64,000 nucleotides of DNA from Microbacterium sp. SY138 (lineage in GTDB: Bacteria; Actinomycetota; Actinomycetes; Actinomycetales; Microbacteriaceae): positions 1,178,001 to 1,242,000 of the forward strand of contig NZ_CP155793.1 in NCBI RefSeq assembly GCF_039729145.1, written 5' to 3'. Within the stretch, counting starts at the first letter, position 1. Each line of letters begins with the position of its first letter. Positions 1-64,000 of this stretch are shown here, in pieces. The notes under the pieces were generated by a model. It searched no databases. It was not told where the DNA came from and saw only the letters and a list, made by a program, of their open reading frames with translations. The translations under genes and the position numbers were made by a program.

Positions 1-250
1 CGTCGACGGCTTCATCGCTGCCTCCGAGCCAGAGTCCGGCGATCGCGAAGGCCAGGTAGATCGCGGCGAAGATCGCGAAGAGGGCCTGGTAGCTCACGCC
101 CGCGGCGAGGAGGAATCCGTTGTGCTGCAGGAAGTGGCGCCAGACGCGCACGGGGAACAGTCCGAGGGTGCGCTGCGTCAGCGCGGTCGCGCGCTCGACG
201 GCCGCATCGAGGCGACCGGGGTCGGTCGCGGAGCCATCGGGTTCGGACAC
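1..250 (-). CDS. YihY/virulence factor BrkB family membrane protein (partial, N-terminus only)
   Basis: Only the first 83 codons lie in the window; the rest runs off the left edge. After an acidic cytoplasmic start, the sequence has the family hallmark RHFLQHNGFLLAAGVSYQAL followed by a hydrophobic segment (FAIFAAIYLAFAIAGLWLGG). The family are multi-pass membrane proteins once called RNase BN; their function is poorly defined. The GTG start is fixed by an in-frame TAG four codons upstream and by a TAGGGT hexamer 6 nt before it, which suggests a leaderless mRNA. It lies downstream of sdhB on the same strand, separated by a hairpin terminator. Confidence 0.8.
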   Translation of the reverse strand, partial: MSEPDGSATDPGRLDAAVERATALTQRTLGLFPVRVWRHFLQHNGFLLAAGVSYQALFAIFAAIYLAFAIAGLWLGGSDEAVD

Positions 251-256
251 CTCCCC

Positions 257-262
257 ACCCTA
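257..262 (-). promoter_or_regulatory. -10 hexamer TAGGGT for the YihY-family gene
   Basis: TAGGGT ends 6 nt before the GTG start at 250, so transcription would begin at or next to the start codon (leaderless). Confidence 0.5.
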
Positions 263-299
263 TCCAAGAGCGGAACGGGCGTGAGCAGGGCAGGAACGC

Positions 300-334
300 A
301 GAACAGGCGGCCCCGGAAGGGGACCGCCTGTTCT
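300..334. terminator. Terminator hairpin after sdhB
   Basis: Arms AGAACAGGCGGCCCC and GGGGACCGCCTGTTCT pair around GGAA with a single bulged A. It lies 22 nt past the sdhB stop and ends the sdh operon before the next minus-strand gene. Confidence 0.75.
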
Positions 335-356
335 CGCGTTGTTGCCTGTCGCGGCG

Positions 357-1124
357 TCAGGGGCGACCTCGGAGCACGGCCTGCTTGACCTCGGCGATCG
401 CCTTGGTCACCTCGATGCCACGGGGGCAGGCCTCGGAGCAGTTGAAGGTGGTGCGGCAGCGCCACACGCCTTCCTTGTCGTTGAGGATGTCGAGGCGGAC
501 AGCCGCGTTGTCGTCACGGGAGTCGAAGATGAAGCGGTGCGCGTTGACGATCGCCGCCGGCCCGAAATACTGGCCGTCGGTCCAGAACACGGGGCACGAC
601 GAGGTGCACGCGGCGCACAGGATGCACTTGGTGGTGTCGTCGAAGATCTCGCGGTCGGCGATGGACTGGACGCGCTCCTTGCCCTTCTCCGGAACGGAGC
701 TGGCGACGAGGAACGGCTGCACCTCGCGGTACGACGCGAAGAACGGCTCCATGTCGACGACGAGGTCCTTCTCGAGCGGCAGACCCTTGATCGCCTCGAC
801 GTAGATCGGCTTCGAGATGTCGAGGTCCTTGATCAGCGTCTTGCAGGCCAGGCGGTTGCGGCCGTTGATGCGCATGGCGTCGGAGCCGCAGATGCCGTGG
901 GCACACGAGCGCCGGAAGGTGAGCGAGCCGTCGACCTCCCACTTGATCTTGTGCAGGGCGTCGAGCACGCGGTCGGTGGAGTAGAGCTCCACGTCGTAGT
1001 CGACCCAGTGCGGCTCGGAGTCGACCTCCGGGTTGAACCGGCGGATGTTGAACGTGACGATGAAGGACTGGATGCCGGTCTCTTCGGTCGTATCGGCAGG
1101 TGCCTCTGCGATGGCGGTCGACAT
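357..1124 (-). CDS. sdhB: Succinate dehydrogenase iron-sulfur subunit
   Basis: This 255-residue protein passes electrons from SdhA flavin to quinone in the membrane-bound succinate:quinone oxidoreductase (TCA cycle and respiratory chain). The cysteine sets are present in order: CAHGICGSDAM for the 2Fe-2S ferredoxin domain, then CILCAACTSSCP and CRTTFNCSEACP for the 4Fe-4S and 3Fe-4S clusters. Length is normal. It is the last gene of sdhCDAB, starting 2 nt after the sdhA stop, and is followed by a strong hairpin terminator. Confidence 0.97.
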   Translation of the reverse strand: MSTAIAEAPADTTEETGIQSFIVTFNIRRFNPEVDSEPHWVDYDVELYSTDRVLDALHKIKWEVDGSLTFRRSCAHGICGSDAMRINGRNRLACKTLIKDLDISKPIYVEAIKGLPLEKDLVVDMEPFFASYREVQPFLVASSVPEKGKERVQSIADREIFDDTTKCILCAACTSSCPVFWTDGQYFGPAAIVNAHRFIFDSRDDNAAVRLDILNDKEGVWRCRTTFNCSEACPRGIEVTKAIAEVKQAVLRGRP

Positions 1125-1126
1125 GC

Positions 1127-2953
1127 TCAGTACTTCCTCTCCATCGGCGGGTAGTTGAACTCGCCCTGATCGTTCTTCGTGAAGACGACCGGTTTCCAGT
1201 CGAGCTTGATGTGGTCGCTCGGCGTGGAGGAGTGCGGATCACCGGTCAGGTAAGCCATGGTGTGCTTCATGTACTTCTCGTCGTTGCGCTTCGGGAAGTC
1301 GTCGCGCATGTGGCCGCCGCGGCTCTCCTCGCGGTTCTGCGCGGCGTAGACGACGACCTCGGCGATGTCGAGGAGGAAGCCCAGCTCGACGGCTTCGAGC
1401 AGGTCGGTGTTGAACCGCTGACCCTTGTCGTCGACGTGCACGTTCTTGTAGCGCTCACGCAGCTCGGCGATGACGCCGAGCACGTGCTGGAGGGAGTCGT
1501 GCGTGCGGAACACCTGCGCGCCCTTGTCCATCTCGTCCTGCAGCGTCTTGCGCAGGACGGCGATGCGCTCGGTGCCCTGGTTGTTGCGCAGGTCCTCGAG
1601 CATGCCCGACACGAAGCCGGCGGGGTTCTCGGGGAGGGGGACGAACTCGGCGGTCTTGACGTACTCGACGGCGTTGCGGCCGGCGCGCTTGCCGAAGACG
1701 TTGATGTCGAGCAGCGAGTTGGTGCCGAGGCGGTTGGCGCCGTGCACCGAGACGCATGCGCACTCGCCCGCGGCGTAGAGGCCGGGGACGACGGTGGTGT
1801 TGTCCGCGAGGACCTCGCCGTCGTTGTTGGTCGGGATGCCGCCCATCGCGTAGTGCGCGGTGGGCATCACGGGCACGGGCTCGACGACCGGGTCGACACC
1901 GAGGTACGTGCGGGCGAACTCGGTGATGTCGGGGAGCTTGGTCTCGAGCACCTCGGCGCCCAGGTGCGTGCAGTCGAGCAGCACGTAGTCCTTGTGGGGG
2001 CCGGCGCCGCGCCCGTCCAGGACCTCCTGCACCATGCAGCGCGCGACGATGTCACGCGGGGCGAGGTCCTTGATGGTGGGGGCGTAGCGCTCCATGAAGC
2101 GCTCACCGGAGGCGTTGCGCAGGATCGCGCCTTCGCCTCGTGCGCCCTCGGTGAGGAGGATGCCGAGACCGGCGAGCCCGGTCGGGTGGAACTGGAAGAA
2201 CTCCAGGTCCTCGAGGGGGAGTCCCTTGCGCCACACGATGCCGACGCCGTCACCCGTGAGGGTGTGCGCGTTCGAGGTGGTCTTGAAGATCTTGCCGAAA
2301 CCGCCGGTCGCGAAGATCACGGCCTTGGCCTGGAAGACGTGCAGCTCGCCGGTGGCCAGGTCATATGCGACGACGCCGGAGACCTGGGTCTTGCCGTCGG
2401 CGTCCTTCACCGTGAGCAGGTCGAGCACGTAGAACTCGTTGAAGAAGTTGATGCCGAGCTTGACGCAGTTCTGGAACAGCGTCTGCAGGATCATGTGGCC
2501 GGTGCGGTCGGCGGCGTAGCAGGCCCGGCGGACCGGGGTCTTGCCGTGCTCGGCCGTGTGACCGCCGAAGCGACGCTGGTCGATCTTTCCCTCGGGCGTG
2601 CGGTTGAACGGGAGGCCCATGTTCTCGAGGTCGATGACCGCGTCGATGGCCTCCTTCGCGAGGATCTCGGCAGCGTCCTGGTCGACGAGGTAGTCGCCGC
2701 CCTTCACGGTGTCGAAGGTGTGCCACTCCCAGGAGTCCTCTTCGACGTTCGCGAGGGCTGCCGCCATGCCGCCCTGCGCCGCACCGGTGTGCGAGCGCGT
2801 GGGGTACAGCTTGGAGATCACCGCGGTCTTCGCGCCCGGGCCCGCTTCGATGGCGGCACGCATGCCCGCTCCACCGGCTCCCACGATCACGATGTCGAAC
2901 TGGTGGTAGTGCACGCCGTCACGGACGACGGAATCCTGCGTCTCGGTAGTCAC
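1127..2953 (-). CDS. sdhA: Succinate dehydrogenase flavoprotein subunit
   Basis: The 608-residue catalytic subunit oxidises succinate to fumarate. The N-terminal dinucleotide fold is [26 protein letters not shown] contains the histidine that binds FAD covalently; FHPTGLAG and [11 protein letters not shown] are active-site regions. The reading frame is open well upstream, but the GTG at 2953 is chosen because the family begins only a few residues before the Rossmann motif, and a GAAGAAGG ribosome site lies just upstream. It follows sdhD by 17 nt. Confidence 0.96.
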
Positions 2954-2970
2954 TTCTCGTATGCCTTCTT

Positions 2971-3420
2971 CTAGTTCCCGACGATCGCGGCGCATTCGGA
3001 CCAGAGGACGCTGTCCTCGGTCACACCCAGGCACGGGTCGAACGTGAAGACCACGAGCGTGCCGAGGATGATGAGCAGGCCGGCGGCCAGCCCGAGCGCC
3101 CAGACCAGCGCCTTGCGCGCCGTGCTGTTCGTCACGTAGTCGTTCACGATGGTGCGCATGCCGTTGGCGCCGTGGATGAGTGCGAGCCACAGCATCAGCA
3201 CATCCCACCACTGCCAGAACGGCGTGGCGAACTTGCCCGCGATGAACGCGAAGTCGAGGGCGTGGATGCCTTCGCCGACCATGAGGTTGACGAACAGGTG
3301 ACCGAAGATCAGCACGACGAGCACGACGCCCGAGACGCGCATGAAGATCCAGCCCCACTTCTCGAGGTTGACGCCGCGGCGACGACGAGCCGGGGCGGCG
3401 GTGATGGTCTGTGCAGACAT
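2971..3420 (-). CDS. sdhD: Succinate dehydrogenase hydrophobic membrane anchor subunit
   Basis: This 149-residue anchor has a basic N-terminus ([14 protein letters not shown]) and three hydrophobic segments, including [19 protein letters not shown] with a candidate heme-ligating His and [20 protein letters not shown]. With SdhC it binds quinone and ties SdhAB to the membrane. The start is the ATG overlapping the sdhC stop by one base (TGATG), giving translational coupling. The C-terminal tail has two Cys residues (FDPCLGV, WSECAAI), which I cannot explain. Confidence 0.9.
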
Positions 3421-3854
3421 CAGTGTCCCCCTCCGAATCCGGCGAACGCGAGCATCAGGTGGCGGGGCACGAAGCCGGCCATGATGATGCCCCACACCAG
3501 CAGGACGCCCCAGAACAGCTGGCGCTGGTACTTGGCGCCCTTCGACCAGAAGTCGACGGCGATGATGCGCAGGCCGTTCATCGCGTGGAACACGATGCCG
3601 GCGACGAGCACGACCTCACCGAGGGCCATGATCGGGTTCTTGTATGTCCCGATGACGGCGTTGTACGCCTCCGGTGACACCCTGATCAGCGCCGTGTCGA
3701 GCACGTGCACCAACAGGAAGAAGAAGATGGCGACTCCGGTGATGCGGTGAAGCACCCACGACCACATGCCTTCGCGACCCCGGTAGAGGGTGCCGCGGGG
3801 GGTCTTGGACGTGGTTTCCGAAATCGACGGTGTCAAGCGGGCGCTTGTGGACAC
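3420..3854 (-). CDS. sdhC: Succinate dehydrogenase cytochrome b556 subunit
   Basis: This 144-residue anchor is the first gene of sdhCDAB. It has the family motif [20 protein letters not shown] (start of the first membrane helix), then two more helices, with [14 protein letters not shown] carrying the conserved heme-ligand region. The GTG start is preceded by AGGGAGGA at a good distance, so this gene, unlike many neighbours, has a normal leader. The operon diverges from the guanylyltransferase gene. Confidence 0.93.
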
Positions 3855-3900
3855 GGTCGTCCTCCCTGGATCGATGTGACTCGGTCGCGTGCGCTGCGCT

Positions 3901-3930
3901 TGTCCAAGTGTGAGCCTGTCGAAGTGTCAG
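3901..3930. repeat. Two direct repeats TGTC(C/G)AAGTGT in the sdhC/manC intergenic region
   Basis: TGTCCAAGTGTGAG (3901-3914) and TGTCGAAGTGTCAG (3917-3930) match at 12 of 14 positions, start to start 16 bp. They lie between divergent genes. They could be an operator, or a remnant of the GAGCCTGTCGAAG-type dispersed repeat I associate with Microbacteriaceae intergenic DNA. I cannot tell which. Confidence 0.4.
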
Positions 3931-4024
3931 GCACGCCCGATCGCTGTCCATCCTATTCCTGTCAGATCACTGGGAGCGACGAAGGGGAGCCTAAGTGTCT
4001 CGATGTCGAGATGATCGCTGCGGC

Positions 4025-4030
4025 TACCCT
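4025..4030 (+). promoter_or_regulatory. -10 hexamer TACCCT for the guanylyltransferase gene
   Basis: TACCCT lies 7 nt before the GTG at 4038, implying a leaderless transcript and supporting this start over the ATG at 4011. Confidence 0.5.
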
Positions 4031-4037
4031 GGGCAGG

Positions 4038-5153
4038 GTGAGCACACCCATCGAGGACTTTTACGCAGTGATCCCCGCCGGCGGCATCGGCAGCAGGCTG
4101 TGGCCGCTCTCTCGTGCGGATGCACCGAAGTTCCTGCATGACCTGACGGGATCCGGACACTCCTTGCTGCGCGACACCTGGGATCGGCTCGTGCCGCTCG
4201 CCGGTGCGGATCGGATCGCCGTGGTCACCGGCCGGGCTCACCGGGCGGCCGTCGAGGCGGAGTTGCCGGGGATCCCCGACCTGAACGTGTTCCTCGAGTC
4301 GGAGCCGCGCGAGTCGGCGGCCGCGATCGGGCTCGCCGCGGCCATCCTGCACCGTCGCAATCCCGACGTGATCATCGGCTCCTTCAGCGCGGACCACGTG
4401 ATCCGCGGCACCCGGGTGTTCGAGTTCGCCGTGCGCGATGCGGTCGAGGTGGCGCGTGAGGGCTACATCTGCACGATCGGCATCACGCCGACCGAGCCGG
4501 CGATCGGCTTCGGCTACATCAAGATGGGACCCGAGCTCGTCGTCGACGGTGCGCGTGAGGCCGCGCTGGTGGCGAGCTTCGTGGAGAAGCCCGACCTCGA
4601 GACCGCCAAGGCGTACATCGCCGACCGCGGCTACCTCTGGAACGCGGGCATGTTCATCGCCAAGGCCGGTGTGCTGCTGGAAGAGCTGGCCGTGAACGAG
4701 CCTGAGCTGCACGCGGGACTGCTCGAACTCGCCGAGGCCTGGGACGATCGCGACCGTCGTGGCCCCGCGGTCGATCGGATCTGGCCGCGACTGAAGAAGA
4801 TCGCCATCGACTACGCCGTCGCCGAGCCCGCCGCCCGACGGGGACGCCTCGCCGTGGTCCCCGGTCACTTCGACTGGGACGACGTGGGGGACTTCGCGTC
4901 GCTGACGAAGCTCATCACCAACGGTCGCAAGAACGACCTCGCCGTGCTCGGCCCGAACGCGCGGGTGCTCACGGATGGTGCGAGTGGGATCCTCGTCAGC
5001 CAGACGTCCCGCGTCATCAGCCTGGTGGGGGTGCAGGACATCGTCGTGGTCGACACCCCCGACGCGCTGCTGGTCACGACGGTGCAGAATGCGCAGCGGG
5101 TGAAGAGCGTCGTCGAGTCGCTCAAGCTCACCGGTCGCGGGGACGTGCTCTGA
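4038..5153 (+). CDS. manC: Mannose-1-phosphate guanylyltransferase
   Basis: The 371-residue enzyme makes GDP-mannose from GTP and mannose-1-phosphate for glycan and lipoglycan synthesis. The nucleotidyltransferase signature IPAGGIGSRLWPLSR opens the protein, FSADHVIR holds the metal-binding Asp, and VEKPDLETA and YLWNAGMFIA are typical of ManC. It lacks the C-terminal isomerase domain of bifunctional forms. The start is set by the -10 hexamer 7 nt upstream. It resembles M. tuberculosis Rv3264c. Confidence 0.92.
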   Translation: MSTPIEDFYAVIPAGGIGSRLWPLSRADAPKFLHDLTGSGHSLLRDTWDRLVPLAGADRIAVVTGRAHRAAVEAELPGIPDLNVFLESEPRESAAAIGLAAAILHRRNPDVIIGSFSADHVIRGTRVFEFAVRDAVEVAREGYICTIGITPTEPAIGFGYIKMGPELVVDGAREAALVASFVEKPDLETAKAYIADRGYLWNAGMFIAKAGVLLEELAVNEPELHAGLLELAEAWDDRDRRGPAVDRIWPRLKKIAIDYAVAEPAARRGRLAVVPGHFDWDDVGDFASLTKLITNGRKNDLAVLGPNARVLTDGASGILVSQTSRVISLVGVQDIVVVDTPDALLVTTVQNAQRVKSVVESLKLTGRGDVL

Positions 5154-5161
5154 CGTCTGCT

Positions 5162-5189
5162 CCGATGAGCAGGCGGAGACGCTCATCGG
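5162..5189. terminator. Hairpin after manC
   Basis: CCGATGAGC and GCTCATCGG pair around a 10-nt loop, just past the manC stop and followed by TGTCTTGATTTC. A moderate terminator candidate. Confidence 0.5.
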
Positions 5190-5313
5190 CTGTCTTGATT
5201 TCAGCTTGGTAACCATTGGCCAGCACGTGCGGCACGGGCGTGCACAAAAGCCGAAACAGTAGGTAACTTTGATCGATCCGCGATGGCCGCGGTTTCGTTG
5301 AGGGAGGCATCAG

Positions 5314-6435
5314 TTGACCATCTCCACCACCAAGAAGCTGCTCGGCGTCACCGTCGCCGCTGGCGTCGTCTTCGCACTCGCCGGTTGCGGCCAGGCTCCG
5401 ACAGACAAGCCCGCCGGCTCCGGCGAGCCGGTTGCCTCCGACTTCCTTCCCTGCCTCGTCTCCGACGCCGGCGGATGGAACGACAAGTCGTTCAACCAGT
5501 CCGCCAAGGAGGGCATGGACAGCGCCGCCAAGGAGCTGGACATCAAGCCGCTCGAGTTCGAGTCGGCCAATGACAACGACTACGCGCCGAACCTCGAGAC
5601 CGCGGTCTCGGAGGGCTGCTCGCTCATCGTCTCGGTCGGCTTCAAGCTGTCCGCCGCGACGGTCGAGTCGGCTCTCGCGAACCCCGACATCGACTACGCG
5701 ATCATCGACGACTGGGCCGACAACGACTTCGACGGCAACGTCGATGCTCCCAACATCAAGCCCCTGGTCTTCGACACGGCTCAGGCCGCATACCTCGGTG
5801 GTTACGCCGCCGCGTCCTGGTCCGCGCAGAGCGGCGTGAACAAGGTCGGCACCTTCGGTGGAATGCAGATTCCGTCGGTCGCCGTGTTCATGGACGGCTA
5901 CCAGCTCGGTGTCGAGAAGTACAACGAGGACAAGTCCGCTGCGGTCGAGGTCTTCGGCTGGGACGAGGCCACGCAGAAGGGCTCGTTCACGGGCGGCTTC
6001 GACGCGAACGACACCGCCAAGCAGACCGCACAGGGTGTGCTCGACCAGGGCGTCGACGTCATCCTCCCGGTCGGCGGCCCCGTCTACCAGAGCGCGGCTG
6101 CGGCGATCGCCGACAGCGGAAAGGACACCCTGATGCTCGGTGTCGACAGCGACCTCGCCGTCGCCGACCCGAGTGTCGCCGGCATCACGCTCGTCTCGAT
6201 CATGAAGGCGATCGACGTCGCCGTGAAGGACGCGACCATGGCCGCGGCCCAGGGCGAGTTCGACCCGGCCCCGTACGTGGGCACGCTCGAGAACGAGGGC
6301 GTCAAGCTCTCCGGCTTCGGCGACTTCGAGTCGAAGCTCCCGGAAGGTCTGACCGACGAGCTCAAGACTCTGCAGGAGCAGATCATCTCGGGCGACATCA
6401 AGGTGGAGTCCCCGAACTCCCCGACCTCCAAGTAA
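5314..6435 (+). CDS. BMP family nucleoside-binding lipoprotein (ABC transporter substrate-binding protein)
   Basis: This 373-residue protein captures nucleosides outside the membrane. It has a lipoprotein signal with lipobox LAGC (Cys 25). The fold resembles PnrA/YufN: VSDAGGWNDKSFNQSA near the start, VSVGFKL, VGTFGGMQIPSV and VILPVGGPVYQS are recognisable BMP motifs. The start is a TTG, chosen because AGGGAGG lies 6 nt upstream and the signal peptide begins there. ATPase and permease genes follow. A hairpin just after the stop may keep this transcript more abundant than the rest. Specificity is inferred from the salvage enzymes downstream. Confidence 0.9.
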   Translation: MTISTTKKLLGVTVAAGVVFALAGCGQAPTDKPAGSGEPVASDFLPCLVSDAGGWNDKSFNQSAKEGMDSAAKELDIKPLEFESANDNDYAPNLETAVSEGCSLIVSVGFKLSAATVESALANPDIDYAIIDDWADNDFDGNVDAPNIKPLVFDTAQAAYLGGYAAASWSAQSGVNKVGTFGGMQIPSVAVFMDGYQLGVEKYNEDKSAAVEVFGWDEATQKGSFTGGFDANDTAKQTAQGVLDQGVDVILPVGGPVYQSAAAAIADSGKDTLMLGVDSDLAVADPSVAGITLVSIMKAIDVAVKDATMAAAQGEFDPAPYVGTLENEGVKLSGFGDFESKLPEGLTDELKTLQEQIISGDIKVESPNSPTSK

Positions 6436-6452
6436 ATCCGTCGCAGTTCCCG

Positions 6453-6491
6453 CACGGGGCGAGTGGTGAGCAGGATGCCACTCGCCCCGTG
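6453..6491. terminator. Intercistronic hairpin between binding protein and ATPase genes
   Basis: CACGGGGCGAGTGG and CCACTCGCCCCGTG are perfect 14-bp arms with an 11-nt loop, 17 nt past the BMP stop. It may stop most transcripts or stabilise the upstream mRNA. Confidence 0.75.
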
Positions 6492-6520
6492 TCGTGGACG
6501 CACGATGATCCCCCTGGAAG

Positions 6521-6560
6521 ACTCGTCTGGATGGCTCTTCTGGATGACTCTTCTGGATAA
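6521..6560. repeat. Three tandem copies of CTC(T/G)TCTGGAT
   Basis: ACTCGTCTGGATGG, CTCTTCTGGATGA and CTCTTCTGGATAA follow each other directly upstream of the ATPase gene. The third copy merges into the -10 hexamer TAAGGT. Could be a binding site or a slippage product. Confidence 0.6.
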
Positions 6561-6563
6561 GGT
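6558..6563 (+). promoter_or_regulatory. -10 hexamer TAAGGT for the nucleoside ABC ATPase gene
   Basis: TAAGGT is 6 nt before the ATG at 6570, so the ATPase-permease-salvage genes probably have their own leaderless promoter in addition to read-through. Confidence 0.5.
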
Positions 6564-6569
6564 GCAGAT

Positions 6570-8084
6570 ATGAAGCTCGAACTTCGCGGCATCACCAAGC
6601 GATTCGGCACCCTCGTTGCCAACGACCACATCGATCTGGTGGTTGAACCGGGTGAGATCCACGCGCTGCTCGGTGAGAACGGCGCAGGCAAGTCCACCCT
6701 CATGAATGTCCTCTACGGCCTGTATCAGGCCGACGAGGGCGAGATCCTCCTCGACGACGAGGTGCAGCGCTTCCGCGGTCCCGGTGACGCGATGGCTGCG
6801 GGGATCGGCATGGTCCACCAGCACTTCATGCTCGTCCCGGTGTTCACCGTGGCCGAGAACGTCATGCTCGGACATGAGCAGACCAAGGCCCTCGGCACGC
6901 TCGACATCGCGAAGGCGCGAGAGCACGTGCGATCGGTCGCGGCCCGCTTCGGCTTCGACATCGACCCCGACGCGCTGGTCGGAGATCTTCCCGTCGGCGT
7001 GCAGCAGCGCGTCGAGATCATCAAGGCGCTGTCGCGTGACGCGAAGGTGCTCGTGTTCGACGAGCCCACCGCGGTGCTCACTCCGCAGGAGACGGACGAG
7101 CTGATGGGCATCATGCGTCAACTGCGTGACGAGGGCACGGCGATCGTGTTCATCACGCACAAGCTCCGTGAGGTCCGCGAGGTCGCGGACAAGATCACGA
7201 TCGTGCGCCTCGGCAAGGTCGTGGGTGAGGCTTCGCCCACAGCGACGAACTCCGAGCTGGCATCGCTCATGGTCGGCCGCGCGGTCGAGCTCACCGTGCA
7301 CAAGGAGCCGCCGCGCCTGGGCGAGGGCGGCTTCGAGGTCACGGGTCTGCGCGTTCTGACGCCCACCGGCGCCATCGTCGTCGACGGGGTCGATTTCGCC
7401 GTCCGGCCGGGGGAGGTGCTCGCGATCGCGGGCGTCCAGGGCAACGGTCAGACCGAGCTGGTGGAGGCCATCGTCGGTCTCGCCGCCCGTGTCGAAGGCA
7501 GCATCCGACTCGACGGCAACGAACTCGTAGGCAAGAGCGTGCGGGCGATCCTCGACGCCGGCGTCGGCTTCGTGCCGGAAGACCGGACGGAAGACGGCCT
7601 GGTGGCCGGATTCTCCGTCGCCGAGAACCTGATCCTCGACCGTTCGGACGACCCGGCGTTCAGCCGCGCCGGCACGCTGCGGCGTGGAGCACTCGACGAG
7701 TTCGCCCGTGCGCGCATCAAGGAGTACGACATCCGCACGCAGGGTCCCGAGACCCCCGCCGGCACGCTGTCCGGCGGAAACCAGCAGAAGGTCGTCATCG
7801 CCAGGGAGATGAGCCGCGATCTGCGCCTTCTCGTCGCGGCGCAGCCCACCCGCGGCGTGGACGTCGGCTCGATCGAGTTCATCCACAAGCGGATCATCGA
7901 GACGCGTGACGCGGGTGTGCCCGTGATCGTGGTCTCCACGGAGCTCGACGAGGTCGCAGCTCTCGCCGATCGGATCGCGGTCATGTACCGCGGCACGATA
8001 GTCGGCATCGTCCCCGGCGACACGCCTCGGGAGACGCTCGGACTCATGATGGCCGGAGCGGCCGAAGGGGAGGTGGCCGCGTGA
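6570..8084 (+). CDS. Nucleoside ABC transporter ATP-binding protein (two ATPase domains)
   Basis: This 504-residue protein has two ABC ATPase domains in tandem, as in the NupO/YufO and sugar-type (RbsA-like) families. Domain 1 (about residues 1-240) has Walker A GENGAGKST and Walker B VLVFDEPTAVL. Domain 2 (about 250-500) has a degenerate Walker A (GVQGNGQTE), signature LSGGNQQK, and AAQPTRGVDVGS where Walker B aspartate-proline is usual. Asymmetry of this kind is normal for the family. It powers the two permeases that follow, overlapping the first by GTGA. Confidence 0.93.
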   Translation: MKLELRGITKRFGTLVANDHIDLVVEPGEIHALLGENGAGKSTLMNVLYGLYQADEGEILLDDEVQRFRGPGDAMAAGIGMVHQHFMLVPVFTVAENVMLGHEQTKALGTLDIAKAREHVRSVAARFGFDIDPDALVGDLPVGVQQRVEIIKALSRDAKVLVFDEPTAVLTPQETDELMGIMRQLRDEGTAIVFITHKLREVREVADKITIVRLGKVVGEASPTATNSELASLMVGRAVELTVHKEPPRLGEGGFEVTGLRVLTPTGAIVVDGVDFAVRPGEVLAIAGVQGNGQTELVEAIVGLAARVEGSIRLDGNELVGKSVRAILDAGVGFVPEDRTEDGLVAGFSVAENLILDRSDDPAFSRAGTLRRGALDEFARARIKEYDIRTQGPETPAGTLSGGNQQKVVIAREMSRDLRLLVAAQPTRGVDVGSIEFIHKRIIETRDAGVPVIVVSTELDEVAALADRIAVMYRGTIVGIVPGDTPRETLGLMMAGAAEGEVAA

Positions 8085-9400
8085 GCGGAGCGACGCCCGG
8101 CGCAGGAGATGTGACCAAGGGGATCCCGCCGCAGGAGCTCGCCACGAGCACCGGCACGGTCCCGCGCGACCCTTCCGACGTGCCGCCGCCCCCGCGCGGC
8201 AACGTCATCCTCAAGGAGATCCTCCGCGGCAGTGCCGTGACCACGATCCTCGCGATCGTGCTGGCGCTCATCGTCGGCGGCATCCTCATCGCGCTGACGA
8301 ACGAAGACGTCCAGGCGGCATCCGTCTACTTCTTCGCGCAGCCCGGTGACACGTTCGTCGCCGCCTGGAACGCCGTCTACAACGGATACGAGGCGCTGTT
8401 CCGCGGGGCGATCTTCAACGCCCGTGGCGCGGACTTCGCGGCGCAGATCCGACCGCTCACCAACACGCTCGGCTTCGCGGCACCGCTCATCGCGGCCGGC
8501 CTCGGCGTCGCGCTGGCGTTCCGCGTCGGGCTGTTCAACATCGGTGCTCGCGGTCAGATGCTGATCGGCGTCGCCGTCGCCGCGCTGCTGACGTTCTCGC
8601 TCGACCTCCCGATCTGGCTGCACATCCCGGTCACGCTCATCGCCGGTATCGCGGGCGGTGCGCTCTGGGGTGCGATCGCGGGACTCATCAAGGCGCGCAC
8701 CGGTGCGCATGAGGTGATCCTCACGATCATGCTCAACTACATCGCGTACTACCTGCTGCTCTGGATGATCCGCACCCCGGGTCTGCTGCAGAAGCCGGGC
8801 ACCAACCAGGCCCTCGGATCGGCGACGCCGGAGAGCGCGCAGTTCCCGACGCTGCTCGGACCGCAGTTCCCCCTTCTCGACCTCGGCTTCGTGATCGTGA
8901 TCGTGGCGACCCTGTTCGTCTGGTGGCTCATCGAGCGCTCGTCGCTCGGCATGCGGATGCGCGCCGTGGGCGAGAACCCGCACGCCGCGCGGGCCGCGGG
9001 CATCAGCGTGCAGCGCATCTACGTGTACGCCATGCTCTTCGCGGGCGGCCTCGCGGGCCTCGCGGGCATGAATCAGATCCAGGGAGCGGTGACCACGGGT
9101 GTCACCGAGACGATCGACGCCGGCATCGGCTTCGACGCCATCACCGTCGCCCTCCTCGGGCGCAGTCGTGCCTGGGGCACGTTCGCCGCCGGCATCCTGT
9201 TCGGCGCGCTCAAGGCGGGGTCGTTCTCGATGCAGGCGCAGGACATCCCGGTCGACATCGTGCTCGTCGTGCAGTCGCTCGTCGTGCTGTTCATCGCCGC
9301 GCCGCCGCTGCTGCGCACGGTGTTCTTCCTCCCCAAGACCGATATCGAGAAGGCGGCACGGCTCAGAGCCAAGGCCGCGAAGAAGGCGGTGGCGGCATGA
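8081..9400 (+). CDS. Nucleoside ABC transporter permease 1
   Basis: A 439-residue membrane protein of the BPD_transp_2 family (NupP/YufP-like). It has a long polar N-terminus, then about nine hydrophobic segments; VGLFNIGARGQMLIG and MRAVGENPHAARAAGI are family motifs, the latter a cytoplasmic loop contacting the ATPase. The GTG start overlaps the ATPase stop by 4 nt and the stop overlaps the next gene by 4 nt, so the three transporter genes are translationally coupled. Confidence 0.92.
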   Translation: MSGATPGAGDVTKGIPPQELATSTGTVPRDPSDVPPPPRGNVILKEILRGSAVTTILAIVLALIVGGILIALTNEDVQAASVYFFAQPGDTFVAAWNAVYNGYEALFRGAIFNARGADFAAQIRPLTNTLGFAAPLIAAGLGVALAFRVGLFNIGARGQMLIGVAVAALLTFSLDLPIWLHIPVTLIAGIAGGALWGAIAGLIKARTGAHEVILTIMLNYIAYYLLLWMIRTPGLLQKPGTNQALGSATPESAQFPTLLGPQFPLLDLGFVIVIVATLFVWWLIERSSLGMRMRAVGENPHAARAAGISVQRIYVYAMLFAGGLAGLAGMNQIQGAVTTGVTETIDAGIGFDAITVALLGRSRAWGTFAAGILFGALKAGSFSMQAQDIPVDIVLVVQSLVVLFIAAPPLLRTVFFLPKTDIEKAARLRAKAAKKAVAA

Positions 9401-10683
9401 TGTCCCTCGTGCAGACCCAGGCCGCCGACGGCACGGTGCAGCTCGCGACCGTGAAGGAGCGGCACCTCAAGGCGCCGATCGTGCTGGCCGGAGCGACCGT
9501 GCTCCTGGCCCTGCTGTTCCTGCTCGTGCCGCGCGACGGCATCAGCACGTTCCGCCTTTCCGACCAGTCCTCGGCGCTCGCGCTGCCGGATGTGGCGCTG
9601 CCGACGGCCTCGACCTTCTGGGTCGTGTTCGGCATCCTCGTGGTGCTCACGGTGGGGGCGTTCCTGCGGGCATGGACCTACCGTCCGCCGTCCCTGTGGC
9701 TCGTGATCGCCTTCAGCGTGCTGGCCGTCTTCGCGTTCCTCGTCTGGGCCTCCGCCGGCGGACTCGTGCCGGTCACGAGCCTGCTGTTCGGCGCGGTCTC
9801 GCTCTCGGTGCCCCTGGTGTTCGGTGCCCTGGGCGGTGTCATCGGCGAGCGTGCCGGCGTCGTGAACGTCGCGATCGAGGGGCAGCTGCTTCTCGGCGCC
9901 TTCTCGGCAGCGCTCCTGTCGAGCATCACCGGAAACCCGTTCGTCGGCCTGGTCGGCGCGATGATCGGCGGCGTCCTGGTGGCGAGCGTCCTCGCCGCGT
10001 TCGCGATCAAGTATCTGGTCGAGCAGGTCATCGTCGGTGTCGTCCTCAACGTGCTCGTCACCGGTCTCACCGGCTTCCTCTACGGCGCACTCCTCGCTCC
10101 GAACGAGGCGACCCTGAACACACCCGTGCGATTCCCGCGCGTCGAGATCCCGGTGCTCAGCGACATCCCGATCATCGGGCCGGTGCTGTTCAACCAGACC
10201 TTCATCGGGTACCTGATGTTCATCACGGTCGCCGTCGTGGCCTGGGGCCTCTACCGCACCCGGTGGGGTCTGCGGCTGCGCGCCGTCGGCGAGCACCCCC
10301 AGGCGGCCGACACCGTGGGCATCAAGGTGAACCCGACCCGGTTCTGGAACGTGCTGCTCGCCGGCGCGATCGCCGGCATGGGAGGTGCGTACTTCACCCT
10401 CGTCTCGGTGCCGCAGTTCGGCAAGGACATGACGGCCGGGCTCGGCTTCATCGCCCTCGCCGCTGTGATCTTCGGCCGATGGGATCCCATCCGTGCGACC
10501 CTCGCGGCGCTGCTGTTCGGCTTCGCGACCAACCTGCAGAACCTGCTGTCGATCCTGAAGACGCCCATCCCGGGCGAGTTCATGCTGATGCTGCCGTATG
10601 TCGTGACGCTGCTCGCGGTCGCCGGATTCGCCGGGCAGATCAAGGCCCCTGCCGCAGACGGCAAGCCCTACATCAAGTCGTAG
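9397..10683 (+). CDS. Nucleoside ABC transporter permease 2
   Basis: A 428-residue partner of permease 1 (NupQ/YufQ-like), with family motifs GERAGVVNVAIEGQLLLGA and LRAVGEHPQAADTVGI. The second motif is nearly the same as in permease 1, as expected for heterodimeric channels of this family. The start is the first ATG of ATGATG, overlapping the preceding stop; the ATG at 9400 would shorten it by one residue. Cytidine deaminase follows after 27 nt. Confidence 0.92.
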   Translation: MMSLVQTQAADGTVQLATVKERHLKAPIVLAGATVLLALLFLLVPRDGISTFRLSDQSSALALPDVALPTASTFWVVFGILVVLTVGAFLRAWTYRPPSLWLVIAFSVLAVFAFLVWASAGGLVPVTSLLFGAVSLSVPLVFGALGGVIGERAGVVNVAIEGQLLLGAFSAALLSSITGNPFVGLVGAMIGGVLVASVLAAFAIKYLVEQVIVGVVLNVLVTGLTGFLYGALLAPNEATLNTPVRFPRVEIPVLSDIPIIGPVLFNQTFIGYLMFITVAVVAWGLYRTRWGLRLRAVGEHPQAADTVGIKVNPTRFWNVLLAGAIAGMGGAYFTLVSVPQFGKDMTAGLGFIALAAVIFGRWDPIRATLAALLFGFATNLQNLLSILKTPIPGEFMLMLPYVVTLLAVAGFAGQIKAPAADGKPYIKS

Positions 10684-10710
10684 CCCCTGCCGGAAGAGAG
10701 AATCATCGCA

Positions 10711-11109
10711 ATGACCGACATCGACTGGGATGAACTGCGCCAGGTCGCCACGGATGCCATGACGAAGGCGTACGCGCCGTACTCGCGCTACCGCGTGGGT
10801 GCGGCCGCCCTCGTCGGCGACGGCCGCATCGTGGCCGGCTGCAACGTGGAGAACGCGTCGTACGGTGTGACGCTGTGCGCGGAGTGCGCGCTGGTCGGTG
10901 ACCTGCACATGTCCGGCGGCGGCCAGCTCGTCGCGTTCGTGTGCGTCAACAACGAGGGGCAGACGATCATGCCGTGCGGACGCTGTCGCCAGCTGCTGTT
11001 CGAGCATGCGATGCCCGGGATGCTCCTGGAGACCGTCTCCGGCATCCGCACGATCGACGAGGTGCTGCCCGATGCGTTCGGGCCGCGCGACCTGGAGGAA
11101 GCACGATGA
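10711..11109 (+). CDS. cdd: Cytidine deaminase
   Basis: The 132-residue enzyme converts (deoxy)cytidine to (deoxy)uridine. Zinc and catalytic motifs are clear: GCNVENASYGVTLCAECA (Cys ligand and catalytic Glu) and PCGRCRQ (two Cys ligands). Length matches the small homotetrameric class. GGAAGAGAG precedes the ATG. Its position between nucleoside permeases and thymidine phosphorylase indicates pyrimidine salvage. Confidence 0.97.
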   Translation: MTDIDWDELRQVATDAMTKAYAPYSRYRVGAAALVGDGRIVAGCNVENASYGVTLCAECALVGDLHMSGGGQLVAFVCVNNEGQTIMPCGRCRQLLFEHAMPGMLLETVSGIRTIDEVLPDAFGPRDLEEAR

Positions 11110-12419
11110 CTGCTGGACAGGCTCAGGGAGCCATCGAACCGTTCGACGCGATCGATGTGATCCGCGCCAAGCGCGACGGCGGTGCCGTGCCCGAGGCGGA
11201 GCTGCGGTGGATGGTCGATGCCTACACCCGCGGCTATGTCTCGGACGCGCAGATGGCGTCGTTCGCGATGGCGATCTTCCAGCGCGGCATGGAGCGCGAC
11301 GAGATCCGCGTGCTGACCGACGCGATGATCGCGTCGGGGGAGCGGATGAGCTTCGCCTCCCTCGGCAAGCGCACGGTCGACAAGCACTCCACCGGTGGCG
11401 TCGGCGACAAGATCACGCTGCCGCTCGCCCCGCTGGTCGCCTCGTTCGGCGTGGCCGTGCCGCAGCTGAGCGGTCGCGGGCTCGGTCACACGGGCGGCAC
11501 GCTCGACAAGCTCGAGTCGATCCCCGGATGGCGCGCTGCTCTGAGCAACGAGGAGATGTTCGCGCAGATGCAGGGAGACGTGGGTGCGGTCATCTGCGCC
11601 GCCGGCTCCGGCCTCGCACCCGCGGACAAGAAGCTGTATGCGCTCCGCGACGTCACCGGCACCGTCGAGGCGATCCCGCTGATCGCGTCGAGCATCATGT
11701 CGAAGAAGATCGCCGAGGGCACGGACGCTCTCGTGCTCGATGTGAAGTTCGGCTCCGGTGCGTTCATGCAGGACATCGATCGCGCCCGCGAGCTCGCCCG
11801 CACCATGGTCGCTCTCGGCACCGACTCCGGGGTCGCGACGACCGCCCTGCTCACCGACATGAACGTCCCGCTCGGCCTTGCGATCGGCAACGCGAACGAG
11901 GTCCGTGAATCCGTCGAGATCCTCGCCGGTGGCGGACCTTCCGATGTGCGCGAGCTCACGATCGCCCTGGCACGCGAGATGCTCGCCCTCGCAGGACAGC
12001 CGGACGCCGACGTGGAGGCCGCTCTCGACGACGGCCGCGCCATGGACACCTGGAAGGCGATGATCCGCGCGCAGGACGGAGATCCGGATGCCGCGCTCCC
12101 GACGGCGCGCGAGACCCACCAGGTGCTCGCCCCCACCGACGGAATCATCACGCGCATGGATGCCCTTCCGTTCGGGGTCGCTGCCTGGCGTCTCGGCGCG
12201 GGGCGCGCCAGGGCGCAGGACCCGGTGGTCTTCGAGGCAGGCATCGATCTGCATGCGAAGCCGGGCGATCGCGTCGTCGCCGGCCAGCCGCTCTTCACCC
12301 TCTCAGCCGCCGATGATGCCCGGTTCGGCAGGGCTCTCGACGCCCTCGATGGTTCGTGGGAGATCGGGGATGAGGCGCCGGTGACCGGCCCCATCGTCCG
12401 TGAGCGCATCACGGCGTGA
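11106..12419 (+). CDS. deoA: Thymidine phosphorylase
   Basis: The 437-residue enzyme splits thymidine or uridine nucleosides with phosphate to base and (deoxy)ribose-1-phosphate. Signatures: KHSTGGVGDKITL (phosphate binding), LSGRGLGHTGGTLDKL (family signature) and SSIMSKKIAEG. The C-terminal alpha/beta domain is intact (LHAKPGDRVVAGQPLF). The ATG overlaps the cdd stop by 4 nt, so Cdd product can be passed on: cytidine to uridine to uracil. Confidence 0.96.
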   Translation: MTAGQAQGAIEPFDAIDVIRAKRDGGAVPEAELRWMVDAYTRGYVSDAQMASFAMAIFQRGMERDEIRVLTDAMIASGERMSFASLGKRTVDKHSTGGVGDKITLPLAPLVASFGVAVPQLSGRGLGHTGGTLDKLESIPGWRAALSNEEMFAQMQGDVGAVICAAGSGLAPADKKLYALRDVTGTVEAIPLIASSIMSKKIAEGTDALVLDVKFGSGAFMQDIDRARELARTMVALGTDSGVATTALLTDMNVPLGLAIGNANEVRESVEILAGGGPSDVRELTIALAREMLALAGQPDADVEAALDDGRAMDTWKAMIRAQDGDPDAALPTARETHQVLAPTDGIITRMDALPFGVAAWRLGAGRARAQDPVVFEAGIDLHAKPGDRVVAGQPLFTLSAADDARFGRALDALDGSWEIGDEAPVTGPIVRERITA

Positions 12420-12469
12420 CGGCGGACCGCTAGCCTGAACTGAGCACATCCGCGACCGAGAGGATCACC

Positions 12470-13585
12470 ATGTCGATCGATGCGAACGGCGACGTCACAC
12501 TTCAGGGGGTCTCCCTGCGGAGCCTTCCCAAGGTGTCGCTGCACGACCACCTCGACGGCGCGCTGCGGCCCGCCACGATCATCGAGCTCGCGGACGCGAT
12601 CGGCCTGGAGATTCCGGAGTCCGACCCGAAGGCGCTGGGGTCGTGGTTCGCGAAGCAGAGCGATTCCGGTTCGCTGGTCGAGTACCTCAAGACGTTCGAC
12701 CTCACGACCGCCGTGATGCAGACGCAGGAGGGCCTCACCCGTGTCGCACGGGAGTTCGTCCAGGACCTCGCCGCCGACGGCGTGATCTACGGCGAGGTGC
12801 GCTGGGCGCCCGAGCAGCACCTGGCTCGCGGCCTCACGCTCGAACAGACGGTGGAGGCGGTGCAGCAGGGCATCGAAGAGGGTGAGGACGCCGCGGACCG
12901 CTCGGGACGCAGCATCCGCGTCGGGCAGCTGATCACGGCGATGCGGCACACCGATCGCGCTCTCGAGATCGCCGAACTCGCGGTCGACTTCCGCGGACGC
13001 GGTGCCGTGGGCTTCGACATCGCCGGTCCTGAGGATGGCTTCCCGCCGTCGAACCACCGCAAGGCGTTCGACTACCTCGCCGAGAACTTCTTCCCCGTCA
13101 CCGTGCACGCGGGAGAGGCGGCGGGTCCCGCCTCCATCCGCTCGGCTCTGCTGGACGGACGCGCGCTGCGGCTCGGCCACGGTGTGCGCATCGCCGAAGA
13201 CCTCGAGGTCATCACCCAGGAGGGCGACGAGGTGCAGGTGCAGTTCGGCGACCTCGCGCGCTGGGTCCGCGACCGCGAGATCCCGCTCGAGCTCTCGCCT
13301 TCGTCGAACCTGCAGACCGGGGCCATCGCCGCGTGGGGCAACACCATGGTGGACCACCCCTTCGACCTGCTCTACCAGCTCGGGTTCGCGGTGACCGTGA
13401 ACGTCGACAACCGCACCATGAGCGCCACGTCTCTCACGCGTGAGCTCGCCCTGCTCGTCGAGGCGTTCGAGTACGACCTCGACGACCTCGAGACCTTCCA
13501 GTTCAACGCCGCCGCCGCGGCGTTCCTCCCCGTCGAGGAGCGCGAGGAGCTCGTGGAGATGATCGCCGAAGGCTTCGACGCCTGA
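12470..13585 (+). CDS. add: Adenosine deaminase
   Basis: The 371-residue zinc hydrolase converts adenosine to inosine. Motifs: KVSLHDHLDGALRP (first His ligands), VHAGEAAG (His and catalytic Glu), GHGVRI, SPSSNLQTG and NVDNRTMS (Asp ligand). A TAGCCT -10 candidate lies at 12432-12437 with a GAGAGG ribosome site before the ATG, so it may be expressed separately from deoA. Its inosine product is the substrate of the PNP encoded at 27.3 kb. Confidence 0.95.
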   Translation: MSIDANGDVTLQGVSLRSLPKVSLHDHLDGALRPATIIELADAIGLEIPESDPKALGSWFAKQSDSGSLVEYLKTFDLTTAVMQTQEGLTRVAREFVQDLAADGVIYGEVRWAPEQHLARGLTLEQTVEAVQQGIEEGEDAADRSGRSIRVGQLITAMRHTDRALEIAELAVDFRGRGAVGFDIAGPEDGFPPSNHRKAFDYLAENFFPVTVHAGEAAGPASIRSALLDGRALRLGHGVRIAEDLEVITQEGDEVQVQFGDLARWVRDREIPLELSPSSNLQTGAIAAWGNTMVDHPFDLLYQLGFAVTVNVDNRTMSATSLTRELALLVEAFEYDLDDLETFQFNAAAAAFLPVEEREELVEMIAEGFDA

Positions 13586-13587
13586 CC

Positions 13588-14697
13588 ATGGCTTCCGGGG
13601 GGAAGAAGCGCCGCACGCGCGCCGCGATCATCGTCAGCGCCGTCGTGACCGCCGTCGTCGTCGGAGGTGGCGCTGCCGCCTTCGTCTGGCTGAACCGTGC
13701 GCAGGAGAACACGATTCCGAAGGCGCAGTCCGCCACGATCGAGCATCCGCTGACGCCGGCGGAGCAGATCGTGGCGGATGCGAACGATCCGCGCGCCTGT
13801 GCGGTGACCTTCTCGGGCGACGGGGCTCCTGCCGACCCGATGCTGCAGTTCCAGGACGCCCTGTACCAGGGCCTTCCGATCCCGCAGCTGGAGGGTCGGG
13901 TGTTCGCCGGCTGGTACGCGACGGCGGCGGACGCCGGAGCGTTGACGGTCGCGGCCCGCGTGAACGGCGCCGACCCCGTGGTGTGCACGGACCAGCAGGT
14001 CGAGCTCTTCGCCGCCTGGAAGACGCCGGAGGAGAACGCCGCGGAGAACGTGCGAGTGCCCATCCTCATGTATCACCAGTTCACGGCGAACCCCGAGGGG
14101 GAGAAGGGCTGGCTGCGCGGCAACTACGCCTACATCGGTGACTTCGATGCACAGATGAACCACATCGCGACGACGGGCTTCTACCTGCCCACCTGGGACG
14201 AGCTCAGCGCCTTCATCGACGGGCGGCTCTCGCTTCCTGCGAAGAGCGTGATCATCACCGATGACGACGCCGACCAGTCGTGGTTCGATCTCGCGGTGCC
14301 GGTCGTCGACAAGTACAAGCTGCTCAGCACGTCGTTCATGATCACGGCCTATCGGCAGGATCCGGCGCCGTCCGTCTATGTGCAGCGCCGCTCGCACACG
14401 CATGACATGCACCAGGCGGGCGACAACGGCAAGGGCCGGATGGTCAACTGGACGGCCGATCAGATCGCGGCAGACCTGACGACGTCGGCTCAGATCCTCG
14501 GCGTGGGTCAGGTCGTGGCGTATCCGTACGGGCACTACAACGACACCACCAAGCAGGGCGTCGCCCAGGCCGGCTACGAGATGGGACGTACCATCGAGCC
14601 CGGATATGTGAAGGTCGGCACCGACAAGCTCGCCCTTCCCGTCGTGCGCATCGACTACGGCATGGGGCTGGACGCGCTGGTCTCGCGCATCGGCTGA
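13588..14697 (+). CDS. Membrane-anchored polysaccharide deacetylase-like protein with an InlB/Flg_new-type repeat
   Basis: 369 residues. An N-terminal membrane anchor (about 13-32) suggests an extracellular protein. Residues about 70-150 resemble the Listeria-Bacteroides (Flg_new) repeat: GRVFAGWYATAAD and VELFAAWK. The remainder is a NodB-like domain: VPILMYHQF opens it, ITDDDADQS matches the TFDDG metal Asp motif, RSHTHDMH has the two metal His, and VAYPYGHYN is motif 3. The Asp motif is atypical (DDDA, not FDDG), so activity is uncertain. It begins 2 nt after the add stop. Substrate may be a cell-wall glycan (inference). Confidence 0.75.
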   Translation: MASGGKKRRTRAAIIVSAVVTAVVVGGGAAAFVWLNRAQENTIPKAQSATIEHPLTPAEQIVADANDPRACAVTFSGDGAPADPMLQFQDALYQGLPIPQLEGRVFAGWYATAADAGALTVAARVNGADPVVCTDQQVELFAAWKTPEENAAENVRVPILMYHQFTANPEGEKGWLRGNYAYIGDFDAQMNHIATTGFYLPTWDELSAFIDGRLSLPAKSVIITDDDADQSWFDLAVPVVDKYKLLSTSFMITAYRQDPAPSVYVQRRSHTHDMHQAGDNGKGRMVNWTADQIAADLTTSAQILGVGQVVAYPYGHYNDTTKQGVAQAGYEMGRTIEPGYVKVGTDKLALPVVRIDYGMGLDALVSRIG

Positions 14698-14734
14698 AGG
14701 AGACGGCCGAGACGAGGCACGGCAGGATGGTCCC

Positions 14735-15628
14735 ATGCCCTCCTCCTCAGAGTCCGCAGCGGAATCCGCCTCCGTCGTCATCGTCGGGCCGGCATCGTGG
14801 AACACGATCATCGTGCTGGATCGGCTTCCTGAGCCGGTGCCGCACATGCAGTTCGCCGAGGACACGTGGGAGACGGTCGGAGGGACCAGCGCGGGCAAGG
14901 CGCTCAGCCTGACCGCGCTGGGCCGGACCACACGGCTGCATGCCATCTCCGGGACGGATGCGGAGGGCGGGCGCGTGCGCGACGCACTGCGCGCCGCCGG
15001 CGTGCAGACCTCCTGGGACGACGGGGTCACCGAACGGCATCTGAACCTGATGACGCGTGAAGGCGGTCGCGTCTCGCTGTACCTGTCGACCCCGAGCACG
15101 GCCGAGGGCACGCGCGACGACCGGATGCGCGACCGGATGGTCACTGCCGATGCGGTCGTGCTCGACCTCGCCGCGGAACCCCTGCGCCTGCTGCCTCTCG
15201 CCCGATCGACCGGCACGCCGATCTGGGTGGATGTGCACGACTACGACGGCAGGGCGCACTACCACCGGCCGTTCCTCGACGCCGCTGATGCGGTGTTCTG
15301 CAACGCCGACCGGCTGGACGACCCGGTCGTGTTCCTGCAGTCCCGCATCGCGGCGGGAGCGCGCCTGGCCGTGTGCACCCTGGGAGCGGAGGGGGCCGTG
15401 GCGGTCGACGAGCACGGCGTGGTGCATCGGGTTCCTGCGGTGCCCGTCGAGGTCGTCGACACGAACGGCGCGGGTGATGCGTTCCTCGCGGGCGTGCTCG
15501 ACGCGCGGCTCGACGGGGCGGGCGTCACCACTGCGCTCGAGGCGGGGGCGCGTTCGGCGGCGGCGGTCCTGCGCACCCGGCACCTCCATCCGCTGCTCGA
15601 CCCGGTCCTCGGGGCCGTGGGGAGGTGA
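14735..15628 (+). CDS. PfkB family carbohydrate or nucleoside kinase
   Basis: 297 residues with the PfkB C-terminal signature DTNGAGDAF (catalytic Asp and anion hole) and an N-terminal GGTSAGKALSLTALG matching PfkB motif 1. Within the family the substrate could be ribose, a nucleoside or another sugar; the salvage operon upstream makes ribokinase- or nucleoside-kinase-like use plausible but nothing seen decides it. A CAGGAT hexamer sits 6 nt before the ATG. It converges on the hydrolase gene with only 3 nt between stops. Confidence 0.82.
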   Translation: MPSSSESAAESASVVIVGPASWNTIIVLDRLPEPVPHMQFAEDTWETVGGTSAGKALSLTALGRTTRLHAISGTDAEGGRVRDALRAAGVQTSWDDGVTERHLNLMTREGGRVSLYLSTPSTAEGTRDDRMRDRMVTADAVVLDLAAEPLRLLPLARSTGTPIWVDVHDYDGRAHYHRPFLDAADAVFCNADRLDDPVVFLQSRIAAGARLAVCTLGAEGAVAVDEHGVVHRVPAVPVEVVDTNGAGDAFLAGVLDARLDGAGVTTALEAGARSAAAVLRTRHLHPLLDPVLGAVGR

Positions 15629-15631
15629 CGC

Positions 15632-16375
15632 TCAGGGCGAGAGCGGTGCGAGGAACTCGTCGGTCAGACGCGTGACCTCCGCGTGCATCTCGTCGCGGGA
15701 GATCGTCGGAGTGCCGTCGCCGTCCTGCGGTCCGTAGTCGCCGAAGGACGCGTGCGACGCCCCTTCGATCTCGACCATGTCGGCATCGGCGGGCAGCTGA
15801 TCGCGCGCATCGGCGATCTTCTCGGGGGTGGACAGCCCGTCTTCGCTGCCGGACAGGCTGAGGACGGGAAGCCCACTGCCGGAGAGATCGTTCGCGCAGT
15901 AGGAGGCGAACAGGACGAGCGCATCGGCGTCGTCCGCGAGCTGGCATGCACGCACGCCGCCCAGGGAGTGCCCGCCGACGCCCCAGACATCGACGTCGGG
16001 GGCCGCCGAGGTGAAGGCGTCGAGTCCGCGCGGGTCGAAGAACGCCAGGTTCAGCCACGGGCGTGTGATCACGACCGTGACCCCCTCTTCGGCCAGCCCC
16101 TGCAGGATCGCGGCATACGCCCACGGATCCACCTTGGCCCCGGGGATGAAGACGAGGCCGAGGTCCGATCTCCCGTCGGCGGGGGCGAGCACGATGCCCT
16201 GGTCGGCATCGGTCACGGTGATGGCTGGGTTCTCCCGCACCGAGGCGAGCGGCTCCGGCTCCGCGGCCATGACGCCGATCTGGGTCCAGGCGAGTACGCC
16301 GCCGACGGCGACGACCAGCACGATCGCGACGCTCCACAGCACGCGCTTCAGGATCCGGCGGGGCTTCTTCTGCAC
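15632..16375 (-). CDS. Alpha/beta hydrolase, membrane-anchored or secreted
   Basis: 247 residues. A basic N-terminus and one hydrophobic segment (about 12-30) suggest an anchored extracytoplasmic enzyme. The nucleophile elbow is GGHSLGG; SEDGLS and GASHASFGDYG supply candidate catalytic Asp and His. It resembles the alpha/beta hydrolase_5 (dienelactone hydrolase-like) group. Substrate unknown. The GTG start is supported by TAGCGT 6 nt upstream. Confidence 0.8.
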   Translation of the reverse strand: MQKKPRRILKRVLWSVAIVLVVAVGGVLAWTQIGVMAAEPEPLASVRENPAITVTDADQGIVLAPADGRSDLGLVFIPGAKVDPWAYAAILQGLAEEGVTVVITRPWLNLAFFDPRGLDAFTSAAPDVDVWGVGGHSLGGVRACQLADDADALVLFASYCANDLSGSGLPVLSLSGSEDGLSTPEKIADARDQLPADADMVEIEGASHASFGDYGPQDGDGTPTISRDEMHAEVTRLTDEFLAPLSP

Positions 16376-16381
16376 GAGACA

Positions 16382-16387
16382 ACGCTA
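16382..16387 (-). promoter_or_regulatory. -10 hexamer TAGCGT for the alpha/beta hydrolase gene
   Basis: The hexamer ends 6 nt before the GTG at 16375 (leaderless arrangement). Confidence 0.45.
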
Positions 16388-16424
16388 CTCCGCCCGGTCG
16401 ACGGTCGCTCGTCACCGAGGGGTG

Positions 16425-17717
16425 CTACGCCCGTGACTCCAGAATGCGCTTCTCGTTCCGGACGGCACCGCGGTAGGCGTCCTTGTTGACGTAGTAGGCC
16501 ATCCGATCCAGGCCCAGGTAGCGGTAGCCGCCGGTCACATCGGGCCAGGGGCTTCCGGTCACACGATCGCGGAATCGCGACGCGCGCTCCGGATCCTGCT
16601 CGACCGCGTTCAGGTAGGCCGCGAGCAGCTCCGCCTGCTCCTAGCGGCCCTGCCAGCCGATGCCCGAGGCCTCGATCATGCCCATCACGTAGAGGCCGTT
16701 GAACGAGGCGGGGAAGACGTTCAGGAACAGCCGCGGCGCGGCACCGCGCCAGTGCAGGTGCTCGCGGTCGACGAACGGATAGTCGAGGGTGTAGCCGGTG
16801 GCGAGCAGCACGAGGTCGTAGTCGTCGGCGCTGCCGTCACGGAAGTGCACGCTCGCGCCGTCGAAGCGCGAGACGTCGGGACGGATGCGCAGATCGCCCT
16901 GCCCGAGGTGGTTCAGGACCATGGTGTTCACGATCGGGTGCGACTCGTAGATGCGGTAGTCGGGCTTCGGGAACCCGAACCGCACGGGGTCGCCGGTGAA
17001 GGCCCGCAGCACACGACTGTCGATGGCCTGCTTGATGCGCGCGGGGAGCGGTCGCCCCTGGTTGAGAGTGTCGCTCGGCCTGCCGAACAGATACCGCGGA
17101 ACGAAGTAGTACCCGCGGCGGACGCTCATGTCGACGGATACCGCATGATGCACGGCGTCGACCGCGATATCGCAGCCGGAGTTGCCCGCGCCGATCAGCA
17201 GCACGCGCCGGTCCTTGAGCTGCTCGGGCGACTTGTACGCGTGCGTATGCAGCAGTTCGCCGGTGAACTCACCAGGGAATGCCGGGATGTTCGGCTCGGC
17301 GAGCGTCCCGTTCGCGAGAACGACGCCCGCGTACCAGTGCGTCTCGTCTCCCCTGGGGCCGGAACTGGTCAGATCCCAGCCGCCGTCGCGCGGCTCGAGA
17401 CGCGCGACCCGCGTGTCGAAGAGGAAGAGGTCGGCGAGCCCGAAGTGCCGGGCATAGTCGTCGAAGTAGTCCTTGAGTGCCCGGTGTCCGGGGTAGTCGA
17501 CCCGGGACCGCATGGGGAACTCGGTGAACTCGGTCGTCGTGCGGGACGAGATGAGATGCGCGGACTCGTACATGGTGCTGCGGGGATTGCTGATGTCCCA
17601 CAGCCCGCCGACGCCGTGCGAGGCCTCGTATCCGTCCACGGAGATCCCGCGCTTCTGCAGGGCACGCGCTGCGGCGAGACCGGACGGACCAGCGCCGATC
17701 ACGGCATATCTGTTCAT
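16425..17717 (-). pseudogene. Flavin-containing monooxygenase interrupted by an in-frame amber codon
   Basis: The frame reads as a flavoprotein monooxygenase: FAD motif AVIGAGPSGLAAARAL, GGLWDISNPRSTMYES, NADPH motif VLLIGAGNSGCDIA, and LLATGYTLDYPF. After about 358 residues (GIGWQGR) comes TAG at 16641-16643, but the same frame continues for 71 sensible codons (EQAELLAAYLNAVEQ, then GYRYLGLDRMAYYVN) to a TAG at 16425. Relatives usually read GWQGRYEQAEL here, so one base change from a Tyr codon explains it. It is either a recent pseudogene or a sequence error. Both dinucleotide folds survive in the truncated product, but the missing tail probably matters. Confidence 0.85.
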
Positions 17718-17763
17718 GTGGCTCCCGGACATCTGTGTGTTCTCGCACGTCGTCGTGCGCGAA

Positions 17764-17802
17764 ACGCCCCCGCCCACCGATCGTATCGGCAGGCGGGGGC
17801 GT
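17764..17802. terminator. Terminator after mtlD
   Basis: ACGCCCCCGCC and GGCGGGGGCGT pair, with an inner CCGAT/ATCGG stem. It lies 15 nt past the mtlD stop and ends the mannitol operon. Confidence 0.8.
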
Positions 17803-17816
17803 CGACGGGTCGCGGG

Positions 17817-18974
17817 TCAGGCCCTCTCGATGTGCTGCTGGCGGGCGGCGACGGCATTCCGGATCAGCGGGAACAGCGGATGCTCGGGGTCGAGGCCCGT
17901 CGTCCGCGTGGTGAACCCTGCTGCGTCCTCCTCGCGCAGCAGCTGCTGCAGCTCGACCGACTGCTCGTCGGCCGGGTCGTCGAACTCGAGCGCTGCCGAG
18001 ACGGCGGCGACCAGGGCCTCGGTGGACAGTCCGCGCTCCGCGGCCATGGCTGCGGGGCCCACGAAGCGCTCGTGACGCGAGATCTTGCGCAGCGGCTGAC
18101 GTCCGACCCGCTGCACGGTGTCGACGAGTGCGGGGTTGCGGAACCGGTCGAGGATCTTCGCGCGATAGGCGGCGAGATCCTCCGGGTCCAAGCCGTGCTC
18201 GGCGACCAGCACGGCCGACGTCTCTTCGAGGGCAGCCGAGACGCTCGCGGCGATCGTCGGATCGGCCAGGGCATCCGAGATGCGCTCGATGCCCGCACGG
18301 GCCCCGAAGTATGCCGTTGCCGCATGCCCCGTGTTCACGGTGAACAGCTTGCGCTCGATGTACGGCGCCAGGTCGTCGACGAAGTGCGCGCCGGGGATTC
18401 TCGGCAGCTCTCCGCCGAACGGTCCCGACTCGATCGCCCATTCGAAGTAGGGCTCGACCGTCACGTCGACGCCCGATCCCTCCGGCTGCGCCGGCACGAT
18501 GCGATCCACGGCGGTGTTCGCGAAGACCGCTCTGGTCAGCAGCGTCTCGGCATCGGCTCCTGCTGCGGCGACGATCTCGCGGCGCAGCAGGTCGGTGGCG
18601 CCGATCGCGTTCTCGCATGCCATCACCTGCAGCGGTGCGGCGGCGGGGGAGCGCAGGGCCAGTCCCGCGACGATCGACGGGGCCACGAACCGCAGCACCG
18701 TCGGTCCGACGGCGGTGGTGACGACGTCGGCCGACGCGACCTCTTCCGCCACTGCGGCGGGGTCCGTTCGGCTGTTCACGGCACGGAATCCGGTGACGAC
18801 GTGATCGGTCCCTCCGGGGCCGGCCTCGTGCACGGTGTACGAGTCGACCGCGTTGATCGCGTCGACCAGCGCGTCGGCGACGTCCGAGAAGACGACCTCG
18901 TACCCGCCCTCGCGCAGCAGCAGACCGACGAATCCGCGCCCGATGTTGCCCGCCCCGAAGTGGACCGCCTTCAT
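17817..18974 (-). CDS. mtlD: Mannitol-1-phosphate 5-dehydrogenase
   Basis: The 385-residue NAD enzyme oxidises mannitol-1-phosphate to fructose-6-phosphate. The N-terminal motif [13 protein letters not shown] is diagnostic of MtlD, and [16 protein letters not shown] contains the catalytic Lys/His region of the polyol dehydrogenase family. It is the last gene of a six-gene operon; its ATG overlaps the mtlF stop by 4 nt. Confidence 0.96.
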
Positions 18975-19405
18975 CCCTCGTTCACCTCCGAGAGGAGGGC
19001 GTAGAGCTCCTCCGGGGTCTGCGCAGCGGAGAGCCGGGCCACGTCGTCCTCCTCGGAGAACAGGATCGCGATCCGGGAGAGGATCTCCAGGTGCTCGTCG
19101 CCCACGCCGGCGATGCCGATCACGAACGTGGCCGGGTCACCGGACCAGTCGACACCGCCGTCGTAGCGGACCACCGACAGGGCCGATGCGAGGATCGTGT
19201 CCTTCGCGTCGTTGGTGCCGTGCGGAATCGCCAGCCCGTTGCCCATGAAGGTCGAGACGGTCTCCTCGCGCTGCCGCATCGCGTCGACGTAGGCCGGGGT
19301 GACGGCTCCGGCCGCGACCAGGATGTCGGTCGCCTCCTGGAGGGCCTCGTCGCGCGACGCCCCTCCGGGGTGGATGCGGACCTGTTCGGGGCTGAGAACA
19401 CTCAT
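18971..19405 (-). CDS. mtlF: PTS mannitol-specific EIIA component
   Basis: The 144-residue free-standing IIA domain accepts phosphate from HPr on the His of [10 protein letters not shown] and passes it to the IIB domain of Mtl[16 protein letters not shown] and [16 protein letters not shown] are typical of the fructose-mannitol IIA family. ATGA overlaps join it to mtlA and mtlD. Confidence 0.95.
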
Positions 19406-21036
19406 TCGTTTTCCTTTCGCTGTTCACGCACCATCTCGACGACCTCTTCGTACTTGGGCGAGTTCATGAAGTTGTCGACCGACACATGGACCGAGTTCGG
19501 CGACTTCGCCTCTGCGCGCTCGGTGAGCTGCTGCTGCGTGATCACCACGTCGGCTGTTCCGTCGAGGTTCGCGATCGCCTGGTTGGTGACCGTGATGTCC
19601 TCGATGCCGGCCTTCTTGAGCTTGTTGCGCAGCACGCTGGCGCCCATGGCGGACGAGCCCATGCCGGCGTCGCAGGCGAACACGATGCGCTCGATCGGCG
19701 CGGCGGCGATCACTGTCGTGCTCGCGGCGGCAGCGGCCTCGGGGGACGAGGTCGCGGTCGACGTGCGCAGCGCGTCCATCGCGGCCGACGACTTGCCCTT
19801 GTTCGCCTCGGTCTGGGCGATCGCGTCACCGAAGGCGTCACCCTCGGCCTCCAGATCGCGCTTGCGGGAGGCACGCAGGATCACACCGGTGATGAGGAAG
19901 GTGACGGTGGCGGCGATGATCACCGACAGGTACACGACCAGCAGGTTGCCGACGCCCGGTCCGATGGCAGCCGCGGTCACGGCGATGATGCTTCCCGGTG
20001 CGGCCGGGAATGCCAGGCCGCCGCCGAGGACCATGTTCGTGGTGACACCGGCCGCGCCACCCGCGATGAGGGCCAGGATCGTGGTCGGCTTGCTCAGCGC
20101 GTACGGGAAGTAGATCTCGTGGATGCCACCGAAGAACTGGATGATCGCCGCACCCGGTGCGGAGGCCTTCGCCGCGCCGACGCCGAAGAACGTGAAGGCG
20201 AGCAGCAGGCCGAGGCCGGGGCCGGGGTTCGCCTCGATGAGGAAGAGGATCGACTTGCCGGTCTCCGCCGCCTGCTCGATCCCGAGCGGGGTGAAGACGC
20301 CGTGGTTGATGGCGTTGTTCAGGAACAGCACCTTCGCCGGCTCGACGATGATCGACACCAGCGGCAGCAGGTTCAGCGAGACGAGCCAGTCGACAGCGCC
20401 GCCGAGGACGGTACTGATGCCGAGCATGACGGGACCGAACGCGAAGAAGCCGACGATCGCGAGGAGCATGCCGAGGATGCCGGCGGAGAAGTTGTTCACC
20501 AGCATCTCGAAACCGGGACGGATCTTGCCCTCCCACAGCCGGTCCATCTGCTTGGTGATCCACGCGGCGACCGGGCCCATGATCATGGCGCCCAGGAACA
20601 TCGGGATGTTGGTGCCGACGATCACGCCGACGGTGGCGATGGTGGCCACCACGCCGCCGCGCTCGCCGTAGACCATGCGGCCGGCCGTGTTCGCGATGAG
20701 CAGTGGAAGCAGGTACGTGACCATCGGTCCGACGAGGCCGACGTAGGCGAGGATGTTCCCGTTGTCGCCCTCGGCGACCGCGGTCATGGCACCCTGCCAC
20801 CCGATGATGGCGGAGTCGCCGCCCCCGCCGATGATCTCGGACACGCCGACCCAGTGCCAGCCGAACGGGCTGTCCGCGCCGAAGAACCCGGCCGGGATGA
20901 AGAGCATCGTGATGAAGCCCCAGGCGATGAAGGCCGCGATGTTGGGCATGATCATGCCCGAGAGGAATGTGCCGAAGCGCTGCACTCCTACGCGGAGGCC
21001 GCCGGGTTTCGTGGCGGCAGGTGACGTCGTCGTCAT
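19402..21036 (-). CDS. mtlA: PTS mannitol-specific EIICB transporter
   Basis: 544 residues. An N-terminal IIC membrane domain (about 15-390, with GTFLSGMIMPNIAAFIAWG and the GGIHEIYFPYAL substrate-site motif) imports mannitol. An Ala/Ser-rich linker leads to a IIB domain (about 455-544) with phosphocysteine motif VFACDAGMGSSAMGAS. IIA is separate (mtlF), so this is the split CB + A layout. It lies downstream of ptsI with an ATGA overlap. Confidence 0.95.
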   Translation of the reverse strand: MTTTSPAATKPGGLRVGVQRFGTFLSGMIMPNIAAFIAWGFITMLFIPAGFFGADSPFGWHWVGVSEIIGGGGDSAIIGWQGAMTAVAEGDNGNILAYVGLVGPMVTYLLPLLIANTAGRMVYGERGGVVATIATVGVIVGTNIPMFLGAMIMGPVAAWITKQMDRLWEGKIRPGFEMLVNNFSAGILGMLLAIVGFFAFGPVMLGISTVLGGAVDWLVSLNLLPLVSIIVEPAKVLFLNNAINHGVFTPLGIEQAAETGKSILFLIEANPGPGLGLLLAFTFFGVGAAKASAPGAAIIQFFGGIHEIYFPYALSKPTTILALIAGGAAGVTTNMVLGGGLAFPAAPGSIIAVTAAAIGPGVGNLLVVYLSVIIAATVTFLITGVILRASRKRDLEAEGDAFGDAIAQTEANKGKSSAAMDALRTSTATSSPEAAAAASTTVIAAAPIERIVFACDAGMGSSAMGASVLRNKLKKAGIEDITVTNQAIANLDGTADVVITQQQLTERAEAKSPNSVHVSVDNFMNSPKYEEVVEMVREQRKENE

Positions 21037-22718
21037 GATGTCGTCTCTTTCTTGTGGAGGGGGAGTTCCGCGGCGAGCGTCGCCACGGCGGTTCGGGCGG
21101 AGGAGGCATCGTCGGCAGCCAGGGCGGCCTGGGCGAGGCTCCGCGCCTCGGACGGGGTGCGCTCGGACAGCGCGTGTCGTACGTCGGCGAGGGCCGACGG
21201 TGCCATCGAGAGGCTGGTCGCGCCGAGCCCGACCAGCACCACGGCGAGGAGAGGGTCGGCCGCGGCCTCGCCGCAGATCCCGACGGGCTTGCCGAGACGT
21301 GCGCCCGCATCGCCGACCTCGCGCACCAGGCGCAGGACGGCGGGGTGCCAGGGGTCCTGGAAGCCGGCGACCGAGCCGAGCATGCGGTCGGCAGCCATCG
21401 TGTACTGCGTGAGGTCGTTGGTACCGATCGACGCGAAGTCCGCATGGGCGAGCACGCGGTCGGCGAGCAGGGCGCTCGCCGGGATCTCGACCATGACGCC
21501 GGCGGTCTTCAGCCCGTATTCCCGAGCGAGGCCGGTGAAGTAGATCGTCTCCTCGACCGTCGCCACCATGGGGGCCATCACCCAGAGGTCCGCCTCCGTC
21601 TGGGCGTCGGCTTCCGCAAGCGCGGTGAGCTGCTCGCGCAGGATGTCCTCGCTCGCCCGCAGCGCCCGCAGGCCCCGAAGACCGAGAGCCGGGTTCTCCT
21701 CGTGCGCGTCGTTGAGGAACGCCAGCGGCTTGTCGGCGCCCGCATCCAGCATCCGGACCACGACCTTCTTGCCGGGGAACGCCGCCAGCAGTTCGCGATA
21801 CGACTGGCGCTGCTGCGCGATGGTGGGTGCCTGCGCCGAGGACAGGAACAGGAACTCGGTGCGGAACAGCCCGACGCCCTCGGCCCCCCGAACGACCGCA
21901 TCGGCCGCGTCTGCAGGCTTCCCCAGATTCGCGAGCAGCGCGACAGGCGTGCCGTCGGCGAGAGCGCCGGGAGTGGGTGGGGCCGCGTCGGCCGACTGGC
22001 GAGCGGCTGCGCGCTCCGTGGCTCGGGCCTTCTCGTCATCCGTCGGTTCGCGTGTGACGACGCCGCTGGCCGCGTCGACGATCACGGTCTCGCCGGTGGT
22101 GAGCATCTCGCCGTCGGCGACTCCGACGATCGCGACGATGCCTTTCTCCCGCGCGAGGATCGCGGTGTGGGATGTCGGGCCGCCATCGGTGGTGATCAGC
22201 GCGAGCACCTGGTCCAGATCGAGGAGCGCCGTGTCGGCGGGGGCGAGGTCGCGCGCGACCAGGACGAACGGGTGTCCCGGGTTCGGAACGCCGGGGGCGT
22301 CGACGCCGCGGAGGCGGGCGAGCACGCGCTGCGCGATGTCGTCGAGGTCGGCTGCGCGCTCGCCGAGGTAGCCGCCGACGGCTTCGAGCGTGGCGCGGAA
22401 TCCGGCAAATGCATCGTGCACAGCCCATTCGGCCGTCGCGCCTGCGTCGATCCGGCTGTCGACCTCGTCCTGGAGGGTCGGGTCCTCGGCGATCATGGCC
22501 TGGGCCTCGAGCACCTCCTGCGCGGATCCGCCGGCGGCCTCGCCCCGTTCGTTCAGCTCGTTCGCAACGGTGGAGACGGCGTCGCGGACTCGGGCGCGTT
22601 CCGCATCAGCACCCGCGGTGCTGGGTGTGTTCTCCGGAGCGGGCATCGCCTCGGCCATGCGGACGATCGGCCCCTGGGCGACCCCGAGACCGATCCCCAC
22701 TCCCCGGAGCTCGCTCAT
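21033..22718 (-). CDS. ptsI: Phosphoenolpyruvate-protein phosphotransferase (EI)
   Basis: The 561-residue general PTS enzyme moves phosphate from PEP to HPr. The active-site His is in GGPTSHTAILAREKG; the PEP-binding domain shows FRTEFLFLS, MLDAGADKPL and SIGTNDLTQYTMA. The frame is open far upstream, but the ATG at 22718 overlaps the ptsH stop and gives the normal length. Location inside the mannitol operon links general PTS supply to mannitol induction, unless internal promoters exist. Confidence 0.95.
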   Translation of the reverse strand: MSELRGVGIGLGVAQGPIVRMAEAMPAPENTPSTAGADAERARVRDAVSTVANELNERGEAAGGSAQEVLEAQAMIAEDPTLQDEVDSRIDAGATAEWAVHDAFAGFRATLEAVGGYLGERAADLDDIAQRVLARLRGVDAPGVPNPGHPFVLVARDLAPADTALLDLDQVLALITTDGGPTSHTAILAREKGIVAIVGVADGEMLTTGETVIVDAASGVVTREPTDDEKARATERAAARQSADAAPPTPGALADGTPVALLANLGKPADAADAVVRGAEGVGLFRTEFLFLSSAQAPTIAQQRQSYRELLAAFPGKKVVVRMLDAGADKPLAFLNDAHEENPALGLRGLRALRASEDILREQLTALAEADAQTEADLWVMAPMVATVEETIYFTGLAREYGLKTAGVMVEIPASALLADRVLAHADFASIGTNDLTQYTMAADRMLGSVAGFQDPWHPAVLRLVREVGDAGARLGKPVGICGEAAADPLLAVVLVGLGATSLSMAPSALADVRHALSERTPSEARSLAQAALAADDASSARTAVATLAAELPLHKKETTS

Positions 22719-22993
22719 GCGGACTCCTGATCGTGGTCGGTGGTGAGGAGTTCGGTGAGCGTGTCGAGTACGTTCTCGGCGCCCTCGCCGTCGGCCGTGA
22801 GCGTCACGTAGTCGCCGTGCTCGACGGCCAGGGCGATGACCCCGAGGATGCTCGCCGCGTTGACCGGCTTGCCCGAGTCCTTGGCGATCGTCACGGCGAT
22901 GCCGGAATCCTTCGCGGCCTGCGCGAAGAGCTTCGCGGGGCGGGCGTGCAATCCGTGCGAGGAGCCGATCCGAACGGTGCGGGTGGCGGTCAT
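22715..22993 (-). CDS. ptsH: Phosphocarrier protein HPr
   Basis: 92 residues. SSHGLHARPAKLF has the phosphorylated His, and NAASILGVIAL has Ser at the position equivalent to Ser46 of Gram-positive HPr (I see no HPr kinase here). It overlaps both neighbours by ATGA. A second HPr-family gene lies at 25408-25671. Confidence 0.95.
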   Translation of the reverse strand: MTATRTVRIGSSHGLHARPAKLFAQAAKDSGIAVTIAKDSGKPVNAASILGVIALAVEHGDYVTLTADGEGAENVLDTLTELLTTDHDQESA

Positions 22994-23307
22994 GATGTTC
23001 CTTTCGGGGTTTCGCCGGCGGCGGCGAGGATCGATAGGGCGAGGTCGAGCGTGCGCGAGCCGTCGAGATCGGCGAAGACGTCGTCCGGAAGCACCGCGAC
23101 GGGCGCGCGCGCACCTTCGCGGATGGCGTCGAGGCGGTCGCTCAGATGAGGGCCGACGAGGACGAGGTCATGGTCGGATCCGGCGACGGAGCTCTCCATG
23201 CCGGCCGCCGCGTCCCAATCGAGACCGGCCGCGGCTGCCGCACGGCGGAGCCGCTGCGCGACGAACGTGCTCGATGCTCCCGCACCGCACACCACGAGAA
23301 TCCTCAT
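22990..23307 (-). CDS. Orphan PTS IIB protein (lactose/cellobiose-type)
   Basis: 105 residues. MRILVVCGAGASSTFVAQRL is the P-loop with phosphocysteine of the lactose/cellobiose IIB family; DLVLVGPHLSDRLDAI follows as in those proteins. MtlA already has its own IIB, and no matching IIC or IIA is nearby, so this one may serve a distant transporter or act as a regulatory phosphate acceptor, for example signalling to the MtlR-type regulator. The ATG at 23307 follows GGAAGGGTGGG. It is the first gene of the operon. Confidence 0.82.
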   Translation of the reverse strand: MRILVVCGAGASSTFVAQRLRRAAAAAGLDWDAAAGMESSVAGSDHDLVLVGPHLSDRLDAIREGARAPVAVLPDDVFADLDGSRTLDLALSILAAAGETPKGTS

Positions 23308-23370
23308 CGATGCCCACCCTTCCTGAGAACAGTCTGGGAACGGTGGAGGGGTGCGCGCCAACACGTTCCT

Positions 23371-23386
23371 TTCCGCCCCTGCGGAA
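23371..23386. promoter_or_regulatory. Inverted repeat TTCCGC-CCCT-GCGGAA between mtlR and the mtl operon
   Basis: A perfect 6-bp inverted repeat, followed by another TTCCGCC at 23394-23400. It sits between divergent mannitol-operon and regulator genes and is the best operator candidate there. No experimental motif is available to me for comparison. Confidence 0.4.
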
Positions 23387-23473
23387 CAGGCCCTTCCGCC
23401 CGAGGGCGCCGGGCACCTGACATCATGGAGAACACGTCGAGACAGTGCGGTCAGCACGCGGAAGGGGAGGATC

Positions 23474-25396
23474 ATGTCGCGCCAGCGCCAGGACCAGCTC
23501 CTCGCGGCGTTGCTGCGCCAGGAGGGGTGGGCGACGGCGGCGAGCCTCGCCGACCTGATGGGCGTCACCCCGCGCAGCATCCGCTCCTATGTCGCGGCGC
23601 TGAACGCCCGCACGCCCGGGGCCGCGGTGATCGAGTCGGGTCCTGCGGGCTACCGCGCCGGATCCGGCGCCCGTGGCGCGCTGCGGATGCGCCAGACGGG
23701 GGATTCCGCCCCCCGCGACCGTCTGCACACGCTTGTGCGGCTCCTGCTCGACGAGCACGGAGGCATCGACGTGTTCGACACCGCCGAGGATCTGCACGTC
23801 AGCGAGGCGACGCTCGAAGCGGACCTGGTGCGCGTGCGGGGTCTGCTCGACGGCACGGACCTCGTGCTCGAGCGCGAGCGCGAGACCGTGCGACTGCGCG
23901 GCAACGAGACGGCGCAGCGCCGCCTGCTCAGCAGGCTCGCCCACGACGAGATGGACGACGCCTCGTTCCATCCGGAGACATTCCGTCGGGCGCTCTCCGG
24001 ATCGGCGGTGGCCGCCAGCGCGGTCGGGCCGTTCAAGTCCGCGCTCGTGCGCGAACTCGGTGAGCTCGGCTACTACGTGAACGAGCTCGCGATCTCCGAT
24101 GTGCTGCTGCACATCGCGATCGCCGCCGAGCGGGTCGCCGCTGGACACACCCTCGAATCGACCCCGGCCGGCACCCGCGAGGAGATCCCGCGCGTCGGGA
24201 CCGTCATCGCCCGCCTCGCCTTCGAGCATTTCTCCGTGGTCCTCGGCGAGGGGGACAGCGGTCATCTCGCATCCCTCGTGCTCACCCGCATCGTCGCGCC
24301 GGGCGAGGACGCGACGCGTGAGGTCGCCCGCAGCGGCGTGGATCCGGGAGTCGAGGCCGCGGTACGCGCGGAGATCGCCCGAGCGGCGGAGGACTTCCAG
24401 GTCGACCTCGTCGACGAGACCTTCGTGCTGCGTCTCGCCCTGCACGTGCAGAATCTGCTGCGCCGCGCCGAGGAGAGCGCGCTCACCCGCAATCCGCTCA
24501 CCCGGTCGCTGAAGACGACGTACCCGATGATCTTCGAGGTGGCCGTCTCGATCGCCAGCGGCCTGCACGACCGGGTCGGCACACCCATCCACGACGACGA
24601 GATCGCCTACATCGCCATGCACGTGGGTGGGCGTCTCGAACGCAGCCGCAAGGCCGAGTCGATCCTCACCGCCACCATCGTCTGCCCGGGCTATCACGAG
24701 TTGCATGAGCTGCTCCGCTCCAGCGTCGACCGCTCTCTGGGATCGGCGATCGAGGTCACGACCGTCGTGACCAACGTCGACCCCGACTGGGCGTCCTTCG
24801 ACACCGACCTCGTGCTCAGCACGATCGAACCGGGGTCGTCCGGCGACCGATTCGTGCGCATCCAGCCGTTCCTGACCGACGCCGACGTCGACCGGATCCA
24901 GCAGGCGGCCGCTCGGGTGCGCCGGGGGCGCCGTCTCACGCGCCTCCGTGGGGAACTCGCCCGCTACTTCCTCGCCGACGCGTACGTGTTCCCGCTTCCC
25001 GATGAGGGGGAGGAGGCGATCATCCGTCGTCTCGGCGGTCTCCTGGTGCAGGCCGGCCTGATCGGCGAGGACTACGTCGAGAACACCATCGTGCGCGAGC
25101 GGATGTCGTCGACGGCGTTCACCGATGCACTCGCCGTCCCCCACGCACTCCAGATGACCGCCACCCGCACCGCGATCGCCATCGGCGTCGCGGACGGCTC
25201 AGCGGCCTGGGGTGGCGGACGCGTGCAGGTCGTCGCGCTCGCCGCGTTCAGCGAGAGCGATCGTGCGGCGTTCCAGACCGTGTTCGAGCAGCTCGTCGAG
25301 GTGTTCAGCGAACGCGAGAGCGTGCAGCGGATCGTCCGGAAGGGAACGACGTTCGAGGCGTTCCTCGACGAGCTCGTCGCTGTGATCGACGGCTGA
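23474..25396 (+). CDS. mtlR: MtlR-type PTS-regulated transcriptional activator
   Basis: 640 residues: DeoR-type HTH at the N-terminus (AASLADLMGVTPRSIRSYV), a second HTH-like region (about 75-150), two PRD domains (second: IHDDEIAYIAMHVGGRLE, with phosphorylatable His), an IIB-like domain (ATIVCPGYHE, Cys present) and a IIA-like domain (LAVPHALQM, His present). This matches MtlR/BglG-family regulators controlled by PTS phosphorylation. GGGAGGATC precedes the ATG. It diverges from the mannitol operon, which it presumably controls. Confidence 0.88.
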   Translation: MSRQRQDQLLAALLRQEGWATAASLADLMGVTPRSIRSYVAALNARTPGAAVIESGPAGYRAGSGARGALRMRQTGDSAPRDRLHTLVRLLLDEHGGIDVFDTAEDLHVSEATLEADLVRVRGLLDGTDLVLERERETVRLRGNETAQRRLLSRLAHDEMDDASFHPETFRRALSGSAVAASAVGPFKSALVRELGELGYYVNELAISDVLLHIAIAAERVAAGHTLESTPAGTREEIPRVGTVIARLAFEHFSVVLGEGDSGHLASLVLTRIVAPGEDATREVARSGVDPGVEAAVRAEIARAAEDFQVDLVDETFVLRLALHVQNLLRRAEESALTRNPLTRSLKTTYPMIFEVAVSIASGLHDRVGTPIHDDEIAYIAMHVGGRLERSRKAESILTATIVCPGYHELHELLRSSVDRSLGSAIEVTTVVTNVDPDWASFDTDLVLSTIEPGSSGDRFVRIQPFLTDADVDRIQQAAARVRRGRRLTRLRGELARYFLADAYVFPLPDEGEEAIIRRLGGLLVQAGLIGEDYVENTIVRERMSSTAFTDALAVPHALQMTATRTAIAIGVADGSAAWGGGRVQVVALAAFSESDRAAFQTVFEQLVEVFSERESVQRIVRKGTTFEAFLDELVAVIDG

Positions 25397-25407
25397 CGGC
25401 GCAGCGG

Positions 25408-25671
25408 TCACCCGCGGGGAGCGAGTACCTCCGCGAGCTGGTCGAGAACGGCCTCCGCCGTCGCGGAGGGCGCCGTCTCGATCACCACGGAGTCCCCGGA
25501 GGCGATCCCCAGGTCCATGACCGCCAGCACGCTCGTCAGATCGACGGTCGTGCCGTCGGCCGTGCGCAGGGTGACCGGAGCCTCGTGCGACTGCGCGAGT
25601 CGCACGAGCTCGGCCACCGGACGCGCGTGAACCCCGTTGTGCGCGCTGACGATGAGGCGTCGGACCGGCAT
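25408..25671 (-). CDS. Second HPr-family phosphocarrier protein
   Basis: 87 residues. SAHNGVHARPVAELVRL retains the HPr phospho-His motif, and DLTSVLAVMDLGI aligns with the Ser46 region. It begins 2 nt after the phosphohexomutase stop, so it is probably the third gene of the PNP-mutase operon rather than of the mannitol operon. No clear Shine-Dalgarno is visible, suggesting translational coupling. It converges on mtlR with 11 nt between stops. It could feed another EII system or act as a regulator. Confidence 0.88.
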   Translation of the reverse strand: MPVRRLIVSAHNGVHARPVAELVRLAQSHEAPVTLRTADGTTVDLTSVLAVMDLGIASGDSVVIETAPSATAEAVLDQLAEVLAPRG

Positions 25672-25673
25672 GC

Positions 25674-27344
25674 TCAGGAGCGTTCGTCGAGGAGGGCGCG
25701 GACGCCCGCTTCGAGCTCCGCGACGGCGTCACGTGCGCTCTCGGCCGACTCCGCCCTCGCATCGATGTAGACCTTCAGCTTGGGCTCGGTCCCGCTGGGG
25801 CGCACGATCACACGGGAGCCGTCGCCGAGACGGTACCGCAGCACGTCTCCGGAGGGCTGACCCGGTGCGGCCTGCAGCAGGTCCTCGGCCGAGGCGATCG
25901 ATCGGCCGCCGATGTGCGTCGGCGGGAGTGTGCGCAGCGCGAGCATCACGGAGCCGATGACGGCGAGGTCCTCGACCCGCACCGACACCTGACCGCTCGC
26001 GAAATGCCCGTACGTCTCACCCAGCTCGTCGAGCAGATCGACGAGCGTGGCTCCGCGATCGCGGGCCTCGGCGGCGAGGCCGAGGATGGCGACGGCCGCC
26101 GACACCCCGTCCTTGTCGCGCACGGTCTCCGGATTCACGAGGTAGCCGAGAGCCTCTTCGAAGCCGAAGACGATACCCGGTGCCCGGGAGATCCATTTGA
26201 AGCCGGTGAGGGTCTCGTGGAAGTCCAACCCGTGATGCGCGGCGACGGCGCCGAGGCCGGGGGAGGAGACGAGAGAGCAGGCGAGCGAGGCGCCCGGTGT
26301 GCCGACCGCCGCGCGTGCGGCTCTCGCGCCGAGCAGGAGACCGACCTCGTTGCCGGTGAGACGACGCCAGCCGTCGGGGGCGGAGTCGTCGGGGACCGCG
26401 ACGGCCAGTCGATCCGCATCGGGGTCGTTCGCCAGGATGAAGTCGGCCTTCACCCGCCGGGCTCGCGCGAACGCGAGATCCATCGCCCCCGGTTCCTCCG
26501 GATTCGGGAACGACACGGTGCGGAACGTGGCGTCGGGGGTGAGCTGCTCGTCGACGACGAACGGCTGCGGGTATCCCGCTTCCTTGACGATGCGGGACAG
26601 CGTCTCCCAGCCGACCCCGTGCATCGCGGTGTACACCCACCGCATCCCGGTCGTCCCGGCGGGTGCTGGCGCCACGGCCACGGTTGCCGCGATGTAGGCT
26701 TCGACGACCTCTTCGCCGGCCGTCTCATACTCGGTGGAGCGCGGCAACGTGGTGATGGAGCCCGCGTCGGCGATGCGCTGGATGTGCGCGGCGATCTCGG
26801 CGTCCGCCGGGGCGACGATCTGGGATCCCTGGTCGGCGCCACCGAGGTACACCTTGTAGCCGTTGTCGTTCGGCGGGTTGTGGCTCGCCGTCACCATCAC
26901 GCCGGCATCGGCGCCGAAGTGGCGCACGGCGAAGGCGAGGACGGGCGTCGGGAGCAGGCGGGGAAGCAGGATCGCCCGCAGACCGGCTCCGGCGAACAGC
27001 TCGGCGGAGTCCGTCGCGAACACGCGGGAGTTCCGGCGCCCGTCGTAGCCGATCACGACCGTCGGGGTCGCGCCGTGCGACTTCTCGCGCAGGTAGGCGG
27101 CGAAGCCGGCTGCGGCCTGGCCGACGAGAACCCGGTTCATCCGGTTGCTGCCGGCGCCGAGTTCGCCGCGGAGACCCGCGGTTCCGAAGGCGAGGCGAGT
27201 GCGGAAGCGGTCGTCGAGGTCGGCGACGGCCTCTCGGTCGCCGGCGGCGGCACGTGTGATCACGCCGGCCAGCTCGTCGCGCGTCTGCGGATCGGGGTCC
27301 TGTCGCAACCAGGCGCGGGCCTGGGCGAGCCGCTCGTCGCTCAC
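25674..27344 (-). CDS. Phosphohexomutase (phosphomannomutase/phosphoglucomutase family)
   Basis: 556 residues. Family motifs are in order: RLAFGTAGLRGELG at the start, VTASHNPPNDNGYK (catalytic phosphoserine), NDPDADRLAVAV (Mg site), FEEALGYLV (sugar specificity loop) and RPSGTEPKLKVYID (phosphate site). It corresponds to M. tuberculosis pmmB. Being co-transcribed with PNP (GTGA overlap), it may act as phosphopentomutase on ribose-1-phosphate, like the PGM2-type subfamily; substrate is not decided by sequence. Confidence 0.9.
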   Translation of the reverse strand: MSDERLAQARAWLRQDPDPQTRDELAGVITRAAAGDREAVADLDDRFRTRLAFGTAGLRGELGAGSNRMNRVLVGQAAAGFAAYLREKSHGATPTVVIGYDGRRNSRVFATDSAELFAGAGLRAILLPRLLPTPVLAFAVRHFGADAGVMVTASHNPPNDNGYKVYLGGADQGSQIVAPADAEIAAHIQRIADAGSITTLPRSTEYETAGEEVVEAYIAATVAVAPAPAGTTGMRWVYTAMHGVGWETLSRIVKEAGYPQPFVVDEQLTPDATFRTVSFPNPEEPGAMDLAFARARRVKADFILANDPDADRLAVAVPDDSAPDGWRRLTGNEVGLLLGARAARAAVGTPGASLACSLVSSPGLGAVAAHHGLDFHETLTGFKWISRAPGIVFGFEEALGYLVNPETVRDKDGVSAAVAILGLAAEARDRGATLVDLLDELGETYGHFASGQVSVRVEDLAVIGSVMLALRTLPPTHIGGRSIASAEDLLQAAPGQPSGDVLRYRLGDGSRVIVRPSGTEPKLKVYIDARAESAESARDAVAELEAGVRALLDERS

Positions 27345-28174
27345 AGGGCCTCGACCACCCTGGCCAGAAGCGCGGAGATCACCGGTTCGGCCTCGCGCCC
27401 GGCCTCGATCACCTCGGCATGGCTGAGCGGTGTCTGCTGGATACCGGCGGCGAGGTTGGTGATGAGCGAGAACCCGAGGATCTCCATGCCGGCCTCGCGG
27501 GCGGCGATCGCCTCGAGCGCGGTCGACATGCCCACGATGTGGCCACCGATGTGCTTCGCCATCTGCACCTCCGCCGGCGTCTCGTAGTGGGGGCCGCGGA
27601 ACTGCGTGTAGACGCCCTCGTCGAGCATCGGGTCGATCGTCCGGGAAATCTCGCGCAGACGCTTCGAGTAGAGGTCGGTGAGGTCGACGAACGTGGCGCC
27701 TTCGAGCGGAGAGTCGGCGGTGAGGTTGATGTGGTCGCTGATGAGCACGGGCTGACCGGGCGTCCACGTCTCGCGGATGCCGCCGGCGCCGTTCGTGAGC
27801 ACCATGATCTTGGCGCCCGTCGCGGCGGCGGTGCGCACGCTGTGCACGACACGGCGCACACCGTGGGCTTCGTAGTAGTGGGTGCGCGCACCGATGACGA
27901 GGACGTTCTTGCCGTCGGGGGTGCGGATGCTGCGCAGCGTACCGACGTGTCCTTCGAGCGCGGGCTTGGAGAAGCCGGTGACCTCGGTCGCGGGGATCGT
28001 CGCCACGGTCTCGCCGATGATGTCCGCGGCCTTGCCCCAGCCGCTGCCGAGGGTGAGGGCGATGTCGTGCTTCTCGACGCCGGTCAGACGGGCGATGTCG
28101 GCGGCGGCCTGTGCGGCGACCTCGAACGGGTTCGCGGTCGGGTCGTCGAGGGGGTTGCTGTGCGTTTCGGGCAT
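27341..28174 (-). CDS. punA: Purine nucleoside phosphorylase (trimeric class)
   Basis: 277 residues. It cleaves inosine and guanosine with phosphate. Signatures: LTLGSGWGKAAD (phosphate binding), EGHVGTLRSI, GARTHYYEAHGV, VLTNGAGGI, GPHYETPAE and GMSTALEAIAAREAGM. It completes the purine route begun by adenosine deaminase. TAGAGT 6 nt before the ATG indicates a leaderless message. Confidence 0.95.
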   Translation of the reverse strand: MPETHSNPLDDPTANPFEVAAQAAADIARLTGVEKHDIALTLGSGWGKAADIIGETVATIPATEVTGFSKPALEGHVGTLRSIRTPDGKNVLVIGARTHYYEAHGVRRVVHSVRTAAATGAKIMVLTNGAGGIRETWTPGQPVLISDHINLTADSPLEGATFVDLTDLYSKRLREISRTIDPMLDEGVYTQFRGPHYETPAEVQMAKHIGGHIVGMSTALEAIAAREAGMEILGFSLITNLAAGIQQTPLSHAEVIEAGREAEPVISALLARVVEAL

Positions 28175-28180
28175 GGATCC

Positions 28181-28186
28181 ACTCTA
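28181..28186 (-). promoter_or_regulatory. -10 hexamer TAGAGT for the PNP operon
   Basis: It ends 6 nt before the PNP ATG at 28174. Confidence 0.5.
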
Positions 28187-28218
28187 GGAAGGTGCAGGCT
28201 CGGGTGCCAGGATTGCGC

Positions 28219-28224
28219 GAGAAT
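28219..28224 (+). promoter_or_regulatory. -10 hexamer GAGAAT for lpdA
   Basis: GAGAAT is 7 nt before the ATG at 28232. The first base departs from TANNNT, so confidence is lower. Confidence 0.35.
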
Positions 28225-28231
28225 GGATTCC

Positions 28232-29671
28232 ATGTCTTCCACCACTTTCGAGCGCACTCAGCGCGTCGCCGTCCTCGGCGGCGGTCCCGGCGGCTACGAG
28301 GCGGCCCTCGCGGCAGCCCAGTTGGGGGCCGAGGTCACCCTGGTCGAGCGCGTGGGAGTCGGCGGATCCGCCGTCCTCACCGACGTCGTGCCCTCGAAGA
28401 GCCTGATCGCCACCGCCGATGCGGCCGTCGCCATCTCCGAGGCGAGCGACCTCGGGGTCAACTTCTACGCCAAGGGTGACCACTCGCGACCCCTCAAGCC
28501 CGAGATCGCGATCAACCTCGCCGCCGTGAACAAGCGGCTCCTCGCGCTGGCGGGTCAGCAGTCCGAGGACATGCGTGCGACGCTCCTCGAAGCCGGCGTA
28601 CGCATCCTCTCCGGTCACGGTCGCCTCGAGGGACCCACCGCGATCATCGTGTCGACGGGCCAGGGCGGGACCGACTTCGATCGGGTCGAGGCCGACACGA
28701 TCATCGTGGCGGTCGGTGCCTCTCCGCGCGAGCTGGACTCGGCCAAGCCCGACGGCAAGCGCATCCTGACGTGGACGCAGCTGTACGACATGAAGGCGCT
28801 CCCCGAGCACCTCATCGTGGTCGGTTCCGGTGTCACCGGTGCGGAGTTCGCCTCCGCCTACATGAACCTCGGTGCCAAGGTGACCTTGATCTCCAGCCGC
28901 GAGCAGGTGCTCCCGGGCGAGGACAAGGATGCGGCGAGCGTTCTGGAGAAGGTCTTCAAGCGCGGGGGCATGCAGGTGCTCTCCAAGTCCCGTGCCGACC
29001 GCGTCGAGGTCACGGATGACGGGGTCACGGTCACCCTGTCGGACGGGCGCACGGTCGATGGCAGCCACTGCCTGATGGCGGTCGGTTCCATCCCGAACAC
29101 CGCGGGCATCGGTCTGGAGGAGGCGGGTGTCGAGCTCGACGAGTCGGGACACGTGCGGGTGAACCGGGTCGCGCGCACCTCCGTCCCCAACGTGTACGCG
29201 GTCGGCGACTGCACGAACTTCTTCCCGCTGGCCTCGGTCGCCTCGATGCAGGGGCGCACGGCCGTCTTCCACGCCCTCGGCGACATCGTCATCCCGCTCG
29301 AACAGATCAAGATCACCTCGAACATCTTCACCGCGCCCGAGATCGCCACGGTCGGCTACGGCGAGAAGGACGTCGAGGACGGTGTGGCCGACGGCCTGGT
29401 CTACAAGCTCCCGCTCGCGGCGAACCCGCGCGCGAAGATGATGGGCATCAAGGACGGCTTCGTCAAGCTCATCGCCCGCAAGGGATCGGGCACCGTGATC
29501 GGCGGCGTGATCGTGGCGCCGAAGGCATCGGAGCTGATCTACCCGATCGCGGTCGCCGTCGAACGCCGTCTCACGGTCGACCAGGTCTCGCGGGTCTTCG
29601 CGGCATACCCCTCGCTCTCCAGCAGCATCACCGATGCGAGCAGGGCGATGCATCTCGTGAACATCTCCTGA
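28232..29671 (+). CDS. lpdA: NAD(P)H-quinone dehydrogenase of the LpdA type
   Basis: 479 residues of the pyridine nucleotide-disulfide oxidoreductase family: FAD motif VAVLGGGPGGYEAAL, NAD motif LIVVGSGVTGAEFAS, NVYAVGDCTNFFPLA, C-terminal dimerisation domain. The redox disulfide CxxxxC of true lipoamide dehydrogenases is absent; the equivalent stretch reads GGSAVLTDVVPSK. M. tuberculosis LpdA (Rv3303c) lacks the cysteines too and is a quinone reductase, so that is the likely role. An alternative ATG lies at 28223. A strong terminator follows. Confidence 0.93.
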   Translation: MSSTTFERTQRVAVLGGGPGGYEAALAAAQLGAEVTLVERVGVGGSAVLTDVVPSKSLIATADAAVAISEASDLGVNFYAKGDHSRPLKPEIAINLAAVNKRLLALAGQQSEDMRATLLEAGVRILSGHGRLEGPTAIIVSTGQGGTDFDRVEADTIIVAVGASPRELDSAKPDGKRILTWTQLYDMKALPEHLIVVGSGVTGAEFASAYMNLGAKVTLISSREQVLPGEDKDAASVLEKVFKRGGMQVLSKSRADRVEVTDDGVTVTLSDGRTVDGSHCLMAVGSIPNTAGIGLEEAGVELDESGHVRVNRVARTSVPNVYAVGDCTNFFPLASVASMQGRTAVFHALGDIVIPLEQIKITSNIFTAPEIATVGYGEKDVEDGVADGLVYKLPLAANPRAKMMGIKDGFVKLIARKGSGTVIGGVIVAPKASELIYPIAVAVERRLTVDQVSRVFAAYPSLSSSITDASRAMHLVNIS

Positions 29672-29686
29672 TCCCGGGAGAGATGC

Positions 29687-29722
29687 GGAAAGGGCGCCCC
29701 ACCTCGGTGGGGCGCCCTTTCC
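29687..29722. terminator. Bidirectional terminator between lpdA and the carboxylase alpha gene
   Basis: GGAAAGGGCGCCCCACC and GGTGGGGCGCCCTTTCC are perfect 17-bp arms around a 2-nt centre. It serves both converging genes. Confidence 0.9.
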
Positions 29723-29736
29723 GCTGATGCCGGGTG

Positions 29737-31503
29737 TCAGCTGATCGTGAGCAGCTGGTGTCCTGCGGAGACCGTGGCGCCGGCATCCGCGTTGATGTTG
29801 CCGACCACGCCGTCCTTGTGCGCCTGCAGCGGCTGCTCCATCTTCATGGCTTCGAGCACGACCACCAGGTCGCCCTTGACGACCTGCTGTCCGTCGGCGA
29901 CGGCGATCTTGACGACGGTCGCCTGCATGGGCGACTTCACCGCGTCGCCGGAGGCCCCGGCGTTGGCGGTGGTGGCGTGGCTGCGGCGCGACGGCGGAAC
30001 CGCTGCCGGGCGTCCGGCGGTGCCGGCGGCGACGGCGACGCGGTCGGGGAGGCTCACCTCGAGGCGCTTGCCGGAGACCTCGACGACCACGGTGTGACGT
30101 GCTTCGGCGGAGGTCGGTGCTTCGAGCTCCCCGTCCCACGCGGGGATGTCGTTGACGAACTCGGTCTCGATCCAGCGGGTGAAGATCCCGAACTCGCCGT
30201 CCTCCGCCGTGAACGCGGGATCGCGCACGACCTTGCGGTGGAACGGGATGACGGTGGGGAGACCGGCGACCTCGAACTCATCGAGTGCGCGGCGCGAGCG
30301 CTCCAGCGCTTCCGCCCTGTCCTTGCCCGTCACGATGATCTTCGCGAGCAGGGAGTCGAAGGCGCCGGACACCGAGTCGCCGGCGGTGACGCCGGAGTCG
30401 AGACGGATGCCGGGGCCTCCGAAGGTCTTGAAGACGTGGATCGGGCCGGGCTGGGGCAGGAATCCGCGACCGGGGTCCTCGCCGTTGATGCGGAACTCGA
30501 TCGAGTGCCCCTGGGGCTTCGGGTCGTCGTAGTCGATGGTGCCGCCGGCCGCGATGCGGAACTGCTCGCGCACCAGATCGATACCGGTGACCTCTTCGGA
30601 GACGGGGTGCTCGACCTGCAGGCGCGTGTTCACCTCGAGGAATGAGACCGTGCCGTCGGCGCCGATGAGGAACTCGCAGGTGCCGGCACCGACGTATCCG
30701 ACCTCCTTCAGGATGGCCTTCGATGCCGAGTAGAGCAGCTCGTTCTGCTCCTCCGTGAGGAACGGGGCCGGTGCCTCTTCGACGAGCTTCTGGTGGCGGC
30801 GCTGCAGCGAGCAGTCGCGCGTCGATATGACGACGACGTTTCCTGCGGCATCGGCCAGACACTGGGTCTCGACGTGACGCGGCTTGTCGAGGTACTTCTC
30901 GACGAAGCACTCGCCGCGTCCGAAGGCGGCGACGGCCTCGCGGGTGGCGGATTCGAAGAGCTCGGCGACCTCGTCGAGCTCGCGGGCGACCTTGAGGCCG
31001 CGTCCGCCGCCGCCGTACGCGGCCTTGATGGCGATCGGGAGGCCGAACTCCTTCGCGAAGGCGATGACCTCATCGGCGCCTTCGACGGGGCCGGGGGTGC
31101 CGGGAGCGAGAGGCGCGCCGACCTTCTCCGCGACGTGACGCGCGGTCACCTTGTCGCCGAGAGCCTCGATGGCCTCCGGAGACGGGCCGATCCAGGTCAT
31201 CCCCGCCTCGATGATGGCGCGTGCGAACTCGGCGTTCTCGGCGAGGAACCCGTAGCCGGGGTGCACGGCGTCGGCACCGGCGCGGCGGGCGATGGAGAGG
31301 ATCTTCTCGATCTGGAGGTAGGTCTCCGCGCTGGTCGAGCCGCCGAGAGCGTAGGCCTCGTCGGCGAGGCGGGTGTGCAGGGCATCCCGGTCCTGGTCGG
31401 CGTAGACGGCGACCGAGGCGATCCCGGAGTCGCGGGCGGCGCGGATGATGCGGACGGCGATCTCGCCGCGGTTGGCGATGAGCACCTTGGCGATAGCAGG
31501 CAT
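29737..31503 (-). CDS. accA3: Acyl-CoA carboxylase alpha chain (biotin carboxylase plus biotin carrier)
   Basis: 588 residues. The biotin carboxylase domain opens with [17 protein letters not shown], has ATP-grasp motif [10 protein letters not shown] and [14 protein letters not shown]. The C-terminal carrier domain has EAMKMEQ, where Lys is biotinylated. It corresponds to M. tuberculosis AccA3 and would work with the beta and epsilon subunits encoded at 38.3-40.1 kb to carboxylate acetyl- or propionyl-CoA. The start is set by TAGGCT 7 nt upstream. Confidence 0.95.
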
Positions 31504-31510
31504 GCTTGCC

Positions 31511-31516
31511 AGCCTA
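31511..31516 (-). promoter_or_regulatory. -10 hexamer TAGGCT for the carboxylase alpha gene
   Basis: It ends 7 nt before the ATG at 31503 (leaderless arrangement). Confidence 0.5.
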
Positions 31517-31581
31517 GCGAGAACGACCCCGATCCCTTTGACGACTCCCCACAAGAAAGTCGGGAAAACGTGGAGGGGAGT

Positions 31582-32220
31582 CTACGACCAGAGGTCGGTC
31601 CAACGGACACCGAGCTCGGTGGCGAGACGGCGGACGGTCGACAGGGACATGCCGACGACCGTCGAAGGATCGCCGTCCACACGGGTGATGAATGCCCCGC
31701 CCAGGCTGTCGACGGTAAAGGCTCCCGCCACGAGGAGCGGCTCTCCGGAGGCGACGTACGCGGCGATCTCGGCGTCGCTCGCGTCGTCGGCGAACGTCAC
31801 GGCGGCCGCGGCGACCGCGGTGGCCTCTTTGGGTTCGGCGTCGGGGGAGACCCGGAACACCGAGTGCCCGGAATGCAGGATGCCGGTCTCGCCGCGCATC
31901 TCCTGCCAGCGCCTGGTCGCCTCCTCGGCGGTGTACGGCTTGCCGTAGACCCGCCCGCCGAGCGCGAACATCGAATCCCCGCCGATCACCAGGCCGTCGA
32001 AGGTCCCGTTCGCAGCGAGGCTCCGTGCGACGGCGGCCGCCTTCGCGCGGGCGAGCAGAAGCACCAGTTCCTCGGGCGCGAGGGGGGCGCCCCTCTTCTC
32101 CTCCTCGGCGGCAGCGACCGCATCCTCATCGACGTCGGGCGACACCGTGAGCGGTTCGATTCCCGCCTGCCGGAGCAGCATGAGGCGGGCGGGCGAGGTG
32201 GAGGCGAGGCAGACGCGCAT
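31582..32220 (-). CDS. maf: Maf-family nucleotide pyrophosphatase
   Basis: 212 residues. CLASTSPARLMLLRQAG is the N-terminal Maf signature; LVIGGDSMFALGGRVYGKP contains the conserved catalytic Asp region. Members hydrolyse non-canonical or pyrimidine nucleoside triphosphates and are linked to septum control. Two GTG codons lie upstream, but ATG 32220 is chosen because TACGGT ends 7 nt before it. In M. tuberculosis maf (Rv3282) also sits beside the carboxylase genes. Confidence 0.93.
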   Translation of the reverse strand: MRVCLASTSPARLMLLRQAGIEPLTVSPDVDEDAVAAAEEEKRGAPLAPEELVLLLARAKAAAVARSLAANGTFDGLVIGGDSMFALGGRVYGKPYTAEEATRRWQEMRGETGILHSGHSVFRVSPDAEPKEATAVAAAAVTFADDASDAEIAAYVASGEPLLVAGAFTVDSLGGAFITRVDGDPSTVVGMSLSTVRRLATELGVRWTDLWS

Positions 32221-32227
32221 GTCCACC

Positions 32228-32233
32228 ACCGTA
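32228..32233 (-). promoter_or_regulatory. -10 hexamer TACGGT for maf (overlaps the divergent -10)
   Basis: It is 7 nt before the maf ATG. Its TA at 32232-32233 is also the TA of the opposite-strand hexamer at 32232-32237. Confidence 0.55.
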
Positions 32234-32237
32234 TCCT
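32232..32237 (+). promoter_or_regulatory. -10 hexamer TATCCT for the RNA methyltransferase gene
   Basis: It is 6 nt before the ATG at 32244 and shares two bases with the maf -10 on the other strand, so both promoters cannot be open at once. Confidence 0.55.
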
Positions 32238-32243
32238 CGAAGA

Positions 32244-33488
32244 ATGACTTCCTCCCCAGCCGACGTGCTCGAACTCGACATCACCGGCATCGCGCACGGG
32301 GGCACGTTCATCGCCCGCCACGAGGGACGCGTGGTCTTCGTCTCCGACGCGATCCCCGGAGAGCGGGTCCGGGCCCGGGTGATCGCCCCGCAGGAGGGGG
32401 CGGACGCCTCGACCCGCAGCTTCTGGCGGGCCGAGACCATCGAGGTGCTGGAGGCGTCGGAGCACCGTCGCCCGCACGTGTGGGCGGAAGCCGACGTGTC
32501 GCGGGACCCGGCCGACCGCCCCGGTGGCGCCGACCTCGGCCATATCGACATCGACCACCAGCGTGAGCTCAAGCAGCGCGTGCTGACCGAGGCGCTGGAG
32601 CGTTTCGCAGGCAGCGGTCTGGTCGCCCCCGAGATCGAGTCGGTGGAGTCGGGCGACGGTCTCGGATGGCGCACACGCGTCACCCTGCACGTCGACGACA
32701 CGGGAGTCGCCGGTCCGTTCGCCGCACGCAGCCACCGCGTCGTCCCCGTGACCTCGCATCCGCTGGCCAGGCCCGCGATCGCCGAAGCGGCGCTCGCGCT
32801 GCAGGGCGAGGCCCCCGGCCGCATCGAACTCGTCGTGCCCGCCGACGGCACGGTGCGCGTCATCCGACGTGAGGAGACCGAGCGCGCCCCCCGCGTGCAG
32901 CGTGGGTTCCGCAAGCGTCCCACTCCCGAGGTGATCCACGAGATGGTCAACGACCGTCGATTCGAGGTCGACGCCACGGGCTTCTGGCAGGTCCACCCGC
33001 GTGCGGCCTCCGTGCTCGACGCCGCGGTCTACGGAATCCTCGACGGACATGTCGACGACCAGAAGACGCACTACGACCTGTATGGAGGGGTCGGCCTGTT
33101 CGCCGCGACGCTCGCCGATCTCGGCGGGACCGACATCGTGACGGTCGAGTCCAGTGCACGCGCCACTGCGCACGCCGCCGCGAATCTCGCGCCGCTCGAA
33201 GTGAACGCCGTGACGGCGCGCGTCGATCGCTTCCTGGCGACGCAGAAGAGCGGGCGCACGGGCGCCGTCGTGCTCGACCCGCCCCGCGCCGGTGCAGGTC
33301 GGCAGGTCGTCGAAGCGGTGCACGCACTCGCGCCGGAGGCCATCGCGTACGTCGCGTGCGACCCCGTGGCACTCGCCCGGGATCTCGGCACCTTCCGCAC
33401 CCTCGGTTGGAACGTCGACCGACTTCGGGGCTTCGATCTGTTCCCGCACTCGCACCACTTCGAAGTCGTCGCGCTGCTCACACGATGA
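32244..33488 (+). CDS. Class I SAM-dependent RNA (uracil-5) methyltransferase with TRAM domain
   Basis: 414 residues. The N-terminal TRAM-like domain (LELDITGIAHGGTFIARHEG) binds RNA. The C-terminal domain has SAM motif DLYGGVGLFAATLA, VLDPPRAGAG, and YVACDPVALARDL with the catalytic Cys of the TrmA/RlmD (RumA) family. Cysteines for the RlmD iron-sulfur cluster are not evident. The target (tRNA U54 or 23S rRNA) cannot be settled from sequence alone. Confidence 0.88.
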   Translation: MTSSPADVLELDITGIAHGGTFIARHEGRVVFVSDAIPGERVRARVIAPQEGADASTRSFWRAETIEVLEASEHRRPHVWAEADVSRDPADRPGGADLGHIDIDHQRELKQRVLTEALERFAGSGLVAPEIESVESGDGLGWRTRVTLHVDDTGVAGPFAARSHRVVPVTSHPLARPAIAEAALALQGEAPGRIELVVPADGTVRVIRREETERAPRVQRGFRKRPTPEVIHEMVNDRRFEVDATGFWQVHPRAASVLDAAVYGILDGHVDDQKTHYDLYGGVGLFAATLADLGGTDIVTVESSARATAHAAANLAPLEVNAVTARVDRFLATQKSGRTGAVVLDPPRAGAGRQVVEAVHALAPEAIAYVACDPVALARDLGTFRTLGWNVDRLRGFDLFPHSHHFEVVALLTR

Positions 33489-33517
33489 GCGATCCGCGGC
33501 TTCTCGGGGGGACTCAG

Positions 33518-33523
33518 TAGGCT
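33518..33523 (+). promoter_or_regulatory. -10 hexamer TAGGCT for the response regulator operon
   Basis: It lies 6 nt before the ATG at 33530. Confidence 0.5.
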
Positions 33524-33529
33524 GAGGGG

Positions 33530-34189
33530 ATGAGCACGGTCGCACTCATCGACGATCACGAGTCCGTTCGCCTCGGCCTCGAGGCCGCGTGCGCGCGTGA
33601 TTCGCAGACCGTGGTCTTCTCCGGGAGCACGGTGGTCTCCTACCTCGAATGGCGCAAAGCCACCGCGGCCGCACCTGCCGAGGTGGTCGTCCTCGACCTC
33701 ACCCTCGGCGACGGCACGACCGTGACCGAGAACGTGACCTCGCTGGTCAACGACGGCGCGAGCGTCGTGATCCACAGCGTCGCCGATCGGCCGGCAGCCG
33801 TGCGCGAGGCGCTCGCCGCCGGGGCCGCCGGCGTGGTGAGCAAGTCCTCCGCCCTCGACGACGTGCTCGACGCGATCCGCACGGTGGCGCAGGGCGAGGC
33901 TCTCAACAACGTCGAATGGGCGAGCGCGGTCGAGGGAGACCGGGCGTTCGCCGATGCGCAGCTCGCCACGCGCGAACGCGAGGTGCTCCGTCTGTATGCG
34001 ACGGGGCTGCCGTTGAAGGCCGTCGCCGAGAAGCTGGGTGTCGCCTACTCCACGGCCAAGGAGAACATCACCCGCATCCGCGTGAAGTACGTCGAGGTCG
34101 GGCGTCCGGCGCCGACGAAGGTCGATCTGCTGCGCCGGGCGATGGAAGACGGGATCGTCACGGCTGACGAGGCACCCGGTGGCCGCTGA
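33530..34189 (+). CDS. LuxR/NarL-family response regulator
   Basis: 219 residues. Receiver domain with acidic pocket ALIDDHESVRLG and phosphoacceptor VVLDLTLGDG. C-terminal HTH: LATREREVLRLYATGLPLKAVAEKLGVA, with recognition-helix region STAKENITRIRVKY. The receiver is slightly unusual in that the region before the Asp is Ala-rich and short. Its stop overlaps the kinase start by 11 nt, so they form a two-component pair. The inducing signal is unknown. Confidence 0.92.
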   Translation: MSTVALIDDHESVRLGLEAACARDSQTVVFSGSTVVSYLEWRKATAAAPAEVVVLDLTLGDGTTVTENVTSLVNDGASVVIHSVADRPAAVREALAAGAAGVVSKSSALDDVLDAIRTVAQGEALNNVEWASAVEGDRAFADAQLATREREVLRLYATGLPLKAVAEKLGVAYSTAKENITRIRVKYVEVGRPAPTKVDLLRRAMEDGIVTADEAPGGR

Positions 34190-35414
34190 GCCGCTCAGCA
34201 TCCGCGACGCGTGGAGCAAGATCCCCTCTCCGGGGAGCACGGAGACGGCATACGAGCGCTTCACCGGCACACGCATGGAGCGGATCCTCGCGATCGTCGT
34301 CGCGATCGGCTCGGCGGTTCTCGGCGCGCAGGCGCTGATCTCTGCGATGGCGTCGCTCTCGCACGCGGATCCTGCGCACGTCGTCACCCTGATCGTGGTG
34401 TTCGTGCCGTTGGCTGCGATGCTGGTCGCTTGTCTGGTGGGCCGGGGGGTGCGCACCTTCTCCGGTATCTTCGCCGTGGTCTACGTCCTCGCGCTCGCCG
34501 CCTGGCCGACGATCGTCGACCCGTCGGACAAGGGCGCCGGCGAGCAGCCCTGGATCTTCTTCCTGGTCAATGTCGGCGTCGTCGCGGCGATGCTCGCGTT
34601 CCCGTTGCCGCTCCAGTTCGCCTGGGCGGCGGGGATGCCGTTCGTCTACGGCTACGTGCGGCTCGTCCAGGGGGAGTTCTCGCGCGAGTTCTGGGTGACG
34701 ACCGCGTTCGACGTGTCGTTCACCCTCATCCTCGGGGTCGTCATCATCTCCCTGGGCTGGATGTTCCGTTCCGTCGCCGCCGGCGTGGACGAGGCCAGGG
34801 GACAGGCGGTGGCGTCGTACTCGACAGCGGCTGCGGCGGCCGCCGCGGAGGAGGAGCGGGCGACGATGTCCGCACTGATGCATGACAGCGTCCTCGCCGC
34901 GCTGATCGCCGCGGAGCGGGCTGAGGGGGAGCGTGCCGAAGAGCTCGCCGTCGCCATGGCCCGGGAGGCACTCACTCGCCTCGCCAATACCGAAGCGGCC
35001 GTCGCGCAGGAGGGCAGTGACGAGCCGGTCGGCACGGCGCAGATCGTCGTGGAGCTGCGCAGAGCCCTGTCCGAGCTCGGCGCTGATGCGATCGTCGAGG
35101 AGCGCGGCGGCATCGGCCTCATACCCGGGCGGGCCGCTCGCGCACTCGTGCTCGCCGCGCGGCAGGCGATCGGCAACGCCGTGTCCCACGCCAACGGTCG
35201 TGGACTCCACATCATCGTCGAGGGGCACGGCGACGAGGGGATCGGCGTGACGGTTTCGGACACCGGCGGCGGCTTCGACGTGGCGTCGATCGGTGCCGAC
35301 CGTCTCGGGATCCGGGCGTCGATCTTCGCACGTATGGCGGGCGTCGCCGGCACGGCCGACATCGTCTCCGACGCGCACGGCACGACCGTGACGCTGGGAT
35401 GGGAGCGCGCGTGA
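34179..35414 (+). CDS. Two-component sensor histidine kinase (HisKA_3 type)
   Basis: 411 residues. Five to six hydrophobic segments in residues 35-200, a dimerisation region with phosphoacceptor SALMHDSVLAAL, and an ATPase domain with IGNAVSHANG (N box) and DTGGGFD (G1 box). This matches NarL-type sensor kinases such as DesK. GTG start inside the end of the regulator gene. The GTGA at its end overlaps the third gene. Confidence 0.9.
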   Translation: MAAEPLSIRDAWSKIPSPGSTETAYERFTGTRMERILAIVVAIGSAVLGAQALISAMASLSHADPAHVVTLIVVFVPLAAMLVACLVGRGVRTFSGIFAVVYVLALAAWPTIVDPSDKGAGEQPWIFFLVNVGVVAAMLAFPLPLQFAWAAGMPFVYGYVRLVQGEFSREFWVTTAFDVSFTLILGVVIISLGWMFRSVAAGVDEARGQAVASYSTAAAAAAAEEERATMSALMHDSVLAALIAAERAEGERAEELAVAMAREALTRLANTEAAVAQEGSDEPVGTAQIVVELRRALSELGADAIVEERGGIGLIPGRAARALVLAARQAIGNAVSHANGRGLHIIVEGHGDEGIGVTVSDTGGGFDVASIGADRLGIRASIFARMAGVAGTADIVSDAHGTTVTLGWERA

Positions 35415-36403
35415 ACCGCACCGTGCGCAGCGTCGCCACCTCTCTCGCCGTCGGCTTCGCCCTGTACTTCGTCGCACGAGGCATCTGGTGGATCGAGCAG
35501 CCGACCGCTCCGCTGCTCATGGTCCTCGCCATCGGCCTGTATCTCGTGGTCGTGAACATCGCCATCCTCGGCGACGGCTCCTCGGTGCGGATGCCGACGT
35601 GGTCGGCGGTCCTCGCGCTGCTCGCGAGCATGGCGATTCCCGTGCTCGTGACCTTCTCGCTCGAGCCGGCGGATCGTACCGCCCCGTTCGCGACCTGGTA
35701 CATCGGGGCGCTCGGACTGCTCGCGGTCGTGTGTGTGGTGCGTCGGCGGTCTCTGATCGGCTGGCTCGTGTTGGCGGTGCTCGTCCTGGCCGCGTCGGTG
35801 GCTCTGGGGTTCGTCGTGGCCCTCAACCTGGGGCTGGTCGGCTCGATCATGTGGGTGGCCGTCGCTCGACTCCTCGTGATGTTCTGGGATCGTGCGGTGC
35901 GCGACACCGAGCGCCTCGCCGAGATCCAGCAGGCGGTGTCCGCGTGGCATGCCACGCAGCGGGTGCGTCAGCGCGAGAGGCGTCTGCGCACGCAGTTCGC
36001 TCTGGCTGTCGCCGGTCCGGTGCTCAGCAGAGTGGTCGCGGCGCGAGGCGTGTTGAACGATCAGGAACGTCTGGACGCGCGGCTCGCCGAGGGCAGGCTG
36101 CGCGACGAACTGCGCGGCGCCGACCTCCTCAACGACGCGGTACGCAACGCGATCGAAGCTGCCCGACGGCGTGGAGTGGTCGTGACCGTCTTCGATGAGG
36201 GCGGGTTCGACGGCATAGACGAGTCCCGTCGCAAGGCGATCAGGGACGAACTGGCGGTCGTGCTGAGTCATGCACAGACATCTCGGCTCATCATCCGCTC
36301 GGGGCGGGACCCGCGTGTCGCCGTGACGGTGGTGGGCCGCGCGGGCACCCGCTCCTCGGGTGATGACGACGCGGTCGACCTCTGGCACGAGATTCCGCGC
36401 TGA
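35411..36403 (+). CDS. Uncharacterised membrane protein co-transcribed with the two-component system
   Basis: 330 residues. The N-terminal half has about five hydrophobic segments; the C-terminal half (about 175-330) is cytoplasmic and charged (QRVRQRERRLRTQFALAVAGPVL, ELRGADLLNDAVRNAIEAARRRG). The layout recalls a sensor kinase, but I see no phosphoacceptor His motif and no ATP-binding G boxes. It may be an accessory sensor or degenerate kinase. The GTG at 35411 overlaps the kinase stop; ATG 35399 is an alternative. A terminator follows. Confidence 0.8.
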   Translation: MNRTVRSVATSLAVGFALYFVARGIWWIEQPTAPLLMVLAIGLYLVVVNIAILGDGSSVRMPTWSAVLALLASMAIPVLVTFSLEPADRTAPFATWYIGALGLLAVVCVVRRRSLIGWLVLAVLVLAASVALGFVVALNLGLVGSIMWVAVARLLVMFWDRAVRDTERLAEIQQAVSAWHATQRVRQRERRLRTQFALAVAGPVLSRVVAARGVLNDQERLDARLAEGRLRDELRGADLLNDAVRNAIEAARRRGVVVTVFDEGGFDGIDESRRKAIRDELAVVLSHAQTSRLIIRSGRDPRVAVTVVGRAGTRSSGDDDAVDLWHEIPR

Positions 36404-36657
36404 CGGAAGAACTTTCGGCAGGACCGGTGAGCGACCTCGGCTCCGTCCTCGGCCCCGGCCTGGGGAGGTGACCGGAGTCGAGGATGTGAGAGTGGGAGAG
36501 GGGCGGCGAATCCGCCTGCCCCTCTCCGTGCGGACAGTTACCCGAAAACCATCCGCTGGTGGCCGATCAGCGTCTGTCTACCCTGGGACAGAGAGACCAG
36601 CCGAACGCGAAGCGTCCTCTTCAGTCTGAGGGGTTCCGCAAACATTGTCTGTAGGTA
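36404..36657. other. Intergenic region between the two-component operon and the ROK regulator
   Basis: Apart from the hairpin at 36495-36527 I see no gene in this stretch. Confidence 0.5.
36495..36527 (+). terminator. Terminator of the two-component operon
   Basis: GGAGAGGGGCGGCG and CGCCTGCCCCTCTCC pair around AATC with one bulged T, 92 nt past the last stop. Confidence 0.75.
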
Positions 36658-36712
36658 TTTTGGGGGACAAGATTCGGCATTTCGGGGGACACGATTTTCC
36701 CGTCGATGGGGG
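36658..36712. repeat. Repeated GGGGGA boxes upstream of the ROK regulator
   Basis: TTTTGGGGGACAAGATT (36658-36674) and TTTCGGGGGACACGATT (36680-36696) match at 15 of 17 positions, 22 bp apart. A third, partial GGGGGATCATT begins at 36708. Spacing of about two helical turns suggests a binding site, perhaps for autoregulation. Confidence 0.55.
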
Positions 36713-36723
36713 ATCATTGGACG

Positions 36724-37956
36724 ATGGAAACGCGTCGTGGCACCAATCTTCCGCGTATGGGCGACTTCAACCAGTCCGTGATCCTGGAGGCGATCCGCCA
36801 ATCAGGCGAGGGGTTGAGCAGGATCGAGCTGTCGACCGCGACCCGGCTGTCGGCGCAGACCGTCACCAACATCACTCGGCGACTGCTCGATGACGGCTTC
36901 ATCCGAGAGGCCGGCCGCACGATCAATGGACCGGGCAAGCCGCGCGTGACCCTGCGGCTCGTCGCCGACAGCCGCTTCGCGGTCGGCGTGCACCTCGATC
37001 CCGCCCTGATGACGTTCGTGCTGCTCGACCTGTCCGGCGCCATCGTCAGACGCCGGAGTGTGCGCACGCCGGCCGATGATCCGCTCCGGATCGTGGAGGC
37101 CATGGCGGAGACGATCGATGCCCTGATCGCGGAGTCCGGTGTGGATCGTTCGCGGATCGCAGGGGTGGGAGTCGCGGCTCCCGGTCCGCTCGACGCCGAG
37201 AAGGGCACGGTCATCGACCCGCCGAAGCTCGCCGGGTGGCATCGTGTGCCGCTGCGCGCGGTGCTGGCGGAGATGACGGGGATGCCGGTGGTGCTGGAGA
37301 AGGACACGACGTCGGCCGCGGTCGGAGAGCTGTGGACACGACGCGAGTCGGCCGACGACTCCTTCGTGTTCGTCTACCTGGGGATCGGCATCGGCGCCGC
37401 CCTGGCGAGAGACGGCGAGGCGGTCCGCGGGAGCACACGCAACATCGGCGAGGTCGGGCACATCATCGTCGACCCCGACGGGCCCTCATGCTGGTGCGGG
37501 TCCCGAGGGTGCGTGGAGGTCGTCTGCACCCCGCAGGCGATCGTCGAACGGGCTGAGCGCGCGGGAGTGTTCGACGACGCCCACCAGACGTCCGATGCTG
37601 CGGCAGTCGATGCGAGATTCAGCCGACTGTGCGAGTACGCAGCGGACGGGAATGCCGCGGCGGTCGAGGTTCTGCGACAGGCAGCGGCACACATCGCGGT
37701 GCTGACGGCGGCTCTGACGAACATGCTCGATGTGGATCGGGTCGTGTTCGGAGGCCCTTTCTGGTCACGGCTCGCCGATGTGTACCTCCGAGAGGTTCCC
37801 GGCAGGCTCGATCACGCGAGTGCGACCCGCGCGGTGCGCACTCTCCCCGTCGATGGCACCGTCGTCGGGGACGACGTCGGTGCCGTGGGGGCCGCGTGCG
37901 TCGTGCTCGATTCCGTTCTCAGCCCTCGCGCCTCCGACCTGTTGCTCGAGAGCTGA
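36724..37956 (+). CDS. ROK family transcriptional regulator
   Basis: 410 residues. N-terminal winged helix (LSRIELSTATRLSAQTVTNIT) followed by a ROK sugar-kinase-like domain: GVGVAAPGPLDAEKG, EKDTTSAAVGELW, GIGIGAAL (phosphate loop), and cysteine/zinc motif SCWCGSRGCVEVV. Such proteins repress or activate sugar genes in response to a sugar. No sugar operon adjoins it. ATG 36724 is preferred over 36706 because the GGGGGA box lies at ribosome-site distance. Confidence 0.9.
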   Translation: METRRGTNLPRMGDFNQSVILEAIRQSGEGLSRIELSTATRLSAQTVTNITRRLLDDGFIREAGRTINGPGKPRVTLRLVADSRFAVGVHLDPALMTFVLLDLSGAIVRRRSVRTPADDPLRIVEAMAETIDALIAESGVDRSRIAGVGVAAPGPLDAEKGTVIDPPKLAGWHRVPLRAVLAEMTGMPVVLEKDTTSAAVGELWTRRESADDSFVFVYLGIGIGAALARDGEAVRGSTRNIGEVGHIIVDPDGPSCWCGSRGCVEVVCTPQAIVERAERAGVFDDAHQTSDAAAVDARFSRLCEYAADGNAAAVEVLRQAAAHIAVLTAALTNMLDVDRVVFGGPFWSRLADVYLREVPGRLDHASATRAVRTLPVDGTVVGDDVGAVGAACVVLDSVLSPRASDLLLES

Positions 37957-37959
37957 TCT

Positions 37960-37979
37960 CCGGACCCTACGCCGTCCGG
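37960..37979 (+). terminator. Weak hairpin after the ROK gene
   Basis: CCGGAC and GTCCGG around an 8-nt loop, 3 nt past the stop. Confidence 0.4.
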
Positions 37980-38210
37980 CAGCGGTCGAGGTCGCGGGTT
38001 TGCGACTATAAGTCTATTCGATGTAGTATTTGGCGTTCCCCCAACGATCAGACCAGGGGAATCCACCGTCTCCCCGTGCGCTCGGCACCGTCGCACGTCG
38101 AGAAAGCGATTCCGGTCTGAGCCGGGGTGGACGCCCGACCCTTCACGGGAAGGGCGAGGCGGCAACGGGGAACGTCGCCGAGCGGGGCTCTGGGGGTCCT
38201 GCGACGATCG

Positions 38211-38252
38211 TCTGCGTGATTCGTGAAGCGGAGGGTTCTCGGATCACGCAGA
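38211..38252 (-). terminator. Hairpin downstream of the carboxylase epsilon gene
   Basis: TCTGCGTGAT and ATCACGCAGA are perfect arms, extendable to 13 bp with one mismatch. It is 46 nt past the accE stop on the minus strand. No U-run. Confidence 0.55.
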
Positions 38253-38297
38253 CGCACTCTTACGTCACCGGAGTCGACGCATGATGCTCCGCAGCTG

Positions 38298-38543
38298 TCA
38301 GCCCGCGAAACGTCCCCACGGGATGTCGCGCCGCAGCGGACGGCGGAGCGGACGCTGTGTCCGCGTCCACGCCGATACAGACGGCTCCGAGGCGACGGCA
38401 TCCGCCGCCTCGGTCGCGTAGGCCTCGCTGATCACGGCGATGAGGGCGGCGAGTTCTTCTTCCGTAGCCGTCCCGCGCATGATGTCGAGCATCGGCGCCT
38501 CCGAACTCGAAGCACCGTGGTCCTGCGTGTCATGCCCGGTCAC
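38298..38543 (-). CDS. accE: Acyl-CoA carboxylase epsilon subunit
   Basis: 81 residues, the small actinobacterial-specific subunit that stabilises the AccA3-AccD complex. The core [14 protein letters not shown] matches the epsilon family (LTAEELAAL-type helix), and the tail WGRFAG is a common ending (WR/WGxxG). The GTG start overlaps the beta-subunit stop (GTGA). It is easily missed because of its length. Equivalent to M. tuberculosis Rv3281. Confidence 0.9.
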
Positions 38544-40129
38544 AGCGGGATGTTCCCGTGCTTCTTCGGGGGCAGCTCGGCACGCTTGCCACGCAGCGCG
38601 CGCAGCGCCTTCGCAATCGAGACGCGGGTGTTGGCCGGCTCGATGATCCCGTCGAGCTCGCCGCGCTCTGCCGCGAGGAACGGGGAGGCCACGTTGTAGG
38701 TGTACTCGTTCGCGAGTCGGGTGCGGACGGCCGCGACGTCCTCGCCGGCCTCCTCCGCCTTCTTGATCTCGCCCCGATACAGGATGTTGACCGCGCCCTG
38801 GCCGCCCATCACCGCGATCTCGGCCGTCGGCCATGCGAGGTTCACGTCGGCGCCGAGCTGCTTCGAGCCCATCACGATGTAGGCACCGCCGTAGGCCTTG
38901 CGCAGGATGACGGTGACCAGCGGCACGGTCGCCTCGGCGTATGCATAGAGCAGTTTCGCACCGCGGCGGATGACGCCGGTCCACTCCTGATCGGTGCCGG
39001 GGAGGTAGCCGGGGACATCGACGAGCGTGACGATCGAGATCGAGAAGGCATCGCAGAAGCGTACGAAGCGGCTCGCCTTCTCGCCGGCTTCGATGTTCAG
39101 CGTGCCGGCCATCTGCGAAGGCTGGTTGGCGATGATGCCGACCGACCGGCCCTCGATGCGTCCGAAGCCGATCACGATGTTGGGCGCGAAGAGCGGCTGG
39201 ACCTCGAGGAAGTCGCCTTCGTCGACCACGTGCTCGATGACGGTGTGGATGTCGTACGGCTGGTTGGTCGAGTCGGGGACGAGCGTGTTCAGCGCGCGGT
39301 CGGCGTCGGTCGTCTCGAACTCGAAGTTGCTCTCGTATGTGGGAAGCTCCGCCATGTTGTTGTCCGGCAGGAAGCTGAGGAGCGTGCGGGCGTAGTCGAT
39401 CGCGTCGTCCTCGTCTTCGGCGAGATAGTGCGCGACGCCCGATCGGGTGTTGTGCGTGTAGGCGCCGCCGAGCTCTTCCATTCCGACGTCCTCGCCGGTG
39501 ACCGTCTTGATCACGTCGGGGCCGGTCACGAACATCTGGCTGGTCTTGTCGACCATGATCACGAAGTCGGTGAGGGCGGGGGAGTACACCGCGCCGCCCG
39601 CAGCCGGCCCCATGATGATGGAGATCTGCGGGATCACTCCGGACGCGCGGGTGTTCAGGCGGAAGATCTCGCCGTACTTGCCGAGGGCGACGACGCCTTC
39701 CTGGATGCGTGCGCCCCCCGAGTCGAGGATCCCGATGCAGGGCATCCCGCCGGCGAGGGCGAACTCCATGATCTTGATGATCTTCTCGCCGGCGACTTCG
39801 CCGAGCGAACCGCCGAAGGTGGAGAAGTCCTGCGAGTACACCGCGACCGTGCGGCCGTTGATCGTGCCGACGCCGGTGACGACCGAGTCGCCGTACGGTC
39901 GCGAACGATCCATGCCGAAGGCCGTGGTGCGGTGGCGCACATACTCGTCGAACTCGACGAAGCTCCCGGGGTCGACGAGCAGCTCGATGCGCTCGCGGGC
40001 GGTCATCTTGCCCTTCGCGTGCTGCTTCTCCTTCGCCTTCGCTTCTGCGTCGACGACGGCTTCTGTATAGCGAGCGCGCAGATCCGCGATCTTGCCGGCG
40101 GTGGTAAAGAGGTCGGGCTTGTCCGTCAC
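38540..40129 (-). CDS. accD5: Acyl-CoA (propionyl-CoA) carboxylase beta chain
   Basis: 529 residues, the carboxyltransferase subunit, two crotonase-fold halves. Motifs: [68 protein letters not shown] and [13 protein letters not shown]. It resembles AccD5/PccB. The frame is open further up, but GTG 40129 is supported by TAAGGT 7 nt upstream. It is followed directly by the epsilon gene. Confidence 0.95.
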
Positions 40130-40136
40130 GGATTCC

Positions 40137-40142
40137 ACCTTA
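40137..40142 (-). promoter_or_regulatory. -10 hexamer TAAGGT for accD5-accE
   Basis: It ends 7 nt before the GTG at 40129. Confidence 0.5.
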
Positions 40143-40210
40143 TCGTCGGCTCGCCTCCGGCTGTTGGATGCTCGCCACAACGGGTCGCCCGATCCTTTGG
40201 CGAAGTGCGC

Positions 40211-41149
40211 TCAGCGCTCGGGTTCACCGGACTCGAGCTCCGGGTCGGTCTTGGGGCGGCGGCCGATCGAGCGGGCCTTGCGTCCCGCCCACTCCACCCC
40301 GCGCACGGTCGTGCCGGCCGCTCCCGCGACCGCGTTGCCCGCGTAGCGGGCACCTCGCAGCATCCGCAGCTCCAGCTTCTCGGCGCCGGGCACGGGTTCC
40401 AACTCGAGGGGAAGGTCCATCGGGGCGGCACCGAAGGCCTTGTGGGACGTCGTCAGCACGCGACGGCCGAGGATGTTGTTCCCCGCGCCTCCGATCGCAG
40501 CGCCGATGCCGAACGGGAGTGCCTTGCCGATGACCGAAGCGCCGCCCTTCGCCGCGAACTGCTTCACGAACATGCTCTTGAGCTGATCGACGAGGGGGCC
40601 GACCGCGGCGCGGGGGAGCGACTTCGTGACGAGCTCGCCCCAGTACGACGATCTGCTTCCTCCACGCCCGGCCACCTGACCGGCGAGCTGTCCGACGAGG
40701 TCGACGCCCTCTTTGCCGAGCATCAGCGTCATCACCAGCGCTCTGGCGCGATCCGGGTTCGCGACCGCGATCCCGTGCACCTCGGCGACCGACTGTGCGA
40801 ACAGAGCGGTGGACTCCACGAAGCCGACCGTCTCCACGCCGGAGAGCGCAAGCGTGATGCCGGTGCCGATCCCGGGGACGACCGCCGTCGCGCCGACCGC
40901 CGCTCCGCCCGTCGTCACGGCTGCGAGGTAGCGACGCTCCAGGATGCGGATGATCTCCGCAGGCGATGCCTGCGGATTGCGCAGGCGGATGCTCCGGATG
41001 TGCGCCAGGACGAGCGGGCGCTGGATCGACAGCACGCGGTCGAGGCCCCGCACCATCATCGGGTGCTCCGCCGATCCGGCAGGGGGCACGCCCTTGTCCC
41101 AGGGAGCGTCGTCCGGGAGCGAATGGATCTTGTGCACCTTGGGGGCCAT
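40211..41149 (-). CDS. Uncharacterised protein, weakly EcsC-like
   Basis: 312 residues. A Gly/Ala-rich hydrophobic centre (GGAAVGATAVVPGIGTGITL, then LALSGVETVGFVESTALF) recalls the EcsC family, but I am not certain of the match. The C-terminal part is basic (AGRKARSIGRRPKT). There is another Gly-rich stretch GKALPFGIGAAIGGAG. I do not know its function. TAGGAT 6 nt before the ATG supports the start. Confidence 0.7.
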   Translation of the reverse strand: MAPKVHKIHSLPDDAPWDKGVPPAGSAEHPMMVRGLDRVLSIQRPLVLAHIRSIRLRNPQASPAEIIRILERRYLAAVTTGGAAVGATAVVPGIGTGITLALSGVETVGFVESTALFAQSVAEVHGIAVANPDRARALVMTLMLGKEGVDLVGQLAGQVAGRGGSRSSYWGELVTKSLPRAAVGPLVDQLKSMFVKQFAAKGGASVIGKALPFGIGAAIGGAGNNILGRRVLTTSHKAFGAAPMDLPLELEPVPGAEKLELRMLRGARYAGNAVAGAAGTTVRGVEWAGRKARSIGRRPKTDPELESGEPER

Positions 41150-41155
41150 GGTGCG

Positions 41156-41161
41156 ATCCTA
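41156..41161 (-). promoter_or_regulatory. -10 hexamer TAGGAT for the EcsC-like gene
   Basis: It ends 6 nt before the ATG at 41149. Confidence 0.45.
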
Positions 41162-41183
41162 TGGAGCCCGCCCGCGAATACGC

Positions 41184-41218
41184 CGAAAGCCCGGCCCCTC
41201 TGCGAGGCCGGGCTTTCG
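41184..41218. terminator. Terminator after the nucleotidyltransferase gene
   Basis: CGAAAGCCCGGCC and GGCCGGGCTTTCG are perfect 13-bp arms with a 9-nt loop, just past the stop at 41229. Confidence 0.85.
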
Positions 41219-41228
41219 AGTCGAGCGA

Positions 41229-41921
41229 TCAGACGAAGAGGTTCGCACGCTCCAGGTCTTCCGCGAAATCGACCTCGACCGCGTACAGGTCGGACACGTC
41301 CATCGGCTCGAGCAGCAGGCCGTCCTCGGCGATCGCGAGTTCGAGCCCGCGCTCGAAGTAGTCCTGGTCCTCGACGCGCTGCAGCTGACGCATGAACGCC
41401 TTCTTGTGCGCGGAGGAGATGTAGTTGATTCCCACGGCCTCGCCGAGTCCGCCCTTGACGGTCTTGGACAGCTCGTTGATGAAGCCCTCGGCCGTGACCG
41501 TGTACTTCACCTCTTCGTCGCTGACCTTGGAGGTGTTCACCGTGACGAACGACTGGTCGCGCTCGATGTACTCGAGTGCGCGGCCGAGGATCATCGGGTC
41601 GAAGACGACATCGCCGTTCATCCAGAGAACTCCGCCGCGACCGGTCGCGCCCAGGGCGCGCAGGAGGCTCTTCGAGGTGTTGGTCTCGTCATAACGCTCG
41701 TTGTGGACGTAGTTCACCTGCGGGAACGCGTCGATGATGGTCTCGGCGCGGTAGCCGACGACGGTGGTGATGCGGGCGTCCGAACCGAATGCGGCGCGGA
41801 TGTTGTCGTGCTGCTGGCCCATGATCGTGCGGCCGTCGCTCAGTTCGGTGAGCGGCTTCGGCAGCGCGCGGCCGAGGCGCGAGCCCATTCCGGCGGCGAG
41901 GATGACGGTCTGAAGAGTCAC
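41229..41921 (-). CDS. Sugar- or choline-phosphate nucleotidyltransferase
   Basis: 230 residues of the NTP_transferase family. The signature VILAAGMGSRLGRALPKPLTEL opens the protein, WMNGDVVFDP has the metal Asp, and VGINYISSAHKKAF and YAVEVDFAEDLERA recall LicC/IspD-like CTP:phosphocholine or inositol-phosphate cytidylyltransferases. The exact substrate is unknown. Unlike many neighbours it has a regular ribosome site (AGGAG, 7 nt before the GTG). Confidence 0.82.
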   Translation of the reverse strand: MTLQTVILAAGMGSRLGRALPKPLTELSDGRTIMGQQHDNIRAAFGSDARITTVVGYRAETIIDAFPQVNYVHNERYDETNTSKSLLRALGATGRGGVLWMNGDVVFDPMILGRALEYIERDQSFVTVNTSKVSDEEVKYTVTAEGFINELSKTVKGGLGEAVGINYISSAHKKAFMRQLQRVEDQDYFERGLELAIAEDGLLLEPMDVSDLYAVEVDFAEDLERANLFV

Positions 41922-42158
41922 GAGTGCTCCTAAAGGAAGTTGTGTTCACGGTCGATTAACCGACCAGACACTTCGTCGTGCCGCGTTCATGGTATCGATT
42001 CCGCCTGGGAAGCTCAGGGCCGGGAGGCCCCTGTTGTCATTTCGTGACCGACTACACACCGGATGCACAGGGTTCCGTCTCCCGTGCGATCGCGGCGGAA
42101 ATGCGCGATCCGAGGGCAGTTTATTGCGCGGCGGCCTTGGCGTACAGGCACCCGTTGA

Positions 42159-42164
42159 TACCGT
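42159..42164 (+). promoter_or_regulatory. -10 hexamer TACCGT for the HupB-like-tail ABC ATPase gene
   Basis: It lies 6 nt before the GTG at 42171. This placement is the main evidence that the long N-terminal region is really translated. Confidence 0.55.
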
Positions 42165-42170
42165 AGGACG

Positions 42171-44063
42171 GTGACTGCCTCCCCTGACGACCGCACCGCC
42201 CAGGTGGACCAAACCGAGACCGCGCAAGAGAAGACGTCGGCGAAGCGCGCGCCGGCGAAGAAGCAGAGTCCGGACGCGGCATCCGCCACCGAGAAGTCGG
42301 CGCGACCGCCCGCGGTGAAGAAGCCCGCCGCGAAGAAACCCGCCGCGAAGAAACCCGCGGTGAAGAAGCCTGCGAGCGCGAGCACCTCCGCGGGTTCGAA
42401 GGCCGGCAGTGCCGCGGTGTCGAAGTCGTCGGCTGGGAAGTCGTCGGCTGGGAAGTCGTCGGCAGCGACGTCCGGGACGCAGGCTGCTGCCGAGAAAGCG
42501 GCTCCCAGTGCGGATGTCGTGGTCGAGCCGCTCGTCAAGGCCGTCACCGGCTCGACGGCGAAACTCTCGTCGACCGCGAGCTCCGCTCGGAGCACCGCCG
42601 GGGCGCGCAATGCCGACGCGAAGGCCACGGCTGCGAAGACCACCGCGGCCAAGACCACGGCTGCGAGGACGACGGCGGCGAGGACGACGGCTGCGAAGAC
42701 GACGGCGGCGAAGACCACGGCGGCGAAGACGACGGCGGCGAAGACAGCGGCTGCGAAGACGACGGCTGCGAAGACGGCCGCGGCCAAGACGACGGCGGCG
42801 AAGGCCGCTGCATCCAAAGCGGCCGCGGCGAAGACCACGGCGCGCTCGGCTGCCGCGAAGACCACGGCCGCGAAGGCCACGGCCGCCAAGATGGCGGCCG
42901 CGAAGAAGGCGGCGGCGAAGAAGGCGGCAGAGGAGGCGAAGGCGGCCGCGGAGACGGCGGTGACCGCACCCGAAGTTCCGCCCGTCACGGCTGCTCCTCT
43001 CGCAGCCTCTCCCGTGATCGAGACCGCATCGGTCGTCGAGACCGTTCCTCCGGCCGCCTCCGCTGCGGCGCCGACCGGGTCTGTCGCGGAGCCCGTGCCC
43101 GCCGCAGAGCCTGCGCCCGCGCCCGCCTCGGAGCCGCCTCTCGCCGCGGAGCCTGTCGAGGAATCTGTCAGTGCGGAACTTCTCGAGACGGAGACGCCCG
43201 TCGGCGATCCGTCCGAGGTGGAGTCGAGCGAGGCCATCCAGGCGGTCGGGGACTCCGACGACGCAGCTTCCGACGCCGTGAAGCCCGATGAGGTCTTCTC
43301 CGCCGGCGAGGCGATCAGCATCCGCGGGCTCGTGAAGCAGTTCGGCGACAACCGCGCAGTCGACGGCATCGACCTGACCGTGCCCGCGGGGTCGTTCTAC
43401 GGAATCGTCGGGCCCAACGGTGCCGGCAAGACCACGACGCTCTCGATCGTCGCCGGGCTTCTCCGCGCCGACGCGGGCAGCGTCGTCATCTGCGGTGTCG
43501 ACCAGGCCAAGAAGCCGCTCGCGGCGAAGAGGCTGATGGGTGTGCTCCCCGATCGGTTGCGCACGTTCGACCGCCTCACCGGTCGGCAACTGCTCTACTA
43601 CTACGGGTTGCTGCGCGGCCTCGCCGCGGATGTGATCGAGAAGCGCGCGGCCGACCTCGCTCGTGCCTTCGATCTGGGCGATGCCCTCGGCCGCGTGGTC
43701 TCGGACTACTCGGCCGGCATGACGAAGAAGATCATGCTCGCAGGGGCCATGATCCATTCGCCGCGCGTGCTGGTCCTCGATGAGCCGTTCGAGTCGGTGG
43801 ACCCCGTCTCGTCGGCGGTCATCCTGGACATCCTCCGCGCCTATGTGTCGCACGGCGGCACGGTGATCCTCTCCAGCCACGGCATGGATCTCGTCGAACG
43901 CGTGTGTTCGCGCGTCGCGATCATCGTCGGCGGAGAAGTGCTCGCCGAGGGGACGATCGACGAGGTGCGCGCGGGTCAGACGCTCGAAGCGCGCTTCGTG
44001 GAACTCGCCGGCACCAGCGGAGAGGTGGAGGGGCTCGAGTGGCTGCACACGTTCTCCGACTGA
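42171..44063 (+). CDS. ABC transporter ATPase with a 380-residue histone-H1/HupB-like Lys-Ala-rich N-terminal region
   Basis: 630 residues. About 1-380 is low-complexity: AKKPA/VKKPA units (about 48-68, like the tail of mycobacterial HupB or eukaryotic H1), KSSAG units, then about sixteen AAKTT-type pentapeptides (about 150-263), and an acidic Pro/Ala/Glu stretch. From about 380 an ABC ATPase follows: SIRGLVKQFGDNRAVDGIDL, Walker A GPNGAGKTT, signature DYSAGMTKKI, Walker B VLVLDEPFESVDP, H-loop LSSHGMD. The permease gene overlaps its end. The basic tail could bind DNA, RNA or anionic polymers (inference). ABC-2 type exporter; substrate unknown. Confidence 0.88.
   Translation: MTASPDDRTAQVDQTETAQEKTSAKRAPAKKQSPDAASATEKSARPPAVKKPAAKKPAAKKPAVKKPASASTSAGSKAGSAAVSKSSAGKSSAGKSSAATSGTQAAAEKAAPSADVVVEPLVKAVTGSTAKLSSTASSARSTAGARNADAKATAAKTTAAKTTAARTTAARTTAAKTTAAKTTAAKTTAAKTAAAKTTAAKTAAAKTTAAKAAASKAAAAKTTARSAAAKTTAAKATAAKMAAAKKAAAKKAAEEAKAAAETAVTAPEVPPVTAAPLAASPVIETASVVETVPPAASAAAPTGSVAEPVPAAEPAPAPASEPPLAAEPVEESVSAELLETETPVGDPSEVESSEAIQAVGDSDDAASDAVKPDEVFSAGEAISIRGLVKQFGDNRAVDGIDLTVPAGSFYGIVGPNGAGKTTTLSIVAGLLRADAGSVVICGVDQAKKPLAAKRLMGVLPDRLRTFDRLTGRQLLYYYGLLRGLAADVIEKRAADLARAFDLGDALGRVVSDYSAGMTKKIMLAGAMIHSPRVLVLDEPFESVDPVSSAVILDILRAYVSHGGTVILSSHGMDLVERVCSRVAIIVGGEVLAEGTIDEVRAGQTLEARFVELAGTSGEVEGLEWLHTFSD
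42617..42960 (+). repeat. 15-bp coding minisatellite (GCGAAGACGACGGCG-type units)
   Basis: Tandem 15-bp units encode the AAKTT pentapeptides in the ABC ATPase N-terminus, with synonymous differences (acg/acc, gct/gcg) between copies. Many near-identical units follow each other, so copy number may vary between strains. Confidence 0.85.
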
Positions 44064-45604
44064 GACTCGCGCTTCTTCTCGGTTCCCTGCGCGGCGACCG
44101 TCGGGTTCGATCGATCGTCTCGTTCGTCGCGGTGGTCGCGGTCACCGCCGCGGTGTGCGTCGCCGTGTTCAGCCTTGCCGCAGCCTCTGTACCGGTGGCC
44201 CGCGCGGTCACGGTGCTCGGTGGCGCGGCCCTTCTCATCGGATTCCTCGTCGGCCCGATCCTCGTCGGGGCCGTCGATCAGCTCGACCCGAGACGCTTCG
44301 CGGTCTTCGGCGTCGATGATCGCCAGATGCCCTGGGTGCTCGCACTGGCCGCCTTCGTCAGCGTGCCGAGCATGGCGCTTCTCGCCGTCTACATCAGTGT
44401 CTGCATCGTCGCGATCGGAGCAGGCACGCCCTGGCCTCTGGCTGTGCTGGTGACGATCGCCGGTGTCCTGACAACGATGCTGGTCTCGCGGATCGGTATG
44501 GCCCTCAATGCACTGCTCCTTCCCGAGCGCCGCTCCCGCGAGCTCACGGCGCTGTTCGCACTCGCGCTGATCGTGGTCGCCTTCCCTGTCGCGGTCTTCT
44601 TCGGATCGCTTCGTTGGGACGGTCTCGTGCCCTCGTCTCTGGCGACCCTGTCGAGCGTGTTCGGCTACAGCCCGTTCGCTGCTGCCCCCGCCTTCCTCTT
44701 CGATTCCGCGGCCGGTGCGACCGCTTCCGCGTGGATCAGCGGTGTCATCGTGGTGCTCACCGTCGCTCTCCTCTGGATGGTGTGGACGTGGCTCGTCCGG
44801 CGTCTGCTGACCACGACCGAGCGTCCGGTCGCCTTGCGCGAGCGCACCGGACTCGGGTGGTTCGGGCTGCTGCCGTCGAACGCCTTCGGTGCGATCGCGG
44901 CGCGAAGCCTCGTGTATTGGCTTCGTGACCGCCGCTACATCATGAACATCATCGTCGTCCCCGTGGCCGGCGTGCTCTCGATGCTCCCGCTCGTCGTGGC
45001 CGGAGTCCCGTTGGAGATCGCCGCGCTCGTGCCCGTGCCGGTGATGGCGCTGTTCTTCGGGTGGCTGCCGCACAACGACGTCGCCTACGACTCGACGGCA
45101 TTGTGGACCCACGTCGCGAGTGGCGTCCGGGGTCTTCCTGATCGCCTCGGGCGTCTCGTTCCTGTGCTGCTCGTCGCCATCCCCGTTCTCGCCATCGCGG
45201 TTCCGCTCTCACTCGCGCTGATCGGGGACTGGAGTCTGCTGCTGCCGTTGGGCGGCTTGGCGGCCAGTCTGCTGTTCTGCGCGCTCGGCGTCTCGAGCAT
45301 CGTCTCGGTCGTGGCTCCGTATGCGGTCTCGCGGCCTGGTGACAGTCCGTTCCAGCAGCCGCAGCGACCGACCTCTCGCGGGGCGTACGGTCCTGCAGCG
45401 GCGTTGCTCGGCGCCATCGTGCTGAGCGTGCCGACCATCTGGTTGTTCGCAGCGACGATTCTCGACGGTTCGGCGTACGCTCCGGCGACCTTCTGGGTCG
45501 GGCTTCTCGTCGGTCTCGTGACCGCGGCAGCCGGAGCCGTCGTCGGCGGTCGCATCTTCGAGCGCAGTGGAGAGCGCCTGATGGAGTTCGTCGAGACCGC
45601 GTGA
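44039..45604 (+). CDS. ABC exporter permease, multi-pass membrane protein
   Basis: 521 residues with about twelve hydrophobic segments and short loops, no recognised catalytic motif. It starts with a GTG that overlaps the last 25 nt of the ATPase gene; no better start is visible in this frame before the first membrane segment. Position identifies it as the partner of the preceding ATPase. I do not recognise a substrate; similar ABC exporters of this size are annotated only as putative. Confidence 0.82.
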   Translation: MAAHVLRLRLALLLGSLRGDRRVRSIVSFVAVVAVTAAVCVAVFSLAAASVPVARAVTVLGGAALLIGFLVGPILVGAVDQLDPRRFAVFGVDDRQMPWVLALAAFVSVPSMALLAVYISVCIVAIGAGTPWPLAVLVTIAGVLTTMLVSRIGMALNALLLPERRSRELTALFALALIVVAFPVAVFFGSLRWDGLVPSSLATLSSVFGYSPFAAAPAFLFDSAAGATASAWISGVIVVLTVALLWMVWTWLVRRLLTTTERPVALRERTGLGWFGLLPSNAFGAIAARSLVYWLRDRRYIMNIIVVPVAGVLSMLPLVVAGVPLEIAALVPVPVMALFFGWLPHNDVAYDSTALWTHVASGVRGLPDRLGRLVPVLLVAIPVLAIAVPLSLALIGDWSLLLPLGGLAASLLFCALGVSSIVSVVAPYAVSRPGDSPFQQPQRPTSRGAYGPAAALLGAIVLSVPTIWLFAATILDGSAYAPATFWVGLLVGLVTAAAGAVVGGRIFERSGERLMEFVETA

Positions 45605-45632
45605 GGACCGCCCGCTGGGCGTTCGACGCCGC

Positions 45633-45638
45633 TAGACT
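45633..45638 (+). promoter_or_regulatory. -10 hexamer TAGACT for the DUF3039 gene
   Basis: It lies 6 nt before the ATG at 45645. Confidence 0.5.
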
Positions 45639-45644
45639 CACGGG

Positions 45645-45911
45645 ATGAGTACTCCGCTGGACAGCCCCGATCAGGGCGGCGTGGCAACGCTTGATCGCGA
45701 ACTGGAAGAGCTCCTCCGCGAGGAGAATCTCGAACCGGGTGACCATGAGCGCTTCTCGCATTACGTGAAGAAGGACAAGATCCTCGAGTCCGCGATCACC
45801 GGCAAGCCGGTGCGCGCGCTGTGCGGCAAGAAGTGGACCCCGGGCCGTGACCCGGAGAAGTTCCCGATCTGCCCCACATGCAAGGAGATCTACGAGTCGA
45901 TGATCGGCTGA
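45645..45911 (+). CDS. DUF3039 domain protein
   Basis: 88 residues. It contains [11 protein letters not shown] and a zinc-ribbon-like pair: [20 protein letters not shown] with CPTCKEIYE. This small family is common in Actinobacteria and has no assigned function; a metal-binding role is inferred from the cysteines. It converges on pncB with 2 nt between the stops. Confidence 0.9.
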
Positions 45912-45913
45912 CC

Positions 45914-47239
45914 TCAGTCGGCTTCGAGATACACGGTGGGAATCGCCGGGTCGGACTTGCTGAGCGCGAGCGCACGTACCGGGAGCTCTTCGCGCACACG
46001 CAGATGATGAGCGCGTGCCGCTGCCGTGCCGTCGACTCCCTCGTACGAGGAGTCGATCTCGCCTGCCTCGACGAACGTCACCTGCAGCGGGCGGCCGTCG
46101 GGGTGCTCGGCCGCAGTGTCGAGATCTTCGAAGCCGTCCGACACGACGACCGTCTCTGCGGTGGCGACGCCGTCGACCAGAGTGCGGAACGCCGCTTTGC
46201 GTCCGCCATGCGATGCCTTGTCGGCGGACGCCTTCGCGACGCCGATCCAGGACCCCTCCGCATCCTGGCGCGCCACCAGCTTGTAGACCATGCTGGCGGT
46301 CGGATACCCGGACCCGGTCACGACCGAGGTTCCGACCCCGTAGGCGTCGACGGGCGAGGCGGCGAGGGCGGCGATCGCGTACTCGTCGAGGTCGCTGGTC
46401 ACGGTGATGCGTGTCGACGTCGCACCGAGTTCGTCGAGCTGCGCGCGGACATCGCCCGCGACGATCGGGAGGTCACCGGAATCGATCCGGACGCCGCCGA
46501 GCTCCGTGCCGGCGACGCGGATCGCCGTCTCGACACCCGTGCGGATGTCGTACGTGTCGACGAGCAGCGTCGTTCCGGTGCCCATGCTCGCGACCTGGGA
46601 GCGGAAGGCTTCCTCCTCTGTGTCGTGCAGCAGCGTCCAGGAGTGCGCGGCGGTGCCCATCGTGGGGATGCCCCAGCGTCGTCCGGCCTCGAGATTGCTG
46701 GTCGCCCCGAAACCGGCGATGTATGCGGCTCGGGCTGCGGCGACGGCCGAGCGCTCGGCGGCCCGGCGGGAGCCCATCTCGGCCAGCGGACGTTCGCCGG
46801 CGGCGATGCTCATGCGCGATGCGGCGGTGGCGACGGCGGAGTCGTGGTTGAGCACGCTCAGCGCGAGAGTCTCGAGCACCACCGCATCGGCGAACGTGCC
46901 CTCGACTGTGAGGATCGGAGAGCCCGGGAAGTACAGCTCGCCTTCGCGGTAGCCGCGGATGGATCCGGTGAACCGATAGTTCTCGAGGTGAGCGATGGAC
47001 GCGGCATCCACGACGTTCTCGTCTCTGAGGAACCGCAGTTCGTCGTCGCCGAAGCGGAAGTCGCGCAAGAGGCCCAAAAGGCGGCCGGTGCCCGCGACGA
47101 CACCGAAACGGCGGCCGCCGGACAACCGTCGGGAGAACAACTCGAAGACGCTGGGGCGGAACGCCGTCCCATCACGCAGGGAAGCGGCGAGCATCGTCAG
47201 CTCATAGCGGTCGGTGAGCAGCGCCGTCGACGTGGTCAT
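45914..47239 (-). CDS. pncB: Nicotinate phosphoribosyltransferase
   Basis: 441 residues. It makes nicotinate mononucleotide from nicotinate and PRPP in NAD salvage. The N-terminus [18 protein letters not shown] is typical, and [20 protein letters not shown] and [22 protein letters not shown] are the catalytic and phosphate-binding regions. The ATG is preceded by TAAACT 6 nt upstream. It diverges from murI. M. tuberculosis also keeps pncB near murI and rph. Confidence 0.94.
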
Positions 47240-47245
47240 GCGCTC

Positions 47246-47251
47246 AGTTTA
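47246..47251 (-). promoter_or_regulatory. -10 hexamer TAAACT for pncB
   Basis: It ends 6 nt before the ATG at 47239. Confidence 0.5.
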
Positions 47252-47288
47252 GTGAGAGCGCCGATGCACGCGGCGGGTTCCGCGCGGG

Positions 47289-47294
47289 TAGGCT
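47289..47294 (+). promoter_or_regulatory. -10 hexamer TAGGCT for murI
   Basis: It lies 8 nt before the ATG at 47303. Confidence 0.5.
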
Positions 47295-47302
47295 GGGGAG
47301 TC

Positions 47303-48133
47303 ATGAACGACGCGCCGATCGGGATCTTCGACTCCGGTGTCGGCGGGCTCACGGTGGCGCGAGCCATCCGCGCCCAGCTGCCCCGGGAGTCGTTCGTCTA
47401 CATCGGCGACACCGCCCACTCGCCGTACGGTCCGAAGCCCATCGCGGACGTGCGCCGCTACTCCCTCGAAGTGCTCGACACCCTGGTCGAGCAGGGCGTC
47501 AAGATGCTGGTGATCGCGTGCAACACCGCTTCCGCCGCCATGCTCCGCGACGCTCGCGAGCGCTACGACGTTCCCGTGGTCGAGGTGATCGGCCCCGCGG
47601 TGCGCCGCGCGGTCTCCACCACGCGCAACGGACGTGTCGGTGTGATCGGCACTGTCGGCACCATCGGCTCGCGCGCCTACCAGGACATGCTCGAGGTCAA
47701 CGAGAGGCTGCAGGTGTTCACCGCCGCCTGCCCGCGCTTCGTCGAATTCGTCGAGGCCGGGATCACGGGTACCCCGGAGGTGCTCGCGGTCGCCGAGGAG
47801 TATCTCGCGCCCCTTCGAGACGCCGAGGTCGACACACTCGTGCTCGGCTGCACGCACTATCCGTTCCTTCGGGGCGCGATCAGCTACGTCATGGGAGAGG
47901 GCGTCACCCTCGTCTCCAGCGACGATGAGACGGCAGGCGACGTCTACCGCCAGCTCGTCCGGGGTGATCTGCTCGCGTCGCCGGATGCCACCGCCAGCTA
48001 CGTGTACGAGGCCACCGGCGCCTCGACCGACGACTTCACCGCGCTGGCCAACCGCCTGATGGGCCGCGAGGTCCGGGACGTGCAACTGGTCCAGACCGGC
48101 GTGATCACCCTCCCCGAGATCGCTTTCGAGTAA
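47303..48133 (+). CDS. murI: Glutamate racemase
   Basis: 276 residues. It supplies D-glutamate for peptidoglycan. Both catalytic cysteines are present: [12 protein letters not shown] and LGCTHYPFL; the start [17 protein letters not shown] is the family signature. Ribonuclease PH follows after 52 nt, as in mycobacteria. Confidence 0.97.
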
Positions 48134-48185
48134 CCCGGATCGAGTCGCTCCGATTCGCTCCGCCATCCCGACCTGAAAGAAGCAC

Positions 48186-48923
48186 ATGTCCGAAATCGTC
48201 CGCGTCGACGGCCGCTCCACCGATCAGCTTCGTGAGATCACGATCGAGCGCGGTTGGAGCGCGCACGCCGAGGGATCGGCATTGATCAGCTTCGGCGGCA
48301 CCAAGGTGCTGTGCACCGCCTCCTTCACCAACGGCGTCCCGCGCTGGCTGACCGGCAAGGGCAAGGGCTGGGTCACGGCCGAGTACTCCATGCTCCCGCG
48401 CGCCACGAACAGCCGGAACGACCGAGAGAGCGTCAAGGGCCGCATCGGCGGTCGCACCCACGAGATCTCGCGACTGATCGGGCGCGCGCTGCGGGCCGTC
48501 GTCGACACGAAGGCGCTCGGCGAGAACACGATCGTCATCGACTGCGACGTGCTGCAGGCCGATGGCGGCACGCGCACGGCGGCCATCACCGGCGCGTACG
48601 TGGCGCTCGCCGACGCGATCGAATGGGGCCGGGAGAAGAAGTTCATCGGCAAGAACTCCACGCCGCTGCTCGACTCGGTCGCCGCGGTGTCGGTCGGGAT
48701 CATCGACGGCGAGCCCATGCTCGACCTGGCATATGTCGAGGACGTGCGCGCCGAGACCGACATGAATGTCGTGGTCACCGGCCGCGGGCTCTTCGTCGAG
48801 GTGCAGGGAACAGCCGAGGGCGCACCGTTCGACAAGCGGGAACTGGATGCGCTGCTCGAGCTCGGTCTGGCCGGATGCGCCGATCTGAAGGGCACGCAGA
48901 TCGCCGCGTTGAAGGGGGAATGA
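48186..48923 (+). CDS. rph: Ribonuclease PH
   Basis: 245 residues. The phosphorolytic 3'-to-5' exonuclease trims tRNA precursors. Motifs: [13 protein letters not shown] at the start, [19 protein letters not shown] (family signature), and [19 protein letters not shown]. Length is typical. GAAAGAAG precedes the ATG. It is coupled to rdgB downstream. Confidence 0.97.
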
Positions 48924-48925
48924 CG

Positions 48926-49519
48926 ATGCGAGTCGTTCTCGCGACGCACAATCCGCACAAGGTCGCGGAGTTCCAGCAGATCGTGGAGCAGACACGCCCC
49001 GACCTCGAGATCGTCGGCTACGACGGTCCGGAGCCGGTGGAAGACGGCGTGACGTTCGCCGAGAATGCGCTCATCAAGGCGCGAGCGGCCGCCGCTCACA
49101 CAGGACTCGCTGCGCTCGCCGACGACTCCGGCATCTGCGTCGACGTGCTCGGCGGGTCACCGGGGGTGTTCTCCGCCTACTGGGCGGGGCAGAAGAAGGA
49201 CGCGACGGCGAATCTCGAGCTGCTGCTCGACCAGCTGCACGACATCGCCGACCCCCACCGCTCCGCGCACTTCACCTCGACGATCGCCCTCGTGCTGCCG
49301 GACGGCCGGGAGCAGGTCGTGGAGGGACGCTGGCCGGGTCGCCTGGCGCATACGGTGTCGGGCGCCGGCGGCTTCGGGTACGACCCGATCTTCATCCCTG
49401 ACGGCCAGCCGGCAGGGGAGGAGCGGTCGGTGGGTGAGTTCTCCTCCGATGAGAAGCAGGCGCAGTCGCACCGAGCGCGCGCCTTCGCGGAACTGGTTCC
49501 GCTGCTTGCCGCGCTCTGA
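48926..49519 (+). CDS. rdgB: dITP/XTP pyrophosphatase (RdgB/HAM1)
   Basis: 197 residues. It removes deaminated purine triphosphates. Motifs: VLATHNPHKVAEF (nucleotide binding), FAENALIKARAAA, ALADDSGICVDVLGG, and GGFGYDPIFIPDG. ATG 48926 has GAAGGGGG at a suitable distance; the ATG at 48920, overlapping the rph stop (ATGA), is possible and adds two residues. Confidence 0.95.
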   Translation: MRVVLATHNPHKVAEFQQIVEQTRPDLEIVGYDGPEPVEDGVTFAENALIKARAAAAHTGLAALADDSGICVDVLGGSPGVFSAYWAGQKKDATANLELLLDQLHDIADPHRSAHFTSTIALVLPDGREQVVEGRWPGRLAHTVSGAGGFGYDPIFIPDGQPAGEERSVGEFSSDEKQAQSHRARAFAELVPLLAAL

Positions 49520-49610
49520 GCGCGGCGGCCGCGAGAAACCGCTGCTGAAGCTGAGAATCGTTACCCTTCCCGACTAGCCGGAACCCGCCTTCCGGCCCTC
49601 GATCCCGGTC

Positions 49611-49616
49611 TAGCCT
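49611..49616 (+). promoter_or_regulatory. -10 hexamer TAGCCT for the CDF transporter
   Basis: It lies 6 nt before the ATG at 49623. Confidence 0.5.
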
Positions 49617-49622
49617 GGGGGC

Positions 49623-50543
49623 ATGCACGATCACGCACCCGCCCCCGGTGGCATCCGTTCCGCGAGCAGCAGACGCCTGCTCGCGATCTCGCTGTCCCTC
49701 ACTGCGACGGTGATGCTCGTGCAGGTCGTCGGCGCACTGCTCTCGGGCTCTCTGGCGCTGCTCGCCGATGCCGCGCATATGTTCACAGATGCCTCCGGTC
49801 TCGTGATCGCCCTCATCGCCGCCACCGTCGCCGCACGTCCGGCCGACGACCGGCGCACTTTCGGGTACCAGCGCGCCGAGGTGTTCGGCGCGCTGATCAA
49901 CGCGGTGATCCTGATCGCCCTCGCGACCTGGGTCGCGATCGAGGGGATCGGGCGACTCATCAATCCGGGGGAGGTCGAGGTCGCCGGCGGGCTGATGCTG
50001 GTCGTCGCCGTGGTCGGGCTCCTCGCGAACGCGGTGTCGATGTGGCTGTTGAGTCGTGCGCAGCGCACCAGCATCAACGTGCGCGGTGCGTACCTCGAAG
50101 TGATGGGAGATCTGATCGGTTCGGTGGCGGTCATCGTGGCAGCCGCGGTCATCCTCATCACCGGATGGATGCCGGCCGACGCCATCGCCTCGCTGTTCAT
50201 CGCGGCGATGATCATCCCCCGGGCCATCGCGCTGCTGCGGGAGGTGTTCTCGGTTCTCGCCGAGTCCGCGCCGAAGGGCACGGCGGTGAGCGAGATCCGT
50301 ACCCACCTGCTCGGGTACGACGGTGTCGTCGGGGTGCACGACGTCCATGTCTGGCAGCTGACCCGCGGGGCCCCGGTGTTCACGGCCCACGTCAGCATCG
50401 ACCCGGAGCTGTTCGCCGACGGACGCTCGTCGCAGCTGTTGACCGAGATGCAGGCATGCCTCGCCGACCACTTCGACGTGGCGCACTCGACCTTCCAGAT
50501 CGAGCCTGCGGAACAGGCGGACTGCGAACCGCGACACGCCTGA
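49623..50543 (+). CDS. Cation diffusion facilitator (zinc/metal efflux)
   Basis: 306 residues, six predicted membrane segments and a C-terminal cytoplasmic domain. The N-terminus has MHDHAP. The TM2 metal motif is DAAHMFTDASGL (His and Asp). In TM5 the usual HxxxD is YLEVMGD, with Glu in place of His; this is seen in some actinobacterial members. The C-terminal domain (VHDVHVWQL) is normal. Ion specificity is likely Zn but unproven. It converges on ligD. Confidence 0.88.
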   Translation: MHDHAPAPGGIRSASSRRLLAISLSLTATVMLVQVVGALLSGSLALLADAAHMFTDASGLVIALIAATVAARPADDRRTFGYQRAEVFGALINAVILIALATWVAIEGIGRLINPGEVEVAGGLMLVVAVVGLLANAVSMWLLSRAQRTSINVRGAYLEVMGDLIGSVAVIVAAAVILITGWMPADAIASLFIAAMIIPRAIALLREVFSVLAESAPKGTAVSEIRTHLLGYDGVVGVHDVHVWQLTRGAPVFTAHVSIDPELFADGRSSQLLTEMQACLADHFDVAHSTFQIEPAEQADCEPRHA

Positions 50544-50560
50544 GCGATCCGGTCCTGACC

Positions 50561-52522
50561 TCAGCTTTCGACGGCGATCTCGTGCGGGCTCTTGTCCGGG
50601 CGGAGCCCCCGCCAACGGGCATGGCGGAGCACACCGTCGGGCGTCCAGTTCGCGAACTCGACCTCGCCCACGACTTCCGGACGCACCCACAGGGCGTCGG
50701 AGGCATCGGGCGCGGGGACGCCGTCGAGTGGGGCAGCGTCCACGCGCAGCGGATCGAGTCGTGCGAGCAGGTCGCGCAGTATTCGGTCGGTGAATCCGGT
50801 CCCCACACGTCCGACGTAGCGGAGACCGCCCGTTCCTCGGTCCGGATCGGGCACGGCGAGCAGCAGAGATCCGAGCGTGCTCTCCCTGTCGCCCTTCCCT
50901 GGCCGGATACCGACGATCACCGCCTCCTGCATCCGCGTGTGCTTCAGCTTCAGCCACGAGGGGGAGCGCTGCCCTGGCCGGTATCGCGACTGAGGATCCT
51001 TGACGACGACGCCCTCGAGTCCGAACTCCCTGCTCGCGGCGAGTGCCGCGTCCACGTCGTCGAACACGGGAGGGACCTGCACGGGGGCGTCGAGATCGTC
51101 GATCAGCTCCTCGAGCAGGGTCCTGCGTTCGCGCAGAGTCATACCGGTGAGGTCGTGTCCGTCGAGACGCAGCAGGTCGAACAGCATGTAGACGACGGGG
51201 GTGCGGACCACTTCGCGTTCGATCTCGCGTGGCCGGGTGAGGTGCATCCGGTTCTGGAGGAGGGAGAAGCTCGGCCGGCCGTGGGAGTCGAACGCGACGA
51301 TCTCGCCGTCGACGACGGCATCCGCCACGGGGAGGAAGGGGGCGCCGTCAGCGGTGAGTTCGGGATACCGGGCCGTGATGTCCGTGCCGCGGCGCGCGTG
51401 CAGCAGCATGCGCCCGTCTGCCCAGGTGCCCATCGCACGGATGCCGTCCCACTTCACCTCGACCCACGAGGGGTCGCTCAGTGCACGTGCCACTCCGGGG
51501 GTGCCGTTCTCCGCGAGCATCGGCGCCATCGACGCCGTGGCCGGAGGGGCGACAGCGGCGACAGGGGCGGGAGAGCTTCGGGGATATCGATGGGAGTGAT
51601 GGGTCTTCGCGGGTTGCGGGAGCGGAGTCGTCGCCGGCGGGCGGAGCATCGCGAGCGGGTCGATTCCCGCGGCGGCTCGCGCGAGCACCTCGTCGAGGTC
51701 GAGCTGCGCGAGTTCCGGGGCGTCGAGTTCCTCCCACGTGCGAGGGGCCGCCACCCAGGGCTGTGCACGTCCGCGGAGGGAGTAGGGCGAGATGGTGGTC
51801 TTCTTGCCGTTGTTCTGGCTCCAGTCGAGGAACACCTTTCCCCCTCGGACCGCCTTCGCCATGACGCTGGTCGCGAGGTCCGGGTGATCGCTCTCGATCA
51901 TCCGTGCGAGTTCCTTGACGACGGCGGAGACCTCGTCGCTCGTCTGCTCGCCGGGCAATGACGCGTAGAGGTGGATGCCCTTGCTTCCGCTGGTCACCGG
52001 CAGAGGGTCGAGCCCCATGCCGGACAGGAGGACGCGCGCGATGCGGGCGACCTCGGCACACTGCGACAGCCCCACGCCGGGGCCGGGATCGAGATCGAGG
52101 ACGAGTCGATCGGGGTTGCCGGGAAGGCCCGCGGAGGAGAAGCGCCACTGCGGCACATGCAGCTCGATGGCGGCGACCTGCGCAAGCCACACGAGAGTCG
52201 GGATGTCCTGGACGAGGGGGTATTCCTTCGGACCGTCCGAGTGCTGGATCGCCTGTCGAGGAATCCACGAGGGGGCGCCCGGTTCGAGCTGTTTCGTGAA
52301 GAAGGCGTCGGCCGGGGCATCCGCGGTCCCGACGCCCTCGACCCAGCGTTTGCGCGTGACGGGGCGCCCGGCGAGGAGGGGGAGCAGGAGTGGAGCGATG
52401 GCCGTGTAGTAGGCGATGACCTCGCCCTTGGTGGTGCCGGTGGAGGGGTAGACGACTTTGTCGAGGTTCGTCACCCGCAGACGACGACCGTCGACCTGCA
52501 CGATCTGCGCGTCTGCGACCAT
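50561..52522 (-). CDS. ligD: NHEJ DNA ligase LigD (polymerase and ligase domains, no phosphoesterase domain)
   Basis: 653 residues. N-terminal primase-polymerase domain (about 1-290): LVLDLDPGPG metal site, TSGSKGIHLYAS, and FLDWSQNNGKKTTISPYS. A Pro-rich linker leads to the ATP-dependent ligase (about 340-650): adenylated Lys in EVKWDGIRAM, YMLFDLLRLDG, LEGVVVKDPQSRY, and WLKLKH. The phosphoesterase domain found in mycobacterial LigD is absent. It diverges from ku. TACGCT 6 nt before the ATG supports the start. Confidence 0.95.
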   Translation of the reverse strand: MVADAQIVQVDGRRLRVTNLDKVVYPSTGTTKGEVIAYYTAIAPLLLPLLAGRPVTRKRWVEGVGTADAPADAFFTKQLEPGAPSWIPRQAIQHSDGPKEYPLVQDIPTLVWLAQVAAIELHVPQWRFSSAGLPGNPDRLVLDLDPGPGVGLSQCAEVARIARVLLSGMGLDPLPVTSGSKGIHLYASLPGEQTSDEVSAVVKELARMIESDHPDLATSVMAKAVRGGKVFLDWSQNNGKKTTISPYSLRGRAQPWVAAPRTWEELDAPELAQLDLDEVLARAAAGIDPLAMLRPPATTPLPQPAKTHHSHRYPRSSPAPVAAVAPPATASMAPMLAENGTPGVARALSDPSWVEVKWDGIRAMGTWADGRMLLHARRGTDITARYPELTADGAPFLPVADAVVDGEIVAFDSHGRPSFSLLQNRMHLTRPREIEREVVRTPVVYMLFDLLRLDGHDLTGMTLRERRTLLEELIDDLDAPVQVPPVFDDVDAALAASREFGLEGVVVKDPQSRYRPGQRSPSWLKLKHTRMQEAVIVGIRPGKGDRESTLGSLLLAVPDPDRGTGGLRYVGRVGTGFTDRILRDLLARLDPLRVDAAPLDGVPAPDASDALWVRPEVVGEVEFANWTPDGVLRHARWRGLRPDKSPHEIAVES

Positions 52523-52528
52523 GGGGCC

Positions 52529-52534
52529 AGCGTA
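52529..52534 (-). promoter_or_regulatory. -10 hexamer TACGCT for ligD
   Basis: It ends 6 nt before the ATG at 52522. Confidence 0.45.
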
Positions 52535-52550
52535 GTCAAGGCGCAGCATC

Positions 52551-52624
52551 GCCAGGGGTAGCGTCGCCAGGGGTAGCGCCGCCAGGGTAGCGCCGTCAAG
52601 GGGCTGGCGCCCTCAAGGGGCTGG
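52551..52624. repeat. Degenerate tandem repeats between ligD and ku
   Basis: Three near-identical units GCCAGGGGTAGCG(T/C)C at 52551-52594 (15, 15 and 14 nt), then TCAAGGGGCTGG twice (52596-52607 and 52613-52624). They fill the divergent intergenic region and lie upstream of both NHEJ genes. Confidence 0.75.
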
Positions 52625-52657
52625 TCGTGACGGCTGTGACTGGTGTCTACTGGTGTG

Positions 52658-53467
52658 ATGAGGACGATCTGGAAGGGCGCACTGACGTTCGGGCTCGTGA
52701 ATGTGCCGGTCAAGGTGTACTCCGCGACCGAGGACCACGACGTGCCGCTGCATCAGGTGCACGAGAAGGACGGCGGGCGCATCCGTTATCAGCGCACCTG
52801 CGAAGTCTGCGGAGAGACCGTGGCGTACGCCGACATCGACCGCGCCTACGTCGACGAAGGCCAGACCGTCGTGCTGACGAAGGACGACCTCGCCGCCCTC
52901 CCCGCGGAGAAGAGCCGGGAGATCGACGTCGTCGAGTTCGTGCCCTCCGAACAGGTCGACCTGCTCACGCTCGACAAGCCGTACTACCTCGAACCCGATT
53001 CGAAGTCGCCCAAGGCGTATGTGCTGCTGCGGAAGACGCTCGAACAGACGGACCGCACGGCGATCGTGCGCTTCACACTTCGGCAGAAGACACGGCTCGC
53101 CGCGCTCCGGGTGCGGGGGAAGGTCCTCGTGCTGCAGACCCTGCTCTGGGCCGATGAGGTGCGCGAAGCCGCGTTCCCCTCGCTGGACGAGGACGTGCGG
53201 ATCTCGAAGAAGGAGCTGGAGCTCTCGGCCTCGCTCGTCGACAGCTACTCGGCGGACTTCGACCCCGAGGCATTCGTCGACGAGTACCAGAAGGAGCTCC
53301 GTACCCTCATCGACGCGAAGATCGAGGCGGGCGACACGTTCGACGTGGCCGAGACCTTCGGGGAAGCAGAGAAAGCGGCCGAGGGCGGCGAGGTCATCGA
53401 CCTCATGGAGGCGCTGCGCGCGAGCGTGGCGCGCTCGAAGGAAGAGCGCGCGAAGAACGCGGGGTGA
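52658..53467 (+). CDS. ku: Ku protein of bacterial NHEJ
   Basis: 269 residues. Homodimeric DNA-end binding protein that recruits LigD. The Ku core is clear: TIWKGALTFGLVNVPVKVYSA at the start, CEVCGETVAYADI (a CxxC pair), DVVEFVPSEQVDLL and PYYLEPD. The Lys-rich tail seen in some Ku proteins is short here. ATG 52658 gives the usual MRTIWKG start. Its stop lies at the edge of a terminator. Confidence 0.96.
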   Translation: MRTIWKGALTFGLVNVPVKVYSATEDHDVPLHQVHEKDGGRIRYQRTCEVCGETVAYADIDRAYVDEGQTVVLTKDDLAALPAEKSREIDVVEFVPSEQVDLLTLDKPYYLEPDSKSPKAYVLLRKTLEQTDRTAIVRFTLRQKTRLAALRVRGKVLVLQTLLWADEVREAAFPSLDEDVRISKKELELSASLVDSYSADFDPEAFVDEYQKELRTLIDAKIEAGDTFDVAETFGEAEKAAEGGEVIDLMEALRASVARSKEERAKNAG

Positions 53468-53501
53468 TCATCGGGTGCCGAGGAACCGGCACCCGATGAT
53501 C
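53466..53501. terminator. Bidirectional terminator between ku and the DedA gene
   Basis: GATCATCGGGTGCCG and CGGCACCCGATGATC are perfect 15-bp arms with a 6-nt loop. It overlaps the ku stop codon and lies just past the DedA stop. Confidence 0.88.
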
Positions 53502-53503
53502 GA

Positions 53504-54283
53504 TCAGTGCTTGCCGTCGCCGTCCAGGTCAGGGGCGCGGTCGAACACGTCGGCGTCGAGCACGAGTTCCTGCGCTTCCTCGGCATCGGTGACCACGTCT
53601 TCGCCGGCCGCCTCGGCCTTCTTCGCCTTGTGGCGCTCGGACAGGTAGTGCCACAGCGTGACGAGTGCGGTGCCACCGACGGCCGCGAGCAGGATGAGGT
53701 CGATGTAGCTCTCCACGAACTCGGCGACCGGCGGGATGAACCCGATGAGGTAGCCGAACATCGTGAGCCCGAAGCCCCAGAGGACCGCACCGATCAGGTT
53801 GTAGAGCGTGTACTTGCGCCACGGCATGTGGCCGACGCCGGCGGCGACCGGGGCGAAGGTCCGCACGATCGGCACGAAGCGCGCGAGGATCACGGTGATG
53901 CCGCCGAAGCGCTCGAAGAACGCGTTCGTGCGTTCGACGTTCTTCTTGCTGAAGAGGCCCGATTCCTTGCGCTCGAAGACCGCCGGTCCGCCCTTGTGGC
54001 CGATGACGTATCCGACTTCACCGCCCACGAACGCCGCGAGGCCGATCAGGAGGGCGACCCACCAGACGTTGATGCCGAAGACGCCGTGCTCGGAGCCCGC
54101 GATCGGGTGCGAGAGCAGGCCGGCGATCACCAGGAGGGTGTCACCGGGAAGTAGGAATCCGACGAGCAGACCGGTCTCGGCGAAGATGATGAAGCACACC
54201 ACGAGCAGTGCCCACGGCCCGGCGGTCCCGATGATCGTCGCAGGATCGAGCCAGGGGATGAGAGCGGTCGGTGCGTGCAGCAT
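53504..54283 (-). CDS. DedA/VTT family membrane protein
   Basis: 259 residues with about five hydrophobic segments. Family motifs: IIFAETGLLVGFLLPGDTLL, GGEVGYVIGHKGG and ILARFVPIVRTFAPVAAGVGHM (the conserved Arg/Pro SNARE-associated stretch). DedA proteins are thought to recycle undecaprenyl phosphate or scramble lipids. The tail (about 225-259) is charged and acidic. The ATG at 54283 has no obvious ribosome site; a GTG at 54295 is an alternative. Confidence 0.9.
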   Translation of the reverse strand: MLHAPTALIPWLDPATIIGTAGPWALLVVCFIIFAETGLLVGFLLPGDTLLVIAGLLSHPIAGSEHGVFGINVWWVALLIGLAAFVGGEVGYVIGHKGGPAVFERKESGLFSKKNVERTNAFFERFGGITVILARFVPIVRTFAPVAAGVGHMPWRKYTLYNLIGAVLWGFGLTMFGYLIGFIPPVAEFVESYIDLILLAAVGGTALVTLWHYLSERHKAKKAEAAGEDVVTDAEEAQELVLDADVFDRAPDLDGDGKH

Positions 54284-54348
54284 GGTTTCGAGCACTGGGG
54301 GAGTCCCGTCGGTCGTGAATGGTCGGCGGTAGAACAGAGCGATGTCGT

Positions 54349-54369
54349 GACGACCGGAGAAAGGTCGTC
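54349..54369 (-). terminator. Hairpin after tRNA-Leu
   Basis: GACGACC and GGTCGTC around a 7-nt loop, 12 nt downstream of the tRNA. Confidence 0.5.
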
Positions 54370-54381
54370 GTCGTCTCTCGT

Positions 54382-54463
54382 GCGGAAGGTGGGACTTGAA
54401 CCCACACGCCCTGGGGCACAGGAACCTAAATCCTGCGTGTCTGCCAATTCCACCACTCCCGCG
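54382..54463 (-). tRNA. tRNA-Leu (anticodon UAG)
   Basis: The 82-nt minus-strand sequence folds as a class II tRNA. Acceptor GCGGGAG pairs with CTTCCGC (one G-U), discriminator A; anticodon stem CAGGA/TCCTG with loop TTTAGGT gives UAG, reading CUA; the T arm has GTGGG-TTCAAGT-CCCAC. CCA is not encoded. Confidence 0.95.
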
Positions 54464-54474
54464 CGGTGGAATCA

Positions 54475-54480
54475 GTCTAC
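54475..54480 (-). promoter_or_regulatory. -10 hexamer TAGACT of tRNA-Leu
   Basis: It lies 11 nt before the mature 5' end; CAGACA 18 bp further upstream is a possible -35. Confidence 0.5.
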
Positions 54481-54601
54481 TGATCACCGAATCCGCGTGT
54501 CTGGGGATCAGCCCGTAGTCCGCGCCGTCCGACGGTCGGGCGCGGGGAAGGCCTGTGGATAACTTCCGAGGCAGGCCTCGGATTGTTGCGAGGATGCCGG
54601 G

Positions 54602-55798
54602 GTGAGTCATCCGTCCGCCCTTGTCGCCGAGCGCGTGCGGTCGCGTCTGCGTGCAGAGGGCATCGATCCGTCCGTCGATCCGGACGCGGCGTGGCGGATC
54701 ACCCACGCCGAGGTCCGGCGTCACGACGATCTCGCCCTCGCCCGCGGCGAGGCCCTGATCGACGATGAAGCGGCGTGTGTGAGAGAGGTCATGGCGTCGC
54801 TCAGCGGATTCGGTGCGCTGCAACCGCTGCTCGACGATCCGGAGATCGAGGAGATCTGGTTCAACGGAACGGGACACGTGCACGTCGCGCGAGAGGGAAC
54901 GGCCGAGCGGACGACCCTTCGTCTCGACGAAGGGACCGTGCGCGACGTCGTCGAGCGCATGCTGCAGTCGACCGGTCGGCGGGTCGACATCAGCCAGCCG
55001 TTCGTGGATGCTTCGCTGCCGGACGGGTCCCGTCTGCATGTGGCGATCGCTGATGTGGTGAGGGGCTCGTGGGCGGTCAACATCCGCAAGTTCCTGCCGA
55101 AGTACCGATCTCTCGGAGCGCTCGCCGCGCAGGGGATGATGCCCGCCGATGTCGCCGAGCTGCTGCGGACGGCGATGAACGACGGCAAGAGCGTGATCGT
55201 CTCCGGCGCCACGCACGCGGGGAAGACCACGATGCTCGGCGCGCTGCTGGCCTCGTGCGCCGACGTTCAACGCATCGTCACGGTGGAGGAGACGTTCGAA
55301 CTGGCCGTGGAGGGGCCCGATCTCGTCGCGTTGCAGGGGCGACAGGCGAGCCTCGAGGGGACCGGGGAGATCACGTTGCGCAGGCTGGTGAAGGAGGCGT
55401 TGAGGATGCGACCGGACCGTCTCGTGGTCGGCGAGGTCCGCGACGCGGAAGCTCTCGATCTGGTCCTCGCGCTCAACACCGGGGTGCCGGGCGCATGCAC
55501 CGTGCATGCGAATTCTGCGGCCGAGGCCATCGAGAAGCTCACGATCCTTCCACTCTTGGCCGGGCGGAACATCGATCGCGAGTTCATCGCCCCTGCACTC
55601 GCCGCGTCTGTCGACCTGGTCGTGCACTGCGCCAGGGACCGCGCGGGGCAGCGACACGTGCAGGAGATCATCGCCCCGACCGGCGACCTCGCCGGAGGAC
55701 GGCTCCAGACCAGGAACGTCTACCGGGCAGGAGCGCCAACGAGCGACGGCATCGGCACCGGCCGCAGCGAGCCACGCCTGATCGGGATCGTGTCGTGA
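54602..55798 (+). CDS. tadA: TadA/CpaF-family pilus assembly ATPase
   Basis: 398 residues. Secretion ATPase for Flp/Tad pili. The N-terminal domain is followed by WFNGTGHVHVA and an ATPase domain with Walker A SGATHAGKTTML, VTVEETFEL (Asp box-like), LRMRPDRLVVGEVRDAEALD and VHANSAAEAI. GTG start. The first gene of the tad cluster; the ATPase seems intact although the locus downstream is damaged. Confidence 0.93.
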   Translation: MSHPSALVAERVRSRLRAEGIDPSVDPDAAWRITHAEVRRHDDLALARGEALIDDEAACVREVMASLSGFGALQPLLDDPEIEEIWFNGTGHVHVAREGTAERTTLRLDEGTVRDVVERMLQSTGRRVDISQPFVDASLPDGSRLHVAIADVVRGSWAVNIRKFLPKYRSLGALAAQGMMPADVAELLRTAMNDGKSVIVSGATHAGKTTMLGALLASCADVQRIVTVEETFELAVEGPDLVALQGRQASLEGTGEITLRRLVKEALRMRPDRLVVGEVRDAEALDLVLALNTGVPGACTVHANSAAEAIEKLTILPLLAGRNIDREFIAPALAASVDLVVHCARDRAGQRHVQEIIAPTGDLAGGRLQTRNVYRAGAPTSDGIGTGRSEPRLIGIVS

Positions 55799-56652
55799 CA
55801 GTTTTCGTCGGCGCCCTCCTCGCGGCCGGGGTGCTTCTGTGCCTGTCGCCCTGGATGTGGCCGCGATCAGACGCGGCCGAGGTGGCCACCCGGCGAGGGC
55901 GACTCGTCCGCCTGATCGAGGAGGCCGGCTTCGACCGGCTCTCCCGGCGCACGCTCCTCGTCATCGTCACCGCGGCCGGACTGATAGCCGCATCGGTCGC
56001 CTGGCTCCTGACCGGGATCGCCGTACTCGCGCTGCTGGCGGGCGTCGCGGGAGCCGTCGCACCCATCGCGTTGTTGCGGGGGCGCCGAGCGCGGTTGCGA
56101 CGGTTGCGGCGACAGCTCTGGCCGGACGTGTGCGATCTCCTGATCGCGGCGATCCGCGTGGGCCTGTCGCTCCCCGACGCAGTGGCGAGCCTGGCGGAGT
56201 CCGCGCCGAAGACGCTGAGACCGGCATTCGTCGTGTTCGCGAGAGATCTGCGTGCGAGCGGCAGATTCGAGACCAGCCTCGACCGACTCAAATCCACGCT
56301 GGCCGACCCCATCGGCGATCGCATCGCCGAGACACTGCGGATGGCGCGTCAGGTCGGTGGCACGGAACTGATCAGTGTGCTGCGCGCGCTGTCGAGTTCG
56401 GTGCGGGCGGATGCCGCCCTGCGGGGCGAAGTCGAGGCTCGCCAGTCATGGATCCGGGGCGCGGCCGTCCTCGGCGCGATCGCCCCCTGGGTGATCATGG
56501 GGCTGCTCGTTCTCCGGCCTGAGGGAGCAGCAGCGTATGGCACTCCCGAAGGGATGCTCGTGATCTGCCTGGGAGCAGCGGTGTCGGTGGTCGCGTTTCA
56601 CATCATGGTCCGCATCGGCAGGCTTCCTGAGCCGCGGCGGTGGTTCGGGTGA
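55795..56652 (+). CDS. tadB: TadB-like type II secretion system F family protein
   Basis: 285 residues: two N-terminal membrane segments, a cytoplasmic T2SSF domain (LWPDVCDLLIAAIRVGLSLPDAV and MARQVGGTELISVLRALSSS), then two more membrane segments. This inner-membrane platform works with TadA. The GTG overlaps the tadA stop by 4 nt and its own stop overlaps tadC by 4 nt. Confidence 0.9.
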   Translation: MTVFVGALLAAGVLLCLSPWMWPRSDAAEVATRRGRLVRLIEEAGFDRLSRRTLLVIVTAAGLIAASVAWLLTGIAVLALLAGVAGAVAPIALLRGRRARLRRLRRQLWPDVCDLLIAAIRVGLSLPDAVASLAESAPKTLRPAFVVFARDLRASGRFETSLDRLKSTLADPIGDRIAETLRMARQVGGTELISVLRALSSSVRADAALRGEVEARQSWIRGAAVLGAIAPWVIMGLLVLRPEGAAAYGTPEGMLVICLGAAVSVVAFHIMVRIGRLPEPRRWFG

Positions 56653-57356
56653 ACGGGGTCTCGGCGCTTGCGATCGCGGTTCTGATCGGGTGCGGCTTCG
56701 CTGCGGGGATGCTGAGCATCCTCTCCGTGCTTCCGCGCTGGAGAGCGGCATCTCTCGTCGTGCGGATCGGGCCGTATGTGCGCGATGTCGTCGCTGACGA
56801 CTACCTGCCCCGAGGTGTCCTCCCCGCGGTGGGATCACTTCCCACGAGCGGGCGGACGCTGTGGGAGCGTGCGCGGGGCGCTTTCGAGAGGCTGGTCGGC
56901 GGGGGAGAGGCTCTCCGCCAGCGCCTCGCGCAGGCGGGTGTGCGCACGAGCCCCGCATCGTTCCGTGGTCGGCAACTGGGCTGGGGCCTCGCCGGGATCG
57001 GCGTGGGCGCAGTCGTGCTGACCGTGCTCGCGCTGGCCGGACGGCTGACGGTGCCGACGAGTGTGATGCCGCTGCTCTGCGGGGCGGCTGCCGCCGCTGC
57101 GTACGACCTTCAGCTCTCTGTGAGGGCCAAGGCTCGCCGGGTGCGACTCACCGACGAGCTCCCGACGACTCTCGAGTTCCTGGATCTGTGCCTCTCCGCA
57201 GGTGAGGGGTTCCTCGATTCTCTGCGTCGGGTGGCCGACGTGGGCTCCGGCGAACTCACTGCTCGCGATGGAGGTGGAGGCTCGTGCACCTGCCGAGACT
57301 TTCGGAGAAGAATGACGAGGGATCGGCCGCGCTCGAGTTCATCGCGGTGGGGGTGA
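56649..57356 (+). pseudogene. tadC: tadC-like gene missing its 3' end
   Basis: Relatives are about 300 residues. Here the family sequence is normal through the first T2SSF part (PTTLEFLDLCLSAGEGF, VADVGSGELTA) and then, at about 57258-57264, changes abruptly to RDGGGGSCTCRDF, which is out-of-frame tadE sequence. About 90 C-terminal residues, including the last membrane segments, are missing, together with the pilin gene that usually follows. The frame closes at 57356 inside tadE, overlapping it by 73 nt. This looks like a deletion joining tadC to the tadE leader. Confidence 0.82.
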
Positions 57357-57739
57357 TCCTTCTCGTGCCGCTCATCTATCTCGTGATCGCGCTCGGTGCG
57401 ATCCAGGAACAGACGCTCGGAGCCGAGGCAGCAGCACGGCACGTCGCCCGTGTCGTCGCGCGCGCACCCGATGCGATGACGGCGGCGGAGAGGAGCGATG
57501 CGGTGCTGGCGGGGATCGTGGACGAGTACGGTCTGGATGAGGAAGCGGTGAATCTGACGATCGCCTGCACCCCACGCGCGGTCGAGTGCCCGTCAGCCGG
57601 GGCGACCATCGTCGTCACCGTCACGACGTCGGTGCGGCTTCCATTGGTGCCGGAGATGCTCGGACTCGATCGCTCGACCGCTGTCCCCGTGCAAGCCGAA
57701 GCGGTGCAGAAGGTGTCGCGACTGTGGGGCGCAGAATGA
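57284..57739 (+). CDS. tadE: TadE-family minor pilin
   Basis: 151 residues. Short N-terminus, then the TadE motif GSAALEFIAVGVILLVPLIYL (Glu at the processing position), then an extracytoplasmic domain with Cys residues (TIACTPRAVECP). The GTG start follows GGAGGTGGAGG. It normally sits after a pilin gene; here it lies directly at the presumed deletion junction. It overlaps the next gene by ATGA. Confidence 0.85.
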   Translation: MHLPRLSEKNDEGSAALEFIAVGVILLVPLIYLVIALGAIQEQTLGAEAAARHVARVVARAPDAMTAAERSDAVLAGIVDEYGLDEEAVNLTIACTPRAVECPSAGATIVVTVTTSVRLPLVPEMLGLDRSTAVPVQAEAVQKVSRLWGAE

Positions 57740-58176
57740 GAGACCTGTCCCGGACAGGGACGGGCGCCGTCGGCGACCACGAAGAGGGGAGTGTGCTGCT
57801 CCTCACCCTCGGCTACGTGCTTCTGGCTCTGGCTGTGATCTTCGTGTGCGTCTGCGCGACCGATCTCTACATCGCCCAGAAGCGGTTGGATGCGCTCGCA
57901 GATTCCGCCGCGCTCGCCGGAGCGGACGGCTTCACCCTGGCGGTGCGCGACGGCAGCGTGCGTGCCGAACTCACGGATGACGGCGTCGAGCAGCAAGCCG
58001 AGGCGATGGTGTCCGCCTTGCCGGGGGAGGCGTCGATCACCGCCGCAGGCACGCCTGACGGCGTCACCGCACGAGTCACCGTCACGGCGGAGTGGCGTCC
58101 GCCCTTGGTGTCCGTGTTCGTGCCCGACGGCGTCCCGCTGGAGTCGACCGCCACGAGTCGCACCGCCCTGCGGTGA
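57736..58176 (+). CDS. Rv3654c-family TadE-like protein
   Basis: 146 residues. GSVLLLTLGYVLLALAVIFVCV is the membrane segment, followed by IAQKRLDALADSAALAGADG, typical of TadG/Rv3654c helper proteins of Flp pili. The ATG overlaps the tadE stop. The stop codon lies in the first unit of a 16-bp tandem repeat. Confidence 0.85.
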   Translation: MRDLSRTGTGAVGDHEEGSVLLLTLGYVLLALAVIFVCVCATDLYIAQKRLDALADSAALAGADGFTLAVRDGSVRAELTDDGVEQQAEAMVSALPGEASITAAGTPDGVTARVTVTAEWRPPLVSVFVPDGVPLESTATSRTALR

Positions 58177-58264
58177 CCGGCCCCTGCGGTGACCGGCCCC
58201 TGCGGTGACCGGCCCCTGCGGTGACCGGCCCCTGCGGTGACCGGCCCCTGCGGTGACCGGCCGC
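58169..58264. repeat. Six tandem copies of the 16-bp unit TGCGGTGACCGGCCCC
   Basis: Five exact copies (58169-58248) and a sixth with one change (58249-58264, ending CCGC). The first copy includes the stop codon of the Rv3654c-family gene. Each unit contains GGTGACC. It fills the space before the convergent NUDIX gene. Confidence 0.95.
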
Positions 58265-58270
58265 TGGGGA

Positions 58271-58831
58271 TCAGCGTGGGGCGCGCAGCTGCGCGAGCAG
58301 TCCGTCGAGTCGAGGAACGAGCTGCGGCGGCACCTCGGCCGGCAGCGCGTCGACCGGCCACCAGCGCAGGTCTTCCGATTCCTCGCTCACCGTGAGCGCA
58401 ACGTCGCGGTCGACGACCACGGCGATCCCGACGTCGAGGTGCGAGGCGCAGGAGCCGAAGCGGGACGAAAGTCCGTGATGGTCGAGATCGTAGGCGAGAG
58501 GTGCGGCCGCCGGGTCCACCGCGATACCCGTCTCCTCGCGCAGTTCGCGCAATGCACCGCTCAGGACTGAATCGTCTCCGTCCTCGACGTGACCTCCCGG
58601 CTGCACCCAGAACTGCCCCTTGCGATGGAAGACGAGCAGCGTGTGCTCGAGCGACACATCGAATACAACACATGACGCGGTGAGGTGATCCGGGCCCGAC
58701 TCACGATGCACCGGGCCTCCGTCGGCCCCGAAGAACGAGGCGAAGTCGGCCTGCGCGGCGCGGTCGCGCTCCGATCGGGGAGCGAAGGCCGAGATGAGGC
58801 GGTGGGCGTCCGCTTCCAGAGTCGAGATCAT
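58271..58831 (-). CDS. NUDIX hydrolase
   Basis: 186 residues. The Nudix box is GGHVEDGDDSVLSGALREL followed by REETGI, with catalytic Glu residues. Upstream is KGQFWVQPGGH. Members hydrolyse nucleoside diphosphate-linked compounds; substrate unknown. AAGGAG precedes the ATG by 8 nt, and the ATG overlaps the MFS stop by 4 nt, so it forms an operon with that transporter. Confidence 0.9.
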   Translation of the reverse strand: MISTLEADAHRLISAFAPRSERDRAAQADFASFFGADGGPVHRESGPDHLTASCVVFDVSLEHTLLVFHRKGQFWVQPGGHVEDGDDSVLSGALRELREETGIAVDPAAAPLAYDLDHHGLSSRFGSCASHLDVGIAVVVDRDVALTVSEESEDLRWWPVDALPAEVPPQLVPRLDGLLAQLRAPR

Positions 58832-60126
58832 TCCTGTTCTCCTTCGGAGGAGTCGTCGTCGGCTTCCGGTCGCTCGCGAGGGACGAACTGCGGGATCCAG
58901 CGCAGGAAGCCGAGGGCGCCGACCAGACCGACCACACCCATCGCGGCCGCCGCGAACGGCAGGGCGGCGACAGCGGTGATGGCCGAGACCAGTAGCGGAG
59001 CGATCGCCCCGCCCGCGTCGGTGAGCGTGCGCCAGGAACCGAGGAAGGCCGCGGGTTCGCGCTTCGGCGCGACGTCGGCGCCCAGGGTCAGCAGGATCCC
59101 GCTCGACAGGCCGTTGCCGACACCGAGGACCGCGGCGAACATGCCGAACCACAGCACCGCCGCATCGACATCGTGCGTGAAGGACAGCGCGAGGAAGCCG
59201 GCTCCCATCAGCACCATCGCGGGCATCGCCGCCCACAGTCGACCGAAGCGATCCATCACCTGCCCGCTCGCGTAGAACAGGGCGAAGTCGATGGCCCCGG
59301 AGACACCGACGACGAGGGCGATGGTCGAGGCGTCCAATCCCAGCGACAGTCCCCACAGGGGCAGAACGACCTGACGAGCCGAGCGCACGGCGGAGAGCGA
59401 CGCGGCGGCGAGTCCGAGGCGTCCGAGCACCGCCCGCTGGCGCCACATCGTCTGGAAGATGCCCAGGCGTTCGACTGTCGGGATCGACCCGCTCACCGCC
59501 TCGCCGGAGTCTTCCAGATAGCGCTCGTGGGCGGTCGCCGGAACGGGAGGGATCATCTTCTCCGGGTCGGGCCCGAAGAGCACCAGCACCACCATGACCA
59601 CGAGACAGGCGAGGAAGAACCAGATCGCCGCGCTCTCACTCCCGAACAGCTGCAGGAGTCCTGCGGCCACGAACGGTCCGATGAAGATGCCGAGGCGGAA
59701 GCTGCCGCCGAGAAGGGAGAGGGAGCGCGCGCGGAAGGTGACCGGCACCCGAGTGGTCATGAAGGCGTGCCGGGCGAGACCGAAGGCCGCCGCGCAGATC
59801 CCGAGGAGGAACACGGATGCCGCCAGCACGCCCAGCGACGGCGCGAACACCATCCCGATCCCGGCGACGATCGCGATCACGCCGGCGATCACCATCGTGT
59901 ATCTCTCGCCGATCTTGCCCACTGCCCATCCGGCGGGGAGATTCCCGCACAGCTGCCCGATGACGAGCGCGGAGGCCACGAGTGCCGCGAACGCCACGTC
60001 TGCGCCCATGGATGCGGCGAGCACCGGGATCAGCGGGATCACGGCTCCCTCGCCGAGTGCGAAGAGGATCGTCGGCAGGTACACCATGGGTCCGAACTGC
60101 CGAAGGACCGTCGATGCACTGCTCAC
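58828..60126 (-). CDS. Major facilitator superfamily transporter
   Basis: 432 residues with about twelve hydrophobic segments and a central cytoplasmic loop (PEKMIPPVPATAHERYLED). PTILFALGEGAVIPLIPVLA resembles TM1 of drug or sugar exporters, and GWAVGKIGERYTMVIAGV matches the MFS signature between TM2 and TM3. Substrate unknown. GTG start with TAGCGT 6 nt upstream. It diverges from prfB. Confidence 0.88.
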   Translation of the reverse strand: MSSASTVLRQFGPMVYLPTILFALGEGAVIPLIPVLAASMGADVAFAALVASALVIGQLCGNLPAGWAVGKIGERYTMVIAGVIAIVAGIGMVFAPSLGVLAASVFLLGICAAAFGLARHAFMTTRVPVTFRARSLSLLGGSFRLGIFIGPFVAAGLLQLFGSESAAIWFFLACLVVMVVLVLFGPDPEKMIPPVPATAHERYLEDSGEAVSGSIPTVERLGIFQTMWRQRAVLGRLGLAAASLSAVRSARQVVLPLWGLSLGLDASTIALVVGVSGAIDFALFYASGQVMDRFGRLWAAMPAMVLMGAGFLALSFTHDVDAAVLWFGMFAAVLGVGNGLSSGILLTLGADVAPKREPAAFLGSWRTLTDAGGAIAPLLVSAITAVAALPFAAAAMGVVGLVGALGFLRWIPQFVPRERPEADDDSSEGEQE

Positions 60127-60132
60127 AGCTTC

Positions 60133-60138
60133 ACGCTA
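60133..60138 (-). promoter_or_regulatory. -10 hexamer TAGCGT for the MFS gene
   Basis: It ends 6 nt before the GTG at 60126. Confidence 0.45.
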
Positions 60139-60194
60139 CTCCGCTCGACCAGGGATCTCGGACGACGGGGTCCCCGCGCGGGCAGGCGGCACGT

Positions 60195-60200
60195 TAGGCT
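60195..60200 (+). promoter_or_regulatory. -10 hexamer TAGGCT for prfB
   Basis: It lies 8 nt before the ATG at 60209. Confidence 0.5.
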
Positions 60201-60208
60201 GAGGTGTC

Positions 60209-61318
60209 ATGCTCGAACTAGATCTCTCCGCCGAAATCCAGGCGCTCAGGCACACCTTCGGCGACATCAGCGAGGTCGTCGATGTCTCCCGTCTCCGCGA
60301 CGACATCGCGCGTCTCAGCGAGGAGGCCGGCGCCCCCGACCTCTGGGACGACACCGAGAACGCGCAGAAGGTGACCAGCGCACTCAGCCACCGTCAGTCC
60401 GAGCTCGCCCGCATCACCGGCATCGCTCAGCGTCTCGACGACCTCGAGGTGCTCGTCGGGCTCGCGAACGAGATGGGCGATGAGGACTCCGCACAGGAGG
60501 CTCGTGCCGAACTCGCCGCCCTCACCGAACTGATCAACCAGCTCGAGGTGCAGACGCTGCTCGACGGCGAATACGACGAGCGATCCGCGATCATCACGAT
60601 CCGCTCCGGCGCGGGCGGCGACGACGCCACCGATTTCGCCGAGATGCTGATGCGCATGTACCTGCGCTGGGCGGAACGGCACAAGTACCCGGTCAAGGTC
60701 ATGGACACGTCCTACGCAGAGGGCGCGGGCATCAAGTCGGCGACCTTCGAGATCGACGCGCCCTACGCCTTCGGCACCATCTCGGTCGAGGCCGGAACGC
60801 ATCGCCTCGCGCGCATCAGCCCGTTCGGCTCGGCCGACAAGCGCCAGACGTCGTTCGCCGCCGTCGAGGTCATCCCGCTGATGGAGGAGGCCACCGAGGT
60901 CGACATCCCGGAGAGCGATATCCGCGTCGACGTCTTCCGCTCCTCCGGTCCCGGTGGGCAGTCGGTCAACACGACTGACTCGGCCGTGCGCCTCACCCAC
61001 CTCCCGACCGGCATCGTCGTCTCCATGCAGAACGAGAAGTCGCAGATCCAGAACCGCGCCGCAGCGATGCGCGTGCTGCAGACCCGATTGCTGCTGCTGC
61101 AGAAGGAGCAGGAGGCGGCGAAGAAGAAGGAGCTCGCGGGCAACATCACCGCGAGCTGGGGCGACCAGATGCGCTCCTACTTCCTCTACGGCCAGCAGCT
61201 GGTGAAAGACCTCCGCACGGGTCAGGAGTCCGGCAACCCCGCGGCCGTCTTCGACGGCGATCTCGACGACTTCATCTCCGCGGGCATCCGTTGGCGTAAG
61301 CGCAAGATCGAGGACTGA
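60209..61318 (+). CDS. prfB: Peptide chain release factor 2
   Basis: 369 residues. The stop-codon reader tripeptide SPF is in [13 protein letters not shown] and the peptidyl hydrolysis motif GGQ in [16 protein letters not shown]. No in-frame UGA or slippery site interrupts the early codons, so the autoregulatory +1 frameshift of many bacteria is absent here. In many actinobacteria ftsE-ftsX follows directly; here two other genes intervene. Confidence 0.97.
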
Positions 61319-61325
61319 GTCCACG

Positions 61326-61357
61326 AAGAAGGCCCCGGAGCGATCCGGGGCCTTCTT
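61326..61357. terminator. Terminator after prfB
   Basis: AAGAAGGCCCCGGA and TCCGGGGCCTTCTT are perfect arms around GCGA, 7 nt past the prfB stop; it also serves the convergent gene. Confidence 0.88.
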
Positions 61358-61372
61358 GCTGCGCGCGCGCGT

Positions 61373-62449
61373 TCAGCGCCCGGAGTCGCGGAGGGTCCCG
61401 GTCACATCCTCGTAGCTGAAGAGGATGCACTGCACGGTGCGGTCGTTCTCCCGGATCCAGGTCGCCTTCGTCGGCTGGTAGTTGTAGAAGTCGAGTTCGG
61501 AAGCCTCGTAGGATCTGCCGACATACGCCTCGAACGCCTCATAACAGCCGTTCCACGCACTTTCGTTCAGCACGTCGTCGCCGGGGAATTCGCCGTCCTC
61601 GACGTCGTAGATGAAGAAGACCTCGTCGGTATGCGGTTGCTCACAGGGAACCACGGGCAGCTCGAACACCAATTCGTCTTCGCCGTACTCGACCAATGGC
61701 AGGCAGTCGCCCACTTCGAGGTCGGCGAAGGGCACCATCTCGGCACCCTCGATCGACGAGGGGTCCTGGCTCTCGGTGGCGGTGCCGCCATCCGTCGGCC
61801 GTTCGCTGGGAGTGCCGAACGACGTGCCGTCGGTATCCGGCGACGAGGTCGTCGCGGCCACCAGGAAGGACACAGCGGCAGCGAGGATCGCACCGACCAC
61901 GGCGATGACGAGACCGGTGATCCCCGGCCACTTCCTTCCGCGGAGGAACAGGGAGATGAGCGACATCACGAACCCGACCGCGAGAAGGGCCCATCCGGCG
62001 ATCGCGATCGCGGGAATGCAGGCACTGACGACGCCGACGATGACGGCGACCAGGCCGAAGATGCCCACCACCGGCACTCCGGCCGCAGGCTGCGGAGAAG
62101 GAGTCACCGGCCACGTGGCCGCCGGATACCCGCCATAGGGCGCGGAGGTCGTGCTGGTCTGGGGTGCTGCGGCAGCCGATGGAGAGAACGTCTGGCCGGC
62201 GAGCGTGTATGGCGGGACGAAGGGCGTCTGCTCGGCGTCGGCGGAGGGAACGACAGGTGCGGCCGGTTCCGGAGTCGACCCGGCGGGGGTCGACGCGGCT
62301 GCGGTCGTCTCGGCTGCGGTCGTCTCGGCTGCGGTCGTCTCGGTGGCGGGTGCGTGTTGCCCGGTGACGACGTGCTCCGTCCACTGCAGTCCGTCCCACC
62401 ACCGTCGGTTTCCGGAGCCGTCGTCGTACCAACCGGCAGGTGTTGTCAT
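61373..62449 (-). CDS. DUF2510 membrane protein with septum-formation-type C-terminus
   Basis: 358 residues. DUF2510 at the N-terminus (AGWYDDGSGNRRWWDGLQW), a long Thr/Ala/Pro-rich linker with repeated AAETT, a DUF4190-like pair of membrane segments (SLISLFLRGRKWPGITGL loop), and an outside domain resembling the actinobacterial septum-formation family (VGDCLPL, VPCEQPHTDEVFF, WNGCYEAFEAYVG, Cys pairs). Function unknown; membrane or septal role inferred. It is a paralogue of the next gene. Confidence 0.85.
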   Translation of the reverse strand: MTTPAGWYDDGSGNRRWWDGLQWTEHVVTGQHAPATETTAAETTAAETTAAASTPAGSTPEPAAPVVPSADAEQTPFVPPYTLAGQTFSPSAAAAPQTSTTSAPYGGYPAATWPVTPSPQPAAGVPVVGIFGLVAVIVGVVSACIPAIAIAGWALLAVGFVMSLISLFLRGRKWPGITGLVIAVVGAILAAAVSFLVAATTSSPDTDGTSFGTPSERPTDGGTATESQDPSSIEGAEMVPFADLEVGDCLPLVEYGEDELVFELPVVPCEQPHTDEVFFIYDVEDGEFPGDDVLNESAWNGCYEAFEAYVGRSYEASELDFYNYQPTKATWIRENDRTVQCILFSYEDVTGTLRDSGR

Positions 62450-62592
62450 CAGGCGTTCCGTGCGTCTTTCTCGGTCGGCGGATGCGCGGTGAGGTCGTTC
62501 TCGCCACGCAGGCCTCTCCACAGGGGCTGGGCCGTCAGTGACGACGGTAGCGGCGCTGCGGGGTCTGTGTCGAATGAGAAGACGATCACGTG

Positions 62593-62631
62593 AAGAAGGC
62601 CTCGGGAGCACGGTGCTCCCGAGGCCTTCTT
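62593..62631. terminator. Terminator after the upstream DUF2510 gene
   Basis: AAGAAGGCCTCGGGAGCA and TGCTCCCGAGGCCTTCTT are perfect 18-bp arms with a 3-nt loop. The sequence resembles the prfB terminator. Confidence 0.85.
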
Positions 62632-62648
62632 GGCCCATTGGGGACGGG

Positions 62649-63656
62649 TCAGGGCACCAAGCACCCGGTGATCGCATCGGTGTCGCCGAGCACCTCGGCG
62701 ACACCGTACAGGGCATCGGTGTCGGTGAGGGTGCCGTCGCTGTCGGCGATCGTGCGCAGCGTCGCATTGTCGAGGTCGGAGGCGACGAAGAGGTCGGCGA
62801 GGCAGGTGATCTGAGCCTCGGTGTACCCCTCTGCACCCGACGAGGAGAGAATGGCCGTCAGACCTTGCGCGACCTCAGGAGCGGTCGGACGAACTCCGAC
62901 ATCCGTTCCTTCGGAGCCGTCGGTATCGCTCGGCGCGGTGGCCTCGATCGACGGAGAAGAGGTGGGCAGCTTGTCGATCTCCTCGCTCACTCCCTGCGCG
63001 AAGGCGAAGAGGTAGACGAACGACATCACGATGCCGATGATCGTCCCGACGACCGCCAGGATGAGTCCGGCGATGCCCGGCCACTTCTTCCCCTTGAGGA
63101 ACAGCGAGATGAGCGACACGATGAATCCCGCGCCGAGCAGGATGAAGCCGAAGAATCCGATCACCGGGATGAAGACCAGGATGGTGCCGAGCACCCCGAG
63201 CCCGAGCCCCACGAGTCCGAGGATCGAGAGCTTCTTCGGTTCCTCGACGGCAGGCTGCCCGTACGGGGCTGCAGCCGGATACCCCGTCGTGCTGCCGGAG
63301 TACGCCGCTGCGGTGCCGGGGTAGACGTCGGCCGACGGCGTCGGAACCTCCGCCGGGGCGGCTGGAGCGGCCGGAGCGGCTGGTGCGGAGTAGGCGCCGA
63401 GGTCGTCGCTCAGGGGAGTCGTCGGTGCGGTCGCGTCCGGCGACGGGGGTGTGGTCGCGGTGTCGTCGGATGCACGGATCACGGTGTCGTCGATCGACGA
63501 TGCCGAGGACCCGGCCTGTTCCGAGGACCCGGCGTGCGCGTCGGGATCGACCGCGGCGTCCGCGGCCTCCGGGGCGAAGTGCTCGGTCCACTGCTGGCCG
63601 TCCCACCAGCGCTGTCGACCCGATCCGTCGTCGTACCATCCTGCGGGCGTTGTCAT
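62649..63656 (-). CDS. DUF2510 membrane protein, paralogue
   Basis: 335 residues. The same layout as the previous gene: DUF2510 (AGWYDDGSGRQRWWDGQQW), Pro/Ala linker, DUF4190-like membrane region with loop SLISLFLKGKKWPGIAGL, but a different C-terminal domain (ITCLADLFVASDLDNATLR, ending ITGCLVP) with two Cys. Its start is ATG with AAGGGGGAG. The pair looks like an old tandem duplication with divergent outside domains. Confidence 0.85.
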   Translation of the reverse strand: MTTPAGWYDDGSGRQRWWDGQQWTEHFAPEAADAAVDPDAHAGSSEQAGSSASSIDDTVIRASDDTATTPPSPDATAPTTPLSDDLGAYSAPAAPAAPAAPAEVPTPSADVYPGTAAAYSGSTTGYPAAAPYGQPAVEEPKKLSILGLVGLGLGVLGTILVFIPVIGFFGFILLGAGFIVSLISLFLKGKKWPGIAGLILAVVGTIIGIVMSFVYLFAFAQGVSEEIDKLPTSSPSIEATAPSDTDGSEGTDVGVRPTAPEVAQGLTAILSSSGAEGYTEAQITCLADLFVASDLDNATLRTIADSDGTLTDTDALYGVAEVLGDTDAITGCLVP

Positions 63657-63706
63657 GGCTCCCCCTTGAAAGAACTCGGCAGCTGCTTCCTGCAGCCGAC
63701 ATCTTC

Positions 63707-63716
63707 ATGTATAGCA
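63707..63716 (-). promoter_or_regulatory. Extended -10 TGCTATACAT for the DUF2510 gene
   Basis: TGC followed by TATACAT, 50 nt before the ATG at 63656. With a proper leader and ribosome site this gene is not leaderless. Confidence 0.45.
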
Positions 63717-63743
63717 GTGGGAGGCGACGCGCCACCGGGTCGC

Positions 63744-63765
63744 GGATGGGGAGCTCTCCCCATCC
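63744..63765. repeat. Palindrome before ftsE
   Basis: GGATGGGGAG-CT-CTCCCCATCC, a perfect 10-bp inverted repeat between the divergent DUF2510 and ftsE genes. Possible operator. Confidence 0.6.
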
Positions 63766-63825
63766 GGCCCTGAGGGCGGAAGCGCCGTGCGGGGTGTCGC
63801 TCGCGGCCAGGCGACAGCCCGCACG

Positions 63826-63831
63826 TAGGCT
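63826..63831 (+). promoter_or_regulatory. -10 hexamer TAGGCT for ftsE
   Basis: It lies 9 nt before the ATG at 63841. Confidence 0.45.
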
Positions 63832-63840
63832 CGTAGCGCC

Positions 63841-64000
63841 ATGATTCGGTTCGAGAACGTCACGAAACGCTACCGCGGGACGTCGAAGCCCGCCCTCTCC
63901 GGAGTCGACTTCGAGGTGCAACGCGGGGAGTTCGTCTTCCTCGTCGGAGCCTCGGGTTCCGGCAAGTCCTCCTGTCTGCGCCTTATTCTGCGCGAAGACG
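63841..64000 (+). CDS. ftsE: Cell division ATP-binding protein FtsE (partial)
   Basis: The first 53 codons are in the window. MIRFENVTKRYRGTSKPAL and the Walker A VGASGSGKSSCL match FtsE, the ATPase that with FtsX activates cell-wall hydrolases at the septum. FtsX should follow beyond the right edge. FtsE assignment rests on similarity of this N-terminus and on prfB being close. Confidence 0.85.
   Translation, partial: MIRFENVTKRYRGTSKPALSGVDFEVQRGEFVFLVGASGSGKSSCLRLILRED

Follow-up and report, generated by a model that had tools for sequence, protein, structure and literature searches.

Why should an ABC transporter ATPase begin with a long, charged N-terminal tail, and does that tail belong to the gene at all? 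The gene in question lies in a window of 64,000 nucleotides, positions 1178001-1242000 of a 3.9 Mb, single-contig Microbacterium genome, and its product already has a public record as an 'ABC transporter ATP-binding protein' (P0003, 630 aa, Microbacterium sp. K27). The frame (42171..44063, +) is intact from GTG 42171 to TGA 44061-44063 and encodes 630 residues, the tail comprising residues 1-376 and the ABC ATPase domain residues 377-630. A sequence-only reading of this DNA had described an unbroken frame in which 380 unusual residues precede an ordinary ATPase domain. The frame is indeed unbroken and the domain ordinary (Pfam ABC_tran, residues 398-540, 81.1 bits, cut-off 25); the long tail is present too, with a length of 376 residues. 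The nucleotide-binding domain, encoded together with the stop codon at 43299..44063 (+), is DrrA/ABCA-like and is 100% identical over 254 residues to one on a contig of Microbacterium maritypicum MF109 (locus L041).

A chance open frame in GC-rich DNA is ruled out. We compared 88 unique Microbacterium loci drawn from the closest matches (L011-L120 and L239-L241; 113 before contig-edge and duplicate frames were removed). In 82 of them the frame is open from a start placed by a promoter motif to the ATPase domain, a distance of 90-508 aa (median 349), and substitutions in the tail, counted over non-independent pairs, favour the third base (26080, 19882 and 39540 by codon position). The open frame and the third-base excess together lead us to reject chance. 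Long antisense frames also exist at the locus (700 aa), and we take these as by-products of the GC-rich sequence. Comparison among the relatives therefore confirms that the ATPase frame with its N-terminal tail is real, and that the tail belongs to the gene.

The start itself is marked by a putative promoter. An extended -10 element, TTGATACCGT at 42155..42164 (+), combines TGA (42156-42158) with the hexamer TACCGT (42159-42164), and GTG 42171 follows after 6 nt. The sequence-only reading had picked out both this hexamer and this GTG; the hexamer holds up and gains the upstream TGA, and the start proves to be conserved together with the -10 across genus and family. The strict motif lies upstream of an in-frame start in 82 of the 88 unique Microbacterium loci, with a spacer of 6 nt in 73 and 7 nt in 9. 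In relaxed form (TGnTAnnnT, 5-8 nt, in-frame start) it is found at all 88 Microbacterium loci and at 48 of 56 family loci, against a background of 1 in 11811 starts in downstream coding sequence and 6 in 764 internal tail starts; because of the latter, a few relaxed matches may be internal. The fixed letters of the strict motif are invariant in the 82 loci by construction, the motif being the selection criterion, so that the free columns alone are evidence. These are conserved as well: A 89%, C 91%, C 87% and G 73% inside the motif, and A 75% and G 89% just after it, compared with only 35-74% for columns at the would-be -35 box. From an extended -10 ending 6 nt before the GTG, we infer that the transcript is probably leaderless. 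The first eight residues read VTASPDDR or VTSSPDDR in 34 of the 82 motif-started loci.

Translation might nevertheless begin just before the ATPase domain, in which case the tail would never be made. Some public annotations do start inside the frame (P0037, 359 aa; P0061, 366 aa), and at the corresponding loci, L052 and L054, tails reckoned from the conserved start are 353 and 380 aa long. Several observations speak against such a truncated product, which we consider very improbable: the start and its -10 are conserved at both genus and family level; starts inside the frame that lie no more than 40 aa from the domain are scattered over the 88 Microbacterium loci without a conserved position; starts within 60 aa that are preceded by a Shine-Dalgarno sequence occur at only 6 of the 88; and a tail-less clade described below retains the -10 directly upstream of its own start. 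An internal start near the domain, common to the loci, is ruled out by this scatter. The public annotation of L052 (P0037) and L054 (P0061) appears to drop most of the tail.

Sequence and structural models are best read as identifying the gene product as the ATPase of a type V (ABC-2) exporter. Its best NCBIfam model is the DrrA subfamily (TIGR01188, 196.5 bits, under the cut-off of 312.45), the best PDB sequence match of its domain is ABCA7, and the residues that we take to be Walker A, signature and Walker B are invariant in an alignment of 53 rows (A2). A permease gene (44039..45604, +; putative start codon) overlaps the end of the ATPase gene by 25 nt and encodes 521 residues with two ABC-2-type halves in one chain. 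Compared with Pfam, NCBIfam and PHROG, the permease yields nothing at the thresholds applied, and it has no relative in the PDB by sequence, a single match to TMH4C4 standing at E 0.088. Its predicted structure (pLDDT 86) matches the folds of CcmB and of the Rv1217c/Rv1218c pump. The partner thus has the ABC-2-type transmembrane fold, and the ATPase the ABC motifs.

The neighbourhood is equally consistent. Of 256 ABC loci, 186 are followed by a long complete frame, which matches the permease in 177 cases. The third gene of the window locus encodes a DUF3039 protein of 88 aa (45645..45911, +; Pfam 109.4 bits), and the divergent neighbour is an NTP-transferase (41229..41921, -; Pfam NTP_transf_3). 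Across the family the permease accompanies the ATPase at 56 of 57 loci, the DUF3039 gene at 54 and the divergent NTP-transferase at 52, a conserved neighbourhood that supports orthology.

What kind of tail is it? The basic block, residues 1-260 (42171..42950, +), opens with VTASPDDR and continues with KKPA units and AAKTT-type pentapeptides, the latter encoded by tandem 15-bp units spanning 42618-42946; its net charge is +36. The acidic Pro/Ala/Glu block, residues 261-376 (42951..43298, +), has a net charge of -22. The tail is a disordered block polyampholyte, not one polycation. AlphaFold2 gives 10-residue mean pLDDT values of at most 55 for residues 1-220 and of 41-57 for residues 261-380, with one predicted A/K helix at residues 214-260. 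As a conserved element this helix is ruled out, its motif being present in 2 of 88 tails.

This picture modifies the sequence-only reading in some respects. Its acidic Pro/Ala stretch is real. Its AKKPA units correspond to four KKPA, and its count of about sixteen AAKTT pentapeptides is reached only in the looser form AA[KR][TAM][TAM] (16), exact AAKTT numbering 9 and AA[KR]TT 11. The likeness to HupB and histone H1 that it proposed stands for the basic residues 1-260, which resemble HupB and TopA tails, and fails for the acidic residues 261-376; the Pfam histone-H1-like model HC2 (PF07382) scores 24.8 bits, below its cut-off of 40, so that 'H1-like' denotes composition, not family membership.

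The block arrangement recurs across the 88 Microbacterium loci. Net charge over the whole tail has a median of -3.5, with 35 of the 88 tails positive overall and 51 negative. The first 60% of the tail is positive in 75 of 88 loci and the last 40% negative in all 88, and the most basic 60-residue stretch lies N-terminal to the most acidic one in every case. Charge segregation exceeds that of shuffled sequences (z > 3) in 86 of 88 Microbacterium tails (median z 10.2) and in 29 of 40 family tails, tails shorter than 80 aa or lacking the motif having been left out of the family test. Both segregation and the basic-then-acidic order are looser in the family than in Microbacterium: of the 40 family tails, 26 are positive over the first 60% and 23 negative over the last 40%, and the 46 family tails of at least 80 aa comprise 24 basic-first two-block tails, 6 acid-first, 10 basic only, 5 acidic only and 1 neither. 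The Lys/Arg ratio is 1.93 in the tail versus 0.36 in the domain; Lys exceeds Arg in 73 of 88 Microbacterium tails, and in only 16 of 47 in the wider family. Aromatic residues account for 0.26% of the Microbacterium tails and Cys for 0.02%.

By sequence comparison, the tail is widespread in Microbacteriaceae. A close match (E 1e-85 or better) is present in 115 of 119 Microbacterium genomes, the window's own included, and in 108 of these 115 the stop-to-stop frame of the best match, counted by eye, exceeds the 254-aa domain by 100 aa or more. Absence of the tail from all close relatives, which the sequence-only reading had named as the outcome that would overturn it, is therefore not what we find, although an intact short gene is present in five Microbacterium genomes (L247-L251). 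Seven genomes have no such long frame (G038, G032, G057, G103, G043, G056 and G091); the match in G056 lies near a contig end, and G091 has only a paralogue-like match. Of the 199 genomes drawn from the family, 162 match at E 1e-75. The complete family loci, one per genus (56, after one edge locus was removed from 57), have tails of at least 80 aa in 46 cases and of less than 80 aa in 10, and 40 of the 46 long tails include a 40-aa segment with a charge of at least +8. At the order level, 118 of the 198 genomes drawn have a match, 14 of them in the same genus or family; among the 104 matching genomes of other families, the 14 loci inspected, whose starts are partly uncertain, have no Lys/Ala tail. 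The window genome also encodes a paralogue of 261 aa, 55% identical and without a tail.

Two side observations concern these draws. Of the 37 family genomes that do not match at E 1e-75, the 20 listed (for example G128, G131 and G133) are all small, 0.9-2.4 Mb. This suggests either that reduced genomes can do without the pump or that its sequence there has diverged too far to reach the threshold. Nine order-level domain matches have one stop codon inside, seven of them in one family, f6 (G319, G337, G353, G394, G446, G460 and G487, with G440 and G329 the remaining two).

How did the tail arise? In a tree of 106 ATPase domains, built from one in five Microbacterium loci sorted by identity together with family, order and extra loci, 90 rows from Microbacteriaceae group together (support 100/100); outside this group, among the order-level rows, lie a single family locus (L237) and the paralogue from the window genome. 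The five short genes, L247-L251, which are not among the 88 loci, have tails of 3-61 aa and constitute one nested group (100/95) beside long-tailed relatives. TGnTAnnnT stands directly before the start in four of them, and in L249 the -10 hexamer, TAGATT, is all that is left. Short N-termini rich in Pro, Ala and Gln are seen in several order-level relatives. The simplest history suggested by these sequences would be an early expansion of a short N-terminus, followed by one later loss in Microbacterium and by shortenings elsewhere in the family.

The tail has remained variable. Among motif-started rows of the Microbacteriaceae group in the tree its length is 3-719 aa, and the window tail differs from that of L041 by 5 extra residues at one site and 26 missing residues at a second. 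In all 231 pairs of 22 close loci pN is lower than pS in the tail, and median pN/pS is 0.55 in the tail versus 0.06 in the domain, values that come from non-independent pairs and a protein-guided alignment of repeats biased towards synonymous change; the tail evolves much faster. By sequence, the composition of the tail is shown to be constrained more than its order of residues. The tail could on this evidence be a weakly constrained, low-complexity expansion, in which GC-rich 15-bp repeats lengthen and contract by slippage, beginning from a short ancestral N-terminus, contribute bulk or spacing only, and stay soluble through charge balance. The range of lengths, the strain-level repeat changes, the high pN/pS, the tail-less clade and the short N-termini of order-level relatives are all as such an expansion would have them. 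Less easily accommodated are the retention of the tail in most of the family, its charge blocks, the preference of Microbacterium tails for Lys although the domain prefers Arg, and the recurrent VTASPDDR/VTSSPDDR N-terminus. We regard a passive expansion as possible but doubtful.

Similar tails occur elsewhere in the same genome. All 23 matches to a KKPAAKK-type pattern fall in this gene and five others: TopA, trigger factor (L269), ribosomal protein L15 (L274), a pyridine-nucleotide oxidoreductase that we take to be NDH-2-like (L271:1441-2868) and a 152-aa protein without a Pfam match (L276:1465-1920), which, judged by eye, is probably YtxH-like and membrane-bound. Their densest 60 residues carry +20 (TopA), +12 (trigger factor), +15 (L15), +9 (NDH-2-like) and +5 (152-aa protein), and those of the tail studied here +14. 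In L15, the stretch sits in an N-terminal extension. By this survey Lys/Ala tails are not specific to DNA binding, their partners being DNA, the ribosome and probably the membrane.

These comparisons bear on the function that the sequence-only reading had proposed, namely that the subunit can also bind DNA, RNA or an anionic polymer and so tether nucleoid or mRNA to the membrane. In the form weighed here, the Lys/Ala block would bind nucleic acid (chromosome, mRNA or ribosome) and tie the pump to the nucleoid or to mRNA under translation. After the gene itself, the best match of the tail is the TopA tail of its own genome (E 2.6e-5). A protein-database search with the tail (7972 candidates scored, in which only proteins of about 350-1100 aa could appear) returned 47 matches, assigned by Pfam to 35 ABC proteins, 7 primary sigma factors, 2 topoisomerases and 3 others. 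Prokaryotic DNA-binding proteins show an enrichment of lysine-rich low-complexity regions (PMC6821194), and related tails act on DNA or the nucleoid: the PAKK/KAAK tail of HupB is required for nucleoid association (PMC5676037), lysine repeats give TopA processivity (PMC7398561), and the KPAA tail of AlgP binds DNA and spaces polyphosphate granules (PMC9239181). On the other hand, the whole tail is charge-balanced, its basic peak is lower than that of TopA, and the lysine preference does not extend to most tails of the wider family. Moreover, KKPAAKK tails are also found on ribosomal and probable membrane proteins, so that the analogy with HupB alone does not point to DNA. A specific nucleic-acid tether seems to us unlikely.

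We favour, tentatively, a third reading, in which the charged arms cluster or position the type V exporter by pairing of their blocks with one another and with anionic polymers; the sequence evidence leads us to rank it first, weakly constrained expansion second and the specific tether third. ATPase and permease are probably made from one leaderless transcript. The ATPase would reside in the cytoplasm, bearing an arm with a disordered Lys/Ala block and then an acidic Pro/Ala block, and there would be two arms per pump if the assembly resembles Rv1217c/Rv1218c, whose structure entries each contain two ATPase chains. Pairing would join the Lys block on one arm to acidic blocks on other arms and to anionic polymers of the cell, and it would cluster or position the exporter at the membrane and perhaps modulate it. 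The arm is presumably dispensable for transport, given that the pump persists without it in one Microbacterium clade. The opposite charge of the second block speaks for pairing between arms or for self-shielding. Clustering is also in keeping with the charge segregation in genus and family, the excess of pS over pN in the tail, the lysine preference, the tree, the synteny and the exporter fold. It has a precedent in Rv1747, likewise an ABC transporter, whose regulatory module is reported to phase-separate (Heinkel 2019, as cited in PMC12455900). Against clustering stand the weaker block order in the family and the different layout of Rv1747, and the order of the blocks could come from repeat expansion and inheritance within one genus.

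How far do the known systems resemble this one? Rv1747 has FHA domains and a disordered regulatory region. Here too a long disordered region, evident from pLDDT and charge blocks, is attached to an ABC protein; however, the ATPase and membrane parts are separate genes, the tail is made of Lys/Ala and acidic blocks, and no FHA domain is found in the ATPase protein among Pfam matches up to E 0.01. The Rv1217c/Rv1218c pump, a mycobacterial type V ABC exporter, has a fold like that of the permease here and no sequence match to it. The solved Rv1218c chains, of 289-311 residues, match from residue 3 or 10 and so lack a long N-terminal tail. HupB and actinobacterial TopA share AKKPA and KAAK-type repeats with the basic block, but theirs are C-terminal tails on DNA-binding proteins, whereas ours lies at the N-terminus of an ABC ATPase and has an acidic block after it. 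Only the first block is a PAKK/KAAK-rich disordered tail of the HupB kind, and no HU DNA-binding domain appears among Pfam matches up to E 0.01. The KPAA tails of Pseudomonas PhaF and AlgP are H1-like repeats that link non-DNA cargo (granules) to the nucleoid; the cargo here would instead be a membrane pump, and no phasin-like domain was found.

Already known are Rv1747, an ABC transporter reported to phase-separate, and tails of the H1-like type on DNA and granule proteins. What is new is such an arm on a separate ATPase subunit, family-wide and with an acidic counter-block; a literature search, with most subscription journals outside its scope, found no paper describing the ATPase tail. To our knowledge, few charged disordered arms are known on membrane transporters, whereas they are well studied on DNA-binding and granule proteins.

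The comparison of annotated and conserved starts (P0037 and P0061) suggests that automatic annotation can trim such tails. It is a speculative prospect, and on balance an improbable one, that an H1-like block and an acidic block tie an exporter family-wide to the nucleoid, ribosomes or polyphosphate, or form charge-driven condensates at the membrane. With an arm across most of the family, a conserved start, and one clade (L247-L251) that lacks the arm and serves as a natural control, Microbacteriaceae offer a natural experiment on the role of charged disorder in a membrane machine.
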